Shown here piece after piece: positions 1 through 64,000 of a stretch of 64,000 nucleotides of DNA. Source of the DNA: Brenneria bubanii (GTDB lineage Bacteria > Pseudomonadota > Gammaproteobacteria > Enterobacterales > Enterobacteriaceae). The notes under the pieces are model-generated. The model had not been told where the DNA came from. It saw only the letters and a list, made by a program, of their open reading frames with translations, and ran no database searches. Where the stretch lies: NCBI RefSeq assembly GCF_022378355.1, contig NZ_JAKMAJ010000012.1, positions 62,001-126,000 on the forward strand, written 5' to 3'. The position numbers and the translations under genes were made by a program. How positions within the stretch are numbered: position 1 is the stretch's first letter; each line of letters starts with the position of its first letter.

Positions 1-2364
1 GCATTGGACTCGGAAGATAGCCTGCGCGCCGTCATCTTGCGCATCGACGGACGCTACATTCCGCTGACGGATATCGCCGATATCAGTCGACAGCCGGCGG
101 AACCGCCGGCGGCGGCGTTCCAGGTCAACGGCAAGCCCGCTATCGGCCTGGCCATTTCAATGGCGTCAACCGGCAACATGCTGCGTTTTGGTCAGGCGAT
201 TAACCAGCAAATGGCGGATATACAGACGCATCTGCCGCATGGCATCGAGATGACCACCGTTGCCGACCAGTCAAGCGTGGTGAAGCAAGCGGTCAGCGGC
301 TTCGTCAGAGTGCTGATCGAAGCGGTGGTGATTGTGCTGGCCGTTTCGTTCGTCTCGCTGGGGCTACGGGCCGGGCTGGTAGTCGCCGCCGCCATTCCAT
401 TGGTGCTGGCGATGACCTTCGCCGTCATGATGCTGTGTGGCATCGGCCTTCAGCGTATCTCGCTGGGCGCGCTGATCATCGCGCTCGGATTACTGGTGGA
501 TGACGCCATGATCACCGTCGAAACCATGGTGGCCTGTTTGGAGAAAGGCGATAACCGCTGGCGCGCCGCGACCTACGCATTTGAAACCACGGCGTTTCCG
601 ATGCTCACCGGCACGCTGGTGATGATTGCCGGTTTTATTCCGGTCGGCTTCGCGGCTTCAAGCGCCGGCGAGTACTGTTTTTCCCTGTTTGCCGTCGTAC
701 TTATCGCCTTACTCTGCTCGTGGATCGTGGCCATCCTGTTCTCGCCGCTGACCGGCGTCTGGATCTTGCCCCATACCCTTAACGCGCATGCGGGCGAAAA
801 AGAGCGGCGGCCGGGGCGGCTGATGCGTTTTTACAGCGCTCTGCTGGCGCAGGTGCTGCGTCATCGCCTGGCTACGCTCGGCATCGCGCTGCTGGTCTTT
901 GCGCTCTCGCTATTCGGCGCCGCCTTCATGGAAGGCGAATTTTTCCCGGCCTCCGACCGTCCCGAATTGCTGGTCAGCCTTTCCCTGCCGGCCAACGCCT
1001 CGCAGACGGAAACCGCGCGTCAGGCGACGCGACTCGGACAAGCGCTGGAGAGAAATGAGGATGTCGACCACTATTCAACCTATATCGGCACCGGCGCGAT
1101 ACGCTTTTATCTGCCGATGGACGTGCTGCTGGATAATGAAAATACCGCTCAACTGGTGGTGGTCGCCAACAGCCTGGAAGCCCGCGATAGGTTAAGCCGA
1201 CAGTTAAAAACGATACTGGCTGAACAGTTCAGCAATATCACCACCCGCGTGTCGCCGCTGGAACTGGGACCGCCGGTAGGCTGGCCGGTCAAATACCGCA
1301 TCAGCGGCCCGGATTACGCCAGGGTTCGTCATTTCGCACAGCAACTGGCGGGCGTCATCGGGCGAAATCCCGCGGCGCGCGAGGTAAACCTGACGGCGGG
1401 AGAGCCTGAACGGGTCATCACGCTGAAGGTGAATCAGACAGAGGCCAGAGCCGTGGGCGTATCCTCCAGCAGTCTGGCGGATACGCTGCATACCGTCTGG
1501 GCCGGCAGCGTGGTCACCACCGTGCGCGATCGCAACCGGTTGATCGATGTGGTGCTGCGCGGCAACGACGCCGAACGACTGGATACCGCCAGCTTTCAAT
1601 CCCTGATGATTACCACCTCGGCAGGCCGGAAAGTGCCGTTAAGCCGGATCGCGACGCCGGTATGGGGAGTCGAAGATCCGGTGATATGGCGACGCCAGCG
1701 GCTGCCTTTTATCACCGTTCAGACCGACCTGGCGCCGGGGATGAATGCCGTCGCGGTATCCCAGGCATTGCTGCCCGACATTGATTCACTGCGCAGCACC
1801 CTTGCGCCAGGCTATAGCATTGAGGAAGGCGGCACGGTGGCCGAATCCGATAAGGGCAACAGTTCGGTGTATGCCGTATTGCCGGTCACGCTTTTCTCGA
1901 TGTTGATCCTGTTGATGATCCAGCTACAGAAGTTCAGCCGCATGCTGCTGGCGCTGCTGATGGCGCCGTTTGGCTTACCGGGGATTGTCGCGGCGATGCT
2001 GCCCACGGGAACGCCGATGGGATTTGTCGCGCTGCTTGGCATTATCGCCCTGGCAGGCATGATCATTCGTAACGCCGTCATTTTAATCAGCGAAGTGGAC
2101 AGCAATACCAGTCAGGGACTGGATAGGGAAGCGGCGATTATCAAAGCCTCGAAACACCGTGCGCGGCCGATACTGTTGACCGCCTGCGCGGCCGTTCTGG
2201 GGATGATCCCCATTTCTCATCAGGTGTTCTGGGGGCCGATGGCCTATGCGATCATCGGCGGGCTCATCGTCGCCACGCTGGTGACGTTGACCGTGCTGCC
2301 GGCCTCCCTCAGTCTGGTCATGCAGGCTGAAAAAAGCACCGTACGCCAGGCGGAAATGGAATAG
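1..2364 (+). CDS. RND efflux pump inner-membrane subunit (5' partial)
   Basis: This is the C-terminal 787 residues of a resistance-nodulation-division transporter; the frame is open to the window edge. The family is about 1,020-1,050 residues, so roughly 240-260 N-terminal residues lie outside. These pumps are trimeric proton-driven exporters that work with a periplasmic adaptor and an outer-membrane channel. Visible are the paired acidic residues of the proton relay (LLVDDAMITVE, near visible residue 167), a run of hydrophobic segments in each half, two large periplasmic stretches, and the conserved end GMIIRNAVILISEVD followed by RARPILLTACAAVLGMIP. Nothing nearby is an adaptor, so the partner genes are probably upstream. 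The substrate cannot be read from the sequence; the heavy-metal subclass is unlikely because its typical length and motifs are not evident. Confidence 0.93.
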   Translation, partial: ALDSEDSLRAVILRIDGRYIPLTDIADISRQPAEPPAAAFQVNGKPAIGLAISMASTGNMLRFGQAINQQMADIQTHLPHGIEMTTVADQSSVVKQAVSGFVRVLIEAVVIVLAVSFVSLGLRAGLVVAAAIPLVLAMTFAVMMLCGIGLQRISLGALIIALGLLVDDAMITVETMVACLEKGDNRWRAATYAFETTAFPMLTGTLVMIAGFIPVGFAASSAGEYCFSLFAVVLIALLCSWIVAILFSPLTGVWILPHTLNAHAGEKERRPGRLMRFYSALLAQVLRHRLATLGIALLVFALSLFGAAFMEGEFFPASDRPELLVSLSLPANASQTETARQATRLGQALERNEDVDHYSTYIGTGAIRFYLPMDVLLDNENTAQLVVVANSLEARDRLSRQLKTILAEQFSNITTRVSPLELGPPVGWPVKYRISGPDYARVRHFAQQLAGVIGRNPAAREVNLTAGEPERVITLKVNQTEARAVGVSSSSLADTLHTVWAGSVVTTVRDRNRLIDVVLRGNDAERLDTASFQSLMITTSAGRKVPLSRIATPVWGVEDPVIWRRQRLPFITVQTDLAPGMNAVAVSQALLPDIDSLRSTLAPGYSIEEGGTVAESDKGNSSVYAVLPVTLFSMLILLMIQLQKFSRMLLALLMAPFGLPGIVAAMLPTGTPMGFVALLGIIALAGMIIRNAVILISEVDSNTSQGLDREAAIIKASKHRARPILLTACAAVLGMIPISHQVFWGPMAYAIIGGLIVATLVTLTVLPASLSLVMQAEKSTVRQAEME

Positions 2365-2458
2365 CGTCAACGGCGCGCCGCATAAACATCTGCGGCGGTT
2401 GATTAGCCTGATGGCGCAGCGTTAGCGCTCGAAAAACCAAGGCGTCGAAATACGCTTT

Positions 2459-2486
2459 AAAAACAGGGCCCGGCATCGTGCCGGGC
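2459..2486 (-). terminator. Intrinsic terminator of the ABC importer operon
   Basis: On the minus strand an 8-bp perfect stem (GCCCGGCA/TGCCGGGC) with a 3-base loop is followed by CCTG and a run of five T. It lies 5 bases past the stop codon of the histidine phosphatase gene, the last gene of the minus-strand operon. Confidence 0.8.
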
Positions 2487-2490
2487 GAAA

Positions 2491-3066
2491 TCAGATACGC
2501 GGTTCAATCTTGCCGCCATCCCGTTGCGCCAACGGCACTATCGTCCAATCAGCGGGAGAGGCATCGGGCGAGATCCACATCGGCGTCGCATTGCCGATCC
2601 GCGGCCCGTAAGGCGATCCGGTGGACAGCAGGCTGAGCACGCGAAACACGCCGGAGTGCGCGACGACCAGCGGCGTTGGGTATTGCTGGAGAAGCGCGTT
2701 AAGCGCGCCGGTAATGCGCGCGCAGAAGTCGGCCCAGGATTCACCGCCGGGCGGCGTCGTTTCATAAGGCGGTTGTTCCGCGTAAGGTCTGAGCTCCAGA
2801 TCGCCCCAGTCCCGCTCACGCAGATCGGGAACAATCAGTTTTGGCAGTCCCGGCGCCGCCAGCGCCGCCGTTTGCCGGGCGCGCAGCTTATCGCTGACGG
2901 CGATACAGCTCCAGGTATGACGCGCCAGCAGAGGCGCCGCTTCCCGCGCCTGCTGCTCGCCGTTTTCGGTCAAGGGCACATCGGTGCGGCCGCCAATCAA
3001 CCGATCGCGATTAAGCGGCGTTTCTCCGTGGCGCAAAAAAACAAAAGGCTTACAAATCAAATTCAT
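2491..3066 (-). CDS. Histidine phosphatase family protein
   Basis: A 191-residue member of the phosphoglycerate-mutase-like histidine phosphatase superfamily. The phosphorylated histidine is in FLRHGETPLNRDRL near residues 11-24. The second catalytic histidine is in VVAHSGVFRVLS, and an acidic residue is in the region with PGGESWADF. Family members remove phosphate from small molecules such as sugar phosphates, nucleotides or cobalamin precursors. The gene is last in a minus-strand operon; its start overlaps the end of the metallo-hydrolase gene by 4 bases (ATGA), which implies translational coupling. Together with a periplasmic binding-protein importer this suggests processing of an imported phosphorylated compound, but that is inference. 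Confidence 0.9.
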   Translation of the reverse strand: MNLICKPFVFLRHGETPLNRDRLIGGRTDVPLTENGEQQAREAAPLLARHTWSCIAVSDKLRARQTAALAAPGLPKLIVPDLRERDWGDLELRPYAEQPPYETTPPGGESWADFCARITGALNALLQQYPTPLVVAHSGVFRVLSLLSTGSPYGPRIGNATPMWISPDASPADWTIVPLAQRDGGKIEPRI

Positions 3067-4121
3067 TGTTCCATCCTGATGACGGGGTTATCCATGATCT
3101 CGCACCCCAACGCCCGCCGCCAATCCGTCGTGGCGCCGATCGGAGTAAACAGCGGCGCCAGCGTGCGGCACGCCAGCATGGCGGCCAGTTTTTGCAGGCA
3201 ATGCCGAGTGGGATGAACATTCCAGCGGCAGAAATCGATCTCGCCCGCCTGCCGCTGCCGTCGGGTAAGCTGATTGAGGTGGCCGGTGAACAGTACGCGA
3301 TGGCTGAAGTCAGGCCGCGCCCGTAATAGGCCGGCGGTGTCGCTTTGTCCATCCGGACCGCCCGTCAACAGTACAGGCATGGTCGGGGAGAAAGGCGGTA
3401 ATGTCTGAGCCAGCCGTTTCAGTTCATCCTGTACGCCGGGTCGCAGGCTCCCGTCATCAAATTCCGCCATGCATTCCAGCATCTGTCGGCAGGATTCATC
3501 CAGCGTGAAGCCGGCGGCATAGCGGCGCGCCAGCAGCAAAGCCATCTCCACCGCGCGGCCGGAAGGCGGCACCGGACACAGCGTAGGCTTAACCAACTGT
3601 GCCAGTATCTTTTCCCGCTGTCGGCTCTGGGCGACGTCATACAGGCCATAGGACGCATCCACTAACGCCAGCTGCGCCGCAGGCGGCCGATCAAACCGAA
3701 ACAGCGCGGATTCCAGACTGACGTCGCCGCTGTAAAACAACCCGCCCGCCAGATCCAGATGAAACCAAATGCCGCCGTAGGCGTGGCCGCTGCTGCCGGT
3801 GGTAACGGTTACCGACCCAAGTGGGAATCGCCCGCGCACCGGGATCGGCCGCACGTTCAGCCCGGCGGGCAGCGAGCGGGCGGTGATGGCGGTGCAATAA
3901 ATCGGCGTCTGCGGCGGCAAACGCGTCAGGCCGCCGATATGATCCTCGTGATCGTGACTCAACAGGATCGCATCCAGATCGTCGGGGATCGGCCAAAGAT
4001 CGGCGTCCGGCTCCAGCACACCGCCCGCATCAAGTAAAATACGCAGCGACGGCGTGCTCACCAGTATGGCCGCCGGCGCCTTGCCGTGCAGGCCGCTGAG
4101 AATATTGATATCGACGCTCAT
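3063..4121 (-). CDS. MBL-fold metallo-hydrolase
   Basis: A 352-residue metallo-beta-lactamase-fold hydrolase. The metal-binding signature LLSHDHEDHIGGL lies near residues 52-64, and later His/Asp ligands are plausible in SSGHAYGG and YSGDVSLE. The fold covers phosphodiesterases, lactonases, glyoxalases and nucleases. The long C-terminal half, with TGHLNQLTRRQR, resembles the extended beta-CASP-like or PhnP-like members only loosely. It overlaps both neighbours by 4 bases in the ABC importer operon. An imported phosphodiester or lactone could be hydrolysed here before the phosphatase acts. The substrate is unknown. Confidence 0.88.
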   Translation of the reverse strand: MSVDINILSGLHGKAPAAILVSTPSLRILLDAGGVLEPDADLWPIPDDLDAILLSHDHEDHIGGLTRLPPQTPIYCTAITARSLPAGLNVRPIPVRGRFPLGSVTVTTGSSGHAYGGIWFHLDLAGGLFYSGDVSLESALFRFDRPPAAQLALVDASYGLYDVAQSRQREKILAQLVKPTLCPVPPSGRAVEMALLLARRYAAGFTLDESCRQMLECMAEFDDGSLRPGVQDELKRLAQTLPPFSPTMPVLLTGGPDGQSDTAGLLRARPDFSHRVLFTGHLNQLTRRQRQAGEIDFCRWNVHPTRHCLQKLAAMLACRTLAPLFTPIGATTDWRRALGCEIMDNPVIRMEQ

Positions 4122-5149
4122 GCCGCCTCCAGTCGCCAGCCCTGATGCAGACGCACCGCGACCGGCTGCCGTTCATCCACCGGGGAATGGTGATACGCGG
4201 TCAGCGGCTGGCCGTCGGTCAGACGCAGTTGCAGCAAATAGCGCTCCCCCTGATAGATACAGCTCTCCACCCGCGCGGCGACGCCGCCGGCGGCGATTTC
4301 CACATGCTCGGGGCGAATCAAAATCGGTTGGCGAGGCGCGGTCACCATGGCCTGTTCCAGGCCGTCGTGCAGTTGAACGCCGTCCAGTCGCGAGGCATTT
4401 TCCGCCACCGGTAGCGCCAATATGCTGCCCTTGCCGATAAAGCGCGCCACCCAGGCATTCTGCGGATATTGATACAATTGCTGCGGGGAGCCCCACTGCA
4501 TCAGCTCGCCCTGATGCATCACCGCGATATGGCTGGCCAGCGCCATCGCTTCGGCCTGATCGTGGGTAACGTACACAAAGGTTGCGCCGGTGCGTCGGTG
4601 GAAATCGCGGAAGGTTTGTTCCATGGTGGCGCGTAAGTGGCGGTCCAGATTGGCCAGCGGTTCATCCAGCAGCATCACCTGTGGTTCCGACACCAGACAG
4701 CGCGCCAGCGCAACGCGCTGACGTTGTCCGCCGCTGAGATCTTGCGGTGAACGATCGGCGCACGCGCCAAGTTCCACCGCCTCCAGGGCCTGCATAATCT
4801 TTTTTTGCCGGGCGGCGCCGTTCACTTTCTTCAGTTTCAACGGATAACCGACATTCTCCGCCACCGTCATATGCGGCCACAGCGCATAAGATTGGAACAC
4901 CATGCCCATATTGCGCGCTTCAGGGGGCAGATGACGCTGTTGGTCGGCCAGGATTTTGTCGCCCAGCGACAGCCGTCCCTGACTTAATTGCTCCAGCCCG
5001 GCCAAAATGCGTAGCGTAGTGGTTTTACCGCAGCCGCTGGGGCCAAGTAAGGCGGTGAACGCCCCCGCGGGAATGGATAAACTCAGATCGCGCACTACAG
5101 TCTGCTCGCCGAACCGCTTGCTTACCTGTTCCAGCTTCAGCTCTGCCAT
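4118..5149 (-). CDS. ABC importer ATP-binding protein (PotA/FbpC type)
   Basis: A 343-residue ATPase that powers uptake through the adjacent permease. Walker A is GPSGCGKTT, the signature is LSGGQRQR, Walker B is VMLLDEPLANLD and the switch histidine is in YVTHDQAEA. The last 100 residues form a TOBE-like domain (ILIRPEHVEIA), as in PotA, FbpC and the AfuC/phosphonate importers. It overlaps the permease gene by 13 bases and the MBL gene by 4, so the five genes form one operon. Substrate specificity lies in the binding protein, not here. Confidence 0.93.
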   Translation of the reverse strand: MAELKLEQVSKRFGEQTVVRDLSLSIPAGAFTALLGPSGCGKTTTLRILAGLEQLSQGRLSLGDKILADQQRHLPPEARNMGMVFQSYALWPHMTVAENVGYPLKLKKVNGAARQKKIMQALEAVELGACADRSPQDLSGGQRQRVALARCLVSEPQVMLLDEPLANLDRHLRATMEQTFRDFHRRTGATFVYVTHDQAEAMALASHIAVMHQGELMQWGSPQQLYQYPQNAWVARFIGKGSILALPVAENASRLDGVQLHDGLEQAMVTAPRQPILIRPEHVEIAAGGVAARVESCIYQGERYLLQLRLTDGQPLTAYHHSPVDERQPVAVRLHQGWRLEAA

Positions 5150-6849
5150 GGAATAACTCCTTTGGGAAGATAGCGACCCAGGCCGCTCAGCAACAGCATG
5201 ACCAGCGCCACCAGCGCCACTACCATCACCGAAACGGCGGAGGCCAACACTTTATTGCCGCTCTCATCCAGATTGAAAATGACGACGCCCAGCGTTTCAC
5301 TGCCGGCGCTCCACAACAGCGCCGAGACGGTGAGTTCATTGACCGCGGTCAGAAACACCAGCAGCGCGCCGGCGAAGGCCGCCGGCGCCAGCAACGGCAG
5401 GACGATATGACGCAACCGTTGAGAAAAGTCGGCGCCCGCCAGACTGGCCGCTTCTTCCATCGCCGGATCCAACTGCAACATACCGCTATGAACCGGCTTG
5501 AGGCACACCGTGAGAAAGCGCGCCAGATACGCCAGAAAAATAATCGCCAGCGTGCCGTACAGCGTGATATCCACAATTGGGAGCGGCCGCGCAAACAGCA
5601 GAATGAAGGCAATCGCCAGCACCACGCCGGGCAAGGTGTAGGGAATATCAATGGCGCTGTGCAGCCAACGTAATCGGCGACAGGGGTAACGCACCAGCAG
5701 ATAGGCGAGCGGCAGGCTCAGAATCATCAGCACGAAAGCCGCGGACACCGACAACAGCATACTGTTGGTCAACGCCCGCCAGGTGGCGCTCTGCCCTTCC
5801 AGCATGGTGCCGTAGGCGGCAAACGTCAGCGTCTTGCCATTCAACGGTACGCCCAGGGTTGGCACCAATGAAGTGGCGATCAACGCCAGCAAAGGTGCGG
5901 CCAGGATCATAAACAGCACGCTGCCCAGCACCACTTCCACCGCCCAACGCCATGCGCCCAGCCGGAAAGCCAATGCGCGGCCGGCCATACCGATAAGCGG
6001 CAACGCATGACGCCGCTGTAATCGCCCTTGCAATATGACGATACCCACCGCCAGCGCGCCCATCAGCACCGACAGCGCCGCCACCTGATTGATGACCGCA
6101 GGGCCGAAGCCGGCCATCGTCTGGTAAATCTGCGTTGGCAGCACAAAGTAGGAAATGGGGATACCCAGCATGGCGGGAATACCGAAGTTGCCCAACGCCG
6201 AGACAAAGGCGATGGCGCCGCCCGCCCACAGCGAGGTACGACACAGGGGCAGCACGATGTCGCAAAACACCCGCCACAGCGAAGCGCCGTTCAGGCGAGC
6301 GGCTTCGATTTGCTCTTTGGGCAGGCAAAGCAGCTGGGTTCGCAGCGCCAGAAACACCAGCGGCGCGTGTTGAATGCCTAGCAACAGCGCGATCCCTTCG
6401 GCGGAATAGAGCGGATTGGCGCTGCCGAACGTCGGCGCAATCCCCAGACTGTTCAACAGAATGCTGCTCGGGCCGAACAGCTGCAGCCAGCTTAGCGCCG
6501 TGACCTGCGGCGGAATCATCATCGGCAGCATAAACAAGAATATCCACAGCTGTTTGGCGCGAATATCGGTCAGCGCCAAGCAGAACGCAAACAGGCTGCC
6601 CAACAGCACGGAGAGTAGAGTGCCCATACCGCTGGTATAGAGACTGTGATACAACGCTCCCCAGGTGGACGGACTGGATAATACCCGCCACAAACTGCTG
6701 TCGGCGCCCTGATGCCAGTCAAGCAGCGCCGAGATCAACAGGCGCAGACTAGGCAGCAGGCTAAGTAGCGCAACCAGCCCCAGTAACAACCACAGCAACC
6801 CTCTGGGAGGGTTGCTGCTGGCAGGATAGCGCATCGTAAGGCTACTCAT
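5137..6849 (-). CDS. ABC importer permease, fused double domain
   Basis: A 570-residue inner-membrane permease carrying two copies of the binding-protein-dependent transport domain, with about 12 hydrophobic segments. Each half has an EAA-type loop that contacts the ATPase: EAARLNGASLWRVFCDIVLPL near residue 182 and EEAASLAGADFSQRLRHIVLPLL near residue 450. Fused permeases of this length are typical of the FbpB/AfuB and 2-aminoethylphosphonate importers. It sits 3 bases downstream of the binding-protein gene and overlaps the ATPase gene by 13 bases. The start shown gives a short cytoplasmic N terminus before the first membrane helix. Confidence 0.93.
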   Translation of the reverse strand: MSSLTMRYPASSNPPRGLLWLLLGLVALLSLLPSLRLLISALLDWHQGADSSLWRVLSSPSTWGALYHSLYTSGMGTLLSVLLGSLFAFCLALTDIRAKQLWIFLFMLPMMIPPQVTALSWLQLFGPSSILLNSLGIAPTFGSANPLYSAEGIALLLGIQHAPLVFLALRTQLLCLPKEQIEAARLNGASLWRVFCDIVLPLCRTSLWAGGAIAFVSALGNFGIPAMLGIPISYFVLPTQIYQTMAGFGPAVINQVAALSVLMGALAVGIVILQGRLQRRHALPLIGMAGRALAFRLGAWRWAVEVVLGSVLFMILAAPLLALIATSLVPTLGVPLNGKTLTFAAYGTMLEGQSATWRALTNSMLLSVSAAFVLMILSLPLAYLLVRYPCRRLRWLHSAIDIPYTLPGVVLAIAFILLFARPLPIVDITLYGTLAIIFLAYLARFLTVCLKPVHSGMLQLDPAMEEAASLAGADFSQRLRHIVLPLLAPAAFAGALLVFLTAVNELTVSALLWSAGSETLGVVIFNLDESGNKVLASAVSVMVVALVALVMLLLSGLGRYLPKGVIPWQS

Positions 6850-6852
6850 GAT

Positions 6853-7830
6853 TTAGTGGCTTCCGAACAGTTGACTAAAGCGTTGTTTGTTCTGCTCGGC
6901 TTCGGTCAGGGCTTTGCCGGCGTCGAATGGCATCAGTTGGATCTGGTCGCGCGGCGGAAAGCCGTCCGGGACCGGCAGATCGGCGCGTGCGGGCAGATAG
7001 CCCTGCTTAAGCACCAGCCTTTGTCCCTGTTCCGACAGGACGAAATCGATAAAGGCTTTGGCGGCAGCGGGATTTTTCGCCGTTTTCATCATCGCGACCG
7101 GTTCGGTAACGATACTGACGCCCTCTTTCGGGAACAGAAACTCTATCGGCGCGCCCTTGGCTTTTTCACGGATCGCCATGAAATCCACCAGTACGCCATA
7201 GGCTTTGCTGCCGGAGGAAACGGCGCTTAATACCGCGCCATTGCCGCCCTGGGGCATGGTGCCGTTCTCTTTCAGTTTCTGATAATAATCCCAGCCAAGC
7301 TGCGGATTGTTAACCAGCGTCGCCAGATGAATCAGCGCGGCGCCGGAATAGAGCGGGCTGGGCATGGTGGTCATATTTTTCAGCTCGGGCTTGAGCAAAT
7401 CCTGCCATGACGTGGGCTTAACCGGCGCCTGACGATGATAGGCGATGCCGGTAGTAATCAGCTTGGTGCCATAGTAATAGCCTTGCGCATCATAGAGCGA
7501 GGGATCGTAACGAGCGGCTTCCGGCGATTGATACGGCGCCAGCAGGTTTTGCTGCCTGAGCGACTCCATCGTCACGCTGTCGGAAATCAGCAGGATATCC
7601 GGCGTGCCGCCGCCTGCGGCCAGCTCAGCCTGTAAACGGGCGGTGAGTTTGGTGGTTCCATCGCGGATCCAGTTCACTTTGATATCCGGATGCGTCTGCT
7701 CGAACGCATTGACGGTCATCTGAGCATCTTCATTGGGCTGGCTGGTATAAAGCATCAGCGTGGTTTTCGCTATTGCCGAGGTGCTGAACATCGCCAAAAG
7801 CATGGCGGCAATAGTTATTTTTTTATGCAT
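6853..7830 (-). CDS. ABC importer periplasmic substrate-binding protein
   Basis: A 325-residue binding protein with a clear Sec signal peptide (MHKKITIAAMLLAMFSTSAIA, cleavage after SAIA). The mature part reads as a type 2 periplasmic binding protein (LMLYTSQPNEDAQMTVNAFEQ; LLISDSVTMESL; MPSPLYSGAALIHLATL), related to the Fe(III), spermidine and 2-aminoethylphosphonate binders. It is the first gene of the minus-strand operon and faces the DeoR-type regulator across 136 bases. The ligand cannot be decided. The accompanying phosphatase and MBL hydrolase favour an organophosphate or phosphorylated sugar over iron, but this is inference. Confidence 0.9.
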   Translation of the reverse strand: MHKKITIAAMLLAMFSTSAIAKTTLMLYTSQPNEDAQMTVNAFEQTHPDIKVNWIRDGTTKLTARLQAELAAGGGTPDILLISDSVTMESLRQQNLLAPYQSPEAARYDPSLYDAQGYYYGTKLITTGIAYHRQAPVKPTSWQDLLKPELKNMTTMPSPLYSGAALIHLATLVNNPQLGWDYYQKLKENGTMPQGGNGAVLSAVSSGSKAYGVLVDFMAIREKAKGAPIEFLFPKEGVSIVTEPVAMMKTAKNPAAAKAFIDFVLSEQGQRLVLKQGYLPARADLPVPDGFPPRDQIQLMPFDAGKALTEAEQNKQRFSQLFGSH

Positions 7831-7966
7831 GTTGGTCTATCCCCTGGTTTTCGTCGTGATAATTAAAACAGGGAAATCTGACAAAAATATGACCGGCGTA
7901 TTTCGTAGTAATAGCTTAATACTTTCGATGTAATATTCCCGCGAGCGTCGAGACAAGGAGAGAAAG

Positions 7967-8737
7967 ATGACACCGGAAGCACGCCGTCGCGCAATCACCA
8001 TCATGGTGACGGAACAGGGAGCACGGAGCATTGAGCAACTGGCCGCGCATTTCAGCGTATCGCTGCAGACCCTGCGCAGCGATGTGCGAGAATTGACCGA
8101 ACAGGGCTTGTTGCTGCGTCGGCACGGTCTGGTCGCGCCCTTCGCACGCGAGAATATTGGTTATCAGCAGCGGGAAATCATTAATGTCGACGGTAAGCGC
8201 TGGATAGGCGAACAGGCCGCCGCTCTGCTTGGCGAATATCAACACTGTTTTCTGGGAACGGGAACCACGGTTGAGATGGTGGCGCGCGCCCTCCCCGCCG
8301 ATACTCGTTTAACGGTGTTCACCAACAATATTCATGCGGCGGAACCGCTCAGCCATTTGCCGGGTTGCGATTTGATTATGGCCGGCGGACGGGTACGTAA
8401 ACGGGATCTGGATATCATCGGCGGCGATGCGCTGGCTTTTTTCAGCCACTATCGGGTAGCGATAGGCGTGGTGTCGGTGGGGGGCGTGGGGGAAGCGGGT
8501 GAACTTTATGATTTCAATGATGACGAAGTGAAAGCGCGCCTGGCGCTGCTGGCCGGCGCGGCGGTAAAAGTACTGGTCGTGGATAGCGCCAAATTCGGCC
8601 GAACGGCGCTCTGCCAAAACGGCAGCATTGCCGATTTTCATTATGTGGTCAGCGATAGACCGCCATCAAAACAGCAGCGCGACGCTTTGCTGAATGTATC
8701 AACGCGCTGGCTATACCGGGAAAAAGCGCAAGTATGA
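7967..8737 (+). CDS. DeoR/GlpR-family transcriptional regulator
   Basis: A 256-residue repressor. The N-terminal helix-turn-helix (IEQLAAHFSVSLQTLRSDVRELTEQGLLLRRHG, residues 19-51) is followed by a sugar-phosphate-isomerase-like sensor domain with GTGTTVEMVARALP, AGGRVRKRDLDIIGG and VDSAKFGRTAL. DeoR-type sensors usually bind phosphorylated sugars or related phosphates. The start has a strong ribosome binding site (AAGGAGAG, 5 bases before ATG). It is divergent from the ABC importer operon, so it probably controls that operon, and the sensor type supports a phosphorylated ligand for the importer. Confidence 0.9.
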   Translation: MTPEARRRAITIMVTEQGARSIEQLAAHFSVSLQTLRSDVRELTEQGLLLRRHGLVAPFARENIGYQQREIINVDGKRWIGEQAAALLGEYQHCFLGTGTTVEMVARALPADTRLTVFTNNIHAAEPLSHLPGCDLIMAGGRVRKRDLDIIGGDALAFFSHYRVAIGVVSVGGVGEAGELYDFNDDEVKARLALLAGAAVKVLVVDSAKFGRTALCQNGSIADFHYVVSDRPPSKQQRDALLNVSTRWLYREKAQV

Positions 8738-8870
8738 CGAACCGCCGGCGACTGAAGCCAGCCATGCTGGCGCGCCCATTCTGTTCTGACCGCTAATCAG
8801 ACGGAGTGGAAAGTCCCTTTTCCCAAGCCCAAAAACGCCCGATGGGTACGGCTCATGACGAGGTTAGGGA

Positions 8871-8911
8871 TGGCCCTTTTTTATGCCCGCCGTTGGCATA
8901 AAAAAGGGCCA
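8871..8911. repeat. Long perfect inverted repeat at the deoR/levansucrase boundary
   Basis: Seventeen-base perfect arms (8871-8887 and 8895-8911) flank a 7-base loop. The second arm also supplies part of the levansucrase terminator stem at 8906-8923, so the two hairpins are mutually exclusive. The repeat lies between the converging ends of the regulator and levansucrase genes. Confidence 0.85.
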
Positions 8912-8923
8912 CCGAAGTGGCCC
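8895..8923 (-). terminator. Intrinsic terminator of levansucrase
   Basis: On the minus strand the 7-bp perfect stem GGGCCAC/GTGGCCC closes a TTCG tetraloop and is followed by six T. It starts 9 bases past the levansucrase stop codon. C(UUCG)G is an unusually stable loop. Confidence 0.9.
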
Positions 8924-8931
8924 GTCGAAGG

Positions 8932-10227
8932 TTATTTCAGCTCAACGTCAATCATTGGGGGAATATAACCATAGTCAAACTCGCCGACCACGAAGGTCTG
9001 AACGCCTTTCAGTTTGATCTGCACCGTCGGGGCTTCGGTGCCGCCGATGCGGTAGGTATCATCGTCTTCGTCAACACCCGTTGGTACGGAATCAATGAAA
9101 GACGTCACCAGACCGTTAGGCATAACGTAGTGCGAGTAAGTCTGGAAAGGCTGAGAAGAAGGGTTGCCCAGCACCAAACCAGAGCCATTCAGGGGTACAT
9201 AAGGCCCGAACAGCTCTTCACTGACGAAACCGTATACGCCGTCAGGTCCGGTCAGACCATCGCCATAGGTGTATTTATGGCTGATGGTGAACAGGTAGTA
9301 TTTTTCGTCCTGGAAAACAAAATGCGGACGTTCCGTCTGGTCGTTAACGCCGACCGCGGTCACCAGCGGCGGCAACATTTCCCAGTCATCGCCATCTTCA
9401 TCACGACAAACCGCGATACCGACGCAGCCGGTTTGGTAGCGAGAATTGCCGACATCTTCATAGCCAGGAGGCACATCCCCAAGCTCGTCAGGGCCCACGA
9501 CATGGGAACCTCGCTCACCGGCGACGTTGCCTTCGAACAGCATATACAGCTTGCCGCTTTTCGGATCGCGGAACGGGCAAGGATCGCGGAAGCCCCAGTA
9601 AGGGTTCTGACTCTCGGTCTGATACATTTTACCGTCCGCTTCAAACAGGCTTTTAACCTTATTGAAGCCGACCATTTCCACCGCGTTTTCCGTCGTCACC
9701 ACGCGGCCGCGAACTTTGACGATGGTGGCGCCCGGCGTAACCGCGGTGTAGTACAGATCGATTTCACCGCTGTCGTTCAGCAGAATCGGCGTTCCCGCCC
9801 ATTCGCGCGTTGTCGGCGACACCCCGTCGGCCATGACGCGACCGCCCATGATCCAGTCTTTACCGGTACGCGAGTACCAGAAGTACATTTTTGCCCGACC
9901 GTGACGGTCGTTCCAGTCGCTGTCGATATCGTAATTTCCGTTTTCATCCAGATACTGCGGATCGGTTGGGTTACGGGAAGCCGTCAGGGTGAAAATAACC
10001 GACCAGCCGTTAACCGAGGCGATATTGCCGTCAAGATCACGCAGCGGCATGGTATCCCAGATAAAAACGTCATCGCTCATTACCGGGAAGTCCCCGCTGA
10101 CTAGCGGTTGGGTGGTGGTCGGATCGTCTTCCGTGACTTTCAGCGCATCGGCCCGCGACCAAATAGATGGTTTATACGGTTTCGTACTTTTCAGGGAGGT
10201 TTTTTTCACTTGATTAACTGTATTCAT
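8932..10227 (-). CDS. lsc: Levansucrase (GH68 fructosyltransferase)
   Basis: A 431-residue levansucrase that splits sucrose and polymerises fructose into levan, an extracellular polysaccharide. The catalytic triad can be placed by eye: nucleophile D58 (FIWDTMPL), transition-state stabiliser D215 (FRDPCPF) and acid/base E299 (DQTERPHF). Each is shifted by 12 from the positions I recall for the Erwinia amylovora enzyme, so this protein has about 12 extra N-terminal residues. There is no signal peptide, as in other Erwinia-type enzymes. The ATG at 10227 is chosen because it has an AAGAGAG ribosome binding site. The frame is open for another 82 codons upstream, but those encode no family sequence and contain terminator hairpins. 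The gene sits in the late-gene position of a phage-derived cassette (holin, Q and repressor upstream). Confidence 0.96.
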
Positions 10228-10244
10228 AATATTTCTCTCTTGAT

Positions 10245-10298
10245 AAAAAAAAAACCAGCCCAGAAAATAAGGGTTAATTTCCTGATGACTGGTTTTTA
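10245..10298 (-). terminator. Terminator hairpin in the levansucrase leader
   Basis: On the minus strand AAAAACCAG pairs with CTGGTTTTT. An inner stem (TCAGGAAAT with ATTTTCTGG, including two G-T pairs) extends it, and a run of ten T follows. The T-run ends about 17 bases before the levansucrase ATG and abuts its ribosome binding site. No promoter can fit between them, so all levansucrase transcripts from upstream must cross this element. Confidence 0.8.
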
Positions 10299-10440
10299 TT
10301 GATGGATGGTTTTCACATAATGACAGGCATAGAAGTGCCCTTCCGTTAATACAACGGAAAACGTTTACTTTAGGATTCAACAAAAAAAGACTTCGTTTCA
10401 AATAGTTTTTATCATATAAATAATTTCTTGCACCTCCTTT
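10299..10440 (-). promoter_or_regulatory. Levansucrase leader region between two terminators
   Basis: This AT-rich stretch separates the holin terminator from the leader terminator. It contains a 7-bp inverted repeat, TTCCGTT-N5-AACGGAA (10341-10359), that could be an operator or an RNA hairpin. It also holds an isolated strong Shine-Dalgarno-like AAAGGAGGTG on the minus strand (around 10430-10440), 17 bases from the nearest ATG, which opens only a 5-codon ORF (MIKTI). I could not assign a convincing promoter. A levansucrase-specific promoter, if any, should lie here. Confidence 0.4.
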
Positions 10441-10497
10441 ATAAAAATCAAAAAAAAGAAAATAACTCATCAAGTAACAGCCATTACCTGATGAGTT
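10441..10497 (-). terminator. Intrinsic terminator directly after the holin gene
   Basis: On the minus strand a 14-bp stem with one G-T pair (AACTCATCAGGTAA with TTACTTGATGAGTT) and a 6-base loop is followed by ATTTTC and eight T. The stem begins at the holin stop codon. It should block read-through into levansucrase unless transcription is antiterminated. Confidence 0.85.
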
Positions 10498-10835
10498 TAT
10501 TTCTTATTCTTTTTATCACTATCTAAGCGGTCATTTAAAAACCTCAATATACCGCGACGAATATGTTCAACGCCGATGAAACCAATCATGCCGCCCAGTG
10601 CTGGCGTCAGCGTCTTGGGCAATGAAAAATACTCCAGAGACGAAACCGCCGTCAGCGTCAGCGCCCCGCAGAGCGCGCCTTCCAATAACATACGCTGCCA
10701 GCCGCCGCCGGTGTAGGCGACGCGAAGGATGGCGATAAAAATCGATAACAGCACCCCCCCCGTAGGGATATCACCGCGCCACCAGGCATGCATTAAGTCG
10801 TAAACACCGGCCCAACTGAAGATATTAATTTGCAT
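10497..10835 (-). CDS. Phage holin, lambda S type
   Basis: A 112-residue membrane protein with three predicted helices ([49 protein letters not shown]) and a highly charged C-terminal tail ([12 protein letters not shown]). This is the layout of class I lambda-type holins, which open lesions in the inner membrane at a set time. Lambda S is 105-107 residues and shows the same R-x-AYTGG / TGG-like loop and IGVEHI-like third helix. The ATG has the ribosome binding site AAGGG. It lies downstream of a Q-like antiterminator and upstream of levansucrase on the same strand. No endolysin or spanin gene follows, so it is an orphan holin. A role in releasing levansucrase is inference. Confidence 0.85.
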
Positions 10836-10908
10836 ATTTACCCTTTTGAAAAATTGATTAAGCCAATAAGAATTCTCTTATAAAAACCGTCAATAATAAA
10901 TACGACAC

Positions 10909-10967
10909 AAAAAAGCCCCGGTTTTATCCGAGGCTGAAATAAAAAAAGCCTGCTAAAAGCAGGCTTT
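10909..10967 (-). terminator. Tandem intrinsic terminators between Q and holin
   Basis: On the minus strand, two hairpins follow each other. The first has stem AAGCCTGCT/AGCAGGCTT, a 3-base loop and seven T (10941-10967). The second has stem AGCCTCGG/CCGGGGCT with one wobble and six T (10909-10935). In lambdoid phages a Q-dependent terminator occupies this place between the late promoter and the lysis genes. Confidence 0.85.
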
Positions 10968-11091
10968 GGAATTCATTTTATTTTTCGATGGGGCAATCAC
11001 TACATCGCCATCATGGGAATTAATTTAACCAATTTTGGACAAGAGCGCAAGCATTTATTTTAGGAAAAATTAAATTATTTCTTGGACATTA
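10968..11091 (-). promoter_or_regulatory. Probable phage late promoter / qut region
   Basis: The 124 bases between the Q stop codon and the tandem terminators occupy the position of lambda pR'. The stretch is AT-rich and contains GTCCAA twice. One possible promoter is TTGCGC, 17 bases, TAAATT on the minus strand, which matches consensus poorly, as expected for a Q-assisted late promoter. The call rests on position more than on sequence. Confidence 0.4.
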
Positions 11092-11787
11092 TTACTGAGG
11101 CGAGGTCACCGTTGAGAATAGTTTTTCTGCTGCCGTAGATTCCTGATAACACTGAGCAATAAGCGAGTCATAAAATACTTTCCAATTTCGTGACCATGTT
11201 CGCTGGGTTAAATCGGGCACCAGGGTTTTAATCACTTTATATACGGTAGCCGACTTGACGGGCTTCATACCGGATCCGCCGCAGCGGGGACAGAGTTTCT
11301 CGATTGTCACTCCCGCCGCCCGCGAAGCTTCCAGATCGGTCACCTTACCCCGCCCCTTGCAGCGACAACGATTCAGCGGATCGTCCGCGGTTCGGCTGTA
11401 CTCTTCCACCGCCATTTTGGCCATCAGCACGATGCAGTGCGCCATCTGTCGGCCCGCCGCTTTACCCACCCGCTTCGGCGCCTGTTTCATCGCAAACCGG
11501 GCGATGCCCTCGATAGCCTTGTTTTTTTCATCAGGGTCTTTGTTGTACTTGCTCAGAATGAGACTAAGCCCCAGCGCTTCGCGCGATTGAACAACCCCCA
11601 GCGCCAACAAAACATCGCTATAGCTGTCGCGCGAGCCTGAAGAAGAAGCGCTGCCCTTTTTAGCCTGACTGATAGGCCTGTTGCCGTTTTGCGGCCGGTA
11701 AGTATACGAAGGCGAAGCATCTTGGCATGTAAACATCAACGACGCTGATTTGGGGCCGCACAGGCTAAGCGCATGTTCAATCTTCAT
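11092..11787 (-). CDS. Phage antitermination protein Q (lambda type)
   Basis: A 231-residue late antiterminator. The C-terminal part resembles lambda Q strongly by eye (YKVIKTLVPDLTQRTWSRNWKVFYDSL, against lambda's YRAVTMLIPNLTQPTWSR...). In lambda, Q binds DNA at the late promoter, joins the paused RNA polymerase and lets it read through terminators. The zinc-binding region is visible as CRCKGRG ... CPRCGGSG. The first knuckle has one residue fewer between its cysteines than lambda's CRDCHGTG, which could weaken zinc binding. The start overlaps the stop of the upstream small ORF (ATGA) and has a GGAGG ribosome binding site. Tandem terminators, a holin and levansucrase lie downstream on the same strand. 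Confidence 0.92.
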   Translation of the reverse strand: MKIEHALSLCGPKSASLMFTCQDASPSYTYRPQNGNRPISQAKKGSASSSGSRDSYSDVLLALGVVQSREALGLSLILSKYNKDPDEKNKAIEGIARFAMKQAPKRVGKAAGRQMAHCIVLMAKMAVEEYSRTADDPLNRCRCKGRGKVTDLEASRAAGVTIEKLCPRCGGSGMKPVKSATVYKVIKTLVPDLTQRTWSRNWKVFYDSLIAQCYQESTAAEKLFSTVTSPQ

Positions 11788-12008
11788 CGTAGATCCTCCG
11801 TATAACGAACAGAAACGCGATGGCGTTTAAGCTCGCTTAATCGTGTAGATAGGCTGGGGCAAGGCGTCCACAGCGCTGTTGTATCCCTATAATGCTTATC
11901 TCCTTCTCCTTTTCGTCTTACCGATCCAAGCAGGCGAATGCCGGAATGTGGTCGGTTCAGGTAGCCGGATCTTGCTCGCAACGGACGTATTGTCGATTTA
12001 CGTTCCAT
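11784..12008 (-). CDS. Small phage-type protein of unknown function
   Basis: A 74-residue, very basic protein (many Arg/Lys) that I do not recognise. Reasons to accept it are a good ribosome binding site (AAAGGAAAG, 5 bases before ATG), a 4-base ATGA overlap with Q, and its position as the first gene of the operon. The C-terminal segment (SLSTRLSELKRHRVSVRY) could be the recognition part of a small winged-helix domain like those in phage HTH proteins, but the match is weak. It lies divergent from the repressor gene. Confidence 0.6.
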   Translation of the reverse strand: MERKSTIRPLRARSGYLNRPHSGIRLLGSVRRKGEGDKHYRDTTALWTPCPSLSTRLSELKRHRVSVRYTEDLR

Positions 12009-12117
12009 AGAGTCTTTCCTTTAAATCTTATGGTGAAATCATGTTGAACAGCCTTGGCGTACGGCCATCCTGCCTATGTGCATCGCCATGCGCCTAGTCA
12101 AAAATCCAGTCATTTTT

Positions 12118-12168
12118 TTGTTGATTTTATCATCCTTAAAGCAGACTATAGTCAACGTAGATCAACAA
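12118..12168. promoter_or_regulatory. Divergent promoter/operator region of the phage cassette
   Basis: The region between the repressor (+) and the Q operon (-) contains TTGTTGAT (12118-12125) and its exact inverse ATCAACAA (12161-12168), a central palindrome GACTATAGTC (12144-12153), and GTTGA direct repeats. A minus-strand promoter is plausible: TTGACT (12150-12155), 18 bases, GATAAA (12126-12131). On the plus strand TATAGT is a possible -10. Binding by the adjacent repressor is inference. Confidence 0.5.
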
Positions 12169-12214
12169 TACAACGAATAAATCCACACCATGTTTATTTT
12201 TTAAGTTGGTGCAA

Positions 12215-12913
12215 ATGACAGAGCTAACCGAACGCCTGCGCTACCTGATGCGCGAAGAGGGATTGAAACAAAAGGATTTAGCAGAAATTGTGGGCACATC
12301 ACCTCAAACCGTGAACAACTGGTTGAAACGAGGGAAGCTGAGCCGTGAGTCAGCCCAGGCCATCAATGAAAAAACCGGTTATTCACTCGACTGGTTGCTC
12401 AGTGGCATTGGTCATCCGAAACCAGAGAGCAGTAATTTCAAGGCATCCCGTTTGCACGTGACCGAATGGGAAAGCATTGATAACGATGACGATGAATTTG
12501 TGGAGGTTCCATTGTTAGGAGTCAGGCTATCAGCCGGAGGAGGGGCGTATGATATCGATGAAGATGAAGTGTATGCGCTTCCCTTTCGTACTCATACTTT
12601 AAGGCGGCTTGGTATCCGGGTAGAAGATACCCGCGTGGTTACCGTAATGGGCGATAGTATGGAGCCCAAGTTATCAGACGGCGATAAGGTTGCCGTCAAT
12701 CTGTCAGACAGGCAAATTCGGGATGGCAAAATGTACGCCATCCGAATGGGTGAACTGCAGCGCGTCAAAGCGCTGATCAAGCGCCCCGATGGCAGTATCA
12801 TCGTGCGTTCCTACAATCCGCTTTACGAAGATGAGATTGTGACCAAAGAACAGATCATCAATGGCGAACTGGCGGTTATCGGACGTGTCTGGTGGGTTTC
12901 GGCGCTAGTATAA
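12215..12913 (+). CDS. LexA/CI-like self-cleaving phage repressor
   Basis: A 232-residue repressor. The N-terminal helix-turn-helix (LKQKDLAEIVGTSPQTVNNWLKRGKL, residues 17-42) is followed by an S24-peptidase domain. The catalytic serine is S148 (GDSMEP) and the lysine K185 (QRVKAL); their spacing of 37 equals that of LexA. The probable cleavage site is A107-G108 (LSAGGG). Such repressors inactivate themselves when RecA is activated by DNA damage. The ATG at 12215 is chosen because the helix-turn-helix starts normally from it; an upstream TTG at 12206 in the same frame is possible, and neither has a strong ribosome binding site. It is divergent from the Q operon, which it presumably represses. 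Confidence 0.92.
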   Translation: MTELTERLRYLMREEGLKQKDLAEIVGTSPQTVNNWLKRGKLSRESAQAINEKTGYSLDWLLSGIGHPKPESSNFKASRLHVTEWESIDNDDDEFVEVPLLGVRLSAGGGAYDIDEDEVYALPFRTHTLRRLGIRVEDTRVVTVMGDSMEPKLSDGDKVAVNLSDRQIRDGKMYAIRMGELQRVKALIKRPDGSIIVRSYNPLYEDEIVTKEQIINGELAVIGRVWWVSALV

Positions 12914-13172
12914 AGGATTCGATCCCAGCGATCGACGCAAGCCGCGAATCGCAATTTTCGATCCAGAGGCCGCCTTGATTAACGCCAACCGCCATTCTCG
13001 CTAATCAGGAGCACATTCGCAGGCAAACTGTTATGAGCCTTGATGCGCGAGCGCTCAGCGCAGGAGCATGAGGCGATTTAATAAGGCGGCTCGCCATCAC
13101 TACGCGCATTGCCTGGCGACTTTCGTTGCGATAACGGCATAAGACCCATTGACGATCGGGGCGCAGCCCGTT

Positions 13173-13889
13173 TCAGCAACAAAGAAAGGTGGTAATGTCA
13201 TCGGGTCTTTGCAGATAGGTCCCGCGAAAACGGCGGCCGGCATGAAATTCTGACGTCAAATCAGTCAGCAGCTCCAGTTCAAAGCTCTGCCCGACGTTAT
13301 CCAGCGCGATCATTCTCGCATCAAAAAAATCGAAATAGTGCTTAATTTGGGGATACAGCGCCTTAAACAGGCTCTCTTTGGCAGAAAAATTTAGCGTCAA
13401 TAAGCGATGGAAGGAGTCATCCTGAGCGTTGAGCCAGCGATACTCTTCTTCATCGACCAGGCCCGGCCACAATTCCTGAGCGCGTTTTTCAGACATAAAT
13501 GTCTCAATGTCGACGCCGACACAGGGAAGATCGCGGCTGTGGATATGCGCGGCGCACAGTACGCTATTGACGTTATGGCTTAAGGAACCGGAAACATCGT
13601 CAGGCCACCGGGGAGACCGATCTTCAGCATTGTTGAGAATAAATCCCGCATAACCGAGCTTACTCAAAACCTGCTTCGCCAGGCAGCGGCCGGCCAGAAA
13701 CTCCGCCCGCCGCTTCGGCACCGAGCGAGCCAACATATCCGAAAATGGAATCTCGGCCTCGGCAAACAACGCGTCAGAATAGGCAGACAGATGGAAATAA
13801 CTGCGGGCGCTGAAGCCAGGGTATATAGCGCCATCTTTAGTCAGTGGAAATGTAATCCATTCAATTTCATCAATAAAAGCAGAAAGCAT
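13173..13889 (-). CDS. 4'-phosphopantetheinyl transferase (EntD type)
   Basis: A 238-residue enzyme that transfers the phosphopantetheine arm of CoA to carrier proteins of non-ribosomal peptide, polyketide or siderophore synthases. Diagnostic motifs are GSLSHN (near 100-105), the magnesium-binding GVDIE (near 124-128) and FSAKESLFKALYP (near 168-180). R-R-A-E-F-L-A-G-R in the N-terminal half is typical of the EntD branch. No synthase genes are in the window, so it stands alone and its partner is elsewhere. It follows the phage-derived cassette, separated by 259 bases with no recognisable gene. Confidence 0.92.
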   Translation of the reverse strand: MLSAFIDEIEWITFPLTKDGAIYPGFSARSYFHLSAYSDALFAEAEIPFSDMLARSVPKRRAEFLAGRCLAKQVLSKLGYAGFILNNAEDRSPRWPDDVSGSLSHNVNSVLCAAHIHSRDLPCVGVDIETFMSEKRAQELWPGLVDEEEYRWLNAQDDSFHRLLTLNFSAKESLFKALYPQIKHYFDFFDARMIALDNVGQSFELELLTDLTSEFHAGRRFRGTYLQRPDDITTFLCC

Positions 13890-13984
13890 GTCACTTTACT
13901 CTTGAAGGCGAAATTACTTTCAGGGCAATCCAGCACCTCAACCTTCAATGAATAATGGGCGGCTCCCCCCCATTATTGTTGCTA

Positions 13985-14225
13985 AATCAAGAACCATCAC
14001 AACGCGACAAAAACTGGCGATGCTGGCGCTCATCAGGCTGGAAAGCGCACCCGCCATTGCCGCTTTCCAACCGAACCGAGCAATGCCTTGACGCCGACTC
14101 GTGCCATGCCGCCCAGTCCTCCAATAAGAATAGCTACCGATGGCAGGTTAGCAAATCCATTAAACGCGATCGAAATAATCGCCCCGGAACGTTCAGATAA
14201 AATCGGCAAAACACTGGCCGCGTCA
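13985..14225 (-). pseudogene. Fragment of a nucleoside permease (NupC family)
   Basis: Reading on the minus strand, LSERSGAIISIAFNGFANL followed by PSVAILIGGLGGMA matches the C-terminal core of NupC-type concentrative nucleoside transporters (the GFAN...IGGLG motif). The rest of the roughly 400-residue gene is missing. After GVKALLGSV the frame breaks, and the expected continuation (KAAMAGALSSLMSASIASF) is found in another frame, so there is also a frameshift. It lies immediately before the yjjV-like gene on the same strand. It should be non-functional. Confidence 0.75.
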
Positions 14226-14228
14226 GGC

Positions 14229-15056
14229 TTAGCAATTCCTGGCTGGTAGTGCGAACAGACGAAGGCTGTTGTGGTAGATCGCACTGGCGATCTCATCGGC
14301 AGGTTCGGAACGTAGTTGGCAAAGCGTCTGAAAAACGGCGGCTATCCTTTCAGGCCTGTTCGGCTCTCCCTGATGGCCGCACACCGGCATATCCGGGGCA
14401 TCCGTTTCCAGAACCAGGCTATCGAGAGGCAAACGGGCAATCGCCTGGCGCGTCTTATTCGCCCGAGGATAGGTGATTGTACCGCCAACGCCAATATAAT
14501 AACCCAAGCGGACAAAGGCCTGCGCCTGCTCGAGACTTCCCGCAAACCCGTGAACCACGCCGGTACGCGGCACGTCCGTACGACGCAATAGCTGCGCGAG
14601 TCGATCGTGACTACGGCGTGAATGCAGAATGACGGGAAGATCATACGTTTTAGCCAGCCTGAGCTGAGCCTCAAGAAGCGAACATTGTCGCGCTAACTGC
14701 GGATCTTGCATATAAAGATCCAGCCCGATTTCACCTACCGCCGCCAGATTCGTCGAATGGTGACGCAGCTGGTGTTCCAGCAATGCCAGATCGGAATCAA
14801 GATGATGGGAGATATAGAGAGGATGTAGCCCAAGCGCGGCATAAACAGCGATGTGTTCGCATGCCAGTCGGAGCACGCGATCAAAATAGCGGGACTCAAC
14901 GGCCGGAATAACCATCCGCTCGACACCGGCCATAGCGGCCAGTCGCAAACTCGCCGCAGTATCCTCGCTGAACGGTGGGAAATCGAAATGGCAGTGCGTA
15001 TCAATAAATATATGACGGGAAAGGCTCTCCCCGGAAACGCGGTTCTCTGTGGTCAT
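14229..15056 (-). CDS. yjjV: TatD-family metal-dependent hydrolase YjjV
   Basis: A 275-residue putative metal-dependent DNase/hydrolase. Metal ligands are visible in FIDTHCHFDFPPF, VGEIGLDL, VILHSRRSHD, VVHGFAGS and LETDAPDMP. The sequence resembles E. coli YjjV more than TatD or YcfH (FDFPPFS, GVGGTITYPRA, RTGVVHGF). The ATG at 15056 is chosen because it leaves a short tail before the conserved FIDTHCHF; a longer form from 15131 would add 25 residues of no family similarity. In E. coli yjjV lies near ytjA and osmY, as here, with yjjU between them; yjjU is absent here. A nupC fragment follows downstream. Confidence 0.9.
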   Translation of the reverse strand: MTTENRVSGESLSRHIFIDTHCHFDFPPFSEDTAASLRLAAMAGVERMVIPAVESRYFDRVLRLACEHIAVYAALGLHPLYISHHLDSDLALLEHQLRHHSTNLAAVGEIGLDLYMQDPQLARQCSLLEAQLRLAKTYDLPVILHSRRSHDRLAQLLRRTDVPRTGVVHGFAGSLEQAQAFVRLGYYIGVGGTITYPRANKTRQAIARLPLDSLVLETDAPDMPVCGHQGEPNRPERIAAVFQTLCQLRSEPADEIASAIYHNSLRLFALPARNC

Positions 15057-15152
15057 CGCCTTGAGCACTATGATAAATTTATGGGGTAAAGCCACCCCGC
15101 TGATGCCGGCAATCCGGCAACAGAAACGCACAACAGCGTTAACTGTTTATCT

Positions 15153-15341
15153 TCAATGCAGGACGGTCTTCTCCGAGGAGGCTTTTTCGGACTCTTTACC
15201 GTAATCTTCTTGCAGCACGCCGGACAAATAACCATTGTTGCCTTCCAGCCATGCGCAATCACTATCAAACCATTCAGCCCACATCGCCCAGAAATTCCCT
15301 TTCCACTGCTTCCATTTGCCGACCACGATATCGCTATTCAC
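15153..15341 (-). CDS. CsbD-like general stress protein
   Basis: A 62-residue protein of the CsbD/YjbJ type: NSDIVVGKWKQWKGNFWAMWAEW, then LEGNNGYLSGVLQEDYGKESEKA, matches the family pattern of GxWKQ.KG followed by EG...L.G..QE.YG. Members are small, soluble stress-induced proteins of unknown mechanism. The GTG at 15341 is chosen because GGAGG lies 5 bases upstream; the ATG at 15362 has no ribosome binding site and would add seven unrelated residues. The tryptophan-rich middle (six Trp) is unusual for the family. It sits where yjjU is found in E. coli. Confidence 0.8.
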   Translation of the reverse strand: MNSDIVVGKWKQWKGNFWAMWAEWFDSDCAWLEGNNGYLSGVLQEDYGKESEKASSEKTVLH

Positions 15342-15585
15342 ACACACCTCCGCTATACCCAATACAACTCCGACGGGCTATCCTGCTTGTTTACAGAGGC
15401 CTGTGCCCGCGACGCTAAAAAACGCTCCCGGATTTTATTACCGGTCCCTTCCCTGAGACGCTTGCCGCACCTTGAAAAGAGACAAGGTAAATACTGTCGA
15501 AGATAAGCGAATACTACGGCTAACAGTGTGCTGATTAAATATGACAGCCAGATGGCATGGCTGTCTCTGTTTCCACTATTTGATT

Positions 15586-15747
15586 CTAGGGCCGTCTGCG
15601 GCCGGTGAAAAGACTTATCAGGAATAAAATGATCCCGACCACAAAGACGATTTTAGCCGCCCCTGCCGCTGTCCCCGCCAGTCCGCCAAAACCAAGGGCG
15701 GCGGCGATCAACGAAATCACTAAAAAGATAATTCCCCAACGTAACAT
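15586..15747 (-). CDS. ytjA: DUF1328 small membrane protein YtjA
   Basis: A 53-residue protein starting [20 protein letters not shown] and ending [11 protein letters not shown]. Two hydrophobic helices are joined by a glycine-rich turn ([15 protein letters not shown]), which is the complete DUF1328/YtjA family length. The ribosome binding site AAGGAG lies 6 bases before ATG. Its function is unknown; in E. coli it neighbours osmY as it does here. The gene is short and easily missed. Confidence 0.92.
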
Positions 15748-15955
15748 ACGGGCTCCTTATCAGAAAACTGAACAACGGGGCGGCAATCGCAAGGCGTTAG
15801 CCTGATTGCATCCCCGCATTATGGAAGCAGTGCTTTGCTTTACAGATTATTGCGGGTTGTTTACCCAGGTAAACAACCCGCCTTGCTCGCCCTTACGTTC
15901 AAGGCGGGTGCGCGCTGTCGAGCGACTCGCGCTTTAAACCAACGGCATTGTCCCG

Positions 15956-16570
15956 TTATGACTTAACCGTCAGGTCGTTTTTGACGCTTTTCACGCCGCT
16001 AACGGCTTTGGCGATACTTTCGGCGCGCGCGGCCTGAGCCTGACTGTCGACTTCGCCGCTCAGCTGCACCACGCCTTCGTGGGTTTCAACTTTCACCTTA
16101 CGGGAAGGAACGATGCTGTCCGCCAGCAATTTGGCTTTAATCGAACTGGTCGTCACGGTGTCATCGGCATAAGTGCCAACGGACTGCGTGGCATTATCCT
16201 TGATCTGAAGTTTGTCGCTGACGGACTTCACGCCTTCGGTTTTACCGGCAATCTGCACCGCATGCGTTGCAATATCCTGACTGGCGACAAACCCGCTCAG
16301 GGTGACGACACCGCCCGTGGTTGCAACGGAAATATCGCCGCTCTTGATGGTCTTATCTTCCAGCAGCGCGCTTTTTACCTTTGCCGTGGTTGTGCTGTCG
16401 CTCATGTAGCCTGAAGCTTTGTTCATGGAACTATCGACTTTCTCACCCGTTGTATCTGCGACGCGCAGTGCTTTTTGTCCCAACGTATCTTCAGCCAGCG
16501 CATTTCCGCCAACCAGAATAGAACCCAGGGCAATCGCGATCAGAGATTGAGTCAGTTTGGTCTTGGTCAT
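15956..16570 (-). CDS. osmY: Periplasmic osmotic-shock protein OsmY
   Basis: A 204-residue exported protein with a signal peptide (ending GGNALA) and two BON domains (about residues 60-125 and 137-204). It matches E. coli OsmY by eye: [25 protein letters not shown]-like, [39 protein letters not shown] domains bind membranes or envelope components, and OsmY is induced by sigma-S under osmotic stress. The ribosome binding site AAAAGGAAG is clear. It stands between ytjA and prfC as in E. coli. Confidence 0.96.
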
Positions 16571-16935
16571 CGATTTCTTCCTTTTCTGTTTTTATAAGCC
16601 CAGCCAGAATGCCGCCGGGCGAATCAACGCTGATGATTACGAATGCAACGCCGGTCATTGCCCCCTAACAACACACTAACAATAAAAAACAGCGTACCGT
16701 TTTTCGAATCAGCAACAACTCAATACAATGCGCTGCCCGTAATCGCGTTAATAGTTAAACAAACTAAAATGATTAACACGCTGTTAACTATAGACCACTG
16801 AGTCGGAAAGCACAGGGGAATATCGGTAAAAGGGAAGGATGCGGCGGCAATTCAGATTTGTCTGTGGGCTGGACTTTCAGGTATTCGGGGCGCTAAAAAC
16901 GAAGTAACAAACTGATAAATAGACAAACAATAAAA
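16571..16935. other. Intergenic region upstream of osmY
   Basis: No gene is seen here. On the osmY strand the region carries AT-rich dyads (GTTAA and TAGTT repeats around 16745-16795) suited to a regulated promoter. I could not place a sigma-S promoter with confidence. Confidence 0.4.
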
Positions 16936-16982
16936 TAAAACACCCGAAACAATCATTATTTTCACGATTGAGCCAGGTGTTC
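16936..16982 (-). terminator. Probable prfC terminator
   Basis: On the minus strand AACACC pairs with GGTGTT. An inner CAATC/GATTG stem extends the hairpin, and TTTATT follows. It lies just past the prfC stop codon. Confidence 0.55.
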
Positions 16983-17000
16983 GAATTTTATACGCAAAAA

Positions 17001-18590
17001 TTAATGTTCGCGCGTTTTATGGAACGAGACTTCCGGGTAACGTTCCCGCGTCAGGTTCAGGTTGACCATCGTCGGGGCAATATAAGACAGGTTGTCGCCG
17101 CCGTCTAACGCCAGATGCTGCTCATTCTTACGTTTGAAATCTTCAAACTTCTTCACATCGCCGCATTCGACCCAACGCGCGGTAGATACGTTGACGGATT
17201 CATAGACCGCTTCCACGTTATATTCGGTCTTCAAACGGGCAACCACCACATCAAACTGCAATACCCCCACCGCGCCAACGATAAGATCATTATTAATCAA
17301 CGGACGGAACACCTGCACCGCGCCTTCTTCCGAAAGCTGCACCAGCCCTTTGAGCAACTGTTTCTGCTTCAACGGATCGCGCAGGCGGATACGGCGGAAC
17401 AGCTCCGGCGCAAAGTTCGGAATCCCGGTGAATTTCATATCCTCACCCTGAGTAAAGGTATCCCCTATCTGGATGGTGCCGTGATTATGCAGCCCGATGA
17501 TATCGCCGGGATAGGCCTCTTCGACATGAGAACGGTCGCCGGCCATGAAAGTCAGCGCGTCTGAAATCACCACGTCTTTGCCGGTACGCACCTGACGCAG
17601 CTTCATTCCCTTCTCATACCTGCCGGATACCACGCGCATAAAGGCCACGCGGTCGCGGTGTTTAGGATCCATGTTGGCCTGAATTTTAAACACGAAGCCG
17701 GTGAACTTCTCCTCCTCCGCCGTTACGACACGGGCATCGGTTTTACGCGGCATCGGCGTCGGCGCCCAGGTAATCAGGCCGTCCAGCATGTGATCGACGC
17801 CAAAGTTTCCCAGCGCCGTACCAAAGAAGACCGGCGTGATATCGCCAGACAGGAAAGCGTCCAGTTCGAACTCATGCGACGCCCCTTGCACCAGCTCCAG
17901 CTCTTCACGCAGTTGCAACGCCAGTTCTTCGCCAATCGCGGTGTCCAGTTCCGGGTTATCCAATCCTTTGACGATACGTACTTCCTGGATCGTATGGCCT
18001 TTACCGGTCTGATAGAGATACGTTTCGTCTTTATACAGATGGTAAACGCCCTTGAACAATTTGCCGCAGCCGATTGGCCAGGTAATCGGCGCGCAGGCGA
18101 TTTTCAGCTCACTTTCCACTTCATCCAGCAGTTCCATCGGATCGCGGATGTCACGGTCGAGCTTGTTCATGAAAGTCAGGATCGGCGTATCGCGCAGACG
18201 AGTGACTTCCATCAGTTTACGGGTGCGATCTTCAACCCCTTTCGCCGCATCAATCACCATCAAACAGCAGTCGACCGCAGTAAGCGTACGATAGGTATCT
18301 TCGGAAAAGTCTTCGTGTCCCGGCGTATCCAGCAGGTTTACCAGACAATCATGGTAGGGAAACTGCATCACCGACGTGGTAATGGAGATGCCGCGCTGTT
18401 TCTCCATCTCCATCCAGTCGGATTTGGCGTGCTGATTGGAACCGCGCCCTTTTACCGTACCGGCGGTTTGGATCGCCTGTCCGAACAGTAAAACTTTTTC
18501 CGTAATGGTGGTTTTACCAGCATCGGGGTGAGAAATAATGGCGAAAGTTCTTCTTTTTGAGACTTCGCGGGCGTATTCACTTGGAGACAT
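17001..18590 (-). CDS. prfC: Peptide chain release factor 3
   Basis: A 529-residue translational GTPase that removes RF1 and RF2 from the ribosome after peptide release. The P-loop is SHPDAGKTT, the G3 motif [14 protein letters not shown] and the G4 motif FMNKLDRD. The end FHKTREH matches E. coli RF3 (529 residues). The ATG at 18590 gives exactly that length; an upstream GTG at 18617 would add nine residues. It is followed by a hairpin and osmY, as in E. coli. Confidence 0.97.
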
Positions 18591-18928
18591 GATTTTCAGG
18601 TTTCTTCTGTTAGTCACCCGGCGGCAACATCAATCACGGCGATGTCGGCGTCAGGCAAAGCGAAAATAGTAGCGAGTTAGCGCAATGACGGTCGTTCAAG
18701 GGGCAAACCGAAGCAAGTCAATTTGAGCCCGGCGATCGAGATTACGAATCATGCCGGGTATTTTCCCTGATTTAGCGACTATACACAATCAGTGACTGAA
18801 CGCCGTGGAAAACCACGCGCTCCCGTCCATCCGACGCGACGGAGGAATAAACCCTGCGGCAGGGATAACGCACAGGCCCCGCCCCTGGAACATGTCGCCC
18901 CGCCGGCCCGCGAACTGGCCGCTTGCCT
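18591..18928. other. Intergenic region between ytjB and prfC
   Basis: These 338 bases contain no gene I can support. The prfC promoter should lie here. The stretch near 18880-18930 is GC-rich and ends in a run of nine T at the ytjB stop codon. Confidence 0.4.
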
Positions 18929-19612
18929 CTAGGTTTTTTTTTGCTCTTCGGCGCCGCTATCGGCGACGGCGTTTTCCGTCTCATCGCCGTCCTCTTCTTT
19001 TAGCGGCGTGCTGGCGGTCAGCAGATAAGGCGATTGCTGCCAGCGAGTGCGGCGATTTTGCAACAGCGTACGGGTTAGAATAATGCCGACGGCCAGCGAC
19101 AGCAGGATCATTAAACGCAGAATATTCGTCGTGTTATCCACCTGTTTGGCTTCCGTCGCCAGCACATGCGTATCAAGCGTGACGCGCAGGAAACCTATCG
19201 GGCCGTCTTTTCCCTCAATCGGCTGCACCAATTGATGGTTGAAGTAACTGCCGACACGATTGCCGTCCAGGGCAAGTCGATCGCGCAGTTGCACCTGTTC
19301 GCCGGCGTGCGCCACCAGCGAACCATCCTGCTGATAAATCGCGGCATCTAAAATACGGCTGTGATCCGTAAGCTGCTTAAGGATATTATTAATCTTCTGG
19401 CCGTTGTCATCCGCGCTCTCCATCAGCGGCAAAAGGCTGAACGCAACCTGTCTAGTCAAGGTACGCGCCAGATCCTCAACCTGTTCAGAGCGCGCCATTT
19501 GATGACTGAGGCTGAAATAGGAAGCCCCCTGCATCAAAATCACCAGCAGAGATAAGCAAATCAACACAATGGCTGTGCGATGTAGGCGGAATTTTACCCG
19601 GGCCCGAACCAT
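18929..19612 (-). CDS. ytjB: Membrane protein YtjB (Smp)
   Basis: A 227-residue protein with one N-terminal membrane helix (TAIVLICLSLLVILMQGASYF), a periplasmic sensor-like domain and a second helix (ILRLMILLSLAVGIILTRTLL). It matches E. coli YtjB/Smp across its length (DRLALDGNRVGSYFN, RVTLDTHVLATEAKQVDNT, RTRWQQSPYLLTAS). Its function is unknown. The ATG at 19612 has AAGGA 6 bases upstream; the longer frame to 19708 lacks support. It is divergent from serB, as in E. coli. The acidic C-terminal tail is poorly conserved. Confidence 0.92.
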   Translation of the reverse strand: MVRARVKFRLHRTAIVLICLSLLVILMQGASYFSLSHQMARSEQVEDLARTLTRQVAFSLLPLMESADDNGQKINNILKQLTDHSRILDAAIYQQDGSLVAHAGEQVQLRDRLALDGNRVGSYFNHQLVQPIEGKDGPIGFLRVTLDTHVLATEAKQVDNTTNILRLMILLSLAVGIILTRTLLQNRRTRWQQSPYLLTASTPLKEEDGDETENAVADSGAEEQKKT

Positions 19613-19772
19613 GAGAATCCTTACGCGATATGGATACTTTATGTTGCCAGAAGCGCCGACGATAGGATAGCTTGTTGCCCTGTTTTCCGACCGATATGTT
19701 TGTGGCACCCCATGCGCATGCCGAATTTTCGGCGCCCGGCCACGTTATTACCGCCAGTAGAGGAACTACCCC

Positions 19773-20750
19773 ATGTCGAATAGTCTGACCTATTGTGATC
19801 TCCCGGATGAGATTAACCGTTGGCCCGGGCTGCCGCTGTCTCTGAGCGGTAATGAAGTTATGCCGCTCGATTATCGCGCCGGCGACACCGGCTGGTTGTT
19901 GTACGGCAACGCGCTTGATAAGAATCTGCTTTCCCGTTATCAGCGTCAATTGGGGGTGGCGATGGTCATCGTCAGCGCATGGAACGTAGGCGATTACCAG
20001 GTGGTCCGGCTGGCGGGCACGCTGACGCCGCGGGCGACCAAGGATGCGCACGATCTGGGGATGGACGTCACCCCGATGAGCAACTCCCCGACGCTGCGTT
20101 CGCCGGGATTACTGGTCATGGATATGGACTCCACGGCGATTCAAATCGAATGTATAGATGAAATCGCCAAACTGGCCGGCACCGGCGATCTGGTGGCCGA
20201 AGTCACCGAACGGGCGATGCGCGGCGAGCTGGATTTTTCCGCCAGTTTGCGTCAACGCGTGGGGACGTTAAAAGGCGCGGATGCCAACATTCTGCGACAG
20301 GTGCGCAAGCATCTGCCGCTGATGCCCGGATTGACCGGCATGGTGAGCCAGCTTCAGGAAGCCGGCTGGCATGTCGCTATCGCCTCAGGCGGTTTCACCT
20401 ATTTTGCCGATTATCTGAAAGATGAATTGGGCCTGGTGGCCGCCGTCGCCAATGAAATGGGGATGCGTGATGGTAAACTGACGGGGGAAGTCATCGGCCC
20501 GATCGTTGATGCAAAGTACAAAGCGGCCACGCTGCGCAACCTGGCGGAAAAGCTGGGTATTCCTATGGAGCAAACCGTCGCTATCGGCGATGGCGCCAAC
20601 GACCTGCTGATGATCAAAAGCGCCTGTCTGGGCATCGCCTATCATGCTAAACCCAAGGTCAACGAGCAGTCAGCCGTGACCATACGCCATGCCGACCTGA
20701 CCGGAGTATTGTGCATCCTCAGCGGCAGCATGAGACACGAAAAACGTTAA
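19773..20750 (+). CDS. serB: Phosphoserine phosphatase
   Basis: A 325-residue HAD-superfamily enzyme that catalyses the last step of serine biosynthesis (phosphoserine to serine). The catalytic motif DMDSTAIQIE lies near residues 116-125, motif II is IASGGFTYF, and the motif III/IV region is AIGDGANDLLMIK. The first 100 residues form the ACT-like regulatory domain seen in E. coli SerB (322 residues). It heads the conserved serB-radA-nadR block; radA begins 17 bases downstream, so they are probably cotranscribed. Confidence 0.97.
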   Translation: MSNSLTYCDLPDEINRWPGLPLSLSGNEVMPLDYRAGDTGWLLYGNALDKNLLSRYQRQLGVAMVIVSAWNVGDYQVVRLAGTLTPRATKDAHDLGMDVTPMSNSPTLRSPGLLVMDMDSTAIQIECIDEIAKLAGTGDLVAEVTERAMRGELDFSASLRQRVGTLKGADANILRQVRKHLPLMPGLTGMVSQLQEAGWHVAIASGGFTYFADYLKDELGLVAAVANEMGMRDGKLTGEVIGPIVDAKYKAATLRNLAEKLGIPMEQTVAIGDGANDLLMIKSACLGIAYHAKPKVNEQSAVTIRHADLTGVLCILSGSMRHEKR

Positions 20751-20767
20751 TCCAATCGAGGTAATCC

Positions 20768-22153
20768 GTGGCAAAAGCAGTCAAACGCGCCTTTGTATGT
20801 AATGAATGTGGAGCTGACTACCCGCGTTGGCAAGGCCAGTGCAGCGCCTGTCATGCCTGGAACACCATTACCGAAGTTCGTCTGGCTGCGGCCTCCTCGT
20901 CGTCACGATCCGATCGTCTGACCGGCTATGCCGGTGAAAGCGCCGGCGTCAGCCGGGTGCAAAAGCTGTCGGAAATCAGTCTTGAGGCGCTGCCTCGTTT
21001 TTCCACCGGCTTTCAGGAGTTCGATCGGGTGCTCGGCGGCGGCGTAGTGCCGGGCAGCGCGATTCTGATCGGCGGCAACCCCGGCGCGGGTAAAAGCACC
21101 CTGCTGCTGCAAACGCTGTGCAAACTGTCTGAACAGATGAAAACCCTGTATGTCACCGGGGAAGAGTCGTTACAGCAGGTGGCGATGCGCGCGCACCGCC
21201 TTGGTCTGCCGGCGCAAAACCTGAACATGCTGTCTGAAACCAGTATTGAGCAAATCTGCCTGATAGCCGAACAGGAACAGCCGAAGCTGATGGTGATTGA
21301 CTCGATTCAGGTGATGCACCTTGCCGATATTCAATCATCTCCCGGCAGCGTCGCGCAGGTGCGTGAAACCGCCGCCTATCTCACTCGATTTGCCAAAACG
21401 CGCGGCGTGGCCATTATAATGGTCGGACACGTCACTAAGGATGGTTCGCTGGCCGGGCCGAAAGTATTGGAGCACTGTATCGACTGTTCCGTGCTGCTGG
21501 ACGGCGATGCCGACTCCCGTTTTCGTACTTTGCGTAGCCATAAAAACCGCTTTGGCGCCGTTAACGAACTGGGCGTTTTCGCCATGACCGAGCAAGGCCT
21601 GCGTGAAATCAGCAATCCGTCAGCCATTTTTCTCAGCCGCGGCGACGAGATTACCTCCGGCAGCTCGGTCATGGTGGTGTGGGAAGGCACGCGCCCGCTG
21701 CTGGTGGAGATTCAGGCGCTGGTCGACCAATCGATGATGTCCAATCCGCGCCGGGTCGCCGTCGGATTGGAGCAAAACCGTCTGGCGATCCTGTTGGCGG
21801 TGCTGCATCGCCACGGCGGCTTGCAGATGTCCGATCAGGATGTGTTCGTCAACGTGGTCGGCGGCGTAAAGGTAACGGAAACCAGCGCCGACCTGGCGTT
21901 ATTGCTATCGCTGGTGTCCAGTCTGCGCGATCGCCCGCTGCCGCAGGATCTGGTGGTGTTTGGCGAAGTGGGGCTGGCTGGCGAAATTCGCCCGGTGCCC
22001 AGCGGACAGGAACGCATTGCCGAAGCCGCCAAGCATGGTTTCAAACGCGCCATCGTGCCCCATGCCAATATGCCGAAAAAGCCGCCGGCCAATATGCAGG
22101 TTTTCGGTGTCAAAAAGCTGGCCGACGCGTTGGATATCCTCGCCGATTTATAA
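20768..22153 (+). CDS. radA: DNA repair protein RadA (Sms)
   Basis: A 461-residue RecA-like ATPase that promotes branch migration in recombinational repair. The N-terminal zinc finger is CNECGADYPRWQGQCSAC, Walker A is GNPGAGKST, the RadA-specific KNRFG motif is present (SHKNRFGAVNE), and a Lon-protease-like C-terminal domain carries SGQERIAEAAKHGF. The length equals that of E. coli RadA (460). It lies between serB and nadR. Confidence 0.97.
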   Translation: MAKAVKRAFVCNECGADYPRWQGQCSACHAWNTITEVRLAAASSSSRSDRLTGYAGESAGVSRVQKLSEISLEALPRFSTGFQEFDRVLGGGVVPGSAILIGGNPGAGKSTLLLQTLCKLSEQMKTLYVTGEESLQQVAMRAHRLGLPAQNLNMLSETSIEQICLIAEQEQPKLMVIDSIQVMHLADIQSSPGSVAQVRETAAYLTRFAKTRGVAIIMVGHVTKDGSLAGPKVLEHCIDCSVLLDGDADSRFRTLRSHKNRFGAVNELGVFAMTEQGLREISNPSAIFLSRGDEITSGSSVMVVWEGTRPLLVEIQALVDQSMMSNPRRVAVGLEQNRLAILLAVLHRHGGLQMSDQDVFVNVVGGVKVTETSADLALLLSLVSSLRDRPLPQDLVVFGEVGLAGEIRPVPSGQERIAEAAKHGFKRAIVPHANMPKKPPANMQVFGVKKLADALDILADL

Positions 22154-22305
22154 AAAATCGTCGCGCCGCGACGGCCCGCAGGGCAAGTCTCATGGATGAG
22201 GCGAGCAAGACATCGTCGGGAACGCTTTTCAACCTCGCCGCCTCCCAACACTCCCAACAGGCAATATCGAACTTTTTTACCCGGCCGCGGCGCTCTGTGG
22301 TATTT

Positions 22306-22323
22306 TGTTTAGTACGCTAAACA
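22306..22323. promoter_or_regulatory. NadR operator (TGTTTA-N6-TAAACA)
   Basis: A perfect 18-base palindrome TGTTTA-GTACGC-TAAACA, the recognition sequence I recall for NadR in enterobacteria. It ends 13 bases before the nadR ATG and abuts its AGGAGTG ribosome binding site. This suggests that NadR represses its own gene, which is inference. Confidence 0.8.
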
Positions 22324-22336
22324 GGAGTGTCGGGAA

Positions 22337-23569
22337 ATGTCACCATTCGATTATCTGAAATCCGCCATCCGGAAAAAAGGATGTACCCTGCAACAGGTCG
22401 CTGAGGCGACGGATATGACCAAGGGGTATCTCAGCCAATTGCTCAATGCCAAAATAAAAAGCCCCAGCGCTCAGAAACTTGAAGCCTTGCACCGCTTCCT
22501 CGGCCTCGAGTTTCCCCGCTACGAAAAAAAAATCGGCGTCGTGTTCGGCAAGTTTTATCCGCTGCACACCGGACATATCTACCTTATCCAACGAGCCTGT
22601 AGCCAGGTTGACGAACTGCACGTGATTCTCGGCTACGACGAATCACGCGACCGCCTGCTGTTCGAGAATAGCTCAATGTCGCAACAGCCGACCGTCAGCG
22701 ATCGCCTGCGTTGGTTATTACAGACCTTTAAGTATCAGAAAAACATACACATTCATGCATTTAACGAAGAAGGCATGGAACCCTACCCGCACGGCTGGGA
22801 CGTCTGGAGCAAAGGTATTCAGGCCTTTATGCAGGAAAAAAGCATACAGCCCAATTTCGTCTATACCAGCGAAGAGCAAGATGCGCCGCAATACCGCGAA
22901 CATTTGGCAACCGAAACGGTATTGGTCGATCCTAAACGCTCATTCATGAACATCAGCGGGTCACAGATCCGTCACGACCCATTCCGCTACTGGGAATATA
23001 TTCCCACGGAGGTAAAACCGTTCTTCGTGCGCACCGTCGCTATTCTGGGTGGCGAATCCAGCGGGAAATCCACGCTGGTCAACAAACTGGCGAATATCTT
23101 CAATACCACCAGCGCCTGGGAATATGGCCGTGATTATGTATTTTCCCACCTGGGGGGCGACGAAATGGCCCTGCAATATTCCGACTATGACAAGATTGCG
23201 CTGGGACAGGCCCAATATATTGATTTTGCAGTAAAATACGCCAATAAAGTGGCCTTTATCGATACCGATTTCGTCACGACTCAGGCGTTCTGCAAAAAAT
23301 ATGAAGGCCGCGAGCACCCGTTCGTGCAGGCGCTCATTGATGAGTATCGCTTCGATCTGGTTATTTTGCTGGAAAACAACACCCCATGGGTGGCGGACGG
23401 GTTACGTAGTCTGGGCAGCGCGCCCGCGCGTAAGGAATTTCAGAATCTACTGACGAAAATGTTGACGGAAAATAATATTCCCTATGCGCACGTCGAAGAT
23501 TCAGACTACGACTCGCGTTTTCTTCGCTGCGTTGAGCTGGTGCAGCAAATGCTGGGACACAATCGCTAG
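22337..23569 (+). CDS. nadR: Trifunctional NAD regulator/NMN adenylyltransferase/ribosylnicotinamide kinase
   Basis: A 410-residue NadR. Residues 1-60 form a helix-turn-helix that represses NAD biosynthesis genes. The middle domain carries the nucleotidyltransferase motif GKFYPLHTGHIYL and ISGSQIR. The C-terminal ribosylnicotinamide kinase has the P-loop GGESSGKST and DTDFVTTQ. E. coli NadR has 410 residues and the same gene order after radA. A perfect NadR box overlaps the upstream control region. Confidence 0.97.
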   Translation: MSPFDYLKSAIRKKGCTLQQVAEATDMTKGYLSQLLNAKIKSPSAQKLEALHRFLGLEFPRYEKKIGVVFGKFYPLHTGHIYLIQRACSQVDELHVILGYDESRDRLLFENSSMSQQPTVSDRLRWLLQTFKYQKNIHIHAFNEEGMEPYPHGWDVWSKGIQAFMQEKSIQPNFVYTSEEQDAPQYREHLATETVLVDPKRSFMNISGSQIRHDPFRYWEYIPTEVKPFFVRTVAILGGESSGKSTLVNKLANIFNTTSAWEYGRDYVFSHLGGDEMALQYSDYDKIALGQAQYIDFAVKYANKVAFIDTDFVTTQAFCKKYEGREHPFVQALIDEYRFDLVILLENNTPWVADGLRSLGSAPARKEFQNLLTKMLTENNIPYAHVEDSDYDSRFLRCVELVQQMLGHNR

Positions 23570-23601
23570 GTTGATTGTCAGGAAAAAACCGCAAAGGATA
23601 T

Positions 23602-24222
23602 TCAGTCCCGCCAACGCCAACAGCGGGAAGGCGTAATGATTTCCGGCAGCGGGATGTCCCAGCTTTCGACCGGTAAGGCATCCACCTGCTGACAGTCATG
23701 CGCCAGACCGATGGGATACGGGCCGCGCGGCGTTCGGTGCTGCAAGGTGCGATCGTAGAAACCGCCGCCCATTCCCAACCGCTGCCCCTGGTCGTCAAAC
23801 GCCACCAGCGGGGTCAACAACACATCCAGCCGGCGCAGCGGCAACACCTGCCGAACATCAAGACGCGGCTCTAAGATTTTCAGTCGGTTCAATACCAGCT
23901 CAGTATCCGGCGCATAGCGCAGGAACAGCAGATTGCCCGCGCTAAAAGGGTGCAAAACCGGCAGATAAACCTGTTTTCCCTGCCGCCAGAACTGTTGAAT
24001 CAACGGCTTGGTATCCAGCTCGCCATCAAATGACAAGAACACCGCGATGGTTTCAGCATGCTGTATTTTCTGATGCGCCCCCGCCTGCGCCAGCGCTTGT
24101 CGAGCGAACAAGTCCTGCTGTTGCGCGCTGATCTGGCGTCGACGCCGCCGCATATCCTGACGGATTTGCTGACGAAGCTGAGCGGAAGAAAGCGATGGTG
24201 TGGGTAATGGCATCGGCTGCAT
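23602..24222 (-). CDS. ygfA: 5-formyltetrahydrofolate cyclo-ligase family protein YgfA
   Basis: A 206-residue enzyme that converts 5-formyl-THF to 5,10-methenyl-THF with ATP. Diagnostic sequences are RRRRQISAQQQ (nucleotide and folate-binding N terminus), PLVAFDDQGQRLGMGGGFYDRTL (the family signature with GMGGGFYDR) and PIGLAHDCQQ. E. coli YgfA has 182 residues; the ATG at 24222 gives a slightly longer N terminus, and the ATG at 24213 is also possible. It follows the 6S RNA gene on the same strand, as in E. coli where ygfA is cotranscribed with ssrS and linked to biofilm and persister formation. Confidence 0.93.
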   Translation of the reverse strand: MQPMPLPTPSLSSAQLRQQIRQDMRRRRRQISAQQQDLFARQALAQAGAHQKIQHAETIAVFLSFDGELDTKPLIQQFWRQGKQVYLPVLHPFSAGNLLFLRYAPDTELVLNRLKILEPRLDVRQVLPLRRLDVLLTPLVAFDDQGQRLGMGGGFYDRTLQHRTPRGPYPIGLAHDCQQVDALPVESWDIPLPEIITPSRCWRWRD

Positions 24223-24267
24223 AGGAAATGAAGGCAATCGCCGTAATTGAACAGAAATGAAAGAAAG

Positions 24268-24451
24268 GGAATCTCCGAGATGCCGCCGCAGGCTGTAACC
24301 CTTGAACCCTTGGTTCAAGGTGAACATAACGTCGCGGTCTTAAGGCTTCTCGGACGAACCGAGCATGCTCACCAACTGCGGAGCGTTACATTCTATTGGT
24401 TTGAAATATCGGCTCAGGGGACTGGCCCGCTGACAAACATCTCAGAGAAAT
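24268..24451 (-). ncRNA. ssrS: 6S RNA
   Basis: The 184 bases on the minus strand run from ATTTCTCTGAGATG to CTCGGAGATTCC. They match the E. coli 6S RNA ends, length and internal blocks (GGGCCAGTCCCCTGAGCCGATATTTC; GTGAGCATGCTCGG; CCTTGAACCAAGGGTTCAAGG; CGGCGGCATCTCGGAGA). Both ends pair to form the closing stem. 6S RNA sequesters sigma-70 RNA polymerase in stationary phase. It lies between zapA and ygfA as in E. coli. Confidence 0.97.
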
Positions 24452-24525
24452 TTTATTCGTTACTCGCTATAAACCTTACCACGTCTTATAGCGTAAGAAC
24501 ACCGTACTTTTGTCAAAACCGGACG

Positions 24526-24855
24526 TTACTCAAACTGGGGGCCCTGACGATCGGTGATGCGCCCTTGCTCCAATAATGCCTGTTCGATAGTCTGTTGCAA
24601 CATACGGATACGCTGCTCCATGTTGGCGGCATAGTCGCGGGTTTTATTCCGTTCCTGCGCCAGCTCATGGCATACATTGAGCGCGGCGATAAACACCAAC
24701 TGCTCTGTATTGGTGACTCTAGTGCGAACTTTAAGATCTTGCAACCGCTGGTTAAGATCTTCCGCTGCCTGATTCAACGCTTCCTGTTGTTCTGGCGGAC
24801 AGTTGACTCTTAACGAACGGCCAAAAATCTGAATATCTACTGGTTGTGCAGACAT
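24526..24855 (-). CDS. zapA: Cell division protein ZapA
   Basis: A 109-residue ZapA that crosslinks FtsZ filaments at the division ring. The N-terminal part ([26 protein letters not shown]) and the C-terminal coiled coil ([19 protein letters not shown]) match E. coli ZapA (109 residues). The ATG at 24855 has a GGAAGGTGG ribosome binding site. It lies upstream of 6S RNA on the same strand and divergent from ygfB. Confidence 0.96.
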
Positions 24856-25042
24856 ACCACCTTCCTGCCTTATCTCATTTTCGCGCCCGCACAGGATAAA
24901 TCCTACGCTGCCCGACAGCGGTCGGTTAAAGCGGGCGTCACTATATATATCCCAAATATAAGATACAAGCCCTTTCTGGTATACCAATGGAGCTTGGTGG
25001 TAGCATACCATGAACTAACCCTGCCAACGATGACGAATGCGC

Positions 25043-25627
25043 ATGTCTATAGAGAATACGTTTCCAGGCTATGAAGCCATTGACCACTTACTGCACCAGC
25101 AGCAGATCGCACTGACCGCCGCCGAAATGCATGGATTAATCAGCGGTATGCTGTGCGGCGGCAACCATGACGACAGTTGGAAAAGCCTGATTTTCGAGCT
25201 GACAAACGAGGGCATGGCCTTTCCACAGGTGTTGTCCCAGCCTCTTCAGCATTTGTATCAGGTCACGCGTGAAACGCTTGAGGATGAAGGCTTTATGTTT
25301 CAGCTTTTTCTGCCGGACGACGATAGCGAATCGGTCACGGTATTTGACCGCGCGGATGCTCTGTCAGGCTGGGTAAACCATTTTTTACTGGGATTGGGCG
25401 TGGTTCAGCCGCGGTTGAATAAAGCGCAGGGCGAACTGAAAGAAGCCATTGATGATCTACGTAATATCGCCCAGCTTGGCTATGACGAAGACGAAGATCA
25501 GGAAGAGCTGGAACAGTCCCTTGAAGAAGTCATCGAATACGTACGGGTTTCGGCCATTCTGTGTCATAACGAATTTACGAGCCCGCAGGCTGTCGCTCCG
25601 CAACAGCAAAAACCGACGCTGCATTAA
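25043..25627 (+). CDS. ygfB: UPF0149 family protein YgfB
   Basis: A 194-residue protein of the YgfB/YecA-like UPF0149 family (E. coli YgfB 192). Conserved blocks are [38 protein letters not shown] and [34 protein letters not shown]. Its function is not settled. The second ATG (25043) matches the E. coli N terminus MSI. It is followed 58 bases later by pepP and probably shares its transcript with pepP-ubiH-ubiI. Confidence 0.94.
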
Positions 25628-25685
25628 TCCCATTGATGCCAAGCGTGGGAGAGTAAACCAGACGAAATATTTTCAGGAGCGGGAA

Positions 25686-27002
25686 ATGAACCAACAAGAA
25701 TTCCTTCGCCGCCGTCAGGCACTGCTGGAGAAAATGGCTCCCGCCAGTGCCGCGATTATTTTTGCGGCGCCCGAAGTCGCACGTAACGCCGACAGCGAAT
25801 ACCCATACCGCCAAAACAGCGATTTCTGGTATTTCACCGGTTTTAACGAGCCTGAAGCGGTGCTGCTGCTGGTGAAAAGTGATGAAAAACATCACCACAG
25901 TGTGATGTTCAATCGGGTTCGCGACCTGACGGCAGAAATCTGGTTTGGCCGCCGCCTTGGGCAAGACGCCGCGCCTGCCGCATTGGGCGTTGACCGGGCG
26001 CTGCCGTTTGATGATATCGGCGCCCAGCTGCATGTCCTGCTGAACGGACTGGACGTCGTCTATCACGCGCAAGGGCAGTACGACTATGCCGACAGGCTGG
26101 TATTCTCCGCGTTAGCGACGCTGCGTCAGGGGACGCGTCAGGGCTTCACGGCGCCGCCGACGCTGACAGACTGGCGCCCATGGGTGCATGAAATGCGGCT
26201 GTTCAAATCCCCGGCGGAAATCGATATCATGCGCCGCGCCGGCGAAATCACCGCGCTGGCTCATACCCGCGCCATGCAAAACTGCCGTCCCGGTATGTTC
26301 GAATACCAGTTGGAAGGGGAAATTCATCATGAGTTTACCCGCCACGGCGCACGCTATCCCTCTTACAACACTATCGTCGGCAGTGGCGACAACGCCTGCA
26401 TCCTGCACTACACGGAAAATGAAACCCAGATGCGTGACGGCGATCTGGTGCTGATTGACGCCGGCTGCGAATATCAGGGATATGCCGGGGATATCACCCG
26501 GACTTTCCCGGTGAATGGCAAATTCACCGCGCCGCAGCGGGCAATCTATGACATCGTGCTGGCCTCGATGTATAGGGCGCTGGATCTCTATGCTCCCGGC
26601 CGCAGCATCCGTGAAATTAATGAGGAAGTCGTGCGGGTCATGGTTTCCGGCCTGGTGAAGCTGGGGGTCATGAAGGGTGAAGTGGAACAGCTGATCGCCG
26701 AACAGGCGCATCGCCAGTTCTTTATGCATGGACTGGGACATTGGCTTGGACTGGACGTACACGATGTCGGCCATTACGGTTCCGCCGATCGTGGACGCCC
26801 GCTCGAACCAGGCATGGTGGTCACGCTGGAACCCGGCCTATATATCGCGCCCGACGCCAACGTTCCCCACCAGTACCGGGGAATCGGCATCCGTATTGAA
26901 GATGACATTCTGATCACGGAAAACGGCAATGAAAATCTGACGGCGAGCGTAGTAAAAGACGCCGACGCCATCGAAGCCCTGATGGCAAAGGCAGCCGGGT
27001 AA
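25686..27002 (+). CDS. pepP: Xaa-Pro aminopeptidase P
   Basis: A 438-residue metallopeptidase that removes N-terminal residues preceding proline. Metal ligands are visible in LIDAGCEYQGYAGDITRTF (two Asp), HGLGHWLGLDVHDVG (His), VTLEPGLY (Glu) and GIRIEDDIL (Glu). E. coli PepP has 441 residues. The ATG at 25686 follows AGGAG at 7 bases; the frame is open further upstream but only overlaps ygfB. It belongs to the ygfB-pepP-ubiH-ubiI block. Confidence 0.96.
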   Translation: MNQQEFLRRRQALLEKMAPASAAIIFAAPEVARNADSEYPYRQNSDFWYFTGFNEPEAVLLLVKSDEKHHHSVMFNRVRDLTAEIWFGRRLGQDAAPAALGVDRALPFDDIGAQLHVLLNGLDVVYHAQGQYDYADRLVFSALATLRQGTRQGFTAPPTLTDWRPWVHEMRLFKSPAEIDIMRRAGEITALAHTRAMQNCRPGMFEYQLEGEIHHEFTRHGARYPSYNTIVGSGDNACILHYTENETQMRDGDLVLIDAGCEYQGYAGDITRTFPVNGKFTAPQRAIYDIVLASMYRALDLYAPGRSIREINEEVVRVMVSGLVKLGVMKGEVEQLIAEQAHRQFFMHGLGHWLGLDVHDVGHYGSADRGRPLEPGMVVTLEPGLYIAPDANVPHQYRGIGIRIEDDILITENGNENLTASVVKDADAIEALMAKAAG

Positions 27003-27052
27003 CTCAGGACGGCCAAGATATCTGCGGTTTGAAGGGTGACGGGACACAAAAT

Positions 27053-28231
27053 ATGACGGTAATGATTGTCGGCGGCGGCATGGCCGGCGCAACGCTGGCG
27101 CTGGCGATAGCCCAGCTTTCACAAGGAAAAGTACCGGTTGAACTGGTTGAAGCCAGGTCGCCGCACGATCGTCGGCATCCTGGGTTTGACGCGCGAGCGA
27201 TCGCCTTATCGCAAGGCACCTGCCAGCAGTTGAACAACATCGGCATCTGGCAAACGCTGGCAGACTGCGCGACCCCGATAACCAGGATACATGTCAGCGA
27301 CCGAGGTCACGCCGGTTTTGTTAATCTGAAAGCATCGGACTATCGCGTACCGGCGCTGGGGCATGTGGTTGAACTGCACGAAGCGGGACAACGGCTATTC
27401 TCATTACTGCAAAAAGCGCCCGGCGTTCGCCTGCACTGTCCGGCAAAAGTGGTTGACGTCGTCCGCACCCAGAGTGATGCCACGCTAACGCTGGATAATG
27501 GCGCGACGCTGACCGGTCATTTGCTGGTGGCCGCCGACGGATCGTTTTCCGGTCTGGCGCAGTGCTGCGGTATCGAGTGGCGGCAACAGGATTATGATCA
27601 AATCGCCGTCATCGCCAACGTCATCACCTCTGAATCTCATCAGGGACGGGCATTCGAACGCTTTACCCCTCACGGCCCCCTGGCGCTGCTGCCGATGGAC
27701 CAGGGGCGCAGCGCGCTGGTCTGGTGTCATGAAAAAGACAAACAGGATCAAGTCGATCGCTGGAGCGAAAGTGAATTCCGCCGGCAACTGCAGTTGGCGT
27801 TCGGCTGGCGCCTGGGCGCCTTCACCCACATCGGCGAACGCCACAGCTATCCCTTGCGGTTACTGACCGCCAATCAGCATATTCATCACCGATTGGCGCT
27901 GGTGGGGAATGCGGCGCAGACGTTGCATCCCATCGCCGGGCAGGGGTTCAATCTGGGGTTACGCGATGTGATGTCGCTGGCGGAAACCATCGTCGATGCG
28001 CAACACAAGCGACAGGATCCGGGCAGCTACGCGGTGCTCGGCCGTTATCAGCAGCGACGTCAGACCGATCAGCAAACCACGGTGGCGATCACCGATGGTC
28101 TGGTCAGGCTGTTCGCCAACCGCTATACCTCATTAGAGATTGGGCGCAATCTGGGCCTGATGACCATGAATAATCTGCCGCTACTGCGCGATGCATTTGC
28201 CCGCCGAACGCTGGGTTGGGTGGAACGTTAA
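27053..28231 (+). CDS. ubiH: 2-octaprenyl-6-methoxyphenol hydroxylase
   Basis: A 392-residue FAD-dependent monooxygenase of ubiquinone biosynthesis. The FAD-binding GGGMAGATLALA lies at the N terminus, a second FAD motif is LVGNAAQTLHPIAGQGFNLGLRD, and the ending RRTLGWVER matches E. coli UbiH (392 residues). The ATG at 27053 gives that length; a TTG at 27029 would add eight residues. It is followed 41 bases later by the paralogue ubiI. Confidence 0.96.
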   Translation: MTVMIVGGGMAGATLALAIAQLSQGKVPVELVEARSPHDRRHPGFDARAIALSQGTCQQLNNIGIWQTLADCATPITRIHVSDRGHAGFVNLKASDYRVPALGHVVELHEAGQRLFSLLQKAPGVRLHCPAKVVDVVRTQSDATLTLDNGATLTGHLLVAADGSFSGLAQCCGIEWRQQDYDQIAVIANVITSESHQGRAFERFTPHGPLALLPMDQGRSALVWCHEKDKQDQVDRWSESEFRRQLQLAFGWRLGAFTHIGERHSYPLRLLTANQHIHHRLALVGNAAQTLHPIAGQGFNLGLRDVMSLAETIVDAQHKRQDPGSYAVLGRYQQRRQTDQQTTVAITDGLVRLFANRYTSLEIGRNLGLMTMNNLPLLRDAFARRTLGWVER

Positions 28232-28272
28232 CGATCGCGCGCGTCAGCGGGACATAACAGGAAGAGACGTGT

Positions 28273-29484
28273 ATGCAAACATTCGACGTGGTTATTGCCG
28301 GCGGCGGCATGGTCGGTCTGGCGCTGGCTTGCGGCCTGCAGGGCAATGGCCTGCGTATTGCCGTACTGGAGCAAAGACCGGCTGACGCGCAAGCGCTGGG
28401 AAAAGAATATGCGCTGCGGGTGTCTGCGATCAATGCCGCCAGCGAACGCCTGCTCCGTCATTTGGGCGTTTGGGAAAGTCTGGAGGCGCAACGCATCAGC
28501 CCTTACAACGATATGCAGGTCTGGGATAAAGACAGCTTTGGCAAAATCAGCTTCAGCGGTGAGGAGTTCGGTTTTTCCCATCTCGGCCATATCATTGAAA
28601 ACCCGGTTATTCAGCAGGCGCTGTGGCAACGCGCGGCTCAACTGAGCGATATCACCCTGCTGGCGCCCGCCGCGCTGAAGCAGATCGCCTGGGGGGAAAA
28701 CGAAGCCTTTATTACCCTTGAAGACGGCAGTATGTTAACGACCCGGCTGGTGGTCGGCGCCGACGGCGCGCACTCCTGGCTGCGCCAGCATGCCGATATT
28801 CCCCTGACCTTCTGGGACTACGGCCATCATGCGCTGGTCGCCACGATCCGTACGGCATCTCCCCATCAATCGGTGGCGCGGCAGGTCTTTCACGGCGACG
28901 GTATTCTGGCTTTTTTGCCGCTCGGCGATCCACACCTCAGCTCCATTGTCTGGTCGCTGTCGCCGGATAAGGCGCAGGCCATGCTGACATCGCCGACCGA
29001 TGAGTTTAACCGACGGTTGGCGACGGCGTTCGATATGCGTCTGGGGCTGTGCGAACGGGTAAGCGAACGGCAAGTCTTTCCGTTAACCGCTCGCTATGCC
29101 CGCAGTTTTGCCGCCCATCGCCTGGCGCTGATTGGCGATGCCGCGCACACCATCCACCCGCTGGCGGGCCAGGGCGTCAATCTTGGTTTTATGGATGTGG
29201 CGGAATTGATTGCTGAATTGAAACGCCTGCAATCGCAGGGGAAGGACATTGGTCAGCATCTTTATCTGCGGCGTTATGAACGCAAACGTAAACACAGCGC
29301 CGCCGTTATGCTCGCCAGCATGCAGGGATTTCGTGAGCTGTTTGCTGGATATAATCCGGCAAAAAAACTGTTGCGAGATCTTGGTTTGATGCTGGCGGAC
29401 AACCTGCCCGGCGTCAAGCCGACGCTGGTGCGTCAGGCGATGGGGTTAAACGACCTACCCGAATGGCTGGAGAAAGGGGAATAG
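28273..29484 (+). CDS. ubiI: 2-octaprenylphenol hydroxylase UbiI (VisC)
   Basis: A 403-residue FAD monooxygenase that hydroxylates ring carbon 5 of the ubiquinone precursor. Motifs are AGGGMVGLALACGLQG, RLVVGADGAHSWLRQ and LIGDAAHTIHPLAGQGVNLGF. It is paralogous to ubiH, and the order ubiH-ubiI is as in E. coli. In E. coli gcvTHP follow nearby; here they are replaced by a 430-base region with an fldB-like fragment and the DUF3289/DUF943 genes, which points to rearrangement at this junction. Confidence 0.95.
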   Translation: MQTFDVVIAGGGMVGLALACGLQGNGLRIAVLEQRPADAQALGKEYALRVSAINAASERLLRHLGVWESLEAQRISPYNDMQVWDKDSFGKISFSGEEFGFSHLGHIIENPVIQQALWQRAAQLSDITLLAPAALKQIAWGENEAFITLEDGSMLTTRLVVGADGAHSWLRQHADIPLTFWDYGHHALVATIRTASPHQSVARQVFHGDGILAFLPLGDPHLSSIVWSLSPDKAQAMLTSPTDEFNRRLATAFDMRLGLCERVSERQVFPLTARYARSFAAHRLALIGDAAHTIHPLAGQGVNLGFMDVAELIAELKRLQSQGKDIGQHLYLRRYERKRKHSAAVMLASMQGFRELFAGYNPAKKLLRDLGLMLADNLPGVKPTLVRQAMGLNDLPEWLEKGE

Positions 29485-29548
29485 CCATCTGGGGCCGGTC
29501 ACCTTTGGAACGAAGGCATCCTGAATACCGGTTTTCAGTCCGCCAGAG

Positions 29549-29707
29549 TCATTGCAATATTGTAAGCGCGGCTATGAATGTCTCATGAGGAATGACGAGC
29601 GCCGCCAACGGGATTATCAGGCCGGAGGCGACCATCAGCAGGAAGATGTTGCGGGGAAATCCAGTCCGTAGGGCAAAGGTGGAGCCGTAAAACAAACCTA
29701 TTTTCAT
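29549..29707 (-). pseudogene. Chimeric remnant beginning with a flavodoxin start
   Basis: A 52-codon frame on the minus strand opens MKIGLFYGST, which is the N terminus of flavodoxin FldB with its phosphate-binding loop start, preceded by GGA at a good ribosome-binding distance. After ten residues the similarity ends, and a hydrophobic segment (FLLMVASGLIIPLAALVIP) of unrecognised origin follows before a stop. It looks like an fldB start fused to foreign sequence by deletion or insertion. It is probably not functional as flavodoxin, though it could encode a small membrane peptide. Confidence 0.45.
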
Positions 29708-29914
29708 CGTGTGTTCCGTAATGCAATGATTCTATGCGCGTGAGCCTTATGGCATCCGCCCATCAGGATTGTGCATGTTCTGATTTCTTGTACCGGTAAT
29801 AACGCCACTATACGCGTAGGGTAAACTGTGCGGGTGATTATTGTTTGAAACGAAAGGAAGCGATGGCCCGCGCGGCGATGGCTCTTCACACATGGGTAAA
29901 AGGATTTACGAATA

Positions 29915-30775
29915 ATGACTGAATCGACGATAAGACCTGTCGCGTTGCATTTTCCTCATCGCGTTTTTGAAAGCCAGAATAAAATGGATGACTATCAGGC
30001 GCCGGACATGCGCTATGGCGACCATAGCGAATCCACCCTCAAAAATATCTTCAGCCTCACGGACGTTTCTACGCGGGTTGATCCCTATACACGAGCCGAG
30101 CTCAACCATCTCCAATGGACTTACCTGTATGAACTGGGCAGAAGGCCAAATATCAAACATCTCACCACCGACGAATGCCTGAACCGCCTGTTCGCCGAGT
30201 TCCACGATCTCGCGTGGCCTTTCGCCATGCACGGCCCGTACTCGCCCCTGATCCATCAGATGATCGACCATATGCGGCACGGTTACGGCGCGACTTTCCG
30301 CAGCCCGCTGCTTGATCAGGCGCTGAGAGAGCAGCTTGCCGGTGATTTGTCGGAAGACAGCACGGTACTCAATATCAAGGCGTCTCTCCGTGAAAATATT
30401 GACTGGAAAAACAAACTACTTCCGGCAGCGACGGAAATTGAAATCAAAAAAGCGATCATGAAAAGTATATTGCCGAAGTTTAACAGACCGATTGACAGCG
30501 TAAACGGCATGGGCATCACCGTCCATGATATCTGGTCTGCCCAGATCACCCTGAAATCTCTGCATATTGGCGATAACGACTTCCGGGCGGTGATTCACTA
30601 CCGGGTGCAGGACCATTTCGGGCTGGATGACGCGGATATTTTGAAGTGGGCATTTCGCCAGTTTCGTTTCTTTCGCATCTGGTTTGTTCTGCAACACTAC
30701 GGCCCGCTGGCACAGCGGCCATTTATCAGCGAGATGGAAACCGAGGTGGAAATTAGCGATACGAGGGGTATATGA
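29915..30775 (+). CDS. DUF3289 family protein (putative effector)
   Basis: A 286-residue protein that I recognise as the DUF3289 (YPO3983) type from the N-terminal ALHFPHRVFESQNKMDDYQAPDMRYGD, the central RLFAEFHDLAWPFAMHGPYSPLIHQMIDHM and the end VQDHFGLDDADILK ... FRFFRIWFVLQHYG. No signal peptide is present. Members are common in enterobacteria as stand-alone genes or C-terminal domains near Rhs/type VI secretion genes, and they are often followed by DUF943 genes. That pairing suggests an effector with a partner, but the activity is unknown to me. The end overlaps the first DUF943 gene by 4 bases (ATGA). Confidence 0.8.
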   Translation: MTESTIRPVALHFPHRVFESQNKMDDYQAPDMRYGDHSESTLKNIFSLTDVSTRVDPYTRAELNHLQWTYLYELGRRPNIKHLTTDECLNRLFAEFHDLAWPFAMHGPYSPLIHQMIDHMRHGYGATFRSPLLDQALREQLAGDLSEDSTVLNIKASLRENIDWKNKLLPAATEIEIKKAIMKSILPKFNRPIDSVNGMGITVHDIWSAQITLKSLHIGDNDFRAVIHYRVQDHFGLDDADILKWAFRQFRFFRIWFVLQHYGPLAQRPFISEMETEVEISDTRGI

Positions 30776-31242
30776 AGATTTTATCGAAAAAGCGTGTGAT
30801 TGCCGTTTTGGCCGTGCTGGCCGTCGTCTACGGTATTATCTGGCTTTCCCGACCAGTAAAAATCGTGGCGATTCATCAGAAGCAGCATTTCAGTCATGTA
30901 TTGGTGCTGAACTTTCCGCTGACCAATCGGGGCAAAATCGACTGGTGGCTGAAGAATAGGGAAATGCTGCAAGAGAAATACGCTATCCCCAAACGCTCGT
31001 CTTATGGCTCCTTCACCATCACCTTTTGGGATTTCGGCGAGGGTTATAAGGAAAGTGAATATGATCGCCGATGCTTTGAGGATATGCAGACAGAGAAAAA
31101 CTGCATTGAAAAACAACTTGTTTTCGCTATAGACGACAATGGCAAAGGAGATATTACGCTTAAAACACCCAGCCAGTGGTACAAACAGCAACCGGACGGG
31201 AAAATCGTTCCTTATGAACCCCGCGTGCATATAGTCAGATGA
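30772..31242 (+). CDS. DUF943 family protein, copy 1
   Basis: A 156-residue protein with one N-terminal membrane helix (VIAVLAVLAVVYGIIWLS) followed by PVKIVAIH and a probably periplasmic domain with two conserved cysteines (RRCFEDMQTEKNCIE). It is translationally coupled to the DUF3289 gene (ATGA overlap), the arrangement typical of toxin and immunity pairs. It is the first of three tandem paralogues that share most residues (KIDWWLKNREMLQEKYAIPKRSSYGSF). An immunity role is inference; the family function is not established to my knowledge. Confidence 0.8.
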   Translation: MKILSKKRVIAVLAVLAVVYGIIWLSRPVKIVAIHQKQHFSHVLVLNFPLTNRGKIDWWLKNREMLQEKYAIPKRSSYGSFTITFWDFGEGYKESEYDRRCFEDMQTEKNCIEKQLVFAIDDNGKGDITLKTPSQWYKQQPDGKIVPYEPRVHIVR

Positions 31243-31327
31243 ATGTCGGCATAAGGAATGAGGCTTGCCGCCAGTGGTGAAAGGCGGCTTCAGACTGGCA
31301 TTGTGCTGCTGGATGTCTTGCTGACGT

Positions 31328-31405
31328 TATGGCCCGCTGGCTCAGCGGCCGTTTATCACCGAGATGGAAACCGAGGTAGAAATTAGCGATACGAGGGGTA
31401 AATGA
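31328..31405 (+). pseudogene. Duplicated 3' end of the DUF3289 gene (scar 1)
   Basis: In frame with a stop this encodes the last 25 residues of the DUF3289 protein almost unchanged (GPLAQRPFITEMETEVEISDTRG). It ends in a TGA that overlaps the ATG of DUF943 copy 2, as the intact gene overlaps copy 1. It shows that the duplicated unit was the DUF3289 3' end plus DUF943. Confidence 0.85.
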
Positions 31406-31857
31406 TGATTTTATCGAAAAAGCGCGTGATTGCCGTTTTGGCCGTGCTGGCCGCCGTCTACGGTATTATCTGGCTTTCCCGACCAGTGAAGATTGTGGCG
31501 GTTCATCAAATGCAGCATTTCAGCGATGTGTTGGTGCTGAACTTTCCGCTGACCAACAAGGGAAAGATCGACTGGTGGCTGAAGAATAGGGAAATGCTAC
31601 AAGAGAAATACGCTATCCCCAAACGCTCGTCTTATGGCTCCTTCAGCATCACCTTTTGGGACTTCGGCGAAGGATATAAAGAAGCGGGTAAATACGATCG
31701 CCGATGCTTTGAGGATATGCCGGCAGAGAAAAATTGCGTTGAAAAACCGCTTCTTTTCTCTGTCGATGACAATGGAAAAGGCAGCATCATGCTCAGGACA
31801 TCTAGTCAACGGTATAGACTGCAACCGGACGGGGAGATTGTTCCTTATTGGAATTAA
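31402..31857 (+). CDS. DUF943 family protein, copy 2
   Basis: A 151-residue paralogue of the gene at 30772, nearly identical over the first 90 residues (membrane helix VIAVLAVLAAVYGIIWLS; KIDWWLKNREMLQEKYAIPKRSSYGSF) and diverging towards the C terminus (ENPLLFSVDDNGKGSIMLRTSSQRYRLQPDG). The cysteine pair is kept (RRCFEDMPAEKNCVE). The ATG at 31402 overlaps the stop of the DUF3289 scar; an ATG three bases later is equally possible. Divergence confined to the distal half could reflect different partner specificity. Confidence 0.8.
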   Translation: MMILSKKRVIAVLAVLAAVYGIIWLSRPVKIVAVHQMQHFSDVLVLNFPLTNKGKIDWWLKNREMLQEKYAIPKRSSYGSFSITFWDFGEGYKEAGKYDRRCFEDMPAEKNCVEKPLLFSVDDNGKGSIMLRTSSQRYRLQPDGEIVPYWN

Positions 31858-31881
31858 GATGGATGTCAGCATAAGGAATGA

Positions 31882-31937
31882 TGCTGGCAAACCGGCCGTT
31901 TATCACCGAGATGGAAATTACCAGGGAATGGGCGTAA
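31882..31937 (+). pseudogene. Shorter 3' scar of the DUF3289 gene (scar 2)
   Basis: Encodes LANRPFITEMEI, the same segment of the DUF3289 C terminus (LAQRPFISEMET in the intact gene), then diverges (TREWA) and stops one base before the ATG of DUF943 copy 3. Confidence 0.7.
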
Positions 31938-32404
31938 TGAAGATTTTATCGAAAAAGCGTGTGGCTGCTGTTTTGGCCGTTCTGGCAGTCGTTTACAGCA
32001 TTATCTGGCTTTCCCGGCCGGTAAAAATCGCGGCGATTCATCAACGCAGTGATTTTAGCGATGTGCTGGTACTGAACTTTCCATTAACCGACCGGGGAAA
32101 GATCGACTGGTGGCTGAAGAATAGGGCGATGTTGAAGGAGAAATACGCTATCCCCAAACGCTCGTCTTATGGCTCCTTCAATATCACCTTCTGGAATTTC
32201 AGCGAAGGTTACAAGGAAAGTGAATACGACCGTCTGTGCTTTGAAGATATGCCGGCAGAGAAAAACTGCATTGAAAAACAGCGTTTTTTCTCTATACACG
32301 ACAATGGCAGAGGAAATATTACGCTTAAAACACCCAGCCAATTATACGAGCAGCAGTCGGATGGAAAGATCGTCCCTTATGAATCTCAAATGGAAGTCAA
32401 ATGA
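31937..32404 (+). CDS. DUF943 family protein, copy 3
   Basis: A 155-residue paralogue with the same layout: membrane helix (VAAVLAVLAVVYSIIWLS), KIDWWLKNRAMLKEKYAIPKRSSYGSF and the cysteine pair (RLCFEDMPAEKNCIE). It is the most diverged of the three (NFSEGYKE, RFFSIHDNGRGNITLK). The ATG at 31937 aligns with the starts of copies 1 and 2; the same frame is open upstream to 31634 across copy 2, but that part is out of frame with the family. A final partial copy of the flanking repeat (ATAAGGTATGACGCTGGCACAG) follows at 32412-32433. Confidence 0.8.
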   Translation: MKILSKKRVAAVLAVLAVVYSIIWLSRPVKIAAIHQRSDFSDVLVLNFPLTDRGKIDWWLKNRAMLKEKYAIPKRSSYGSFNITFWNFSEGYKESEYDRLCFEDMPAEKNCIEKQRFFSIHDNGRGNITLKTPSQLYEQQSDGKIVPYESQMEVK

Positions 32405-32464
32405 AGCCAGCATAAGGTATGACGCTGGCACAGCGGGCGGGGTTGCCCAGTAAGCGCCAAGGGA

Positions 32465-33502
32465 TTATGCATCCGGCCCGACGCGCACTACCAGTTTGCC
32501 GAAATTGTGCCCCTGCAGCAGCCCGATAAACGCCTCCACGGCGTTTTCCAACCCTTCAGTGACATCTTCCCGATATTTTATTTTGCCTTGCGCCACCCAC
32601 GGCGAAACGGCACGGGTGAACTCATCAAAGCGGTGTCCGTAGTCGTCAAAAATAATGAAGCCCTGCATGCGGATGCGCTTTTTCAGAATGGTTCCCATCA
32701 GCAGCGGCAGACGATCCGGCCCATCGGGCAACGCGGTGGCGTTGTAGCTGGCGACCAAGCCGCATACTGGAACACGGGCTGAGGTATTCAATAAGGGCAA
32801 CACCGCGTCGAACACCTTGCCGCCCACATTTTCATAATAGATATCGATTCCGTCCGGGCATGCCGCCGCCAACCTTGCGGCGAAATCCGCCGCGCGATGA
32901 TCGAGGCAGACATCAAAGCCCAGTTCATCGACCGCATAACGGCACTTCTCCGCACCGCCGGCGATGCCCACCACCCGGCATCCCTTCAGCTTGCCGAGCT
33001 GTCCGACCGTGGCCCCTACAGGCCCTGTTGCCGCCGCCACCGCCAGCGTTTCCCCGGCTTTAGGCTGTCCAATATCCATCAACCCCATATAGGCGGTGAA
33101 TCCCGGCATGCCGAGTACCCCCAGCGCATAAGAAGGATTTTGAGGAGAAGCGCCCAGGTTGCTTAATCCACGGCCATCGGAAATCGCATAATCCTGCCAG
33201 CCGCTATAGGCCAGTACCCAATCCCCCACCTGATAATCCCGATGGCGAGAGGCCACAACCCGACTAATGGTCGACCCGACCATCACCTCCCCCAGCGCTA
33301 CCGGTTTGGCATAGGAAGGCGCGTCGCTCATGCGCCCGCGCATGTAGGGATCGAGCGAAAGGTAAACCGTGCGCAGAAGAACCTGCCCCTCCTTTACGTC
33401 AGGGATTGGATGTTGCTCCAGGCGAAAATTCTTATGCGAAGGCGCGCCCTGCGGACGTGAAGCCAGCACAATCCGGCGATTATTCTGAACTGTTTGCGAC
33501 AT
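32465..33502 (-). CDS. curA: NADPH-dependent enone/curcumin reductase (CurA/YncB type)
   Basis: A 345-residue zinc-independent medium-chain dehydrogenase/reductase. It matches the leukotriene B4 dehydrogenase/CurA group: RRIVLASRPQGAPSHKNF, LSLDPYMRGRM, the Rossmann segment AATGPVGATVGQLGKLKG, IDIYYENVGGKVFDAVLPLLN and MQGFIIFDDYGHRFDEF. These enzymes reduce conjugated double bonds with NADPH. The ribosome binding site is GGAGAATCTCG before ATG. It follows the DUF943 array on the opposite strand and has no evident functional link to its neighbours. Confidence 0.92.
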   Translation of the reverse strand: MSQTVQNNRRIVLASRPQGAPSHKNFRLEQHPIPDVKEGQVLLRTVYLSLDPYMRGRMSDAPSYAKPVALGEVMVGSTISRVVASRHRDYQVGDWVLAYSGWQDYAISDGRGLSNLGASPQNPSYALGVLGMPGFTAYMGLMDIGQPKAGETLAVAAATGPVGATVGQLGKLKGCRVVGIAGGAEKCRYAVDELGFDVCLDHRAADFAARLAAACPDGIDIYYENVGGKVFDAVLPLLNTSARVPVCGLVASYNATALPDGPDRLPLLMGTILKKRIRMQGFIIFDDYGHRFDEFTRAVSPWVAQGKIKYREDVTEGLENAVEAFIGLLQGHNFGKLVVRVGPDA

Positions 33503-33687
33503 CGAGATTCTCCTTTGAAATCAGCAAAGATATAAACAGCAGGCAGCGCCGCAGCCTCTTGCTCGTGATAAAAGGAGAAAGGCATCCGGCGTCGGCAACC
33601 AGCCTTAAAGGCTTAATCATAGACTGCGCGTCGTCAAAGGAGTTCCTCTGATCACGGCCTCAGCCCGCCGAGGAACCGCCATCGGAA

Positions 33688-34017
33688 TCAGGCAAATTTA
33701 ATCAGCGTCATGCCGATCAGCAAAAGTAAAATGCCAAGCCAACCTGTCGGGGTCAGACGCTGGTTATACATAACCCAGCCGGCGATCAGGGTAGCGAGAA
33801 TACCGAACCCGCCCCATAACGCATAGGCGACCGCCAGATCGATGCCTTTTACCGCCTGGCTAAGCGCGGCGAACGCGCCCAGCACGCACAACAGAGAAAA
33901 GCACCCCAGCTTACGGCGACGAAAACCATCGGACTGTTTAAGCAGAATATTGGCCAGAATTTCCAGCGTAATCGCCAGCGCTAAAAACAGCGCATGCGTC
34001 ATATCAAAGGGCTGCAT
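33688..34017 (-). CDS. mdtI: Spermidine exporter subunit MdtI
   Basis: A 109-residue small multidrug resistance protein with four membrane helices. [41 protein letters not shown] and the end [13 protein letters not shown] match E. coli MdtI. It forms a heteromeric spermidine exporter with MdtJ. Its start overlaps the mdtJ end by 14 bases, as in the E. coli mdtJI operon. Confidence 0.95.
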
Positions 34018-34357
34018 GCGGCGCCTCCTGCGTGTTCTTACGCACGCCGGCTTTGACCAACGCCACGCCGAGCATCAGCGTAGCCATGCCGCCGATTTTC
34101 AGCGCGGAAAGCGATTCGTCGAACAACAATACGCTGAATAACGTAATAAACAGGATGCCGAACGCTTCCCACAACGCATAGGCAACGCCCAGCGCCACGC
34201 GTTTGACCACCAGGGACAACATCAGATAAGAGAAGATAATGGCGATTATCATCACGACGTAGCCCATAAGGCCGCCATGAAGACTGGCATATTTCATTGA
34301 TAACGTACCAATAACCTCGGCGACGATCGCCAGGCCAAGAAGAATCCAGGTAAGCAT
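34004..34357 (-). CDS. mdtJ: Spermidine exporter subunit MdtJ
   Basis: A 117-residue SMR-family partner of MdtI with four helices. The family glutamate is in [17 protein letters not shown], and [17 protein letters not shown] is typical. The ATG at 34357 has a GGAGATCAATC ribosome binding site; a longer frame to 34405 is not supported. The neighbouring PuuP-like importer suggests a polyamine-related locus. Confidence 0.95.
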
Positions 34358-35012
34358 GATTGATCTCCGCAAACAACAGAAACGGATACGCGACGTCCGG
34401 CACATGACGGAAGACGGTATCGACAGATTAAAAACAGGGGCGACTGCCCATTTGCGAAGAAAGGCGCTAAAGCTGGCCGGTCCAGGTATATTGGCTGGAA
34501 ATGATCAGGGGGAAGAACAATAAGAAAGACGAGCTGTTAACAGTTCGTTGATTGGCTAGCATGTTTTTTGCCTGGTCAAAGCGTTTTATTTTGACCTGCG
34601 GCACCTCAAGCAGTGTTTTAGTTGGCGCTATTTCTACCACGGCGCCGGATTGTTTGCAAATCTGCTTATCTTTTATCGCATAAGATAAATTAACTATTTG
34701 CCTGCGTGTAAAAAAGATACCCACGCCTAACGCAAAAAAATAAGGATGTCGGCGCCGAATCTCGATTTGATAGATTAATTTTATTTATCTTGGCGCTTTT
34801 TTGGTGCGTTCGATTTGGCAATTGCCATATAGGTGTGCAGCCTTTTACCATGCGGCCTCCATGTTACCTTGCCGTGCTAAAAAAATTTTTTGTCGCTAAC
34901 CATCTGTTATTGAAAAGACTTATCAATAATCAAAACTTTTTCCGTCACCATCTGGCATGGCCTTTGCTGAAGTTATTTCAGCGCTTCCTTAACCAGGAAA
35001 TAAGGATCATAT
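34358..35012. other. Intergenic region between mdtJ and the PuuP-like gene
   Basis: These 655 bases become AT-rich towards 35012. A GTG-started minus-strand frame of 85 codons (34467-34724) has mixed composition and a weak start, and I do not recognise it. Divergent promoters for mdtJI and the permease should lie here, but I could not place them. Confidence 0.35.
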
Positions 35013-36338
35013 ATGGTGGAAAAATCAATCAGCAGAGCAAAACTCTCTCTATGGCAGGTCGTGATCATTGGGATTGCGTACATGACCCCCATGACGGTGT
35101 TTGATACCTTCGGCATTGTTTCCGGTATTACCGAAGGCAGAGTTCCTCTGGCTTATTTAATTGCGCTGATTGCCGTCCTGCTCACCGCCCTCAGTTACGG
35201 AAGAATGGTCAGAGCCTTTCCCGAGGCCGGCTCCGCTTATACCTATACGCGAAAAACCTGCGGCAATAACGCAGGCTTCATGGTTGGCTGGTCCTCGCTG
35301 CTGGACTATATGCTTCTGCCGATGATTAATTCATTGCTGGCGGGTATTTATCTCCGTTCGCTGTTCCCAGAATGTCCGCCCTGGATATGGATCGTTGGTT
35401 TTACCGCGCTGGTCACCTTTATCAACTGCCGGAATATCAAGCTGTTGGCGAACCTGAATTTCCTGTTTGTCGGCGCGCCCGTGATTCTCATGGGCGTATT
35501 CATCTATCTGGTGATCCAGGGCGTCGGCCACCAATCCGGCGACGCCGCCGTCTGGACGCTAAAACCGCTGATAAACGGCGATGATAGCGTCATGCCGCTG
35601 ATCAGCGGCGCGGCTGTTCTTTGCTTTTCTTTCCTTGGTTTTGATGCCGTCACCACGTTGTCTAATGAAAGCCGGGAACCACGCAAAACCATTCCACGCG
35701 CCGTTTTTATGACCGCCTTGCTTGGCGGCGTTATATTCTTTACGGCGGCCTGGTTCATTCAACTCTATTTCCCGACCAACGCCCAGTTTAAAAATCCCTC
35801 GGAAGCGATGCCGGAAATTGTGCTTTACGTTGGCGGCGCTTTTTTCCAATCGGTTTTCCTGGTCGCCATCTTGATTAATACGCTGGCATCCGCGCTCGCC
35901 TCGCACGCCAGTGCCGCACGTTTGCTTCATATCATGGGGCGAGACGGTATCTTTCCCGGATCATTTTTCAGCTACCTGCATCCGCGCTTCGGCAGCCCGC
36001 TGTACTGCGTACTCTTTGTCGGCGGCCTGTCGATGAGCGCGGTCTTTTTCGGTTTAGATACGGCAGTATCCTTAATAAGTTTCGGCGCGCTGGTGGCGTT
36101 TACCGCGGTGAATTTTTCCGTGATCGCCCTGTATGCGATTCGGGAGAGAAGGTTGTCCAGTTGGAAGGATAAGTTATTCAACCTGCTGCTTCCCCTGATG
36201 GGCATGGGGACGGTAGGTTGCATGTGGGCCAACCTGGACAAAGACTCCATGATCCTTGGCCTGACCTGGGCAGCGCTTGGCATCGGCTGGTTGGTCTGGT
36301 CGCGGGTGACAAAAAGAGAAGTGGTCTTCTCATCCTGA
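35013..36338 (+). CDS. APC-family permease related to putrescine importer PuuP/PlaP
   Basis: A 441-residue amino acid-polyamine-organocation transporter with about 12 membrane helices. It resembles E. coli PuuP by eye (LWQVVIIGIAYMTPMTVFDTFGIVSG; FPEAGSAYTYTRKT; GFMVGWSSLLDYMLLPMIN; CFSFLGFDAVTTLSNE; SHASAARLLHIMGRDGIFP), so it probably imports putrescine by proton symport. The ribosome binding site AAGGA precedes ATG. It stands close to the spermidine exporter genes mdtJI, on the opposite strand. It could also take related amino acids. Confidence 0.87.
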   Translation: MVEKSISRAKLSLWQVVIIGIAYMTPMTVFDTFGIVSGITEGRVPLAYLIALIAVLLTALSYGRMVRAFPEAGSAYTYTRKTCGNNAGFMVGWSSLLDYMLLPMINSLLAGIYLRSLFPECPPWIWIVGFTALVTFINCRNIKLLANLNFLFVGAPVILMGVFIYLVIQGVGHQSGDAAVWTLKPLINGDDSVMPLISGAAVLCFSFLGFDAVTTLSNESREPRKTIPRAVFMTALLGGVIFFTAAWFIQLYFPTNAQFKNPSEAMPEIVLYVGGAFFQSVFLVAILINTLASALASHASAARLLHIMGRDGIFPGSFFSYLHPRFGSPLYCVLFVGGLSMSAVFFGLDTAVSLISFGALVAFTAVNFSVIALYAIRERRLSSWKDKLFNLLLPLMGMGTVGCMWANLDKDSMILGLTWAALGIGWLVWSRVTKREVVFSS

Positions 36339-36957
36339 TCATAAGTCGCCGTTCGGCCTGAGAGCTATCGCTGCGGGCCGATAGCGGCAAGGTGGGTATT
36401 TACCGTCAGTTCCGGGTATGTGAACAACAGTTCGCTTAGGCCTATTGCGTTCAAGTCGCATAGCGCGCACTCGGGGGGCAGCCCGACGTCTTGCTGGTAA
36501 TATTGATTTTTCAGGTTAACAATGGGAAATCGACAAAAAATAGTGCATAGATTTATTTGATTTACATAGCAAGGTTATTATTTTTAATAGTTATATTATT
36601 AATAAACTAGTGTTGCTTTTTTCGCCAAATAAAAATTTATTTACATAAATATACAATTTGAAATAATAAATGTTAATTAAGCCAACATCCGGCCTAATTA
36701 TTATCCATTGACCTCCAAGTGACTCATTAATATAAAATCGATCCTGATTGTCAATCGGTGTAATATCCCGACTGAATAAGGTGTTATCCCGATAGGCATA
36801 TATTTATACCCGTCATTTTTCAAATATGGGGGGCAACGCTTATTCACTTCGGATATTGCTCTATTAGTGCATCAGTGTGATGTTTGGATCGGACTTAATT
36901 TCGGATGGATTCTGTACGGAATTAAACCTGTTACCAGGTTATTTAGGAGAGAATAAT
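36339..36957. other. AT-rich intergenic region upstream of the YagU-like gene
   Basis: These 619 bases contain no gene I can support. From about 36500 to 36740 the sequence is very AT-rich with many A/T runs, the composition expected for curved DNA or H-NS binding upstream of a stress-regulated gene. Confidence 0.4.
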
Positions 36958-37500
36958 ATGCAGTTACGCACCACAAAGGAAAAGATCCTGATGGCAATAC
37001 TTATCGGGATAATTGCGGGCCTCGTTTGCGCCCTTGCTAAATTTGGCTGGGAGATTCCGTTTCCACCAAGAACGCCGGCACGCGATCTGACCAATCCGCC
37101 TCAGGAATTATTACAACAGCTTGGCATGTCTTTTGAAATGTCCCATATTACCTATTTATTTAACGGTAATGCGCGACCAATCATGAGCTTTATCATGCAC
37201 TTTGGTTTCTCCATCAGCTTCTCCGTCCTTTATTGCATCATCGCTGAATTTAATCCTAAGATTAAACTCTGGCAGGGTGCTTTTTACGGTCTGGTTCTCC
37301 ACGTAGTATTCCACGTTTTCCTGCTGCCGCTGTTTGGCACCGTTCCGGCGCCGTGGGATCAACCGTTTGCTGAACACTTCTCCGAACTGTTCGGCCATAT
37401 GTTCTGCTTCTGGCTGGTGGAAATCGTCCGCCGCGATCTGCGTAACCGCATCACTCATGCGCCGGATCCTGAAGTCACGGCGGCTGAAGCCACACGCTAA
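36958..37500 (+). CDS. YagU-family inner membrane protein (DUF1440)
   Basis: A 180-residue membrane protein with about four hydrophobic segments. It matches the YagU family at both ends: an N-terminal helix with LIGIIAGLVCALAKFGWEIPFPPRTP, and the C-terminal NPKIKLWQGAFYGLVLH and FSELFGHMFCFWLVEIVRRDLRNRITHAPDPE. E. coli YagU has 204 residues and contributes to acid resistance. The ATG at 36958 has AGGAGAG 7 bases upstream; the frame extends upstream without support. A weak GC hairpin with TTTT follows at 37521-37549. Confidence 0.85.
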   Translation: MQLRTTKEKILMAILIGIIAGLVCALAKFGWEIPFPPRTPARDLTNPPQELLQQLGMSFEMSHITYLFNGNARPIMSFIMHFGFSISFSVLYCIIAEFNPKIKLWQGAFYGLVLHVVFHVFLLPLFGTVPAPWDQPFAEHFSELFGHMFCFWLVEIVRRDLRNRITHAPDPEVTAAEATR

Positions 37501-37723
37501 CGTTACCTATTCTGTATCATCGGCCGCTCGAACATCGGGTGGCCGTTTTCCTCTCCAGCCTGAAACATCATGGCTACACCGACTTTCGACACGCAGTGCC
37601 TTTTTTGTTATATACTTTTTTTGCATTAAAAAGTCATTTTTGTGCTTTTACACGGCTAATGCGTCACCCTAGATTGACAACCAATTGAGATAATCCACCA
37701 TTAAATTTCAAGGGATCAGGGAT

Positions 37724-39343
37724 ATGGAACGAAAACTACCCGCCATGCCAACCAAGCTGCTTACCGCGAGCGCGTTGTCACTGCTCGTCGCCTTTACGCC
37801 CATCGCTCATGGCGCTGACGACAATAACAAACCGGTTCAAGGCGGCATACTCAATGTCGGTCTGGGTAGCGATACGCCAGTTATCGATCCGTCCATCACC
37901 GCGTATGGCATTGCCGCCCTGATTTCGCGCAACGTAGTGGATTCGCTGGTTGGGCAAGCTGAAGATAACCGCTTTACGCCCTGGCTGGCCGAACGTTGGG
38001 AAATAAACGATAACCATACCGTTTACACTTTTCATCTGCGCAAAGACGTGACGTTCAGTGACGGCACCAAACTGGATGCCGCGGCGGTAAAATTCAATCT
38101 TGATCGCATCCTCGATCCCAAAACCACCTCCAGCTACGCCAAATCGCTGCTGGGGCCGATCGACTCCATCACCACGCCCGATGATTACACGGTGGTGATT
38201 AGCTACAGCGCGTCTTTCTCGCCGTTGTTACAGGGATTAAGTCTGCCTTATCTGGGCATTCAATCCCCGACGTACCTGAAAAAAACGCCCAACACCAGTA
38301 ACACCGTGGTGGGGTCGGGTCCGTTTATTCTGGATTCCTATGTAAAAGGCAGCGGCAGCAAGCTGAGCAAGCGGGCTGACTATAACTGGGGACCGGGCTA
38401 TGCGGCGCATACCGGCCCGGCTTATCTGGACGGTATTGTGTTCAAGTACCTGCCGGAAGCATCGGTACGGCTTGGCGCGCTCAGAAGCGGCCAGCTTCAG
38501 GCGATTGACGCCATCCCGCCCGCCAACTTCTCGGCGGTGAAAAGAGATACTCGTCTGGAAGTCATTACCCGTGAAAGCCCGGGCGTCAACCGGGTGCTGT
38601 ATATGAACACCACCAAAGCGCCGTTTGACGATCTGAAAGTACGTCAGGCTTTCCAGAGTACGGCCGACATTCCCTCCGCGGTCAAAGTGGCCTTTTTTGG
38701 CACGCTGAAAGCCGCCGACAATGTGGTGGGCCCTTCCACGCTCTATTACGACCCAAAGGTCGCGACACGCTGGGGTTTCGATCTGCAAAAGGCCAACCGT
38801 CTTCTTGACGAAGCGGGCTGGAAAACCAAAGACAGCGCCGGCTATCGCACCAAAGACGGCAAGCGTCTGAGCCTTCAGTTTGTCTACAACGCCAATAATC
38901 TGGAAGCCGCCGACGTCACGTTATTCCAGGCGATCCAATACCAGGTGAAGCAGGCCGGGTTCGATGTGCAGCTCAATCCGGTTGACTCCGGCGGGTTCAC
39001 CAGCCGCACCAATGATAATGAATACGATTTGGCATCCAACTACTTCGTTCGCGCCGAGCCGGATATCCTGCGCACCGTTTTCGATTCTGCGTCTATTCCG
39101 CCGAATGGCAATAACTTCGCCCGAATCAGCATACTGGATGAGAAGCTGAGAAAAGCGATCGGCGCCAGCGATGCCGAACGTCAGCAGCTGTATACCGATG
39201 TTCAGCACGAAGCTATCGATAAGGCGTATGTGCTTCCCGTGTACATTCCGGCCTATCAGCTTGGTTTGTCGAAGAAAGTACAGGGTATTAACTGGGCCAC
39301 TAACGCTAAACCGAATTTCTATGATGTCTGGATCAAACATTAA
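37724..39343 (+). CDS. ABC peptide/nickel-type substrate-binding protein (family 5)
   Basis: A 539-residue periplasmic binding protein with a signal peptide (LLTASALSLLVAFTPIAHGA). It is of the DppA/OppA/NikA type: FTPWLAERWEINDNHTVYTFHLRKDVTFSDGTKLDAAAVKFNLDRI is the family signature region, and GPFILDSYVKGSGSKLSKRADYNWGPG follows. It is the first gene of a plus-strand operon with two permeases and a fused ATPase. The next gene starts inside its last codons. The ligand may be a peptide, opine, glutathione or nickel complex and cannot be decided. Confidence 0.93.
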   Translation: MERKLPAMPTKLLTASALSLLVAFTPIAHGADDNNKPVQGGILNVGLGSDTPVIDPSITAYGIAALISRNVVDSLVGQAEDNRFTPWLAERWEINDNHTVYTFHLRKDVTFSDGTKLDAAAVKFNLDRILDPKTTSSYAKSLLGPIDSITTPDDYTVVISYSASFSPLLQGLSLPYLGIQSPTYLKKTPNTSNTVVGSGPFILDSYVKGSGSKLSKRADYNWGPGYAAHTGPAYLDGIVFKYLPEASVRLGALRSGQLQAIDAIPPANFSAVKRDTRLEVITRESPGVNRVLYMNTTKAPFDDLKVRQAFQSTADIPSAVKVAFFGTLKAADNVVGPSTLYYDPKVATRWGFDLQKANRLLDEAGWKTKDSAGYRTKDGKRLSLQFVYNANNLEAADVTLFQAIQYQVKQAGFDVQLNPVDSGGFTSRTNDNEYDLASNYFVRAEPDILRTVFDSASIPPNGNNFARISILDEKLRKAIGASDAERQQLYTDVQHEAIDKAYVLPVYIPAYQLGLSKKVQGINWATNAKPNFYDVWIKH

Positions 39344-40286
39344 TCTGGCCAGCGCCGCCGGTAAACGGCTGCTGACGATTCTGGCCGTGCTTTGGGGTGC
39401 GGCCACGTTGACGTTCATCGCCGTCAAAATGATACCCGGCGATCCGGTGGCGATACTCAGCGGTGGCGAAAACGTGGTGGATGCCGCTTACCGCAGCGCG
39501 CTCATCCAGCAATTCGGCCTCGACCAGCCGCTGTGGATGCAATATCTGCGCTACTGCGGTCAGGCGTTGCAAGGCGATTTCGGGCTAAGCTATCAGTACC
39601 GACTGCCGGTGCTGCAGGTGATCGCCGACGGCATGGGGGAAACCCTGCGTCTGGCGCTCAGCGCGCTGGCGCTGGCGCTGGCGATTGCCATCGTCAACGC
39701 ATTGGCCACCGCCGGACGCTATCGTACCCTGCGTAGTCTGATGAGCTGGCTGGAGCTGACGCTGCTCAGCACCCCGGTATACTGGGTCGGCATCGTTCTG
39801 CTGAGTATCTTCAGTTTTCATCTGCAATGGTTTCCGGTAACCGGCAACGATGGCCTGATATCGCTGGTGCTGCCGGTAATAACGCTCAGCCTGCCGCTGG
39901 CGGCCATTCTGAGCCAGATCCTGCGCGACGGGCTGGAAGAGGCGCTGTCGCAGCCCTTTGCCCTTACCGTACGCGCCCGCGGCGTGAGCGAAACCTGGCT
40001 GCGCGTGCGGCACGGACTGCGCCACGGCGCGCTGGCGGCATCAACCTTAACCGGCACGCTGCTGGCTGGCGTTCTCAGCGGTTCAGTACTGACGGAGACG
40101 GTATTTGGCCGAGCCGGCCTCGGCCAGATCACGCTTAACGCCATCGAAACACGCGACATGCCTTTGGTGCTGGGCGTGGTGATGTTATCCGCTTTTCTGT
40201 TTGTGGTGATCAATCTGCTGGTTGATGCGCTCTATCTGATTATCGATCCCCGCCTGAGAAAAAAGGCCAACTATCATGAGCAGTGA
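39324..40286 (+). CDS. ABC permease, DppB/NikB type
   Basis: A 320-residue inner-membrane permease with about six helices, an N-terminal segment (LTFIAVKMIPGDPVAIL) typical of DppB-like proteins, and the EAA loop as ALSQPFALTVRARGVSETWLRVRHGLRHG. The start lies within the end of the binding-protein gene; ATG occurs at 39321 and 39324. The absence of a ribosome binding site suggests translational coupling. It overlaps the next permease by 11 bases. Confidence 0.92.
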   Translation: MSGSNINLASAAGKRLLTILAVLWGAATLTFIAVKMIPGDPVAILSGGENVVDAAYRSALIQQFGLDQPLWMQYLRYCGQALQGDFGLSYQYRLPVLQVIADGMGETLRLALSALALALAIAIVNALATAGRYRTLRSLMSWLELTLLSTPVYWVGIVLLSIFSFHLQWFPVTGNDGLISLVLPVITLSLPLAAILSQILRDGLEEALSQPFALTVRARGVSETWLRVRHGLRHGALAASTLTGTLLAGVLSGSVLTETVFGRAGLGQITLNAIETRDMPLVLGVVMLSAFLFVVINLLVDALYLIIDPRLRKKANYHEQ

Positions 40287-41142
40287 TCCCATGATGTTTC
40301 CTCGCGTTTCTCAACGCTCCGCCTACCGTAATCCATGGCTCAGCGCCGCGACGCTGCTGCCGGCGGCCGTTGTTTTCTTATTGGTGCTGGCGGTGTTTTT
40401 CCCCTCGCTGTTGACCAGCCGCGCCGTCGATGAAATGGACATGTCCGCAATCCTCCAGCCGCCGAACGCGGCTCACTGGTTTGGCACCGATACCCTGGGA
40501 CGCGATGTGTTTGCCAGAGTGGTCTACGGCACCTCGCTGTCGCTAAGCATCGGCGTCGGCGCGATGCTGATTGCCTGCCTGGGCGGCGTACTGTTCGGCA
40601 CGCTGTCGGTGCTGATGCCGGCGCCGATCCGTCAGGTGCTGGTGCGTCTGCTGGACATTATGCTGGCCTTTCCCGATCTGCTGCTGGCGCTGCTGGTGGT
40701 CGCCGTGCTGGGAAGGGGGCCGGAGAACACGCTGCTGGCGGTCGGGCTGGCCGGCATTGCCGGCTATGCGCGGCTGGTGAGATCGCAGGTGCTTCAGGTC
40801 CGGCTTTCCGGCTATGTGGAGCACGCCATCGCGCTGGGAGAGTCGCCGCTGTACATCGTCATGCGGCACATCGTTCCCAATACGCTGCGGCCCCTGCTGG
40901 TGGTCGCGACGATCGGCATCGGCCATGCGATCCTGTCCGCCTCTGCGCTGAGCTTCCTCGGATTAGGCGTCGTTCCGCCTACCGCCGAGTGGGGCGCGCT
41001 GCTGGCCGATGGCCGCAACTTTCTGGATATCGCGCCCTGGGTCAGCCTGTTCCCGGCGACCATCGTGGCGTTTTCCGTCATCGCCATCACGCTGCTGGGG
41101 CGACGTTTACAAACTCTTCTGGCAAAGGGTAGCGCATCATGA
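40276..41142 (+). CDS. ABC permease, DppC/NikC type
   Basis: A 288-residue permease with the DppC-type N-terminal helix, the family sequence [24 protein letters not shown]-like ([19 protein letters not shown]), the EAA loop [22 protein letters not shown], and [22 protein letters not shown]. It overlaps the ATPase gene by 4 bases (ATGA). With the DppB-type partner it forms the transport channel. Confidence 0.93.
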   Translation: [288 protein letters not shown]

Positions 41143-42818
41143 GTCATCATCATCCGGCGGCGGATAGCCAACCTTTGCTGAACGTGCAAGGACTGAGCGT
41201 CACGTTCCCCGATATCGGGCACGGCCCGGTGCAGTCAGTGAAAGAGCTGAGCTTTCAGGTTAACCCCGGTGAAATTCTGGCGCTGGTCGGTGAGTCGGGA
41301 TCGGGAAAATCAGTGACCGCCCGCTCGCTGGTCGGACTGGCGGGTAAACACGCCGACGTCACGGCCGCCGCAATCGATCTGCGACGCCACGATGGCAGCC
41401 GCTGCGACCTGCGCCAGCTGACCGATCGTGACTGGCGCCATATCCGCGGCCGTGAAATTGGCTTTATTTTGCAGGATGCGCTGGTATCGCTCGATCCGTT
41501 ACGCAAGATCGGCCAGGAAGTGGCGGAACCCATCCTGACCCATAAGCTACTGCCGCGTGCCGGCGTCGCCGAACGCGTTGCGACGCTGCTAACGCAATCG
41601 GGTATTCCCGATCCGGCCAATCGTGCGGCGCAGTATCCGCATGAACTCTCCGGCGGCTTACGCCAGCGGGCGCTGATCGCCTCGGCGCTGGCCGGCGGCC
41701 CGCAATTGCTGATCGCCGACGAACCCACCACGGCGCTGGATGCCACGGTGCAGCAGCAGATATTGAAGGTGTTTAGCGCGCTGGCGCAGGTCGGTCACGG
41801 CGTGCTGCTGATCACCCACGATCTGGCGGTGGTCTCTCAGATCGCGGATCGCGTGATCGTGATGCAGAAAGGCGAACTGGTTGAAACCGGCGTCGTTGGC
41901 CAGGTGCTCTCGGCGCCCCGACATCCCTACACTCGCCAACTGCTGGCCGCGATCCCCACCGCCGCGACGCGCGGCAAATGGCTGGCGGGCGAAAATCCGC
42001 TGCATGACCTGTCGGCCGGCATTTTGTCGTCGGTCATTGCCAGCAACAGACAGCTCCCCCCGGTCGCGCTGAAGGTGGATCAGGTCTCCGTCTCCTTCAC
42101 CCGTCCCGACGGCGGCAGAATGGATGCGGTTAAACAGGTATCGTTGCAGGTAGGGCGCGGGGAAACGCTGGGAATCGTCGGTGAGTCCGGTTCAGGAAAA
42201 ACTACCTTGGGAAAAGTCATTCTGGCACTGCAGAACCCGGATCGCGGCGAAGTTTTGCTTGCCGAACGCCCCTGGAGCACGCTGTCAGAGCGCGAACGCC
42301 GGCCGCTGCGCGCTCATATCCAGACCATCACGCAGGATCCGCTCAGTTCGTTCGATCCCCAGTTCACCGTGGAGAAAATCCTGCGCCAGCCGCTGCGGTT
42401 GCGCCGCGATCTTGACGCAAAGGCTCAACAACAGCGCATCCTGACCCTGCTGACGCTGGTCGGACTGACGCCGGACCTGCTGTCACGCCGTCCGGGCGCG
42501 CTTTCCGGCGGTCAGCGACAGCGCGTATCCATTGCCCAGGCGCTGGCCTCCGAGCCGGATATTCTTATCTGTGACGAACCGGTTTCCGCTCTGGACGTGA
42601 CCACGCAGGCACAGGTGTTGGATTTGCTGGTGGCGCTACAGCGCCAGCTAAAGCTCTCCATGCTGTTTATTTCGCACGATCTCGGCGTGGTGCAACACAT
42701 GAGCCATCGCATCGCGGTAATGAAAGAGGGTGAAATCGTTGAAACCGGCGAGGTCGAGCAGATATTCAGCCGGCCGCAGCATCCTTACACGCAACTGCTG
42801 CTGTCGACGGTGCATTAG
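41139..42818 (+). CDS. Fused double ATPase of the peptide/nickel-type ABC importer
   Basis: A 559-residue protein with two complete ATPase domains, equivalent to DppD and DppF in one chain. The first has GESGSGKSVTAR, LSGGLRQRALIASAL and LLIADEPTTALDATVQ. The second has GESGSGKTTLGK, LSGGQRQRVSIAQAL and ILICDEPVSALDVTTQ. Such fusions occur in GsiA and YejF. It ends the operon and is followed by a hairpin. Confidence 0.94.
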   Translation: MSHHHPAADSQPLLNVQGLSVTFPDIGHGPVQSVKELSFQVNPGEILALVGESGSGKSVTARSLVGLAGKHADVTAAAIDLRRHDGSRCDLRQLTDRDWRHIRGREIGFILQDALVSLDPLRKIGQEVAEPILTHKLLPRAGVAERVATLLTQSGIPDPANRAAQYPHELSGGLRQRALIASALAGGPQLLIADEPTTALDATVQQQILKVFSALAQVGHGVLLITHDLAVVSQIADRVIVMQKGELVETGVVGQVLSAPRHPYTRQLLAAIPTAATRGKWLAGENPLHDLSAGILSSVIASNRQLPPVALKVDQVSVSFTRPDGGRMDAVKQVSLQVGRGETLGIVGESGSGKTTLGKVILALQNPDRGEVLLAERPWSTLSERERRPLRAHIQTITQDPLSSFDPQFTVEKILRQPLRLRRDLDAKAQQQRILTLLTLVGLTPDLLSRRPGALSGGQRQRVSIAQALASEPDILICDEPVSALDVTTQAQVLDLLVALQRQLKLSMLFISHDLGVVQHMSHRIAVMKEGEIVETGEVEQIFSRPQHPYTQLLLSTVH

Positions 42819-42842
42819 CCTTTCCCGTTTATCCGCATCTCA

Positions 42843-42887
42843 CCGCACGCTTACCGTTTTATCCAACCATCAGGCGTGCGGCGTTTT
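42843..42887 (+). terminator. Probable terminator of the ABC operon
   Basis: The 8-bp perfect stem CCGCACGC (42843-42850) / GCGTGCGG (42874-42881) is followed by CGTTTTC. It lies 25 bases past the stop codon of the fused ATPase gene. The 23-base loop is long. Confidence 0.5.
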
Positions 42888-42912
42888 CTCCAGGCAGGGA
42901 TATTCAGAACCG

Positions 42913-43689
42913 TTAAAACGCCATCACGGCCTGTAAAAGGTTACGCGCATAAGGATGTCGCACCTGTCCCAGCATCGCAATGTCATCTACCCGCTCGATA
43001 ATGCCGCCCTGCTGGAGAAATATAACCCGCTGACACAAATAGGTGATAGCCGTTAAATCGTGACTGATAAACAGATAGGTCAACCCCAGCCGTCGACGCA
43101 AATCTGCCAGCAAGTCCAGAATCTGAACCTGCACGCTGACGTCCAGCGCGCTGACCGCTTCATCCAGCACCATAAAGTCGGGCCGGCTGGCAATGGCTCT
43201 GGCGATACAAACCCGCTGCATTTGTCCGCCGCTCAGCTGATGAGGAAAACGTTCGCTGATATCCTCCGCCAGCCCGACCTGCTCCAGCAGCGCAATCACC
43301 CGCGGCCGTACCTGATTCCCCGCAACCTCCCCTAATACCCGCAATGGCTCGGCCACCATCTCCGACACAGTCATAAAAGGATTGGCCGACGAGGTATAAT
43401 CCTGAAAAACGGCGCTAACGCGCGCGTTGCTTCTACGCCGCGATCGCCAGAAGCGGGACGGCGCATATAAGGGTTGGCCGGCTAATCGAATTTGTCCGCG
43501 CTTCGGCGCCTCCAACCCGAGTAAAATGCGCCCCAACGTACTTTTTCCACTGCCGCTCTCGCCGACAAGCCCCAGACACTCGCCGGCCTGCACGCTGAAC
43601 GACACGCCATTCAGCACCGGTATCCACACGCCATCATCCTGTGAACGATAGCCATGATGAAGGTCGTTCGCTTCAACCAATGCGTTCAC
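42913..43689 (-). CDS. ABC ATPase, DppF/NikE type, of a decayed importer
   Basis: A 258-residue ATPase with GESGSGKSTLGRILLGL, LSGGQMQRVCIARAI and MVLDEAVSALDVSVQ. The GTG at 43689 is chosen because GGAGGCGGACA precedes it and it gives a standard N terminus (VNALVEANDLHHGY), overlapping the upstream ATPase by 17 bases; a longer frame to 43830 lies inside that gene. Walker B has DEAVSALD rather than DEPxSALD, as in NikE and other OppF-like proteins. Its permease partners upstream are degraded, so it may be idle or may serve other channels. Confidence 0.88.
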   Translation of the reverse strand: MNALVEANDLHHGYRSQDDGVWIPVLNGVSFSVQAGECLGLVGESGSGKSTLGRILLGLEAPKRGQIRLAGQPLYAPSRFWRSRRRSNARVSAVFQDYTSSANPFMTVSEMVAEPLRVLGEVAGNQVRPRVIALLEQVGLAEDISERFPHQLSGGQMQRVCIARAIASRPDFMVLDEAVSALDVSVQVQILDLLADLRRRLGLTYLFISHDLTAITYLCQRVIFLQQGGIIERVDDIAMLGQVRHPYARNLLQAVMAF

Positions 43690-44533
43690 TGTCCGCCTCC
43701 CGGCACCCACTTTCCCGGCCAAGTCGCGGCGGATTGACCACGGAAAGATAACGCTGTTGCAAAGCACGACGCGACGCCACCAGATAGCGGGTATGCGGGT
43801 GCCGCGGCTGACGCAGCACCTGTTGCGCATCGCCCTGCTCCACCGCCCGACCCTGATGCATCACCAGTATCCGATCGGCGATACGGTTTACCACGCCGAA
43901 ATCGTGGGAAATAAAAATCATGGTGGTGCCCAGACGTTCGCGGATCGCCCGAAACTGCTGCATGATGTCGTACTGCGTCACCGAATCAAGCGCCGTTGTC
44001 GGCTCATCGGCAATCAGCAGTTGCGGCTCCAGCGCCAGTGCGATGGCGATCATGACGCGTTGCAACATGCCGCCGCTGATCTGGCTGGGATAGGTATCAA
44101 ATAGCCGCATAGCATCTCGCAGCCGGACCAGCCGCATCATCTCCAGCGCCAGCCCTCTGGCTTCTCGTTTACTTAACGCCAGGTGCGCGCGGAAGGTTTC
44201 CACCATCTGGCTACCCAGCGTCTGCAAGGGATCGAAGGCGCTCATCGGATGTTGCAGGATCATGCCAATCGTTTTCCCCCGCAGTCGACGCATCGCATCC
44301 GGCCGCTGCGCCAGCAAATCCGTGTCATTCAGCCAGGCCTGTCCCGACAGAATAAACTGCCCGCCCAGCAGTCCGACAAGCGCACGGCAGGTGAGACTTT
44401 TACCGCTGCCGCTTTCACCGACGATGCCAAGGCAGGCGTGGCGCGGCAGCGAAAAAGAAATATCCTGCAGCAGGCGATGCGGTTCGCCCGCCAACCCAAC
44501 CTGTAAATGCTCCACCCGTAACAGTTCGCTCAT
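43673..44533 (-). CDS. ABC ATPase, DppD/NikD type, of a decayed importer
   Basis: A 286-residue ATPase with GESGSGKSLTCRALVGLL, MILQHPMSAFDPLQTLGSQ, ISGGMLQRVMIAIAL, LLIADEPTTALDSVTQ and the switch histidine in ISHDFGVVN. The C-terminal HPHTRYLVASRRAL is typical of the family. It starts at the end of a degraded permease region and overlaps the following ATPase. Both ATPases have intact motifs, so decay of the upstream permeases is probably recent. Confidence 0.9.
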   Translation of the reverse strand: MSELLRVEHLQVGLAGEPHRLLQDISFSLPRHACLGIVGESGSGKSLTCRALVGLLGGQFILSGQAWLNDTDLLAQRPDAMRRLRGKTIGMILQHPMSAFDPLQTLGSQMVETFRAHLALSKREARGLALEMMRLVRLRDAMRLFDTYPSQISGGMLQRVMIAIALALEPQLLIADEPTTALDSVTQYDIMQQFRAIRERLGTTMIFISHDFGVVNRIADRILVMHQGRAVEQGDAQQVLRQPRHPHTRYLVASRRALQQRYLSVVNPPRLGRESGCREADSERIG

Positions 44534-44935
44534 CAGCGAGGCTCCCGGGGATCCAGCGCATCGCGCATGCCGCCTCCCAATTGATTAAATGCCAGCGCCA
44601 CGATCTCCGCCGGCGCAACCGCCGGTAAACAGAGTAGCGCGATTTTGTCACGCGGCAGTTGGTGTAAAGAAAGCATATCATCCCACCTGCCGCAGGAACC
44701 GGATCCATTCCGCGCTGAATGATCTCGGCCAACAGGTTGCCGATCACGAACAGCTCGCCCATCACCAGGATATCAGCCTGAATCACCGCATAATCACGGC
44801 TGAATACCGGTCGAAATACATTAGCGCCCGACGCCTGCGCAGGCAAAAATACTTTCGATCATCACCGCACCGGTCGGCGGGTAATGATTGGCCGTTCCTT
44901 CACCCGCATCGGAAGCGGAAATCCCCTGCTTCAGC
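44530..44935 (-). pseudogene. Remnants of two ABC permeases (NikB- and NikC-like)
   Basis: On the minus strand, three pieces can be read. VMIESIFACAGVGR is part of the conserved VxxExxFxxPGxG motif of NikB/DppB permeases. In another frame FSRDYAVIQADILVMGELF and VIGNLLAEIIQRGMDP give the NikB C terminus. Finally EIVALAFNQLGGGMRDALDPR gives the C terminus of a NikC/DppC permease, ending next to the ATPase start. The bodies of both permeases, a binding protein and the start of the operon are gone. At least one frameshift and one large deletion are required. Confidence 0.8.
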
Positions 44936-45354
44936 CTTTGCGGTATGTTGAAGATTGGTTTAGAAAACCGGGTTTACAAAATAATTTCACATGGATATAG
45001 TTCAGCCACTTTTTTAGCGGAGAACCCTCTTGGACAACCCCGGTTTTCGAACCCAATAACGGGCAAGCTAACTCATCTCTTCTGATTTGTTGCTTGCCGA
45101 AAATTGGCGGGCAGCACACTCCTGTTTGCGGACTGTTGCACCCTATCAACAACATGACGCTCCCGTAGCGTGACCAGGGGCGCTGATATTGCGTCCGATG
45201 TCTGGTGCAAAAAAACCGGCTCATTCACTGAGCCAGCCATTAAACCCATCGCTTTCGCGCTGCGAGACAAACGTTGTGGTGTCGACAACGTACCTCGGCT
45301 TGAAAGGCGAAGGGAATAAACACGCGCTCACCCCGGCGGTGATAAGGAGACAAT
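44936..45354. other. Intergenic region upstream of mgtB
   Basis: No gene is supported here. Short frames exist on both strands (for example minus 45073-45288), but none resembles a family I know. The mgtB promoter should be in the distal part; I could not identify a PhoP box with confidence. Confidence 0.35.
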
Positions 45355-45402
45355 ATGGACGAGCACCCCAGATTATCCGGTAAATCGCGTCGGTCGGAAT
45401 AA
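45355..45402 (+). CDS. Possible mgtB leader peptide (15 aa)
   Basis: The short frame MDEHPRLSGKSRRSE has a strong ribosome binding site (AAGGAG, 6 bases before ATG) and ends 157 bases before mgtB. Leaders of enterobacterial Mg2+ transporter genes carry short ORFs that control read-through (mgtL, mgtM, mgtP in Salmonella). This one has no sequence match to those. The stop is followed at once by a hairpin. Translation is untested. Confidence 0.45.
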   Translation: MDEHPRLSGKSRRSE

Positions 45403-45439
45403 GCGGAACAGTCTTTTCTCACCCCCCCTTCTGTTCTGC
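45403..45439 (+). promoter_or_regulatory. Leader hairpin with C-rich loop before mgtB
   Basis: GCGGAACAG (45403-45411) pairs with CTGTTCTGC (45431-45439) through nine positions including one G-T pair. The loop contains CACCCCCCC, and the sequence after it stays C/T-rich and G-poor, as expected for a Rho-loading region. The left arm starts directly after the leader ORF stop codon. Confidence 0.5.
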
Positions 45440-45558
45440 TCTCTTCTGCCCGTTACGCATCATCATTCTCAGCTCGCCTGACGTCCCTTTTCACGGGGAT
45501 GCGTCACCGCGCGTGTCTGAAAAATAATAAAAATCATTAGCATGATAGAGATGCCCAA

Positions 45559-48267
45559 ATGACAGAGATGATCAACCAGACGGTAAATCGTCGCCATCCC
45601 CCTAAAGCCGCGGCCGGCTTCGCCATCGCCCGCGAGGCGAAAAACAGCCTCGATCAAACGCTGGCGAATATGAATACCCATCTTCATGGCCTCACTGACG
45701 ACGTCGTCGTCGATCGCCGGCAGACGTACGGCGAGAACCGGGTCGCGCATGAAAAAGCGCCCCATGCGCTGGTACAGTTGTTATCCGCCTTCAATAATCC
45801 CTTTATTTACGTGCTGCTGGTGCTGGCCGCCATCAGCTTTGTTACCGATTACTGGCTGCCCAAACGGCAGGGAGAAGAGACGGAACTGACGGGCGTCATC
45901 ATCATTCTGATGATGGTCAGCCTGAGCGGCATGCTGCGTTTCTGGCAGGAGTTTCGCACCAACAAGGCGGCGGAAGCCCTGAAATCGATGGTTCGCACCA
46001 CGGCGACCGTACTGCGTCGCCGCACTGAAAACGCATCGCCATTACGTCAGGAAATCCCGCTCCAGCAACTGGTGCCTGGCGATATTCTGTTTCTTTCCGC
46101 CGGCGATATGATTCCGGCGGACGTTCGCCTGATCGAATCACGCGATCTGTTCGTCAGTCAGGCGGTATTGACCGGAGAGTCGTTGCCAATTGAAAAATAT
46201 GATGTTTTCAGTAACATCCATGCCAAATCCAGCCAACCTGAAGCCGGCGGCGAGCACGACTTGCTATCGCTATCCAGCATTTGCCTGATGGGCACCAATG
46301 TTTCCAGCGGCACCGCAAGCGCCGTGGTGGTCGCGACCGGCAACCACACCTATTTTGGCTCGCTGGCTAAATCCATTGTCGGCACCCGCGCCCAGACCGC
46401 CTTCGACCGCGGGGTCAACAGCGTAAGCTGGCTGCTGATCCGCTTTATGCTGATTATGGTGCCGGTGGTGCTATTGATTAACGGCTTTACCAAAGGCGAC
46501 TGGATGGAAGCCAGCCTGTTCGCGCTGGCCGTCGCCGTAGGATTAACGCCGGAAATGCTGCCGATGATTGTTTCATCCAATCTGGCTAAAGGCGCCATCG
46601 CCATGGCGCGGCGTAAAGTGGTGGTCAAACGCCTGAACGCCATCCAGAACTTCGGCGCAATGGATGTGCTCTGTACCGATAAAACCGGCACCTTGACGCA
46701 GGATCGCATCATTCTTGAACATCACCTCGACATCCGCGGCCATAACGATCAGGCAGTGTTGCAGCTTGCGTGGCTCAACAGCGCGCACCAGAGCGGCATG
46801 AAAAACCTGATGGACAAAGCCATTATCCATTTCGGGCGCGACAAGCCGGAGATCGCCGCTCTCGCCCGCTACCGTAAAATCGATGAATTACCCTTTGATT
46901 TCATCCGCCGCCGGCTGTCTATCCTGGTGGCGGATGAACACAACCATCAGCGTCTAATCTGTAAAGGCGCGGTGGAAGAAATGCTGGCGGTTGCGACGCA
47001 TGTATCTGAAAACGGGAGGCAGTTTGCGCTGGATGAATCACGTCGCGCGGCATTGCAGACGCTGGCGGAGAGCTACAACCAGCAGGGCTTTCGCGTCCTG
47101 ATGATCGGCGTGCGCGAATTAGGCGCCGTGGGCGGCGGACTACCGCTTAGCGCCGACGACGAGCGCGAGCTGGTGATCCACGGATTATTGACCTTCCTCG
47201 ATCCGCCGAAGGAAAGCGCCGCGTGCGCGATCCGCGCGCTGCATGAAAACGGCGTATCCGTTAAGGTTCTGACCGGAGATAACCCGATCATCACCGGTAA
47301 AATCTGCCGCGATGTTGGTCTGGAGCCAGGCGAACCGCTGACGGGAGCGGAGATCGAAACGCTGAGCGACCGGCAGTTATCCGTGCTGGTCGAGCAACGA
47401 ACGGTCTTTTCCCGCCTGACGCCGTTGCAAAAATCGCGCGTGCTGAAAGCCTTGCAGGAAAATGGCCATACCGTCGGTTTCCTCGGCGACGGCATTAACG
47501 ACGCGCCGGCGCTGCGTGATGCCGATATCGGTATTTCGGTGGATACCGGCACCGACATCGCCAAAGAATCGGCAGACATCATCCTGTTGGAAAAAAACCT
47601 GATGGTGCTGGAGGAAGGCGTGATTAAAGGACGGGAAACCTTCGGCAATATCATCAAATACCTGAACATGACCGCCAGTTCCAATTTCGGCAACGTGTTT
47701 TCGGTATTGGTCGCCAGCGCGTTTATCCCGTTCCTGCCGATGCTGGCGATTCATCTGTTGATGCAAAATCTGATGTACGACATCTCACAGCTGTCGCTGC
47801 CGTGGGACAAAATGGACAAAGAGTTTTTGCGTAAACCGCGCAGGTGGGACGCCAAAAACATCGGGCGCTTTATGCTATGGATCGGGCCGACCTCATCTAT
47901 TTTCGATATCACCACCTATGCGTTGATGTGGTTCGTGTTCGCGGCCAATAGCGTCGAACATCAGGCGCTGTTCCAGTCCGGCTGGTTTATTGAAGGATTG
48001 CTGTCGCAAACGCTGGTGGTGCACATGCTGCGCACCCAGAAAATTCCATTTATCCAGAGTACCGCCGCCCTGCCGGTAATGCTGATGACCGGACTGGTTA
48101 TGGCATTGGGGATTTATATTCCCTTCTCACCGCTGGGGACGCTGGTCGGGCTACAGCCATTGCCGTGGGAATACTTCCCGTGGCTGGCGGCGACGCTGAT
48201 TGGCTACTGCACCGTCGCGCAGTTGATGAAGCATATTTATATCCGCCGCTTCGGCCAATGGTTCTAA
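45559..48267 (+). CDS. mgtB: Mg2+-importing P-type ATPase MgtB
   Basis: A 902-residue P-type ATPase. The phosphorylation site is in CTDKTGTLTQD, the hinge motif is LGDGINDAPALRDADIGIS, and TGES is in QAVLTGESLPIEKYD. It resembles Salmonella MgtB far more than MgtA by eye (NNPFIYVLLVLAAISFVTDYWLP, VGTRAQTAFDRGVNSVSWLLIRF, the end RRFGQWF). It takes up Mg2+ under limitation, normally under PhoPQ control. No mgtC is adjacent, unlike Salmonella mgtCBR. The leader holds a short ORF and a hairpin, and a good terminator follows. Confidence 0.96.
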   Translation: MTEMINQTVNRRHPPKAAAGFAIAREAKNSLDQTLANMNTHLHGLTDDVVVDRRQTYGENRVAHEKAPHALVQLLSAFNNPFIYVLLVLAAISFVTDYWLPKRQGEETELTGVIIILMMVSLSGMLRFWQEFRTNKAAEALKSMVRTTATVLRRRTENASPLRQEIPLQQLVPGDILFLSAGDMIPADVRLIESRDLFVSQAVLTGESLPIEKYDVFSNIHAKSSQPEAGGEHDLLSLSSICLMGTNVSSGTASAVVVATGNHTYFGSLAKSIVGTRAQTAFDRGVNSVSWLLIRFMLIMVPVVLLINGFTKGDWMEASLFALAVAVGLTPEMLPMIVSSNLAKGAIAMARRKVVVKRLNAIQNFGAMDVLCTDKTGTLTQDRIILEHHLDIRGHNDQAVLQLAWLNSAHQSGMKNLMDKAIIHFGRDKPEIAALARYRKIDELPFDFIRRRLSILVADEHNHQRLICKGAVEEMLAVATHVSENGRQFALDESRRAALQTLAESYNQQGFRVLMIGVRELGAVGGGLPLSADDERELVIHGLLTFLDPPKESAACAIRALHENGVSVKVLTGDNPIITGKICRDVGLEPGEPLTGAEIETLSDRQLSVLVEQRTVFSRLTPLQKSRVLKALQENGHTVGFLGDGINDAPALRDADIGISVDTGTDIAKESADIILLEKNLMVLEEGVIKGRETFGNIIKYLNMTASSNFGNVFSVLVASAFIPFLPMLAIHLLMQNLMYDISQLSLPWDKMDKEFLRKPRRWDAKNIGRFMLWIGPTSSIFDITTYALMWFVFAANSVEHQALFQSGWFIEGLLSQTLVVHMLRTQKIPFIQSTAALPVMLMTGLVMALGIYIPFSPLGTLVGLQPLPWEYFPWLAATLIGYCTVAQLMKHIYIRRFGQWF

Positions 48268-48341
48268 CCGCGCAACGGCGGGCTTCGCCTTGTCCGCAGG
48301 CTTGAGGCGAGCCTGTAATAGCCTGATGGCTCATAACCTAC

Positions 48342-48369
48342 AATCCCGGCAACCAGGCCGGGATTTTTT
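48342..48369 (+). terminator. Intrinsic terminator of mgtB
   Basis: The 9-bp perfect stem AATCCCGGC/GCCGGGATT with a 6-base loop is followed by TTTT (six T counting the end of the stem). It lies 75 bases past the mgtB stop codon and before the converging gene at 48386. Confidence 0.88.
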
Positions 48370-48385
48370 CACACTCTGCAGCCGA

Positions 48386-49198
48386 TTAGCTGGCAAGCAC
48401 CATCCGCAACACCGCCGCCGACTGCGCTTCGGGTAACGATAAGATCGACTGATAAAAGTACTGCATTATCTCACACGCTTTTTTACGATCGACATTCTCA
48501 GCCTCCGGTCTGACCACCATCTGAAGATCATCGCCGTATTGCAACTGCATCCGCTGCAATATAGGCTGTAACGCCTGTTTCGCCGCCGCCGTCTCCTGCG
48601 ATTTATCCGCCGTTTTCGGCGTAACGTAAGACGCCATGATTAAATCATTATCCGCCTGCATGCGCTGCTGCATTATTTCCGCGGGCAATATTCTGGTCGG
48701 ATTAACGCCGCCGCTCACCGCGGGGAAAAGAAACTTGAAACAGGAATCAGCGCCATACTCTTTGAATTTTTCTATCTGCTTTAGCATGTTACTCATCTGA
48801 GCAACGACTTTATCGTCAGGCGCGTAATACAAACGCGATATCAAAAATGAGGATATATCCATCTGGATGATATCGATCAGCTCTTGTTCGCTTTTTCCTT
48901 CACCCTTTAACCTGACCATTTTTTCTTGCAACTGGTTATAAAAAGCCGGGTCAGACTGCTTTATTGTTTGATAGACAGGAAGTTTACTCATAGCCGTTTC
49001 AACCTGTCGCAATTCGTCAGTGAACGTTTGGCCGGGGAATAAATAGCGTGCCCCCCAGATGTTCCACGCCGCGATAATCCCGATAAATACAGCGATAGCC
49101 GCTATTTTTCCGATCCATTTCCTGCGCCTCATGACCGCGAGAAGGCCGACGGCGACAAAACCAATAAACCCAGAGACGATAATCTGCTGCCAGTTCAT
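48386..49198 (-). CDS. Membrane-anchored protein of unknown function
   Basis: A 270-residue protein with two N-terminal hydrophobic segments (IIVSGFIGFVAVGLLAVM and KIAAIAVFIGIIAAWNIWGARYLF) and a large helical soluble part, probably periplasmic or cytoplasmic. It has three cysteines, and the end (MQYFYQSILSLPEAQSAAVLRMVLAS) looks like a conserved short helix. I do not recognise a domain; relatives in soft-rot bacteria are, as far as I recall, annotated as hypothetical or misleadingly as topoisomerase II. The start has no obvious strong ribosome binding site. It converges with mgtB. Confidence 0.75.
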   Translation of the reverse strand: MNWQQIIVSGFIGFVAVGLLAVMRRRKWIGKIAAIAVFIGIIAAWNIWGARYLFPGQTFTDELRQVETAMSKLPVYQTIKQSDPAFYNQLQEKMVRLKGEGKSEQELIDIIQMDISSFLISRLYYAPDDKVVAQMSNMLKQIEKFKEYGADSCFKFLFPAVSGGVNPTRILPAEIMQQRMQADNDLIMASYVTPKTADKSQETAAAKQALQPILQRMQLQYGDDLQMVVRPEAENVDRKKACEIMQYFYQSILSLPEAQSAAVLRMVLAS

Positions 49199-49516
49199 TT
49201 ATATTCCTTACAACAAAACATTTTATCTATCTTAAATAATTTGCATTACCCCTGATACCGGTAAACCGCAAAACCGGGCGGGCAAATGGTGTGCCGGGCT
49301 TTAGTATGCGGCCGACATTTCTGTTTCCTGCGGCGTTGGCCGGCCTCGCCCCGGCGCCTGCCCGTGGCCGATGACAAGGATTTCAGCCTGGGGATAAGTA
49401 ATCAAGGGGCGCGGCGTTCGGGGGAGCCAAAGGCTAATAACGAGGATTCGATATTTATCGCCTGTTTTCGCCGTCGAGGATCGACGCGAAAGCAGGCGAT
49501 AAGGTGATTTAAAACC
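49199..49516. other. Intergenic region with a long imperfect hairpin
   Basis: This stretch carries no gene I can support. Its main feature is the 48-base hairpin at 49455-49502, listed separately, close to the end of the chemotaxis receptor gene. Confidence 0.5.
49455..49502. repeat. 48-base hairpin after the chemotaxis receptor gene
   Basis: TTATCGCCTG (49455-49464) and CAGGCGATAA (49493-49502) pair perfectly. The inner stem TTTCGC-GTCGA continues it with one mismatch and one bulged base around the GGA loop, about 21 pairs in all. It lacks a T-run, so it may be an RNA-stabilising or Rho-associated 3' structure rather than an intrinsic terminator. Confidence 0.75.
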
Positions 49517-51130
49517 TTAGCGGGCGTCCGCTAATACCAGGTTCTGGCGCAACTCGGCGAGCGGAATGCCCATCTTTTCCCGCTCAATCTGGAAGCGCGT
49601 CACAGACTGTTGCAGGTTAACAACCTGTTCCTGCAAAGAACCGGCGGACGTCGCGACTTCCGACACCAGCGTCGCATTCTGCTGGGTTGCCGTATCCATT
49701 TGATTGATGGCGATATTAATCTGCGAAATACCCCGACTCTGTTCACCGGAAGCCAGCATAATTTCATCCATGATATCCACGACCTTTTTTACGTCCATCA
49801 AGACTTCATCCATGGTTTTCCCGGCCACTTCAACCAGACCCGCGCCTTTTTCAATCCGACTGAGGGAAGCATCGATCATCGTGCCAATCTCTTTCGCCGC
49901 CGTCGCGCTACGCTGAGCCAAGGTTCTCACTTCGGACGCCACCACGGCGAACCCTTTACCGTACTGACCGGCTCGCGCTGACTCCACCGCGGCGTTCAGC
50001 GCCAGCAGGTTGGTCTGGAAGGCGATGCCGTCAATCACGCCGACAATGTCGGAAATCTTGGCGGAACTGTGCTTAATCGAGCGCATGGTATCGACCACTT
50101 CAGAGACGACATTGCCACCACGGGATGCGGAATCAGAGGCTTTCTGCGCCAGATCATTGGCTTTGCGGGTGTTATCCTCGTTATTTTTCACCGTCGCCAT
50201 GATCTGTTCCATACTTGATGCGGTTTCATCCAGCGAGGCAGCCTGCTGCTCGGTACGGCTGGAGAGATCAATGTTCCCCGACGCGATCTCCTCAACCCCG
50301 AGGCCGATCGCGTCCGTCCCGTTGCGCACCACCAGCACCATATTTTCCAGCCCGTCGCGCATACGTTGAATCGCCGAAAACAGCTGAGCGATTTCATTTT
50401 TTCCGTTGATATCGATGGTGGCCCGCAAATCGCCTTCGGCTATGCGGTCAAAAACCGCAATGGCCTGATTCAACGGCCGCACCACCAGATTGGTCATCGT
50501 AAGCCAACTCAGCGCCGCCAACAGCAGAGCGCAGGCAATGGTGCCGTACAAGACCACCTGCATGCTTTCAACACGATCGTTAGAGTCATCATAAGCGTTA
50601 TCAATGCTCTGGATCTTATAGCTCACCAGCGTTTTAGACGACTTATCAAACGCCGCGTAGAGCACCGTGGACTTACCCGCGCGTTGGCGGTACTCATCCA
50701 GATTTCCGGCCTCAAGCGCGGCGACGCCAGGCTGAATAAAGTCTTTCATCAGGGCCTCACGTTTCACGGCCATATCCGCCGAAATCAGCTTCTCCGGCTC
50801 GGATTGCGGGTACGTCAGGTACTGCTGCCATTTCCCATTGGCGCCATTGATTTTGTCCTTGGCCCGGCCCAGCGCCACTTTGGCGGTTTCGACATCGCCT
50901 TTGCCCATCAGCGACTCATACAGACGTAAATCCAACCGGGCGCGCAGTAATAATTCAGAACTTTCGTTCAGCGCGACCAAGCCCGGCAGAACGTCTTTAT
51001 CAACCTGGCCGAATGATTTATTCCCCGACTGAAGCGCGAGCAATCCTAAAACGCCGACGAAAAGTAATAACGCGGCTAATGAAAAAACCATAATGCTGAG
51101 TGCGGTACGGATCTTTATCTTACGAAACAT
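49517..51130 (-). CDS. Methyl-accepting chemotaxis protein
   Basis: A 537-residue chemoreceptor. An N-terminal membrane helix (ALSIMVFSLAALLLFVGVLGLLAL), a periplasmic ligand domain of about 150 residues (four-helix-bundle type, as in Tar/Tsr), a second helix (LYGTIACALLLAALSWLTM), a HAMP domain (VVRPLNQAIAVFDRIAEGDL) and the signalling domain with the conserved tip (VVASEVRTLAQRSATAAKEIGTMID, GAGLVEVAGKTMDEV) are in order. Methylation-region glutamate pairs are present. The C-terminal NWETF pentapeptide that recruits CheR in major receptors is absent (it ends VLADAR). The ligand is unknown. Confidence 0.95.
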   Translation of the reverse strand: MFRKIKIRTALSIMVFSLAALLLFVGVLGLLALQSGNKSFGQVDKDVLPGLVALNESSELLLRARLDLRLYESLMGKGDVETAKVALGRAKDKINGANGKWQQYLTYPQSEPEKLISADMAVKREALMKDFIQPGVAALEAGNLDEYRQRAGKSTVLYAAFDKSSKTLVSYKIQSIDNAYDDSNDRVESMQVVLYGTIACALLLAALSWLTMTNLVVRPLNQAIAVFDRIAEGDLRATIDINGKNEIAQLFSAIQRMRDGLENMVLVVRNGTDAIGLGVEEIASGNIDLSSRTEQQAASLDETASSMEQIMATVKNNEDNTRKANDLAQKASDSASRGGNVVSEVVDTMRSIKHSSAKISDIVGVIDGIAFQTNLLALNAAVESARAGQYGKGFAVVASEVRTLAQRSATAAKEIGTMIDASLSRIEKGAGLVEVAGKTMDEVLMDVKKVVDIMDEIMLASGEQSRGISQINIAINQMDTATQQNATLVSEVATSAGSLQEQVVNLQQSVTRFQIEREKMGIPLAELRQNLVLADAR

Positions 51131-51287
51131 AAGTTATCCCTATTGCCTGATAAACGAGAAAGGATGAATACTGGCTCCTGTCGGGAGTCATTCAAACACT
51201 AAACCGCAATAAAAATAAAATGATGATGACATTTAAAAAATAATGACCGGAAGAAAAAATTTCATACCGGTCATTAATATATTTTTG

Positions 51288-52358
51288 TTATTTTTTATGG
51301 GAATGATTATTTACTAAAAAATCTTTCAGCTTATCTTTATAAAACCTGGCTGACATCATGGTGCCGTGTCCGCTGGTTTCTTTACTACCCGGAATCAAAA
51401 AAACATCAGCCTGCTTTATTTTTTTCAACTCATTATCCAGTATTCCTGTTTCAATAGGATTACGTTCATCATCCTCAGAATTAATAATTAATACTGGCGC
51501 CTTTATTTTCCCCAACGCAGGCTCGGCATTATAATTTGCGGAGGATCCCCAAATATAAATAAAGTCATTCGCATCGCTGGTTAACGGAGCGGCCAGACGT
51601 TCATCCACCAGTTTGTCGGCCTGAGCGCGGGTCGGCGCTTTACTCTGATAAGCCAGCGTTCCGCCAGTGGTGGCGATGCTGAACATAATACCGGCCGTCT
51701 TCAACGCCTGCGGTTGCTGAGTATAGTTGCCGTTATTCCATGCCGGATCATTCTTGATGGATTCAATCAGCATTCGCCTCATCATCCAGTTTCGACCGGA
51801 TAATTCGTTCGGCAATGATGCCATCGGCACCAACGCATCCATCATATCAGGGTATTTTTCACCCCAAAGCCAGGTTTGCATACCGCCCATGGAATAACCC
51901 ATAACCAGGCGCAAATGTTTAATTCCCATTCCCTCTTTTAACAAACGATATTGCGCATCCACCATATCGTTATAGTCATATTGAGGAAACTTCATCCGTA
52001 ATCCATCAGAAGGCTTGGATGATTTTCCGGATCCAATACTTTCCGGCATAATAATAAAATATTTACTACTATCCAATGCCTGACCCGGACCAAACAATTC
52101 ACCGCCGAAACCACTCGCTAATAATGCTTTAATCGGCTGGTTAGTCCCATGTAGTAATAAAACAGCCGGCTTATTTCGATCACCGATGGTGTAATAATGA
52201 ATCCGAAGGTCTTTCAGCTTCTCACCACTATTAAAGGTAAATTCGGGAACAATCCAGTCGGCTTCCTGAGGAGACGGAAAATTGGCTTGTGCGTGCGTCA
52301 ATGGCGACAGCATTAACAGAAATGCACCCACTAACCCTGATACTATGCGGTTATCCAT
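51288..52358 (-). CDS. Exported alpha/beta hydrolase (MetX-like fold)
   Basis: A 356-residue protein with a signal peptide (MDNRIVSGLVGAFLLMLSPLTHA), so it is periplasmic or secreted. The alpha/beta-hydrolase core is visible: oxyanion region LLLHGTNQP, nucleophile serine in VMGYSMGGMQT, acid in NSEDDERNP and histidine in SGHGTMMS. The pattern FGPGQALDSSKYFIIMPESIGSGKSS resembles homoserine acetyltransferase-like hydrolases. The ATG at 52358 gives a standard signal peptide; the upstream TTG at 52376 would add six residues. The substrate is unknown. Confidence 0.88.
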   Translation of the reverse strand: MDNRIVSGLVGAFLLMLSPLTHAQANFPSPQEADWIVPEFTFNSGEKLKDLRIHYYTIGDRNKPAVLLLHGTNQPIKALLASGFGGELFGPGQALDSSKYFIIMPESIGSGKSSKPSDGLRMKFPQYDYNDMVDAQYRLLKEGMGIKHLRLVMGYSMGGMQTWLWGEKYPDMMDALVPMASLPNELSGRNWMMRRMLIESIKNDPAWNNGNYTQQPQALKTAGIMFSIATTGGTLAYQSKAPTRAQADKLVDERLAAPLTSDANDFIYIWGSSANYNAEPALGKIKAPVLIINSEDDERNPIETGILDNELKKIKQADVFLIPGSKETSGHGTMMSARFYKDKLKDFLVNNHSHKK

Positions 52359-52763
52359 AAAACAACTCTTTGGCAATCATGGAATATGAGAACACTGATG
52401 TTAATGTTTATTAGGAAAAATCCCAATAAGCTAAGCATGCTAATAATGAAAAAAGTATTATTACCCAGTATTTTTATTTATGGCAAAATATTATACAGAC
52501 AGTTTTTAATATGATGATATCTATGACATTCCTTTCTCCCGTTTTTCCCGGGCAACGGTAGCCGACCCGCGCTATTTTCATGTAACGTCCCCACGCGCAA
52601 CCGCTTTCGCCTCGGGCGAATCCCCCCCAACACCGCTGACCGTCCGGTCGGTCACCCCGCGCCGACAATAGCAATCGGTCATTGCATCAAATCCGGATTC
52701 AGTGGTATTACAATCGCCAGCATCCATTTGACCCCCAGTATCGTCACAACAAGAGCCAACGCC
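52359..52763. other. Intergenic region between the hydrolase and GNAT genes
   Basis: Up to about 52520 the sequence is AT-rich with promoter-like runs for the hydrolase. The second half is GC-rich and holds the near-palindrome listed at 52637. No further gene is seen. Confidence 0.45.
52637..52654. promoter_or_regulatory. 18-base near-palindrome resembling a TetR-family operator
   Basis: TGACCGTCCGGTCGGTCA differs from its own reverse complement only at positions 7 and 12. The ACCG...CGGT pattern around a central CCGG is common in operators of TetR-family regulators. It lies 110 bases upstream of the GNAT gene. No TetR-type gene is in the window. Confidence 0.45.
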
Positions 52764-53267
52764 ATGACAACCACCATCCCCGCCAACTATCAAATTCGTC
52801 CGATCACGGCACAGGACAACGCGGCCATCGCCGGTGTTATTCGCCGCGTTTCCGCCGAATTCAATTTGACGGCCGATAAAGGCTACACCGTATCCGACCC
52901 TAATCTGGACAGTCTGTTTGAACTGTACAATCAGCCGAAGAACGCCTATTGGGTACTGGAATATGAAGGAGAAATCGTTGGCGGCGGCGGCATCGCACCG
53001 CTGGTCGGCGGGGATAAGGATGTATGCGAACTGCAAAAAATGTATTTCTTGCCGGTTCTGCGCGGCAAGGGCTTAGCCAAACGGCTCGCCTTACAGGCGC
53101 TGGATTTCGCCCGTCGGCATGGTTTCCGTCGCTGTTATCTGGAAACGACAGGCCATTTAACCAGCGCCATTCAGTTGTACCAGTCGTTGGGGTTTGAACC
53201 TATTCCCCATACCATGGGCAATACCCGGCACACCGACTGTGAAGTCACCATGCTGAAAACGCTGTAG
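52764..53267 (+). CDS. GNAT-family N-acetyltransferase
   Basis: A 167-residue acetyltransferase. The acetyl-CoA-binding motif is seen as [31 protein letters not shown] (R/Q-x-x-G-x-G/A at RGKGLA), preceded by the beta-strand [16 protein letters not shown]-like segment and followed by [22 protein letters not shown]. The ATG at 52764 is chosen because the domain begins there; the frame extends 12 codons upstream. The substrate is unknown. It converges with the Lrp-type regulator gene. Confidence 0.87.
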
Positions 53268-53313
53268 CCACCCCGTTGATGTTAATCCCTTTTTTCGCCG
53301 CTATGAGCCGTTA

Positions 53314-53853
53314 TCAGGATCGCTGCGGGATGAGAAGCGGATCGACGGAAATTTCCCGCTTCAGGGTGCGCAACGTAAAGGTGGAACGGGTATGGCGAAT
53401 GCCGCTGGTGCGATACAGCGTTTGGCGTAGAAAACGCTCGTAGTGCGCGGCATCGGTTACGGCGATTTTAACCAGATAGTCATAATCCCCGGTGACCAGA
53501 TGAGCTTCCAGCACCTCCGGCATATCCGATAGCGCCTGGCCGAATTGCTCAAGGATGCGATCGTCATGGTGGTCGAGCGTAATTTCAATGAAAAAAACCT
53601 CGGTCACGCCAATACTTTTGGCATTGATTACCGCAACATAGTTTTCAATCGCTCCGCTGGCTTCCAGGCGTTTTAACCGGCTCCAGCAAGGCGAAGTCGA
53701 TAGTCCCACTTCTTCCGCCAGTTCCGCGATGGTCAGACGCCCGTTCTGGCGTAATGCCGATAAAATTCGGCGATCCGCCATATCCAGCGCGCGCTGCGCG
53801 CCGCCGGTTTTATAAAACGCCGAATCAGAATGCTTATTCTTTGAAGTCATCAT
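53314..53853 (-). CDS. Lrp/AsnC-family transcriptional regulator
   Basis: A 179-residue regulator. The helix-turn-helix is in ILSALRQNGRLTIAELAEEVGLSTSPCWSRLKRLEASGAI (residues 30-69), followed by the amino-acid-binding RAM domain (VFFIEITLDHHDDRILEQFGQAL, VTGDYDYLVKIAV). It has an extended N terminus of about 20 residues compared with Lrp. It is divergent from the EamA-family exporter gene, which it probably controls in response to an amino acid; that is inference. Confidence 0.92.
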   Translation of the reverse strand: MMTSKNKHSDSAFYKTGGAQRALDMADRRILSALRQNGRLTIAELAEEVGLSTSPCWSRLKRLEASGAIENYVAVINAKSIGVTEVFFIEITLDHHDDRILEQFGQALSDMPEVLEAHLVTGDYDYLVKIAVTDAAHYERFLRQTLYRTSGIRHTRSTFTLRTLKREISVDPLLIPQRS

Positions 53854-54124
53854 TTCCTCAAAAATTATCCCTCAAGTGAGAAATTATACAGGATAAATAA
53901 GAAAAATATTGCCTTCCGCGCAGATTACAATGGCTACAGAGAGGAATTTACCTTCGTTGCAGGCCAGCTCTTGAACCGACGGATTCGTTTTCACAGCCAG
54001 CGATGCCGCGACTTACAGAATGTAACAGGTATAGCCGTCCTCTATACGGCCGGCGCGTCAACGATGCGCCGCGCCTCAGCCAGCACTTATTTCTATCCAA
54101 TCACGTCAGGATGAAAGGGTATAT

Positions 54125-55111
54125 ATGCCGGGGGCTAATACAATGCATCGCACATCACTATTGGTAAAAGGGCTTTTTCTACTCGCTCCGCTGCTTTTTG
54201 CCAGCAACATGGTTGCCGCTCGCTGGATTAATGCGGATTTTCCCCCTATCTCGCTGGCCTTTGGCCGCTGGCTGATTGCCGCGCTGGTGCTTTTCCCCTT
54301 TGTGTTACCTTCACTGCGTCAGTCCGTACCGGTTATCAAACGCCGCGTTGGCGATCTGGTATTGCTGGCTATCCTCGGCGGCGCATTAAGCGTCGCGCCG
54401 CAGTACGCCGCCGCACACCATACCAATGCAGGGCATATCGCGCTGATATTCGCCCTGTCGCCGGTACTGGTTTCGCTCATTGAGCGGCTGATATGGAAAA
54501 CAGCGCTTTCGCCCACGGTTATCGCCGGTGCGGGAATCGCCTTTGCCGGGATTGGCGTTGCCGTTTTTGAAGGAAGTTTGGCGCATCTGACTCAGCTTGA
54601 GCTTAACCGCGGCGATATGATCGCTTTTGTCGCCGCGCTTTCCTGGGCTGGCTACACCGCGCTGCTGCGCCGCAGGCCGATCGACGTTCCGCCGCTGGTA
54701 CTGCTGTGGATTGTCGCCAGCGGCGGCGCGTTGGCGCTGCTGCCGTTTGCTCCCGTCGAATGGTGGCTGGCCGGCGCCATGCCCGGCCTTTCAGCGCGAG
54801 TTATCGGCGGCATGCTCTTCGTGGCGCTGGTCGCCGGTATCGCCGCTTACTTGGTTTACTCTCGTATCGTGGCGATCTATGGCGCCGCCCGCGCCAGTAC
54901 CTCCATGTATCTGGTACCGGTTTTCGCCTTTTTACTCGGGGCTCTGCTGCTGGGCGAACGGCTTCAGTTCTATCATGTCATTTCCACCCTGATGGTGTTT
55001 GCCGGCGTGGCGCTGGCCACCATCAAACTGCCGGCGAAAAACAAAACGCCGGCCTATATGAACGTTTCCGCCATGGCGTCGCCTCGCGACAGAATCGGCA
55101 GAGTGGAATAA
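54125..55111 (+). CDS. EamA/DMT-family exporter
   Basis: A 328-residue membrane protein with two EamA repeats and about ten helices (LLAPLLFASNMVAARWI; ISLAFGRWLIAALVLFPFV; YAAAHHTNAGHIALIFALSPVLVSLIER; YGAARASTSMYLVPVFAFLLGALLLGERL). Members export amino acids or metabolites. The ATG at 54125 follows AAAGGG; the ATG at 54146 is also possible. The gene is divergent from an Lrp-type regulator, a common arrangement for amino acid exporters. The gene is followed by a T-poor 9-bp hairpin at 55177-55200. Confidence 0.9.
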   Translation: MPGANTMHRTSLLVKGLFLLAPLLFASNMVAARWINADFPPISLAFGRWLIAALVLFPFVLPSLRQSVPVIKRRVGDLVLLAILGGALSVAPQYAAAHHTNAGHIALIFALSPVLVSLIERLIWKTALSPTVIAGAGIAFAGIGVAVFEGSLAHLTQLELNRGDMIAFVAALSWAGYTALLRRRPIDVPPLVLLWIVASGGALALLPFAPVEWWLAGAMPGLSARVIGGMLFVALVAGIAAYLVYSRIVAIYGAARASTSMYLVPVFAFLLGALLLGERLQFYHVISTLMVFAGVALATIKLPAKNKTPAYMNVSAMASPRDRIGRVE

Positions 55112-55176
55112 AAAGGCGGGAAAATACGGCGATGCGGCTGCCGCGGCAATCGCGGGCATGATGCCGGTCAGCTCAA

Positions 55177-55200
55177 CCGTGGGGACAGTTTTCCCCACGG
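55177..55200. terminator. Hairpin between converging EamA-type and rraB genes
   Basis: CCGTGGGGA and TCCCCACGG form a 9-bp perfect stem around a 6-base loop. There is no T-run on either strand, so termination by this hairpin alone is uncertain; its place between converging genes favours a terminator role. Confidence 0.5.
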
Positions 55201-55223
55201 CGCTAACGGAGTGATGTTAAGGA

Positions 55224-55649
55224 TTAATGACGTTTGCCATCATCATCTTCGTCATAGAAGTCTTCGTCATCCCCTTCGCCGTCCTCTTCGCCATTAGGAT
55301 CTTCAAAGTAGGTGCCCCAGCCGTCGTAGTTCACGCCGTACTGTTCCGCCAGCGTCAGAAGTTGCGCCACCTGGGCGTCGATCGTTTCCGCATTCAACGA
55401 CACTTCGCTGATAGCGTCGCAGCACATCAACAAAACGCCGTCCTCGACTTCAAGCTCTTCCGCGTCCGTGACTTCATAACCCAGTTTGAACGCCTCGACG
55501 GCGACTTTTTCCAGCACTTCAAACTTCTCGGCTGAGAAATGGTGTTCAATGGTGTAAAGCGCATCCGGATCGCTGCCGTCATCCAGCAGTTCTTCGATGA
55601 TCAGCCGTGTTTCTTCACGTTGTTCTTCCAGCAATTCACGGTTTGCCAT
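55224..55649 (-). CDS. rraB: Ribonuclease E inhibitor RraB
   Basis: A 141-residue acidic protein that binds RNase E and inhibits RNA decay. [44 protein letters not shown] and the following [19 protein letters not shown] match E. coli RraB (138 residues). The C-terminal tail is an extended run of Asp and Glu, as in the family. It faces argF on the opposite strand, as in E. coli where yjgD lies next to argI. Confidence 0.96.
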
Positions 55650-55722
55650 TCCTCAATCCTCATTAACCGACGTTATATTGCGCTATTCTCCCACAGCCCT
55701 GCGGCCGTCTCCACCACAAAGT

Positions 55723-55779
55723 TTGCATCCGGCACTTGAATTTGAATAATTACACATATAAAGTGAATTTTAATTCAGT
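55723..55779 (+). promoter_or_regulatory. argF promoter with tandem ARG boxes
   Basis: A promoter is visible as TTGCAT (55723-55728), 16 bases, AATAAT (55745-55750). Two 18-base ARG boxes separated by 3 bases overlap and follow it: 55741-55758 (weaker right half) and 55762-55779 (AGTGAATTTTAATTCAGT, near perfect). This is the classic arrangement for repression by ArgR and arginine. Confidence 0.85.
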
Positions 55780-55811
55780 CATCAGCATTGAGCAGTATGG
55801 AGATACGCGTC

Positions 55812-56819
55812 ATGCAGTCATTTTATAAGCGTCATTTTTTAAGATTAATGGATTTTACGCCGGCAGAAATCGCCAACCTTTTGGCGCTGGCGACAAAACT
55901 GAAAGCCGATAAAAAAAGCGGCAAAGAGACACGCCACCTGCAGGGCAAAAACATCGCACTCATCTTCGAAAAAGATTCAACCCGCACCCGTTGCTCTTTC
56001 GAAGTTGCTGCATACGACCAGGGCGCGCAGGTGACCTATCTGGCGCCCAGCGGCAGTCAAATCGGCCATAAGGAATCCATCAAGGATACGGCGCGCGTTC
56101 TGGGAAAAATGTACGACGGCATTCAGTATCGCGGCTACGGCCAGCAGATCGTTGAAACGCTGGCGCAATATGCCGGCGTCCCGGTTTGGAACGGTCTGAC
56201 GGACGAATTTCATCCGACGCAGCTGCTGGCGGATCTGTTGACGATGCAGGAACATTTATCGGCCAAACCGCTGGCAGGTATGAAGATGGCCTACGTGGGC
56301 GACGCCCGAAACAATATGGGCAATACCATGTTGGAAGCCGCCGCCCTGACCGGACTGGATTTGCGTCTGGTGGCGCCCAAAGCCTGCTGGCCGGAAGCGG
56401 GATTAGTCGCCGAATGCCAGGCCGCGGCCAAACAGACCGGCGGCAAAATCACCCTGACGGAGGATATTGCCGAGGGCGTAGCCAGCGTCGACTACATTTA
56501 TACCGACGTTTGGGTCTCCATGGGCGAACCGAAAGAAGCCTGGCAGGAGCGAATTACCCTTTTGAAGCCTTATCAGGTCAACATGTCGATGATTACCGCT
56601 ACCGGTAATCCACAGGTGAAATTCCTTCACTGTCTGCCGGCGTTTCATGACGACCAGACCACGCTGGGCAAACAAATGGCTGAACAGTATGGGCTGCACG
56701 GCGGGATGGAAGTGACGGATGAGGTATTCGAATCGGCGCACAGTATTGTTTTTGATCAGGCGGAAAATCGGATGCACACCATTAAAGCCGTGATGGTGGC
56801 GACGCTCAGCCAGGATTAA
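55812..56819 (+). CDS. argF: Ornithine carbamoyltransferase
   Basis: A 335-residue enzyme that joins carbamoyl phosphate and ornithine to citrulline in arginine synthesis. The carbamoyl-phosphate motif is [12 protein letters not shown], the ornithine region is [13 protein letters not shown], and [15 protein letters not shown] is conserved. It matches E. coli ArgI/ArgF (334 residues). The ATG at 55812 gives [15 protein letters not shown] and follows GGAG at 9 bases; the frame extends eight codons upstream without support. Tandem ARG boxes precede it. Confidence 0.97.
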
Positions 56820-56866
56820 TCAACCAGGCGGCGCCGCAAAATGCGCGGCCGATGGCCCTACGCCGA

Positions 56867-56892
56867 CATCCCCGCATACTGCCGCGGGGATG
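56867..56892. terminator. Hairpin between converging argF and YhcH-like genes
   Basis: CATCCCCGC (56867-56875) and GCGGGGATG (56884-56892) form a 9-bp perfect stem around an 8-base loop. No T-run follows on either strand, so this is a candidate bidirectional terminator by position. Confidence 0.45.
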
Positions 56893-56904
56893 CCGAAAAC
56901 CGCG

Positions 56905-57408
<504 letters not shown>

Positions 57409-57533
57409 TTACCTTATACACTTCAATCCGGGGACTCGCCAGCCCGTTATTTTGCACAAGGTAACCGGCGTTTTCTGTCGTGAGCACCCCGCCCCGCAAT
57501 CGATTGCTCTGCGTAAAAAATCACGTTTTCCGC

Positions 57534-57574
57534 TTGAATTAGCGTCATCGGCGCGTATAATTTCCGACAATTTG
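57534..57574 (+). promoter_or_regulatory. pyrBI promoter and UTP-sensitive start region
   Basis: TTGAAT (57534-57539), 16 bases, TATAAT (57556-57561) is a strong promoter. The following ...ACAATTTGCCGGGAGG is nearly identical to the E. coli pyrBI start, where AATTTG causes UTP-dependent reiterative initiation (57569-57574 here). Regulation by UTP level at initiation is therefore likely conserved. Confidence 0.85.
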
Positions 57575-57586
57575 CCGGGAGGGTCC

Positions 57587-57808
57587 ATGCGCTGCTGCAC
57601 AAAAAAAACCGCCGTTCATGCTGGTTATCAACCACAACTGCCATCCGGCAGCCAGCAGGCGTTTTCCTTTCCGTTGCTTGACCGATCGTTGATAAAAAAG
57701 CCCCTCGCCGAGGGGCTTTTTTTTTGTGACCCGCCATCACTGGCGGTCACCCTTCGGGCCGTCGCGATGCGACGTCAAAAACTTTTCCAGGACGTTTTTT
57801 GCCCGTAA
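57587..57808 (+). CDS. pyrL: pyrBI leader peptide PyrL
   Basis: A 73-residue leader frame with ribosome binding site GGGAGG. Its translation couples ribosome movement to the attenuator, so that low UTP allows read-through into pyrBI. The middle part (FSFPLLDRSLIKKPLAEGLFFC) corresponds to the E. coli PyrL region over the attenuator. E. coli PyrL has 44 residues and stops near the terminator; here the frame continues 26 codons past the attenuator stem and stops 53 bases before pyrB. The extra length is unusual. Confidence 0.8.
   Translation: MRCCTKKTAVHAGYQPQLPSGSQQAFSFPLLDRSLIKKPLAEGLFFCDPPSLAVTLRAVAMRRQKLFQDVFCP
57700..57725 (+). terminator. pyrBI attenuator
   Basis: The 7-bp perfect stem GCCCCTC/GAGGGGC with a 3-base loop is followed by nine T and preceded by six A. 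It lies inside the PyrL frame, with the T-rich pause region GCGTTTTCCTTTCCG (57659-57673) upstream, as in the E. coli attenuator. Confidence 0.95.
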
Positions 57809-57860
57809 TTGGTAGCGAATTTCTGTTTATCAGGCCTAACCGTTGGGAGAAAATATAAAA

Positions 57861-59278
<1,418 letters not shown>

Positions 59279-59523
59279 TGCCCGCCTTCAACGGCGAAAG
59301 AATGCGCCGGCGCATTTCTGCGGCGCGTTCCGCTCACGGCCATTGCCTCATCCGGCGCTTTTTTGAATAATGGAACATTCGCGTTCTTGATAAACAAAAC
59401 CTATGCCCAATAGATTTCAAGGCGCAGGAAGGCGGCAATCGAACGAGTCCCGGGGAGGGCCGAGTAACGAGGGCAGCCAACAAGCCTGCAGTTTGAAAGA
59501 TGAAAGGTATACGAGGAGATACT

Positions 59524-59910
59524 ATGTCACGCACCATCAGCACCGAACACGCCCCTTCCGCTATCGGCCCTTACGTTCAGGGCGTCGATCTTGGCAGCAT
59601 GATCATCACTTCCGGCCAGATTCCCGTCGATCCGAAAACCGGCCAGGTTGCTGATGACGTTGCGGCGCAGGCGCGTCAATCGCTGGATAATGTTCAGGCG
59701 ATTGTCGAAGCCGCCGGCCTGAAAGTTTCAGACATCGTTAAAACGACGGTCTTCGTTAAGGATCTGAACGATTTCGCCACCGTTAACGCCGCCTATGAAG
59801 CCTTTTTTACCGAACATAAAGCGCCGTTCCCGGCCCGCTCCTGCGTCGAAGTCGCTCGCCTGCCGAAAGATGTAAAAATCGAAATCGAAGCGATGGCGAT
59901 ACGTCGCTAA
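59524..59910 (+). CDS. ridA: Reactive intermediate/imine deaminase RidA
   Basis: A 128-residue enzyme of the YjgF/YER057c/UK114 family that hydrolyses reactive enamine and imine intermediates made by PLP enzymes. The motif FPARSCVEVARLPKDVKIEIEAMA contains the catalytic arginine (R105 type), and IGPYVQGVDLG and TSGQIPVDPKTG are conserved. The ribosome binding site GAGGAGATACT precedes ATG. In E. coli ridA follows pyrBI. Confidence 0.97.
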   Translation: MSRTISTEHAPSAIGPYVQGVDLGSMIITSGQIPVDPKTGQVADDVAAQARQSLDNVQAIVEAAGLKVSDIVKTTVFVKDLNDFATVNAAYEAFFTEHKAPFPARSCVEVARLPKDVKIEIEAMAIRR

Positions 59911-60100
59911 GCTCCATAGTTGGGCGTTGTGTAAAATGACGCACTATTCGGTGGCATTCATTGCTGGCGGGCCGTTTTATGCCCGCCTCACAACAGGCAG
60001 GCGCACCGCTTTATTGAGAAAGATTCCCAGCGCCATTTCTTTGTGTTGTTATCCGGTTCATTCCCCCGCCACGCCAAAATCGTGCACGCGCGCGAAGTAA

Positions 60101-60117
60101 TGCATCAATACAGTGCA
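60101..60117 (+). promoter_or_regulatory. NtrC-like enhancer site
   Basis: TGCATCAATACAGTGCA matches the NtrC consensus TGCACYAN4TGGTGCA in its outer arms (TGCA at one end, GTGCA at the other, 17 bases). Its centre lies about 76 bases upstream of the predicted sigma-54 start. The middle matches only in part. Confidence 0.6.
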
Positions 60118-60158
60118 AAAAAATGACATAACCATGACATATGCGTGGTTTTTCAATA

Positions 60159-60175
60159 TGGCGCATTTTATGCAT
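60159..60175 (+). promoter_or_regulatory. Sigma-54-type promoter of the Anbu operon
   Basis: TGGCGCATTTTATGCAT has the GG and GC dinucleotides exactly 10 bases apart, the defining spacing of -24/-12 promoters (consensus TGGCACG-N4-TTGCW). The start of transcription would be near 60185, 33 bases before the first gene. The -12 element TATGCAT is one base from TTGCA. Confidence 0.65.
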
Positions 60176-60217
60176 CATCCCAGTATCACTTTTTCAGCGT
60201 GATGCCAGAGGATGACA

Positions 60218-61651
60218 ATGATAAAAATGACGCTTCCAACACCGTCTTATTATGACGAGATGCTTTCCGCACAAGGCGAACAACGCCAACACTACAATTC
60301 CTATTGGCAATGGCTGCAACAAACCGATCAACAGGCAATCAGGCACAAAAAGGAGCAGGCCGAGCTGTTGTTCCACCGCGTAGGGATCACCTTCAACGTC
60401 TATGGCGAAGAGGGCGGCACCGAACGTTTAATTCCTTTCGACAGCGTGCCGCGCATTATTCCCGCCCACGAATGGCGACAGCTCGATCTTGGTATTCGCC
60501 AGCGGGTACAGGCGCTGAACGCCTTTCTGTATGATATCTATCATCAGCAGCACATTCTTAAAGCCGGTATTATTCCCAGCGAGCAGGTGCTGGCGAACGA
60601 GCAATATCAACCCTGTATGCAAGGGGTAAGTCTACACAACCACACTTACGCCCATATCACCGGTATCGATATGGTGCGCAACAGCGACGGTAATTATTAC
60701 GTTCTGGAAGATAACCTGCGTACGCCCTCCGGCGTTTCCTACATGCTGGAAAACCGCAAAATGATGATGCGGTTATACCCGGATCTCTTCGCCAGACAAC
60801 ACATCGCCCCCGTCGAACGTTATCCCAGTTATCTGCTGCAAACGCTGCGGGAAAGTACGCTGGTCGACGATCCGACCGTGGTGGTGATGACGCCGGGACG
60901 ATTTAACAGCGCCTATTTCGAACACAGTTTCCTGGCCCAGCAGATGGGCGTCGAACTGGTGGAAAGCGCCGATATGTTCGTCAAAGAGGGCGCGCTCTAT
61001 ATGCGCACCACCGAAGGCCCGTGCCGGGTGGACGTCATTTATCGCCGCGTGGATGATGCATTCCTCGATCCGCTGGCGTTCCGTTCGGACTCCATGCTGG
61101 GCGTTCCCGGTCTGCTGTCGGTATACCGCGCCGGCGGCGTGGTGTTGGCCAATGCCATCGGCACCGGCGTCGCGGATGACAAATCCATCTATCCGTACGT
61201 TCCGGAGATGATTCGCTTCTACATGTCCGAAGAACCCATTCTGGGCAATATCCCGACCTGGCAGTGCCGCGACCCCAAAGCGCTAAGCCATGTGCTCGCC
61301 AATCTGGCCAGCATGGTGGTGAAAGAAGTACACGGCGCCGGCGGATACGGCATGCTGGTCGGTCCGCGGGCGACGCGTCAGGAAATCGAGGATTTCCGGC
61401 GGCGCCTGCTGGCGAACCCACACAATTATATCGCCCAGGAAACGCTGGCGCTGTCCACCTGCCCGACCTTCGTGGAAGATGGACTGGCTCCCCGTCATAT
61501 CGACTTGCGCCCGTTCGCGTTGTCGGGAGAAGAGATCCGTCTGATACCCGGCGGTTTAACCCGCGTCGCCTTAACGGAAGGTTCATTGGTGGTCAACTCA
61601 TCACAAGGCGGTGGCACCAAAGATACCTGGGTCATGGAGGAGGATGAATAA
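60218..61651 (+). CDS. Circularly permuted ATP-grasp protein (Anbu operon)
   Basis: A 477-residue protein of the type 2 circularly permuted ATP-grasp family (formerly DUF404/407). GNYYVLEDNLRTPSGVSYMLENRKMM, VVVMTPGRFNSAYFEHSFLA, VMTP and MVVKEVHGAGGYGMLVGPRAT are family blocks. ATP-grasp enzymes ligate amino or carboxyl groups with ATP, and a peptide-modifying role has been proposed for this operon type. The ATG at 60218 is chosen because AGAGG lies 6 bases upstream; the ATG at 60212 is too close to it. Its stop overlaps the next start (TAATG). It heads the operon. Confidence 0.92.
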   Translation: MIKMTLPTPSYYDEMLSAQGEQRQHYNSYWQWLQQTDQQAIRHKKEQAELLFHRVGITFNVYGEEGGTERLIPFDSVPRIIPAHEWRQLDLGIRQRVQALNAFLYDIYHQQHILKAGIIPSEQVLANEQYQPCMQGVSLHNHTYAHITGIDMVRNSDGNYYVLEDNLRTPSGVSYMLENRKMMMRLYPDLFARQHIAPVERYPSYLLQTLRESTLVDDPTVVVMTPGRFNSAYFEHSFLAQQMGVELVESADMFVKEGALYMRTTEGPCRVDVIYRRVDDAFLDPLAFRSDSMLGVPGLLSVYRAGGVVLANAIGTGVADDKSIYPYVPEMIRFYMSEEPILGNIPTWQCRDPKALSHVLANLASMVVKEVHGAGGYGMLVGPRATRQEIEDFRRRLLANPHNYIAQETLALSTCPTFVEDGLAPRHIDLRPFALSGEEIRLIPGGLTRVALTEGSLVVNSSQGGGTKDTWVMEEDE

Positions 61652-62580
61652 TGTTAAGTCGAACAGCCAGTGAACTCTATTGGATGGCCCGCTATCTGGA
61701 GCGGGCGGAAAGTCTGGTCCGCGTTCTGGATGTCACCTACAAATTGTCCATGATTCCGCGTCACAGCCAGCAGCAGCGAGATTTGGCGCTACCGCTGAAC
61801 CTGACCTACACCCATGAGCTGTTCCAGGAGCGCTATGCGCGTTTCTCCATGAACAACCTGTTGAATTTCTTTGCGCTGGACAGTCAGAACCCCAGCAGTA
61901 TCTACAATTGCATTGAGATGGCCTGGAATAATGCCCATGCCGTGCGCGGCAGCCTGTCTTCAGAAATCTGGGAGTGCATCAACACCACGCGCATTGATAT
62001 TCGTAATCTGCGCGGTCAGGGCGTGGATAAAATCGGTATCGACGCCTTCTTCGACTGGGTCAAGGAACGCGCGCACCTATTCCGTGGCGCGATGTTCGGC
62101 ACGTTACTGCGTGGCGACGCGCAAAGTTTTATCCGGCTCGGCACGCTGATCGAACGCGCCTACGCCACCGCGCAGCTGCTCGATTTGAAAAACCAGCAGT
62201 TGAATAGCGACCCGGACCCCGTACGTGAATATTATCGGCTGGATACGCTGCTGCGGGCGGTGAGCGCCCGCGAAGCCTACCATAGCATCTACCGTCAGCC
62301 GATCAGCCGCGAAACCGTGACCGAACTGCTGATATTACGCGCCGATGTACCGCGCTCGCTGCACGCCTGCGTCGACGATCTGGTTCTGCAGTTGGAGGCC
62401 ATTGGCAGCAAACGGGACAAAGTGCCCCGCCGCCTCGCCCATTTGCTGCACGTAGAGCTGCGTTTCAGCACCATGGACGACATCATGGAAGAGGGGCTGG
62501 ATGCCTATCTGAATCACTTTATAAGTAAAATAAACGAACTGGCTGACAGCATCCGTCACACCTATCTGGAGGCGCTATGA
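61651..62580 (+). CDS. Alpha-E domain protein (Anbu operon)
   Basis: A 309-residue all-helical protein of the alpha-E (DUF403) family: MLSRTASELYWMARYLERAESLVRVLDVTYKLSM at the N terminus and REAYHSIYRQPISRETVTELLILRADVPRSLHACVDDL later. The family is always associated with ATP-grasp and transglutaminase-like genes; its role is unknown. It overlaps the genes on both sides by 1 and 4 bases, so the four proteins are made together. Confidence 0.93.
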   Translation: MLSRTASELYWMARYLERAESLVRVLDVTYKLSMIPRHSQQQRDLALPLNLTYTHELFQERYARFSMNNLLNFFALDSQNPSSIYNCIEMAWNNAHAVRGSLSSEIWECINTTRIDIRNLRGQGVDKIGIDAFFDWVKERAHLFRGAMFGTLLRGDAQSFIRLGTLIERAYATAQLLDLKNQQLNSDPDPVREYYRLDTLLRAVSAREAYHSIYRQPISRETVTELLILRADVPRSLHACVDDLVLQLEAIGSKRDKVPRRLAHLLHVELRFSTMDDIMEEGLDAYLNHFISKINELADSIRHTYLEAL

Positions 62581-63401
62581 AACTGACCATTAATCACCTG
62601 ACGCATTATCGTTACGATGAGGAGGTGAAATTCAGCACCCAGTATCTGCGCCTGACGCCGCAGAACTCGGCCCGTCAGCGGATTAAGGAGTGGAACCTGA
62701 AGCTGCCCGCTTCGGCCGTCGCCACCACCGATACCTACGGCAACATCATGCATGTGCTGACGCTCGACATGCCGCATCACGATATCACCATCCACGCTCA
62801 AGGCGTGGTGGAAATCGCCGATAATACACAAGGCGCCTATGACGACGGCGCAGGCGATACGCTGTCGCCGCTGGTGTTCCTGCGCACCACGCCGCTGACG
62901 CAGGCCGATGGCAATATCCGCGAGTTTGCACAACGCTATTATCAGCCGCAGTCGCCCGAAGAAAGCCTGATGGCGTTGATGGCGGAATTGCAGTTGAAAA
63001 TGCCGTATACTCCCGGCGCAACGCAGGTGCGGGACACCGCAGCCGAGGTGTTCGCCATGCAAAAAGGCGTTTGCCAGGATCATACGCACGTCTTTCTGGC
63101 CTGCTGTCGCAGCCTGAATATCCCTGCCCGCTACGCCAGCGGTTATGTCTACAGCAAGGATACGCAGCATGTGGCCATGCACGCCTGGGCTGAAGTCTGG
63201 CTAAATGGCGGCTGGCAAGGTTTTGATATTACAAATAATACCTGTCAGCTCAATCAGCATTTGCTGTTGGCGGTCGGCATGGATTATCTTGATGCCTGCC
63301 CGGTGCGCGGGTCGCGGCTCGGCGGCGGATGTGAAGAGATGTTTTCCGAAGCTGAAGTACGGCTGTTTGAACGACAGCAGCAGGTACAACAGCAACAGTA
63401 A
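62577..63401 (+). CDS. Transglutaminase-like protease (Anbu operon)
   Basis: A 274-residue papain-like-fold enzyme. The catalytic cysteine is in MQKGVCQDHTHVF, the histidine in MHAWAEVWLNGG and the aspartate in GFDITNN. The N-terminal domain (MKLTINHLTHYRYDEEVKFS) is the bacterial transglutaminase-like N-terminal type. Members may cut or join peptides. The tail is glutamine-rich (QQVQQQQ). It lies between the alpha-E gene and Anbu. Confidence 0.93.
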   Translation: MKLTINHLTHYRYDEEVKFSTQYLRLTPQNSARQRIKEWNLKLPASAVATTDTYGNIMHVLTLDMPHHDITIHAQGVVEIADNTQGAYDDGAGDTLSPLVFLRTTPLTQADGNIREFAQRYYQPQSPEESLMALMAELQLKMPYTPGATQVRDTAAEVFAMQKGVCQDHTHVFLACCRSLNIPARYASGYVYSKDTQHVAMHAWAEVWLNGGWQGFDITNNTCQLNQHLLLAVGMDYLDACPVRGSRLGGGCEEMFSEAEVRLFERQQQVQQQQ

Positions 63402-63422
63402 ATTTTTAATGAGAAGGTAGTT

Positions 63423-64000
63423 ATGACGTACTGTGTGGCCATGCGTCTGTCTGACGGTTTAGTGTTTGCTTCAGATTCCCGCACCAATGCTGGTGTCGAT
63501 CATATTGCGACGTTCAAAAAACTTCATGTTTTTCATGATGGCGGCGAGCATGTTCTGGTGATCCAATCCGCTGGCAATCTGGCCACCACGCAAAGTATCA
63601 TCAGCCTGTTAAGTTCACGCATCGAAGCGCAGACAACGCCGAATCTGTTGCAGGCCGATTCCATGTACGATGCCGCGATGCTGGTGGGAGAAACCGTTCG
63701 TGAGGTGATCTACCGCGACAGCCAGTCCCAACAAAGCGGCAGCAACACCAACTTCGGCTGCAACCTTATTCTTGGCGGTCAGATCGGCGGTGAAACGCCG
63801 CGGCTATTCCATATTTACCCGGAAGGCAACTTCATCGAATCCACCCAGGATACGCCCTATTTTCAAATCGGCGAAAGCAAGTACGGCAAGCCGATTATCG
63901 ATCGGGTGCTGAGCATGGATACGCCGCTCGAACAGGCGATGTGCTGTGCGCTGATCTCCATCGATTCCACCCTGCGCAGCAACCTGTCGGTGGGATTGCC
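63423..64000 (+). CDS. Anbu proteasome-type protease (3' partial)
   Basis: The first 192 residues of an Anbu (ancestral beta-subunit, also called BPH) peptidase, cut by the window edge. Mature Anbu begins at a threonine after the initiator Met, seen here as M-T-Y-C-V-A-M. The following LVFASDSRTNAGVDHIA matches the family. Anbu forms self-compartmentalising ring or helical assemblies; its physiological substrates are unknown. The family length is about 240-250 residues, so about 50 remain outside. The ribosome binding site GAGAAGG precedes ATG. Confidence 0.93.
   Translation, partial: MTYCVAMRLSDGLVFASDSRTNAGVDHIATFKKLHVFHDGGEHVLVIQSAGNLATTQSIISLLSSRIEAQTTPNLLQADSMYDAAMLVGETVREVIYRDSQSQQSGSNTNFGCNLILGGQIGGETPRLFHIYPEGNFIESTQDTPYFQIGESKYGKPIIDRVLSMDTPLEQAMCCALISIDSTLRSNLSVGL

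Follow-up and report, generated by a model that had tools for sequence, protein, structure and literature searches.

A probable domesticated phage-type CI-Q-holin switch upstream of levansucrase in Brenneria

In the window (i.e., the 64,000 nucleotides of Brenneria bubanii analysed here), the levansucrase gene lsc lies behind a CI-type repressor, a lambda-type Q antiterminator and a lambda-family holin. By its genes, their order, the promoter and terminator anatomy, conservation and selection, this cassette is very probably a domesticated minimal switch. It is probable, judging from sequence, that this lambda-type late switch co-produces holin and levansucrase, the holin opening the inner membrane for levansucrase. 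Brenneria are tree-dwelling relatives of soft-rot bacteria. To our knowledge, the exit route of leaderless levansucrase from Gram-negative plant bacteria is not settled; with the Brenneria locus and related ones, a definite route and a definite switch can be put forward.

Genes of the cassette, their conservation and surroundings

The four genes proposed by the first-pass annotation are all confirmed by family matches. Three are on the minus strand: lsc (8932..10227; GH68, 431 aa; PF02435, E=4e-151), hol (10497..10835; 112 aa; PF05106, E=2.4e-28, with the lambda holin model TIGR01594 over its cut-off) and Q (11092..11787; 231 aa; PF03589, E=1.5e-30), the latter also matching the PDB chains of lambda Q (7ubm, E=5e-32 (5.4e-32); 4mo1, E=9e-29). 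The repressor (12215..12913, plus strand, 232 aa) has an HTH and an S24 self-cleavage domain (PF01381, PF00717) and matches phi80 CI at 42%. Lsc has no N-terminal hydrophobic stretch: in its first 80 residues, hydropathy (15 residues) peaks at 0.95, at residue 42. The holin begins with MQ, without the double start of the lambda holin.

The order CI-Q-hol-lsc is identical in 10/10 Brenneria genomes (the window's own counted) and in Pectobacterium betavasculorum, which was added because the cassette is present there, giving the 11 genomes compared below. The expected conservation as a unit in Brenneria, Erwinia and Pantoea thus holds for Brenneria and fails for a Pantoea vagans plasmid, whose lsc locus is a P2-type version and not the Q version. 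The proteins are not interrupted: CI, Q and Hol have no internal stops in all 11 genomes, and Lsc likewise over its last 412 codons. All four genes are under purifying selection when the window is compared with the other genomes (dS from 0.4 up to saturation), i.e., dN/dS is 0.015-0.032 for CI and 0.039-0.108 for Hol (each in 9/10 comparisons, the tenth being saturated), 0.069-0.174 for Q (8/10, two saturated) and 0.037-0.095 for Lsc in the unsaturated comparisons.

The dyad S148/K185 claimed for the repressor is correctly numbered when counted from the ATG at 12215; it is invariant in 11/11 genomes, together with Ala-Gly at the place where phi80 CI has Cys-Gly, its cleavage site. The repressor thus has the features of an SOS-cleavable CI as far as the sequence can tell (HTH and S24, Ser/Lys dyad, Ala-Gly or Cys-Gly site), and SOS induction of the switch is likely by analogy. 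Between CI and Q, the divergent control region (12118..12168) contains an 8-bp inverted repeat (TTGTTGAT / ATCAACAA), whose halves are candidate operators; in the alignment, one is kept in 11/11 rows and the other in 10/11 (by eye). A simple palindrome script gave no convincing candidate for CI operators. The first-pass annotation had also placed a small ORF with Q in a divergent operon. Q is retained there as a lambda-Q relative; the 74-aa ORF overlapping the Q start (11784..12008, minus strand) is probably no conserved protein, since it matches no family and its pN/pS is near 1 (0.6-1.3 in 28 pairs of 8 genomes), i.e., there is no sign of protein-level selection. Its frame is open in the window; G778 has a shorter version, and none was found in B. 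roseae. The idea of a Cro- or N-like gene was dropped, as far as a conserved protein is meant, on the same ratio; the region might conceivably act as a leader.

Ten more ORFs (51-395 aa) within 8917-12801 matched no Pfam family. Among these and the cassette genes, Pfam recognised no cognate endolysin and no spanin, spanins being short and poorly conserved. The ORFs outside the cassette in 7000-15500 include a solute-binding protein, a DeoR regulator and a phosphopantetheinyl transferase, and no phage gene was found among those searched against Pfam. The reported lack of an endolysin, and of phage replication, structural and integration genes, agrees with these searches.

The late promoter, the terminators and the lsc leader

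A pR'/qut-like late promoter (11008..11051, minus strand) lies directly 3' of Q. It consists of a -35 box TTGCGC, a 17-bp spacer with a lambda-like Q-binding stretch, a -10 box TAAATT and a start region (CATGATGG) resembling that of lambda (CAACGATGG); the corresponding spot in the P22 record is annotated as promoter and qut-like. Without gaps, 28/43 bases are identical between lambda (TTGACTTATTGAATAAAATTGGGTAAATTTGACTCAACGATGG) and the window (TTGCGCTCTTGTCCAAAATTGGTTAAATTAATTCCCATGATGG), and this is the best place for the lambda 43-mer in the whole window (runner-up 25). With the P22 43-mer the site (27) is tied with one other place (27), and with that of BZS1 it comes second (25 vs 26); chance likeness to phage is thus partly ruled out. 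Since the match is moderate when taken alone, the claim is carried by place, single occurrence and conservation. The lambda match is 24-29 bases across the 11 genomes; the site occurs once per genome, always after Q, in 10/10 Brenneria genomes, none of which has a second one, backward controls gave 0, and none was found in 100 shuffles of the window. By sequence and place, three parts of a lambda-type Q antitermination module are present, i.e., a Q family protein, a qut-like site beside its gene, and terminators followed by the holin gene. It is very likely, on these sequence features, that lsc is controlled by Q.

The announced tandem terminators are found after the pR'/qut-like site, at 10945..10967 and 10914..10935 (minus strand, tR'-like); they were obtained by pattern scan, and both regions align in the 11 genomes, the first being weakest in P. 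betavasculorum. The scan also gave hairpins, on the same strand, after the hol stop (10464..10497) and 3' of lsc (8906..8923). By itself the scan proves little, since it counts 8 terminator-like sites in 8800-13000 vs a mean of 5.3 after shuffling. Two more terminators had been claimed before lsc: the hairpin after hol is clear (by eye) in the window and its closer relatives but not elsewhere, and the leader terminator (10245..10294, minus strand; two-part hairpin 10253-10294 and U-run) is kept in 11/11 genomes. Double changes occur in 13/17 of its pairs, 94.1% of cells are paired and 0/500 shuffles reach as high. The distance from U-run to lsc ATG is constant (17 nt in 11/11). This is too short to hold a promoter, hence for a start of lsc transcripts between terminator and gene, which the first-pass annotation had named as a refuting result. 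As the leader terminator is so close and is maintained by compensatory changes, lsc seems to need read-through.

Holin and levansucrase genes in other genomes

A lambda-family holin adjoins lsc in 25 of 66 genomes or records, selected by likeness to the window Lsc and not at random, and is absent beside it in 41, including all 27 from Pseudomonas. The survey began with 74 loci, of which two distant levansucrases (L079, L080) were dropped by a score cut; the remaining 72 were merged to 66 for repeats (L129, L158, L154, L155, L035 and one of the two lsc loci of G691), L066, L067, L068 and L074 having been excluded beforehand as copies of L001, L027, L032 and L031. In 3 of the 41, the flank is shorter than 2 kb on one side (downstream in L006 and L020, upstream in L027), so that a holin could be missed there. 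The holin gene stands before lsc, after lsc, or between two lsc genes. In G113 it is 68% identical to lambda S and 28% to the Brenneria holin, and with the three layouts this points to a pairing that probably had more than one origin. Other lsc genes have a second kind of late-control arrangement, with an Ogr gene of P2 type, a matching dyad and a lambda-family holin.

A PF05106 search of 26 lsc genomes (those known at that time, including those where the pair had already been seen, and leaving out G298 and G408 with distant levansucrases) gave 24 matches, of which 19 are adjacent to lsc. The other five are in the C8 prophage of the window's genome, in G087, G778 and G098 (one each), and in G114, where a second match is located some 1.1 kb past lsc. 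GH24 lysozyme, the only lysin family searched, is absent from 5 of the 19 genomes with lsc-holin pairs and adjoins lsc only in G113, after that gene.

Searches for Lsc were positive in 1/369 genomes class-wide (the window's own), 6/394 order-wide and 25/392 family-wide; 68 plasmid records carry lsc, 4 of which were examined, among the 40 matches listed. No phage-borne lsc was matched by tblastn in 50,697 phage records, and of 6 IMG/VR stretches fitting a peptide pattern, in a scan that detects close relatives only, none encodes an Lsc relative. The union of switch and lsc may thus have taken place in bacteria, although failure to find it in these collections is no proof. No Erwinia or E. amylovora lsc locus was identified, one genus search giving 0/25 genomes. 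Another genus search gave lsc in 5/6 genomes with two matches each, unlike E. amylovora as described in extracts of PMC3899960. In E. amylovora, rlsB may be a candidate Ogr gene: rlsB (Eam_3467) is numbered beside lsc (Eam_3468) in a table of PMC3445560, and an ogr/Delta-like gene is present (PMC12542790).

Mode of action, rival readings and known systems

The gene lsc occupies, behind the holin, the position of the lambda endolysin gene R. Its location behind a phage switch and a holin, at the place of the wall-breaking enzyme, suggests that a release programme of phage origin was co-opted to place levansucrase outside the cell. From lambda biology we infer the following course. CI would repress the divergent transcript carrying Q; its inactivation (DNA damage and RecA-stimulated self-cleavage being the most likely cause) would allow Q to be made. 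At the pR'/qut site that follows its own gene, Q would load on RNA polymerase, and the modified polymerase would pass both tR' terminators to reach hol and then the leader terminator to reach lsc, so that holin and leaderless levansucrase would be produced together in rare induced cells. The holin would then open the inner membrane for levansucrase. This release is plausible from the gene arrangement; together with passage through wall and outer membrane without a cassette endolysin or spanin, it is the least certain step.

A decaying prophage remnant, lying upstream of lsc by chance, would account for the survival of phage regulatory and holin genes only. It is highly improbable: purifying selection, a single conserved pR'/qut site, a covarying leader terminator and the fixed order contradict it, and both chance and decay are ruled out on conservation, selection and the single site. 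It is also quite unlikely that the leader terminator is worked by a factor other than Q (e.g., a sugar-responsive RNA-binding antiterminator, as for Bacillus sacB), Q acting only at tR' for the holin. The leader hairpin is indeed about 750 bp from pR', and a Shine-Dalgarno-like AAGGAGG element (10433..10439, minus strand) is kept in the hol-lsc gap of 11/11 genomes, 54-67 nt past the hol stop; however, no other promoter-like conserved block is seen in the alignment of this gap (11 genomes, by eye), and Q-modified polymerase passes several terminators in lambda.

A modest chance may be given to a switch of regulation only: Q would control lsc, the linked holin gene would serve killing or dispersal, and Lsc would exit by another route shared by all these bacteria. 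The 41/66 loci without adjacent holin count against a universal role of holins in release, and in the Lsc tree some of them are near relatives of the Brenneria enzyme (Pseudomonas, Lonsdalea, Rahnella inusitata, G087). The Pseudomonas enzyme is termed extracellular in extracts of PMC3899960, so that Lsc can exit without such a neighbour. In the same extracts, levan formation and Lsc secretion in P. syringae were unaltered when the phage gene com, next to the plasmid-borne lscB, carried a stop codon; phage neighbours are thus not always relevant. The probably recurrent pairing described above (three layouts; the lambda S-like holin of G113) argues against a merely linked holin. Rather doubtful is the proposal that levansucrase replaces the endolysin in function too, as endolysin-free, substrate-gated lysis. 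The holin would let levansucrase meet sucrose at the envelope of induced cells, levan too large to exit would swell the periplasm until the cell bursts, and lysis with release of enzyme and levan would occur only when sucrose is present (plant sap); holin-levansucrase pairs would have been captured more than once under lambda-type or P2-type late control. Levan formed in the Gram-negative periplasm is toxic (sacB; part of PMC8820737).

With co-production of holin and levansucrase as the preferred reading, the cassette adds a new variant to domesticated phage release systems. In the relevant part of a 2022 review (PMC9527704), only endolysins are given as shown to be holin-translocated in Gram-negatives, and a MaeB homologue is mentioned whose secretion is lowered in a holin mutant; in extracts of a 2024 study (PMC10847048), release of cytoplasmic cargo is shown only alongside lysis by endolysin and spanin. 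If true, a holin-only enzyme route would differ from the cases in these extracts. Lambda Q/qut antitermination would then have been retained throughout a genus to serve a gene of the host, with a parallel P2-type Ogr arrangement at levansucrase elsewhere, and exopolysaccharide production would be tied to DNA damage and to phage late control.

One of the closest systems is the late control of lambda and P22 (CI or C2, Q or gp23, pR', tR', S or 13), with which the cassette shares the Q family, a pR'/qut beside Q with terminator(s) behind, a downstream holin and an HTH and S24 repressor. It differs by the lack of recognised R, Rz and Rz1, by lsc in the place of R, by the extra hairpin of the lsc leader and by replication, structural and integration genes not being seen nearby. 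In Pectobacterium, RdgA and RdgB are phage-type, RdgB being an activator and not a Q antiterminator. They resemble the cassette as regulators of a plant-related exoenzyme (pectin lyase) answering DNA-damaging agents (Liu 1994, as cited in part of PMC7843439). The lscB and lscC genes of P. syringae, with their phage-associated promoter element, are likewise under a prophage-like upstream region (extracts of PMC3899960 and PMC3973379); they differ by a Mu-type com gene, described there as without effect on lscB expression, and by the absence of Q and lambda-family holin from the flanks examined. TcdE-type holins of clostridial toxins stand by a large exoprotein without signal peptide, the original endolysin gene being inactivated (part of PMC9527704), whereas the Brenneria cassette is Gram-negative, with an enzyme in place of a toxin and Q/pR' control. 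In type 10 secretion (Serratia ChiWXYZ, Yersinia entomophaga YenLC; extracts of PMC9527704 and PMC10847048), a non-phage holin is coupled to exported cargo, and the Brenneria holin gene is similarly outside a prophage and linked to its cargo. No endolysin or spanin is seen in the Brenneria cassette, in contrast to these systems, the relative G113 having a GH24 lysozyme. Release by YenLC is described, in the same extracts, as SOS-insensitive, whereas the Brenneria cassette keeps the lambda CI-Q switch.

Cassette layout and conservation

The first-pass annotation had proposed checking whether repressor, Q, holin and levansucrase genes are conserved as a unit. This is borne out for Brenneria: the levansucrase gene (lsc) is found in the 10 Brenneria genomes returned by the genus search, and the order CI-Q-hol-lsc is the same in 10/10 (the window's included). 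Pectobacterium betavasculorum, chosen for comparison because it bears the cassette, has this order too and brings the set to 11 genomes.

In the window (contig 12 of a 4.9 Mb genome) the CI-type repressor gene (12215-12913) is divergent from the minus-strand genes. The latter are read in the order: Q, a lambda-family antiterminator gene (11092-11787); a late-promoter block (11008-11051); two terminators (10945-10967 and 10914-10935); hol, a lambda-family holin gene (10497-10835); a hairpin at the hol stop (10464-10497); the lsc leader terminator (10253-10294); and lsc, the last gene (8932-10227).

The dN/dS values of the window against the other genomes are: (i) 0.015-0.032 for CI (9/10 pairs, the remaining pair being saturated); (ii) 0.069-0.174 for Q (8/10 pairs, the remaining two being saturated); (iii) 0.039-0.108 for Hol (9/10 pairs, the remaining one saturated); (iv) 0.037-0.095 for Lsc (10/10 pairs, last 412 codons only). 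A 74-aa ORF has a pN/pS of 0.6-1.3 (28 pairs from 8 genomes).

It must be noted that a 4'-phosphopantetheinyl transferase gene (13173-13889, minus strand) adjoins the repressor gene. It lies within the fetched flank, at varying distance, in P. betavasculorum and in all Brenneria but G779 (9/10). The sole over-threshold Rfam match in the window is 6S RNA (24268-24451, minus strand).

Late promoter and leader terminator

The late-promoter block behind Q is the most conserved stretch of the Q-hol gap. Its layout is like that of lambda, i.e., a -35-like hexamer (TTGACT in lambda, TTGCGC in the window, TTGCAC or TTGCAT in other Brenneria), a 17-bp spacer containing AAAATTGG, a -10 (TAAATT or TAGATT) and a start region whose last bases are GATGG. 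The window is identical to lambda at 28/43 bases without gaps (24-29 across the 11 genomes), and this site is the best fit of the lambda 43-mer in the window, the next place reaching 25. The 43-mers of phages P22 and BZS1 are weaker controls: the former scores 27 both here and at one other place of the window, the latter 25 here vs. 26 elsewhere. In the P22 record the corresponding place carries the annotations P late and qut-like and is followed by a terminator. The nearest phage Q is that of BZS1 (51%).

A 39-base pattern built from the Brenneria rows (up to 3 mismatches) matches once and only once in each of the 10 genomes, and its backward control nowhere; recovery of the known sites is by construction, the informative part being the absence of a second site at this threshold. 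On this sequence basis there is apparently only one target for Q. Contig 8 of the window's genome (G000, locus L139) carries a lambda-like prophage with its own Q, holin and lysozyme genes, and Rz-like genes recognised by eye; the sequence after its Q differs from the late promoter of the cassette.

All 11 genomes have a hairpin followed by a U-run, the end of which lies 17 nt upstream of the lsc ATG. Double changes are seen in 13/17 pairs and 94.1% of cells are paired; none of 500 shuffles matches these values and slid registers are far lower, though the slid control favours the structure, which was derived from the rows tested. Transcripts from upstream must cross this terminator before lsc, and the interval between the two is too short to hold a promoter.

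The hol-lsc gap also contains a Shine-Dalgarno-like AAGGAGG element (10433-10439, minus strand), 54-67 nt past the hol stop in 11/11 genomes. By eye, it is followed by very short reading frames at most. Is it an mRNA-stabilising ribosome site or the start of a tiny leader peptide?

Holin and Ogr genes beside other lsc genes

A lambda-family holin gene adjoins lsc in 25 of the 66 entries (genomes or plasmid records) that carry a related lsc. Eleven have CI and Q, then hol-lsc. One genome, G113, has CI, holin, lsc and a GH24 phage lysozyme (L073, 6500-10400); no Q was found at this locus, and its holin is 68% identical to lambda S. One in-frame stop was counted within the search match to G113 lsc. 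In another 11 a P2-type Ogr/Delta gene lies divergently and the holin follows lsc; these are a Rahnella and a Pantoea plasmid, Hafnia psychrotolerans and eight other genomes, the Pantoea holin being a weak match under the Pfam cut-off. The last two are Acinetobacter, in which the holin likewise follows lsc; one of them has Ogr further downstream. Five holin-bearing genomes of one genus have a single holin between two lsc genes; in this genus (5/6 genomes; L071, L135, L136, L137, L138) each lsc has its own Ogr-type dyad. In B. roseae (L001, 7600-9341) inspection by eye shows a HicAB-like pair and an endolysin-like ORF downstream of lsc, where PF05106 also detects a second holin.

The other 41 have no lambda-family holin within the flanks read around lsc: 27 Pseudomonas, 5 Lonsdalea, 3 Rahnella and 2 Prodigiosinella (part of these names taken from a named member of the same genus), as well as Ewingella, G087, G082 and G691. 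G691 has Ogr beside one lsc; its second lsc (L160, G691:C1:2610771-2611975), matched in two pieces, adjoins an Ogr gene.

Upstream of lsc the Ogr group has the dyad CACAACA-N-TGTTGTG. The dyad was defined post hoc from these same loci; across fetched loci totalling 1,011,933 bases it has 12 strict occurrences, every one directly 5' of an Ogr-group lsc (Pantoea, G098, G111, G578, G648, G708, G774). A looser form is seen in G351 and G372 and only half-sites in Hafnia, Rahnella and Acinetobacter rathckeae; Acinetobacter sp. ESL0695 has a loose dyad and no Ogr nearby. Since the dyad resembles the annotated activator sites of phage P2, which contain TGTTGTGTCAG, GGTTGTGCTG and TGTTGTCTGG, Ogr probably acts at lsc. 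Ogr-like genes as such are common (187/392 genomes of the family); adjacency to lsc is what counts. An E. amylovora transcriptome table (PMC12542790) lists EAMY_RS35565, an ogr/Delta-like gene of the zinc finger kind. This gene might correspond to rlsB, the levan activator (Du and Geider 2002, as cited elsewhere), whose number adjoins that of lsc.

A tree of 72 Lsc rows has the Q-hol group as one supported side of a branch (99/96), away from the main cluster with Ogr and holin. Explaining the Ogr-holin label takes 5 changes, 3 of them forced by supported branches. The Brenneria holin is 59.5% identical to a Yersinia phage holin vs. at most 52% to any lsc-linked holin compared. The tree grouping and this closeness to a phage holin make it likely that the holin-lsc pairings are separate captures, most clearly for G113 and Brenneria.

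Proposed mechanism and comparison with lambda

The following mechanism is proposed: (i) DNA damage would lead to loss of CI and Q would be made; (ii) Q would antiterminate through tR' and the lsc leader terminator, so that hol-lsc is expressed; (iii) the holin would assist levansucrase release in a subset of cells. The antitermination wiring is well grounded in the anatomy of the locus, whereas induction and release are more tentative. Among the papers listed by searches of a largely open-access collection, no title or abstract opening links levansucrase to Q, Ogr or a holin.

PMC8820737 describes toxicity of levan located in the Gram-negative periplasm (sacB; low-salt or weakened-wall conditions). 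More speculatively, levansucrase itself could therefore burst cells opened by the holin if sucrose is available. In the cassette, lsc occupies the position of the endolysin gene R of lambda.
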